The notes under the pieces: model-generated
Seen by the model: the letters and a program-made list of their open reading frames with translations, nothing else
Databases searched by the model: none
What the model was told of the DNA's origin: nothing
NCBI GenBank assembly: GCA_020445245.1
Contig: JAGRHB010000092.1
Span: forward strand, 1 to 7,402
Length of the DNA stretch: 7,402 nucleotides
Direction: 5' to 3'
Source: Gammaproteobacteria bacterium
GTDB lineage: Bacteria > Pseudomonadota > Gammaproteobacteria > Chromatiales > Sedimenticolaceae
Shown here: positions 1 through 7,402 of the stretch, in pieces
Layout: every line of letters begins with the position of its first letter
Numbering within the stretch: position 1 is the first letter of the stretch
Translations under genes and position numbers: made by a program

Positions 1-462
1 GAAGACCACGACCTGCGCTACAACCGCGCCCTGTATATCGTCGAACTCGGGGATTTCGAGGGTATGGAGCGGGATCTGCGGCGCCTGCTCGACGAGGATC
101 CGGACCATGCGGACGCATTGAATGCGCTGGGCTATACGCTGGCCGATCGCAACGAGCGCCTGGATGAGGCGTTTGCCCTGGTCTCCCGTGCGCTGAAGCT
201 GCGTCCTGACAGTCCGGCAGTACTCGACAGCATGGGCTGGGTGCTCTATCGGCAGGGCGACCTGGAGCAGGCCGCGGTCTACCTGCGGCGCGCCCTCGAC
301 CTCAGCCAGGATGACGAGATCGCGGCCCATCTCGGCGAGGTGCTTTGGGTGAGTGGCAAGCAGGCGGACGCCAGGACGGTGTGGCGCCAGGCGCTCGGAC
401 ATGCACCCGACAGCGACAAGATCCGTGCGGTCGTGGAGAGGCTGCAGGCCGGTCTGAAATGA
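1..462 (+). CDS. TPR-repeat protein, C-terminal part (5' end outside window)
   Basis: The reading frame is open from base 1, so this is the last 153 residues of a longer protein; the ATG at 64 is most likely internal. At least three consecutive tetratricopeptide repeats are visible, at about visible residues 37-72, 73-106 and 107-139, each with the usual small and aromatic positions (for example ALNALGYTLAD, VLDSMGWVLYRQGDLEQA). TPR arrays form helical scaffolds for protein-protein contacts and have no catalytic residues. In Pseudomonas-type genomes a large TPR protein lies just upstream of lolB and ispE, and this is probably that gene. Here its TGA overlaps the ispE ATG, with no lolB between them. 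Its N-terminus, and therefore any signal peptide or lipobox, cannot be seen. Family assignment is firm; the cellular role is unknown. Confidence 0.85.
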   Translation, partial: EDHDLRYNRALYIVELGDFEGMERDLRRLLDEDPDHADALNALGYTLADRNERLDEAFALVSRALKLRPDSPAVLDSMGWVLYRQGDLEQAAVYLRRALDLSQDDEIAAHLGEVLWVSGKQADARTVWRQALGHAPDSDKIRAVVERLQAGLK

Positions 463-1292
463 CCGGGGCCGCCTGGCCCGCCCCGGCCAAGCTGAACCTG
501 ATGCTGCGCGTCGTCGGCCGCCGGCCGGACGGTTACCATCTTCTGCAGACCGTGTTTCAGTTCATCGACCTTTGCGATGAACTGTCGTTCCGCGTGCGCG
601 CCGATGGGGAAGTGCGGCGGATCAACGAGGTGCCGGGCGTCCCGGCACACGATGACCTGACACTCCGTGCCGCCAATCTGCTGCGCAACGAAACCGGGTG
701 CAAGGCCGGAGCTGACATCCGGGTGGAAAAACGTATCCCCCTGGGTGGCGGCCTGGGGGGCGGCAGTTCCGATGCGGCTACCGTCCTGGTCGCGCTGAAC
801 CACTTGTGGGGCTGTGGTCTGGAACGCTCCCAGCTCATGCGTCTTGGTCTGCAGCTCGGCGCTGATGTGCCGATTTTCATTCACGGACACGCCGCCTGGG
901 CTGAAGGCGTGGGTGAGCAGTTCACCGACATCGAGCCGGCTACGCCGTATTATCTGCTGCTCGCGCCGGCGACCCGGGTGGATACCGGCAAGATCTTCCA
1001 AGACCCGGAATTGACAAGGAATTCTTCCAGAATCACAATACGCGACTTTCTCGCCGGGGCGCATGGCAACGACTGTCTTGCGGTGGTGAAGCGGCGCTAC
1101 CCGGAAGTCGCTGCCGCCTATGGCTGGTTGGCGGACAGGGCCGAGGCGAGGCTTACCGGGACCGGCGCCTGCCTGTTCGCCGCCTGTGAATCGCAAGCCG
1201 CGGCCGACGAATTGTGGCGGCAACGGCCTGTGGGTGTAGATGGTTTCGTCGTCCGTGGGGTGAACCGTTCGCCTCTGCTCGACGCGTGCTGA
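459..1292 (+). CDS. ispE: 4-diphosphocytidyl-2-C-methyl-D-erythritol kinase
   Basis: IspE phosphorylates the 2-hydroxyl of CDP-methylerythritol with ATP, the fourth step of the cytosolic MEP pathway to isopentenyl diphosphate. The 277-residue product begins MTGAAWPAPAKLNL, close to the family length of about 280. GHMP-kinase features are present: the PAKLNL start with Lys11, RRPDGYHLLQT (21-31) with His27, the glycine-rich ATP loop LGGGLGGGSSDAATV (95-109), GADVPIF with the expected catalytic Asp136, and the C-terminal GTGACLFA motif (234-241). The frame stays open back to ATG 345, but that extension lies inside the TPR gene and precedes the conserved N-terminus, so ATG 459 is chosen. It overlaps the upstream TGA (ATGA) and has no good Shine-Dalgarno of its own, which points to translational coupling. 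tRNA-Gln follows 25 bases after the stop. Confidence 0.96.
   Translation: MTGAAWPAPAKLNLMLRVVGRRPDGYHLLQTVFQFIDLCDELSFRVRADGEVRRINEVPGVPAHDDLTLRAANLLRNETGCKAGADIRVEKRIPLGGGLGGGSSDAATVLVALNHLWGCGLERSQLMRLGLQLGADVPIFIHGHAAWAEGVGEQFTDIEPATPYYLLLAPATRVDTGKIFQDPELTRNSSRITIRDFLAGAHGNDCLAVVKRRYPEVAAAYGWLADRAEARLTGTGACLFAACESQAAADELWRQRPVGVDGFVVRGVNRSPLLDAC
1011..1039 (+). promoter_or_regulatory. Candidate sigma-70 promoter inside ispE
   Basis: A perfect -35 hexamer TTGACA (1011-1016) is followed after 17 bases by CACAAT (1034-1039), a 4/6 match to the -10 consensus. It lies in an AT-rich patch of an otherwise GC-rich gene, about 280 bases before tRNA-Gln and 510 before prs, so it could drive both. 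The patch also encodes a stretch of IspE (about residues 185-195), so the match may be fortuitous. Confidence 0.35.
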
Positions 1293-1317
1293 CCAGTACG
1301 GGTGAAAAGTATTTTTT

Positions 1318-1393
1318 TGGGGCGTGGCCAAGTGGTTAAGGCACCGGACTTTGACTCCGGCACTCGTAGGTTCGAATCCTACCGCCCCAGCCA
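1318..1393 (+). tRNA. tRNA-Gln, anticodon UUG, CCA encoded
   Basis: A complete 76-base cloverleaf can be folded by hand. The 7-bp acceptor stem is TGGGGCG (1318-1324) with CGCCCCA (1383-1389). The anticodon stem CCGGA/TCCGG encloses loop CTTTGAC with anticodon TTG at 1351-1353. The T arm is GTAGG-TTCGAAT-CCTAC (1366-1382). The discriminator G1390 is followed by an encoded CCA (1391-1393). The U1-A72 pair and overall sequence match bacterial glutamine tRNAs, and UUG reads CAA and, by wobble, CAG. The position between ispE and prs is a known arrangement in gammaproteobacteria. Only 25 bases separate it from the ispE stop and no terminator intervenes, so co-transcription and processing are likely. 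Confidence 0.97.
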
Positions 1394-1419
1394 AGTTGAA
1401 AGAGGCCGCGTGGCGGCCG
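1375..1419 (+). repeat. Direct repeat, copy 1 (tRNA-Gln 3' end plus downstream flank)
   Basis: These 45 bases match 1485-1529 at 44 positions; the only difference is G1395 versus A1505. Copy 1 begins in the T loop and covers the 3' strands of the T and acceptor stems, the discriminator and CCA, then 26 bases downstream. It ends in a small GC hairpin (GGCCGC-GTG-GCGGCC, 1404-1418) without a T tract. Confidence 0.95.
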
Positions 1420-1435
1420 GGCGCCGAGGGTGCAT

Positions 1436-1496
1436 GGCGGTAGGATGAGAACCGTAAGGTTCGACGTAGGCGCGCAGTCCGAGTAATCCTACCGCC
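1436..1496. repeat. Palindromic element with internal hairpin
   Basis: GGCGGTAGGAT (1436-1446) is the exact reverse complement of ATCCTACCGCC (1486-1496), giving an 11-bp stem. Inside it lies a second hairpin, GAACC-GTAA-GGTTC (1449-1462). The right arm is part of repeat copy 2, so the left arm is also complementary to the 3' strand of the real tRNA-Gln (1376-1386). As RNA it could fold on itself or pair with the tRNA end. Confidence 0.85.
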
Positions 1497-1529
1497 CCAG
1501 CCAAATTGAAAGAGGCCGCGTGGCGGCCG
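1485..1529 (+). repeat. Direct repeat, copy 2 (pseudo-tRNA 3' end)
   Basis: This copy lies exactly 110 bases after copy 1 and is 44/45 identical. It carries the T-stem and acceptor 3' strands, discriminator G and CCA of tRNA-Gln, but no matching 5' half of a tRNA that could fold. It is therefore a tRNA fragment and not a second tRNA gene. The trailing GC hairpin is repeated at 1514-1528. Confidence 0.95.
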
Positions 1530-1549
1530 CCGATTAGTGACGGGAGTCC

Positions 1550-2506
1550 ATGGTGTCTACCAGCGGGATGATGGTTTTTTCGGGAAACGCCAACCCGCAG
1601 CTGTCCACGGACATCGCGAGTTATCTCGATATTCCGCTGGGAAAGGCCGCAGTCGGCCAGTTCAGCGATGGCGAGACCATGGTGGAGATCCAGGAAAACG
1701 TCCGCGGGCGTGACGTTTTCGTGGTTCAGCCGACCTGTGAACCGACCAACGACAACCTGATGGAGTTGCTGGTGATGATCGACGCGCTGCGTTGGTCTTC
1801 GGTGCGACGGGTGACGGCGGTGATCCCCTATTTCGGCTATGCGCGCCAGGATCGGCGTCCGCGATCGGCGCGCGTGCCGATCACTGCACGCCTGGCCGCT
1901 AAAATGATCGGAACGGCAGGTGCGGACCGGGTCTTGACCATGGACCTGCATGCGGACCAGATCCAGGGTTTCTTCGATATTCCGGTCGACAACGTCTACG
2001 CGTCGCCGATCCTTCTGGGCGACGTGTGGCGCCAGAAGTACCCGGATCTGATGGTGGTGTCACCGGATGTCGGCGGTGTGGTGCGCGCCCGGGCGCTGGC
2101 CAAGCGCCTCGACGATGCGGACCTCGCGATCATTGACAAGCGGCGACCGAAGGCCAATGTGGCCCAGGTGATGAACATCATCGGTGACGTCGAAGGCCGT
2201 ACCTGTGTGCTGGTCGATGACCTGGTCGATACGGCCGGTACATTATGCAAGGCGGCGGCGGCGCTGAAGGATCATGGGGCATCCAAGGTCGTGGCGTACT
2301 GCACACATGCGGTGTTGTCAGGTCCGGCGGTGACCAATATCGAGTCGTCGAAGCTCGACGAACTGGTGGTTACGAGCACCATCCCGCTGCGTGAAGATGC
2401 TGCAGCCTGCAGCAAGATCCGGCAGCTGTCGATCGCGGGCCTGCTGGCCGAATCGATTCGCCGGATCAACAACGAGGAATCGGTCAGTTCGCTGTTCGTG
2501 GACTGA
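1550..2506 (+). CDS. prs: Ribose-phosphate pyrophosphokinase (PRPP synthase), class I
   Basis: Prs transfers pyrophosphate from ATP to ribose 5-phosphate, making PRPP for purine, pyrimidine, histidine, tryptophan and NAD synthesis in the cytosol. The 318-residue product is close to the E. coli length of 315 and aligns throughout. Visible motifs are FSDGE (38-42), the NDNLMELL region (67-74), [10 protein letters not shown] (94-103), the metal/ATP-binding [11 protein letters not shown] (132-142) with His134, the flexible-loop KRRP (197-200), and the ribose-phosphate loop [10 protein letters not shown] (222-231). The C-terminus carries the conserved [10 protein letters not shown]. The start is slightly uncertain: GGGAG (1542-1546) lies only 3 bases before ATG 1550, while GTG 1553 or the ATGs at 1568 and 1571 would suit the spacing or the family alignment (MxxFxGN) as well. 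The tRNA-fragment duplication lies immediately upstream, so its leader may be structured. Confidence 0.97.
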
Positions 2507-2606
2507 CGGTAATCGGGGATATCCCCAAACAAGCGTGTGTTCGGATGGTGCCTGGTCGCGGGCTCCGAACATCTTTAATTAGTGTCTGAAGAGAGAGTAT
2601 CGAGAC
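2507..2606 (+). promoter_or_regulatory. prs-rplY spacer with hairpins and a possible -10 box
   Basis: Two dyads are visible. One is the short palindrome GGGGATATCCCC (2515-2526) just after the prs stop. The other is an 8-bp stem TGTTCGGA (2538-2545) with TCCGAACA (2564-2571) around an 18-base loop, followed by an AT-rich run (2572-2580). That run contains TTTAAT (2574-2579), a 5/6 match to -10, but no good -35 lies 16-18 bases upstream. It could be a weak terminator of prs, an rplY leader structure, or both. A purine-rich GAGAGAG (2591-2597) is the likely rplY ribosome-binding site. Confidence 0.4.
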
Positions 2607-3236
2607 ATGCAGGAAAATTTTGAAATTATTGCAGTGTCCCGTGGCGATCAGGGCAAGGGTGCGAGCCGCCGCCTGCGTCGCGAGGGGATGGTGCCTGGGA
2701 TCATCTATGGTGGAGGCAGGGATCCGGAGATGTTTGCCACACGTCACAACGAGTTGATCCAGCACCTGGACCACGAGGCCTTTTATTCGCACATCCTCAC
2801 TGTGAACGTGGACGGCAAGACGCAGAAGGTGGTCTTGAAGGATCTGCAGCGCCATCCCTCGAAGCCGTTCGTCACACACGTGGACCTGTTGCGCGTCGCC
2901 GAAGGTGACCGCATCAAGATGCACGTGCCGCTGCACTTCCTCAACGAGGCCACCTGCCCCGGCGTCAAGGCCGGCGGCCAGGTATCGCATACCATGTCCG
3001 ACGTCGAGGTTATCTGTGCCGCGAAAGATCTGCCTGAGTACATCGAAGTGGATCTGGGTGGGATGAATATCGGAGATATCGTCCACCTGAGCGACCTGAA
3101 GCTGCCGGAGGGCTTGGCCCTGGTGGCGTTCAGCCACGGTGGAGATCAGGCGGAGCACGATACCGCCGTGGTGTCCATTCATGCGCCGCGTGGTGGTGCT
3201 GTTGAGGGCGAAGAAGGGGCCGAGGCGACGGAATGA
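2607..3236 (+). CDS. rplY: 50S ribosomal protein L25, long CTC-type form
   Basis: L25 binds 5S rRNA in the central protuberance of the large ribosomal subunit. The 209-residue product has the N-terminal L25 domain (about 1-95), with the GKGASRRLRREGMVPGIIYG segment (17-35) and KDLQRHPSKPFVTHVDLL (78-95). A C-terminal CTC beta domain follows (about 98-192; VPLHFLNEATCPGVKAGG, then the VDLGGMNIGDIVHLSDL segment). It ends in an acidic glycine-rich tail (196-209). This is the long form related to general stress protein Ctc, unlike the 94-residue E. coli protein. The order prs-rplY-pth is common in gammaproteobacteria. A GAGAGAG run 9 bases before ATG 2607 supports the start. A hairpin and a strong terminator follow the stop codon. 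Confidence 0.96.
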   Translation: MQENFEIIAVSRGDQGKGASRRLRREGMVPGIIYGGGRDPEMFATRHNELIQHLDHEAFYSHILTVNVDGKTQKVVLKDLQRHPSKPFVTHVDLLRVAEGDRIKMHVPLHFLNEATCPGVKAGGQVSHTMSDVEVICAAKDLPEYIEVDLGGMNIGDIVHLSDLKLPEGLALVAFSHGGDQAEHDTAVVSIHAPRGGAVEGEEGAEATE

Positions 3237-3247
3237 TGATTCCGTCG

Positions 3248-3266
3248 GACCGATAGATCATCGGTC
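3248..3266 (+). repeat. Perfect 7-bp hairpin after rplY
   Basis: GACCGAT (3248-3254) pairs with ATCGGTC (3260-3266) around a 5-base loop, 11 bases after the rplY stop. It has no T tract and is not a terminator by itself. It may stabilise the 3' end of the rplY mRNA ahead of the terminator at 3285. Confidence 0.55.
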
Positions 3267-3284
3267 GTTCTCGATAGTGGAAAG

Positions 3285-3311
3285 CGGCGGCCCAGTGCCG
3301 CCGTTTTTTTT
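3285..3311 (+). terminator. Intrinsic terminator between rplY and pth
   Basis: CGGCGGC (3285-3291) pairs perfectly with GCCGCCG (3297-3303) around loop CCAGT, followed by eight T residues (3304-3311). This is a textbook Rho-independent terminator. The pth Shine-Dalgarno GGAGG begins at 3313, directly behind the T tract, so pth must rely on read-through or on a promoter overlapping the hairpin. Confidence 0.9.
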
Positions 3312-3323
3312 CGGAGGTGTCGG

Positions 3324-3902
3324 GTGCCAGCGATTCAATGCGTCGTGGGTCTGGGCAATCCAGGACCCAAATATGCCGAGACGCGCCACAATGCCGGTTT
3401 CTGGTTCGTCGATGAACTCGCACGCGCGAATGGTGTCGTCCTACGGGCCGAGAACAAGTTTTCCGGTGAACTGGGACGTATGCGGACGTCAGCAGGCGAG
3501 TGTTGGCTGCTTAAGCCTATGACCTACATGAACCACAGTGGCCGCTCGGTCGCTGCCTTGTGCAACTTCTATCGTATCCTGCCCGAGCAGTTGCTGGTGG
3601 TCTATGACGAGCTGGATCTGTCACCGGGCATGGTGCGGCTGAAGACCGGTGGTGGCCACGGAGGCCACAATGGTATGCGAGACATCTGCGAGGCCATCGG
3701 CAGCAAGGATTTCAATCGTCTGCGCATCGGTATTGGCCATCCGGGGCACAAAGAAGCGGTGGTCGGGTACGTGTTGTCACGCCCCGGCAAGAGCGAGCAG
3801 CAGGCGATCGACAATGGCCTGGGCGAGGCGATGCGGCAGTGGGATCTGATCCAGGGCGGTGAGCTTTCCAGGGCGATGAATGCCCTGCACACGGCGACCT
3901 GA
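3324..3902 (+). CDS. pth: Peptidyl-tRNA hydrolase
   Basis: Pth cleaves the ester bond of peptidyl-tRNAs that drop off ribosomes, returning free tRNA; it is cytosolic and essential in most bacteria. The 192-residue product matches the family length. It shows VGLGNPGPKYAETRHNAGF (8-26) with Asn12 and catalytic His22, KPMTYMNHSG (64-73) with Asn70, VVYDELDL (92-99) with Asp95, and GGGHGGHNG (109-117) with Asn116. These correspond to E. coli Asn10, His20, Asn68, Asp93 and Asn114. Translation starts at GTG 3324, set by a strong GGAGG (3313-3317) 6 bases upstream; no ATG gives the conserved N-terminus. The usual partner ychF is not downstream; a terminator and a convergent gene are. Confidence 0.96.
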   Translation: MPAIQCVVGLGNPGPKYAETRHNAGFWFVDELARANGVVLRAENKFSGELGRMRTSAGECWLLKPMTYMNHSGRSVAALCNFYRILPEQLLVVYDELDLSPGMVRLKTGGGHGGHNGMRDICEAIGSKDFNRLRIGIGHPGHKEAVVGYVLSRPGKSEQQAIDNGLGEAMRQWDLIQGGELSRAMNALHTAT

Positions 3903-3954
3903 CGACCGGCGACCTGGTCGCCTGGTGCGGTGCTGCGTCTTGTCGCGGACAAAC

Positions 3955-3991
3955 AAAAACCCCTCCCCGGTCGCCCGGGGAGGGGTTTTTT
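3955..3991. terminator. Bidirectional intrinsic terminator between convergent genes
   Basis: CCCCTCCCCGG (3960-3970) pairs perfectly with CCGGGGAGGGG (3975-3985) around loop TCGC. The stem is flanked by A5 (3955-3959) and T6 (3986-3991), so either strand gives a GC hairpin followed by a U run. It lies between the ends of pth (plus) and the RND gene (minus, stop at 3999-4001) and should serve both. Confidence 0.95.
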
Positions 3992-3998
3992 ATGGTCG

Positions 3999-6767
3999 TC
4001 AGCTGTGATTGAAGACGTATTTCGGCTTGAACCACTTGACCATCAGCGGTAGCAGCATCAACGCTGTAAACACGTCGATAATCAGTGCCCAACCGATATA
4101 CACGGCGAGGCCCCAGGTGTTGGCCAGCGTGGTACCGACCAATGGGATGAAGCTGCCCAGCAGCACCACGATGGAGACGATGACCGCAGATCCGGTGGTG
4201 TTCTGGGTGTTGCGCAGGGCTTCCATCCAGTTGCCGCCAGTGGCCAGCATCTCTTCACGCAGACGCGAGACCATGTAGATCCCGTAGTCCACCCCCAGGC
4301 CCATCGCGATCGACAGCGTCACCAGCAGGTGGAAGGCCAGGTTGCCCGACCAGTTCTCCACCGAGGTGAAGTAGCCACCAAGACCATACTGTGCGAACAG
4401 CGTGATCAACAGGGTCACCGTCAACATCGCCGACACCAGTACCGAGCGGAACATCAGCGCGGCGATCAGGAAGATGGCCAGCGCGGTCTGCAGCGGACTG
4501 ATCAGCCAGTTGACCATTGCCACCTCGCGGGTTGCCTCGGTTGCGCCGAGGAATCCGCCGATACCCGGCCGAACGTAGCCCGGACCATCGACCGAGAGCT
4601 CGTTGCTGTCCCCTGAAGTGTCTGCGTTGCGCAGGCCGAAGTTCACCTTGGAGAAGCCAGGGTCGTTCTTGTGCTCCTCGATGTACTGCTGGATATCCAT
4701 CGTCACCTGGTGCGTCTCCACCGGGTCCATGGTGTTGATGAAGCCGAGGATGACGCCCTCGTTCCAGGTCTCGGTGTTGACGAACGAGTCCATATCGCCG
4801 GATGAGGTCATGGACTCGAGCAGGCCGTTGTACATCCGCACGATCTCGGTCGGACTGCGGTCGTCGTTGGGATCAATTCCGAGCAGGTAGTCCTTGTTGG
4901 GTACACGCAGATCGCTGAGCTTGGTCGGTTCACCCGGTTCCGCGGTGAGCAGCATGTTCACCAGGCGCACGTACTGGGTGTAGGAGCCGGTGTAGCCGAT
5001 GAACGGATGGCCGCGCATCCAGTTCTCCATCTTCTCGATGTCGGTGTGCAGTTCGACCGTATTGAATACGCCCTGCGCACCACAGATCTCCGAGTCCCAG
5101 CAGCCCATCTCGGCCTTTGCCTTCTGGCAGGCCTCGAACTTTTCGGTACGATCGGTGATGTCGAGAATCGACTCCGGGAAGTAGTTGTCGATACAGCCAC
5201 CGATGTTCGGCTCCTTGCCTCGCAACGGGACTGAGACCGAGATGACCCCGGGCATGATCTCGTTGAGCTTGACGAGGTCTTTCCAGGTTGGCGAATTGCC
5301 CTTGAAGGCTGCGCGGGCATAGTTGATGCCCTTCTCCACGCCAGGCATGTAGTCGTTCTCCTCGGCCAGCTTGACGCCGTCCTCCGGAATGCCCTCCCAG
5401 TTCATCAGGTTTGTGTAATAGGTCGAACCGACAAACACCAGGACAGTGACGCCGATCGGCACCCACTTGCCGGGGCCCGAGATCAGGCGCGTCAGGAAGC
5501 CACCAACGGCGGTCTCCCAGCCATGGCCCTCCATCGTCTTGCATGACTCCTGGGTCGGCGGGAAGAGTGTCAGCAGAAGAGGAATCAGCGTGGTCGTGGT
5601 CAGCAGCAGCGTTAGCATGCCGAAGACGCCGAAGTAGGCGTAGTCCTTGTAGAAAGAGATATCGACGGTCGCCAGTGTGGCGAAGCCGACCATGTCGGTC
5701 ACGATCGACAGCGTCGCCGGGATGATTGTGTGGCGGATAGCCTCGCGTGCGGCCGCGTTGCAGTCACCACTCTGTCCGTGTTCGAGCAGGAAGCGGCGCG
5801 TGACCTGGACCGAGTGCCCGATGCCGATCGCCAGCAATAGCATCGGTGTAAGCACCATCATCGTGGTCAGCTTGAACGCGGTGAAGCCCATCAGCCCCAG
5901 GGTCATGGCGATCGTCATGCCGACACCGAGCAGCGGGAAGGCCGCACCGCGCCAGTCGCGGAACTCCAGCCAGAGCACGCCAATGACGATAGCGATCGAG
6001 ATCGCGAACAACCACCAGTGGTCGACCAGATCCGCAAGCATCCACGCAAGGAAGTAAGGCTCGCCGGCAACCAGCAGTTCGACGCGGGGGTCCTGGCCGT
6101 ACTCGTCCATCATCGCGCGCACTTCGCGCACCCAGGGGAGATAGATCTCCTTCACCTCGTCGGTGTAGTCGGCGATCACATAAGCGGCCTTGGCGACGCA
6201 GAAGTCCTTGTCGTAGTCCTCGTACGCGCAGCGATTGCCCTGCGGGTCCCACATGGACACCAGCATCGGCGCCATGACGGGGTTGGTCTTGACGCCCTCG
6301 CGCAGGAAGGCCAGTTGCTCTTTCGCCTTTTCCGGGTCATCGCTGATGCCCTCGGTCGGGATAAGACGTTTGAACACCAGACCGTTCTCGTCGGTGCCCA
6401 TGTACTTGATCTTTTGCGCGGCGATATCGATGAAGTTCGCCGGGCGCGAGTGGGGCAGTGCCTCGAGCTTGTTGTGGATCTCCTGTATCTTGTTGATGAA
6501 CCAGGGCTGCCAGATGTCTCCCTCCTTCACCTTGAGGGAGAACACCATCAGGTTGCCCATGCCGAAGTTGTGTTCCGCATACAGGTTGGTCGCGACATAG
6601 CGGTTGCTCGGTGGCAACAGCGTGTCCGGGTCGTTGCGAATATCCAGTTGCGGTATGAAGAGCGCGCCGGCAATCGTTGCGGCGAGCAAAAATACGATAA
6701 TGAACCAACGGAAGCGCAGTACGAAGTCCGCGTATCCATTGGCCCAGGCGTTGTCATTGGTCTTCAT
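3999..6767 (-). CDS. RND-superfamily (MMPL-type) membrane transporter
   Basis: The 922-residue inner-membrane protein has the duplicated RND layout. By eye there is TM1 (20-39), periplasmic loop 1 (about 40-249), TM2-6 (250-402), TM7 (434-452), periplasmic loop 2 (about 453-756) and TM8-12 (757-908). The first half carries LLAIGIGHSVQVTRRFLLE (311-329) and the second AMGLGVDYGIYMVSRLREE (821-839), the paired TM4/TM10 signatures of COG1033/MMPL-type exporters. Asp827 in the second is a plausible proton-relay residue; the first has His at the equivalent place. Cysteines in the periplasmic loops are C180, C190, C525, C547, C556 and C562. ATG 6767 is chosen over an in-frame start at 6821 because the extra 18 residues would be encoded inside the upstream terminator region, and MKTNDNAW directly precedes TM1. 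Substrate unknown: family members move lipids, hopanoids, hydrocarbons or other hydrophobic compounds. The upstream beta-barrel gene suggests an envelope-transport pair. Confidence 0.88.
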   Translation of the reverse strand: MKTNDNAWANGYADFVLRFRWFIIVFLLAATIAGALFIPQLDIRNDPDTLLPPSNRYVATNLYAEHNFGMGNLMVFSLKVKEGDIWQPWFINKIQEIHNKLEALPHSRPANFIDIAAQKIKYMGTDENGLVFKRLIPTEGISDDPEKAKEQLAFLREGVKTNPVMAPMLVSMWDPQGNRCAYEDYDKDFCVAKAAYVIADYTDEVKEIYLPWVREVRAMMDEYGQDPRVELLVAGEPYFLAWMLADLVDHWWLFAISIAIVIGVLWLEFRDWRGAAFPLLGVGMTIAMTLGLMGFTAFKLTTMMVLTPMLLLAIGIGHSVQVTRRFLLEHGQSGDCNAAAREAIRHTIIPATLSIVTDMVGFATLATVDISFYKDYAYFGVFGMLTLLLTTTTLIPLLLTLFPPTQESCKTMEGHGWETAVGGFLTRLISGPGKWVPIGVTVLVFVGSTYYTNLMNWEGIPEDGVKLAEENDYMPGVEKGINYARAAFKGNSPTWKDLVKLNEIMPGVISVSVPLRGKEPNIGGCIDNYFPESILDITDRTEKFEACQKAKAEMGCWDSEICGAQGVFNTVELHTDIEKMENWMRGHPFIGYTGSYTQYVRLVNMLLTAEPGEPTKLSDLRVPNKDYLLGIDPNDDRSPTEIVRMYNGLLESMTSSGDMDSFVNTETWNEGVILGFINTMDPVETHQVTMDIQQYIEEHKNDPGFSKVNFGLRNADTSGDSNELSVDGPGYVRPGIGGFLGATEATREVAMVNWLISPLQTALAIFLIAALMFRSVLVSAMLTVTLLITLFAQYGLGGYFTSVENWSGNLAFHLLVTLSIAMGLGVDYGIYMVSRLREEMLATGGNWMEALRNTQNTTGSAVIVSIVVLLGSFIPLVGTTLANTWGLAVYIGWALIIDVFTALMLLPLMVKWFKPKYVFNHS

Positions 6768-6801
6768 GGTCCTTGTGCCCTTGATCCTCAGAGTTTCTGG
6801 C

Positions 6802-6836
6802 AAAAAAAGCGGCGCCGGCAAGGCCGAACGCCGCTT
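6802..6836 (-). terminator. Intrinsic terminator after the beta-barrel gene, before the RND gene
   Basis: Read on the minus strand, AAGCGGCG pairs with CGCCGCTT (plus positions 6829-6836 and 6807-6814), enclosing an inner CGGC-CTT-GCCG hairpin. A run of seven T follows (plus A7, 6802-6808). It starts 25 bases after the upstream stop codon. Only 34 bases separate its T tract from the RND ATG, and no promoter is recognisable in them. Confidence 0.88.
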
Positions 6837-6861
6837 CTGCGAAGGTCTTCCTACGCGGTGG

Positions 6862-7402
6862 TCATTCGATGATGTACTTCATGCCGACCTGGATGTTCGA
6901 CGAGTTCTCGAACTGACCGAAGGTCGTGTTCTCATCACCCCAGTAGAGGTTGAGCTCACCGGTCAGGATCCACTGGTCGGTCAAGGAGTACTCGGCATCG
7001 ATGCGATCCCAGTAACCACCACCCTCTTCATAGATGATGATGTTGTTGACGCGGCCAAGCTGGCTCTCGCCAATCGGCTTGGACAGGAACAGTGAGTAGA
7101 ACTCCTTGTTCTTTTCGGCGCGGTTCAGGCCGTTGGTAAGGTGCAGCGTGGCGAAGTCCGCAGTGTAGCGACTGCAATCCATGGTGCGGCCACCCTGTGT
7201 ACCGCAGGTGTCGGGCTGATCGACATAGTCCAGGTTGCGGAACTGGATGAACTGCGCGCTGACCAGCAGGTTGGTGAATATCGTCACGTCGGCGCCGAGC
7301 ACGTACTTGAAGTAGTCGGCCTCCTCCATCTTCAGCGCGTTGGTCAGGTCGCCGATCGACAGCAGGTACTTGTCGACCACCGGCTGCCGCTCACCCTTGT
7401 CA
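6862..7402 (-). CDS. Probable outer-membrane beta-barrel protein, DUF1302-like, C-terminal part
   Basis: The frame is open to the window edge, so the 5' end is missing; the GTG at 7380 is most likely internal. The 179 visible residues alternate polar and aromatic or hydrophobic residues in short strands (VTIFTNLLVSAQFIQF, RVNNIIIYEEGGGYWDRIDAEYSL, WILTGELNLYWGDENTTFGQF, SNIQVGMKYIIE), typical of transmembrane beta-barrels. The pattern resembles the C-terminus of DUF1302-family proteins, which often sit beside DUF1329 and RND/MMPL genes. That assignment is from memory of the family pattern and not an alignment. Two cysteines (visible residues 66 and 76) flank a polar, loop-like segment and could form a disulfide. 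The chain ends in KYIIE and not in the terminal Phe or Trp usual for barrel-assembly substrates. A strong terminator follows, then the RND gene on the same strand. Confidence 0.6.
   Translation of the reverse strand, partial: DKGERQPVVDKYLLSIGDLTNALKMEEADYFKYVLGADVTIFTNLLVSAQFIQFRNLDYVDQPDTCGTQGGRTMDCSRYTADFATLHLTNGLNRAEKNKEFYSLFLSKPIGESQLGRVNNIIIYEEGGGYWDRIDAEYSLTDQWILTGELNLYWGDENTTFGQFENSSNIQVGMKYIIE

Follow-up and report, generated by a model that had tools for sequence, protein, structure and literature searches.

Background

RtT (Rfam RF00391) is a structured RNA that was first recognised downstream of tyrosine tRNA genes in E. coli. The RttR sRNA, or rtT RNA, goes back to Bosl and Kersten 1991, as cited in PMC4986893 and PMC2965389. 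Published work links rtT to the stringent response (PMC4986893), describes BIME elements with rtT similarity (PMC2965389) and a tandem GA motif in RtT (PMC7657543), presents the rtT RNA of Salmonella as a variable tandem repeat of 175 bp (PMC2658671), and lists rttR among sRNAs with REPs (PMC12306157). RtT-type sRNAs that give Northern signals are reported near Asn- and Lys-tRNA genes of Actinobacillus pleuropneumoniae in PMC4986893. Like the locus studied here, they place the RtT family beside non-Tyr tRNAs; unlike it, they are described there as lying upstream of the tRNA, in another host and with other tRNAs.

Here we analyze a 7,402-nt stretch of gammaproteobacterial DNA (hereafter, the window) in which the 3' end of a tRNA-Gln gene recurs downstream. 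The best explanation as a whole is an RtT element of the tyrT-repeat type behind tRNA-Gln, shortened by internal deletion (probability roughly 0.85); the RNA family is known, and the copy in the window is a new, shortened member. It resembles the E. coli tyrT/tyrV RtT repeats in lying behind a tRNA and in having an inverted-tail left arm, a GAACC-type hairpin, a GAGTA-ATCC junction, a tail copy through CCA, and tandem remnants. Unlike them, it has tRNA-Gln as its parent, has lost central hairpins (51 nt compared with the related locus L003), scores below the family cut-off, and comprises one element with a partial unit of 45 nt. An odd repeat is now placed in a named family, and RtT, which is poorly understood and known mainly from E. 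coli tyrT, becomes testable across many tRNAs.

Integrase attachment sites at tRNA 3' ends also show a duplicated tRNA 3' end. The window is like them in its duplication and unlike them in that no island or integrase is seen and a conserved hairpin family lies between the copies.

Results and discussion

The duplicated tail and its palindrome

As an earlier note on this DNA had described, a 45-nt segment recurs at an offset of 110 with one mismatch (1375-1419 and 1485-1529; 44/45 identical, 98%). The repeat begins inside the T-loop of the tRNA-Gln(TTG) gene, and the 18-nt tail within it is copied without change (Table 1). The repeat is real. A 44/45 repeat beside its parent plainly exceeds chance, by inference rather than simulation; the same arrangement recurs at the ispE/tRNA-Gln/prs locus in relatives.

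The 11-bp inverted repeat with the copied tRNA end as its right arm, together with a 5-bp hairpin, also proved to be as the note had read them. The left arm, GGCGGTAGGAT, reads as the copied tail in reverse complement and faces ATCCTACCGCC, which starts at 1486; the inner hairpin, GAACC-GTAA-GGTTC, starts at 1449. RNAfold forms both the 11-bp stem and the 5-bp hairpin when given 1436-1500 (-28.9 kcal/mol). The left arm is matched by the true tRNA end as well, within an 18-nt inverted repeat (1369-1386 and 1436-1453, 89%), and in the RNAfold minimum for 1318-1500 as a single strand (-83.0) it pairs with the true tRNA tail, not with the copy. The stretch alone thus gives the closing stem and the stretch with the tRNA puts the arm on the true tail, so that both pairings are possible on paper. 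The modelled single-strand fold of 1318-1500 unfolds the tRNA and might represent a switch.

Table 1. Features of the window around the RtT element
Feature	Coordinates	Strand	Evidence
Intact tRNA-Gln(TTG), parent of the copied tail	1318..1393	+	ARAGORN; Rfam tRNA 68.4 bits over 1318-1390
Original tRNA tail, 18 nt, from the base after T-loop TTCGA through CCA	1376..1393	+	sequence
First flank copy, with hairpin 1404-1418 without T-run; no terminator on + strand	1394..1419	+	
RtT element (RF00391), both model ends complete, central deletion, 36.0 bits	1424..1503	+	cmscan
Left arm of closing stem, reverse complement of tRNA-Gln tail	1436..1446	+	
RtT hairpin GAACC-GTAA-GGTTC	1449..1462	+	
RtT core remnant, 21 nt (median of 113 cores: 77 nt)	1465..1485	+	
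Putative scar of a 51-nt deletion between GCGCAGC direct repeats; window reads GCGCAGT	1472..1478	+	L003 comparison
18-nt copy of the tRNA-Gln tail, right arm of closing stem	1486..1503	+	
Second flank copy, probable remnant of a second array unit	1504..1529	+	
prs coding sequence, downstream	1550..2506	+	

Beyond prs, the window holds rplY-like (2607-3236) and pth-like (3324-3902) frames, followed on the - strand by a 940-aa frame that by eye resembles an RND/MMPL-type transporter (3999-6821).

The element belongs to the RtT family

Against the Rfam RtT model, the window copy aligns over model positions 1-130, with both model ends and a central gap, at 36.0 bits (E 8.1e-6 on 181 bases). This is below the Rfam cut-off of 45 bits, and the copy is missed at the gathering threshold. 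In a full element, the left arm matches the local tRNA 3' tail in reverse complement; a GAACC/GGTTC hairpin, a further hairpin array, and a faithful tail copy through CCA come next, and the left arm and the tail copy form the closing stem. In the window, the closing stem is present with 11 bp, and the element immediately follows a tRNA whose tail is copied at the element's own end (1486-1503 identical to 1376-1393), a rule that is read from the matches analyzed here and from E. coli tyrT rather than from Rfam's definition. The array of core hairpins is absent, the core measuring 21 nt against the median of 77.

For comparison, the four E. coli tyrT copies that Rfam names RtT score 132.9-137.5 bits, and the E. 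coli rttR annotation stops at the CCA of its tail copy, position 1287066. Nine other loci were included in that scan, and four of them exceed the cut-off (L085, L096, L082, L108). At the ispE/tRNA-Gln/prs locus of relatives, scores above the cut-off are reached in L082 (47.9 bits), L114 (55.4), and L121 (48.9); other orthologous loci stay under it (e.g., L139 with 37.3 and L138 with 38.2 bits). Although its score is under the curated cut-off, RtT membership of the window copy is well supported by its position, the model ends, the tail copy, and the orthologues.

A central deletion and the probable remnant of an array

Aligned with L114, L121, L138, L139, L110, and L082, the window shows a gap at the core, and most core hairpins are gone. 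Between GGTTCGACG and GAGTAATCC, in the central hairpins, L003 and the window differ in length by 51 nt, and within that L003 stretch GCGCAGC occurs twice, exactly this distance apart. The comparison with L003 suggests that a deletion between GCGCAGC repeats reduced the window element. A broken second unit is kept in L114, which shows how the 26-nt flank copy of the window could remain from an array. The repeat unit (tail, flank, and element) was probably once tandem in the window as well, the second unit being reduced to the tail plus 26 nt.

Elements copy the tail of their own tRNA

The core motif with its tail copy also occurs behind tRNA-Tyr, tRNA-Gln(CTG), and tRNA-Ser(GCT) and in the E. 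coli tyrT/tyrV repeats, in tandem at several loci. Short-motif matches away from tRNAs (e.g., L084, L086-L092) were taken as chance. Using the covariance model, we found RtT in 19 of 56 genomes sampled for their relationship to genome G002 (12 above the cut-off) and in 51 of 274 genomes of a class sample (19 above the cut-off). Both samples, which share G002, were run with Infernal's stricter filters and part of the candidates was scored, so these counts are lower bounds. The 14 control genomes gave no RtT match except in E. coli.

We assembled 134 matches, comprising 129 of 135 distinct RtT rows, the window, and the four E. coli matches; six rows were left out (G001:C33:10999, G016:C54:154210, G002:C9:2263, G032:C73, G036:C98:33950, G009:C35). 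A tRNA lies within 1 kb upstream in 109 of the 134; the 25 counted without one include contig ends, split tRNAs, tmRNA cases, and matches that a tRNA overlaps. Homologous cores stand behind Gln, Tyr, Ser, Glu, Arg, Val, and Lys tRNAs and beside tmRNA.

The 18-nt tail copy is identical to the tail of the element's own tRNA in 80 of the 109 matches and has at most three mismatches in 94, with more in the other 15. When each of these 94 copies is compared with 34 tail types, the element's own tRNA is strictly best in 91, tied in 2, and beaten in 1. The base that follows TTCGA is the first to be copied: over 70 single-match loci (among the 94 matches), identity there is 0.99, against 0.81 at the preceding base and 0.03 at the one before that. 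Past CCA, identity decays; it is at least 80% over 20 nt in 32 of the 70 loci, the window being alike, below 50% in 28, and in between in 10. Of the 28 loci with a diverged flank, 21 retain an 18/18 tail. For the most part the family follows a rule: an element holds both a copy of its own tRNA's tail and the complement of that tail.

The left arm covaries with the tRNA tail

The second part of this rule was examined in 82 distinct arm/tail pairs at fixed arm position, with 300 permutations. Pairing between arm and tail exceeds all 300 permutations at tail positions 5-9, with 69/82 at position 6 (permuted mean 34.0, maximum 47) and 71/82 at position 9 (permuted mean 39.1, maximum 49). The excess is small at positions 10-12, and positions 1-4 are uninformative because their letters hardly vary. 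Pairing is lower behind tRNA-Ser than behind tRNA-Gln and tRNA-Tyr (0.59-0.78 over tail positions 5-10, 32 pairs). In the family, the left arm covaries with the tRNA tail.

Over all 12 tail positions there is a significant excess of wobble (G-U 70/271 versus A-C 44/558), but at the covarying positions 5-9 the difference is not significant (12/140 versus 13/224, p 0.39). Such an asymmetry would point to selection on the RNA strand; as it lacks significance at these positions, we do not use it as proof. Within one genus, the hairpin model pairs 97% of cells for Gln (14 sequences) and 99% for Tyr (8 sequences), as against 30-49% when slid, a control over which the model is favoured because it was derived from the same sequences. 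At least two Watson-Crick types occur in 12 of 76 hairpin pairs, six in each set, and the two sets together, which consist of related sequences, hold 15 G-U and 4 A-C cells.

The ispE/tRNA-Gln/prs locus in relatives

Scanning with IspE yielded 80 loci, 78 of which had tRNA-Gln; a downstream tail duplication is present in four of the 78 (L002, L003, L009, L025). The tail region is masked in L001 and cut off in L005, and L101, from the same genome as L005, has the duplication. By eye, the left arm at the ispE loci tracks each genome's own tRNA sequence. Across the whole set of RtT matches, tRNA-Gln(TTG) accounts for 23 in 19 loci including the window, and the other 18 loci all adjoin prs, ispE, or both.

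The earlier note had suggested a pair of att-like repeats around a remnant and had proposed a search for a large island at this tRNA in relatives. In the 76 of 80 ispE loci where both genes could be placed, the distance between tRNA-Gln and prs has a median of 37 nt and never exceeds 396 nt, and no island lies between them. In L066, where prs is absent within 6 kb, we saw by eye no integrase among the listed ORFs of at least 110 aa. Neither the window nor these relatives showed an integrase gene or an island between the repeats, and what the repeats enclose belongs to a recognised RNA family that occupies the same position in relatives, so the att-like pair is not borne out. In phage and plasmid searches with window 1300-1560, only the tRNA part matched among the matches listed (the best 20 of 209 and the best 20 of 126, respectively). 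The E. coli core, compared with the phage set, matched one record, a 515-kb Salmonella contig annotated with RtT RNA.

Descent with the tRNA locus

In one genus, RtT is present in 17 of 22 genomes (above the cut-off in 16). We compared 25 cores with a tRNA out of 44 rows, leaving out L137 (without a tRNA), further array copies, and other rows. Core identity is 0.812 between different genomes at the same tRNA (n=128), 0.632 between different genomes at different tRNAs (n=164), and 0.626 between different tRNAs of the same genome (n=8). Within this genus, RtT elements are inherited with their tRNA locus. At the class level, the corresponding values are 0.665 for the same tRNA in different genomes (n=373) and 0.656 for the same genome with other amino acids (n=22), the third figure being 0.649; divergence is large in the class-level same-genome comparison, and the genus-level comparison decided.

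Such descent makes both an att scar and a currently hopping repeat unlikely. The first of these would take the two tail copies as attL and attR of a vanished integrative element. The sharp start of the copied segment at the T-loop (0.99 versus 0.03 two bases before, 70 loci) is indeed like that of integrase sites, and in related genomes the tRNA-Tyr site is occupied in L031 and empty in L012 and L034, with a post-copy flank that by eye resembles the empty-site flank. However, a deletion between tail copies would equally explain the empty sites, the 76 measurable loci contain no island or large gap, and the inner DNA is a conserved structured family that passes by descent within the genus; we regard the scar as very unlikely. 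Duplicated tRNA ends alone are no evidence of integrated elements.

The second would be a REP/MITE-like palindromic repeat that inserts beside or into tRNA T-loops and is still mobile. It would account for homologous cores behind tRNAs for different amino acids and beside tmRNA, and for six matches at four loci in which cores interrupt complete tRNA copies at TTCGA^ATCC. Against it, the 25 genus cores cluster with others from the same tRNA locus rather than from the same genome, and recent dispersed copies were not seen in this genus (0.626 in the same genome versus 0.812 at the same tRNA); at the class level, too, cores of the same genome at tRNAs for other amino acids are no more alike than those of the same tRNA in different genomes. 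We therefore consider continuing mobility improbable, if somewhat less so than the scar. The small palindromic mobile repeat that the earlier note had envisaged survives in part: the element is a member of a dispersed structured-repeat family, but that family sits at tRNAs in 109 of 134 matches and, in one genus, is inherited with the locus.

Cores inside the T-loops of extra tRNA copies

Removing the core between TTCGA and ATCC restores a tRNA detected by ARAGORN in six matches at four loci out of 113 tested: L195 (three times), L180, L183, and L209, with no clear anticodon in L183. The remaining 21 of the 134 matches were not joinable, as the motif was not found. The split copies stand upstream of the intact tRNA, and their last bases are missing in L195, L180, and L209. 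In L195 (genome G168), the intact tRNA-Gln at the ispE/prs locus is preceded by three identical 213-bp tRNA-Gln units (951-1693), in all of which an RtT core interrupts the T-loop and the tRNA end is missing.

These split copies bear on the suggestion that the window preserves a plain decay of a tandem tRNA-Gln duplication. Ungapped comparison of 1318-1374 with 1428-1484 gives 22/57 matches, exactly the note's hand count; with the second segment shuffled, the mean is 15.7 (sd 3.2) and P(>=22)=0.037, so the resemblance is weak. Extra tRNA-Gln copies, which the note had looked to in relatives, do occur at the same locus in L180 and L195, but split by the RtT core rather than intact. The stretch before the copy in the window is an inverted tail plus a conserved hairpin, common to elements behind unrelated tRNAs, and not a tRNA 5' half. 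Plain decay is thus extremely unlikely for the window. As RtT cores lie inside the T-loop of extra tRNA copies at four loci, the idea of a decayed tRNA does hold in part at the family level.

A tmRNA stands just before the RtT element in L134 (1094-1627) and L164 (1501-2027); by eye, the tail copy resembles the tmRNA tail in L164 and does not in L134. RtT cores also follow sequence like a tRNA 3' half, tRNA-Lys-like by eye, at L137:1501-1631 and L194:1001-1143, in loci without an ARAGORN tRNA.

For the RtT family, a tentative idea, which we think somewhat doubtful, is that the core is a T-loop-specific insertion (TTCGA/ATCC) that enters only spare tRNA or tmRNA 3' ends and gains an arm mirroring the tail in which it landed. 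It would either divide complete extra tRNA copies that precede the intact gene (L195, L180, L183, L209) or lie within a tail copy behind that gene. If true, RtT would be a non-coding, T-arm-bound element, widespread in the class, that transfers rarely and rewrites its arms to a new tRNA. A literature search found no paper on the tail rule or on T-loop insertion; it covered subscription titles thinly and so says little.

Transcription and possible processing

The RtT element is most likely co-transcribed with tRNA-Gln into the prs leader, where the transcript would fold into a closed hairpin RNA. During tRNA processing this RNA would be cut out, and the copied tail would act as its tRNA-like 3' end. 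A pattern scan found no terminator-like site on the + strand of window 1200-1600. Among 80 loci, the same kind of scan placed an intrinsic terminator between the tRNA and RtT in 33, so the two are not always transcribed together. Another terminator follows the tail copy in 20 of these 33 loci.
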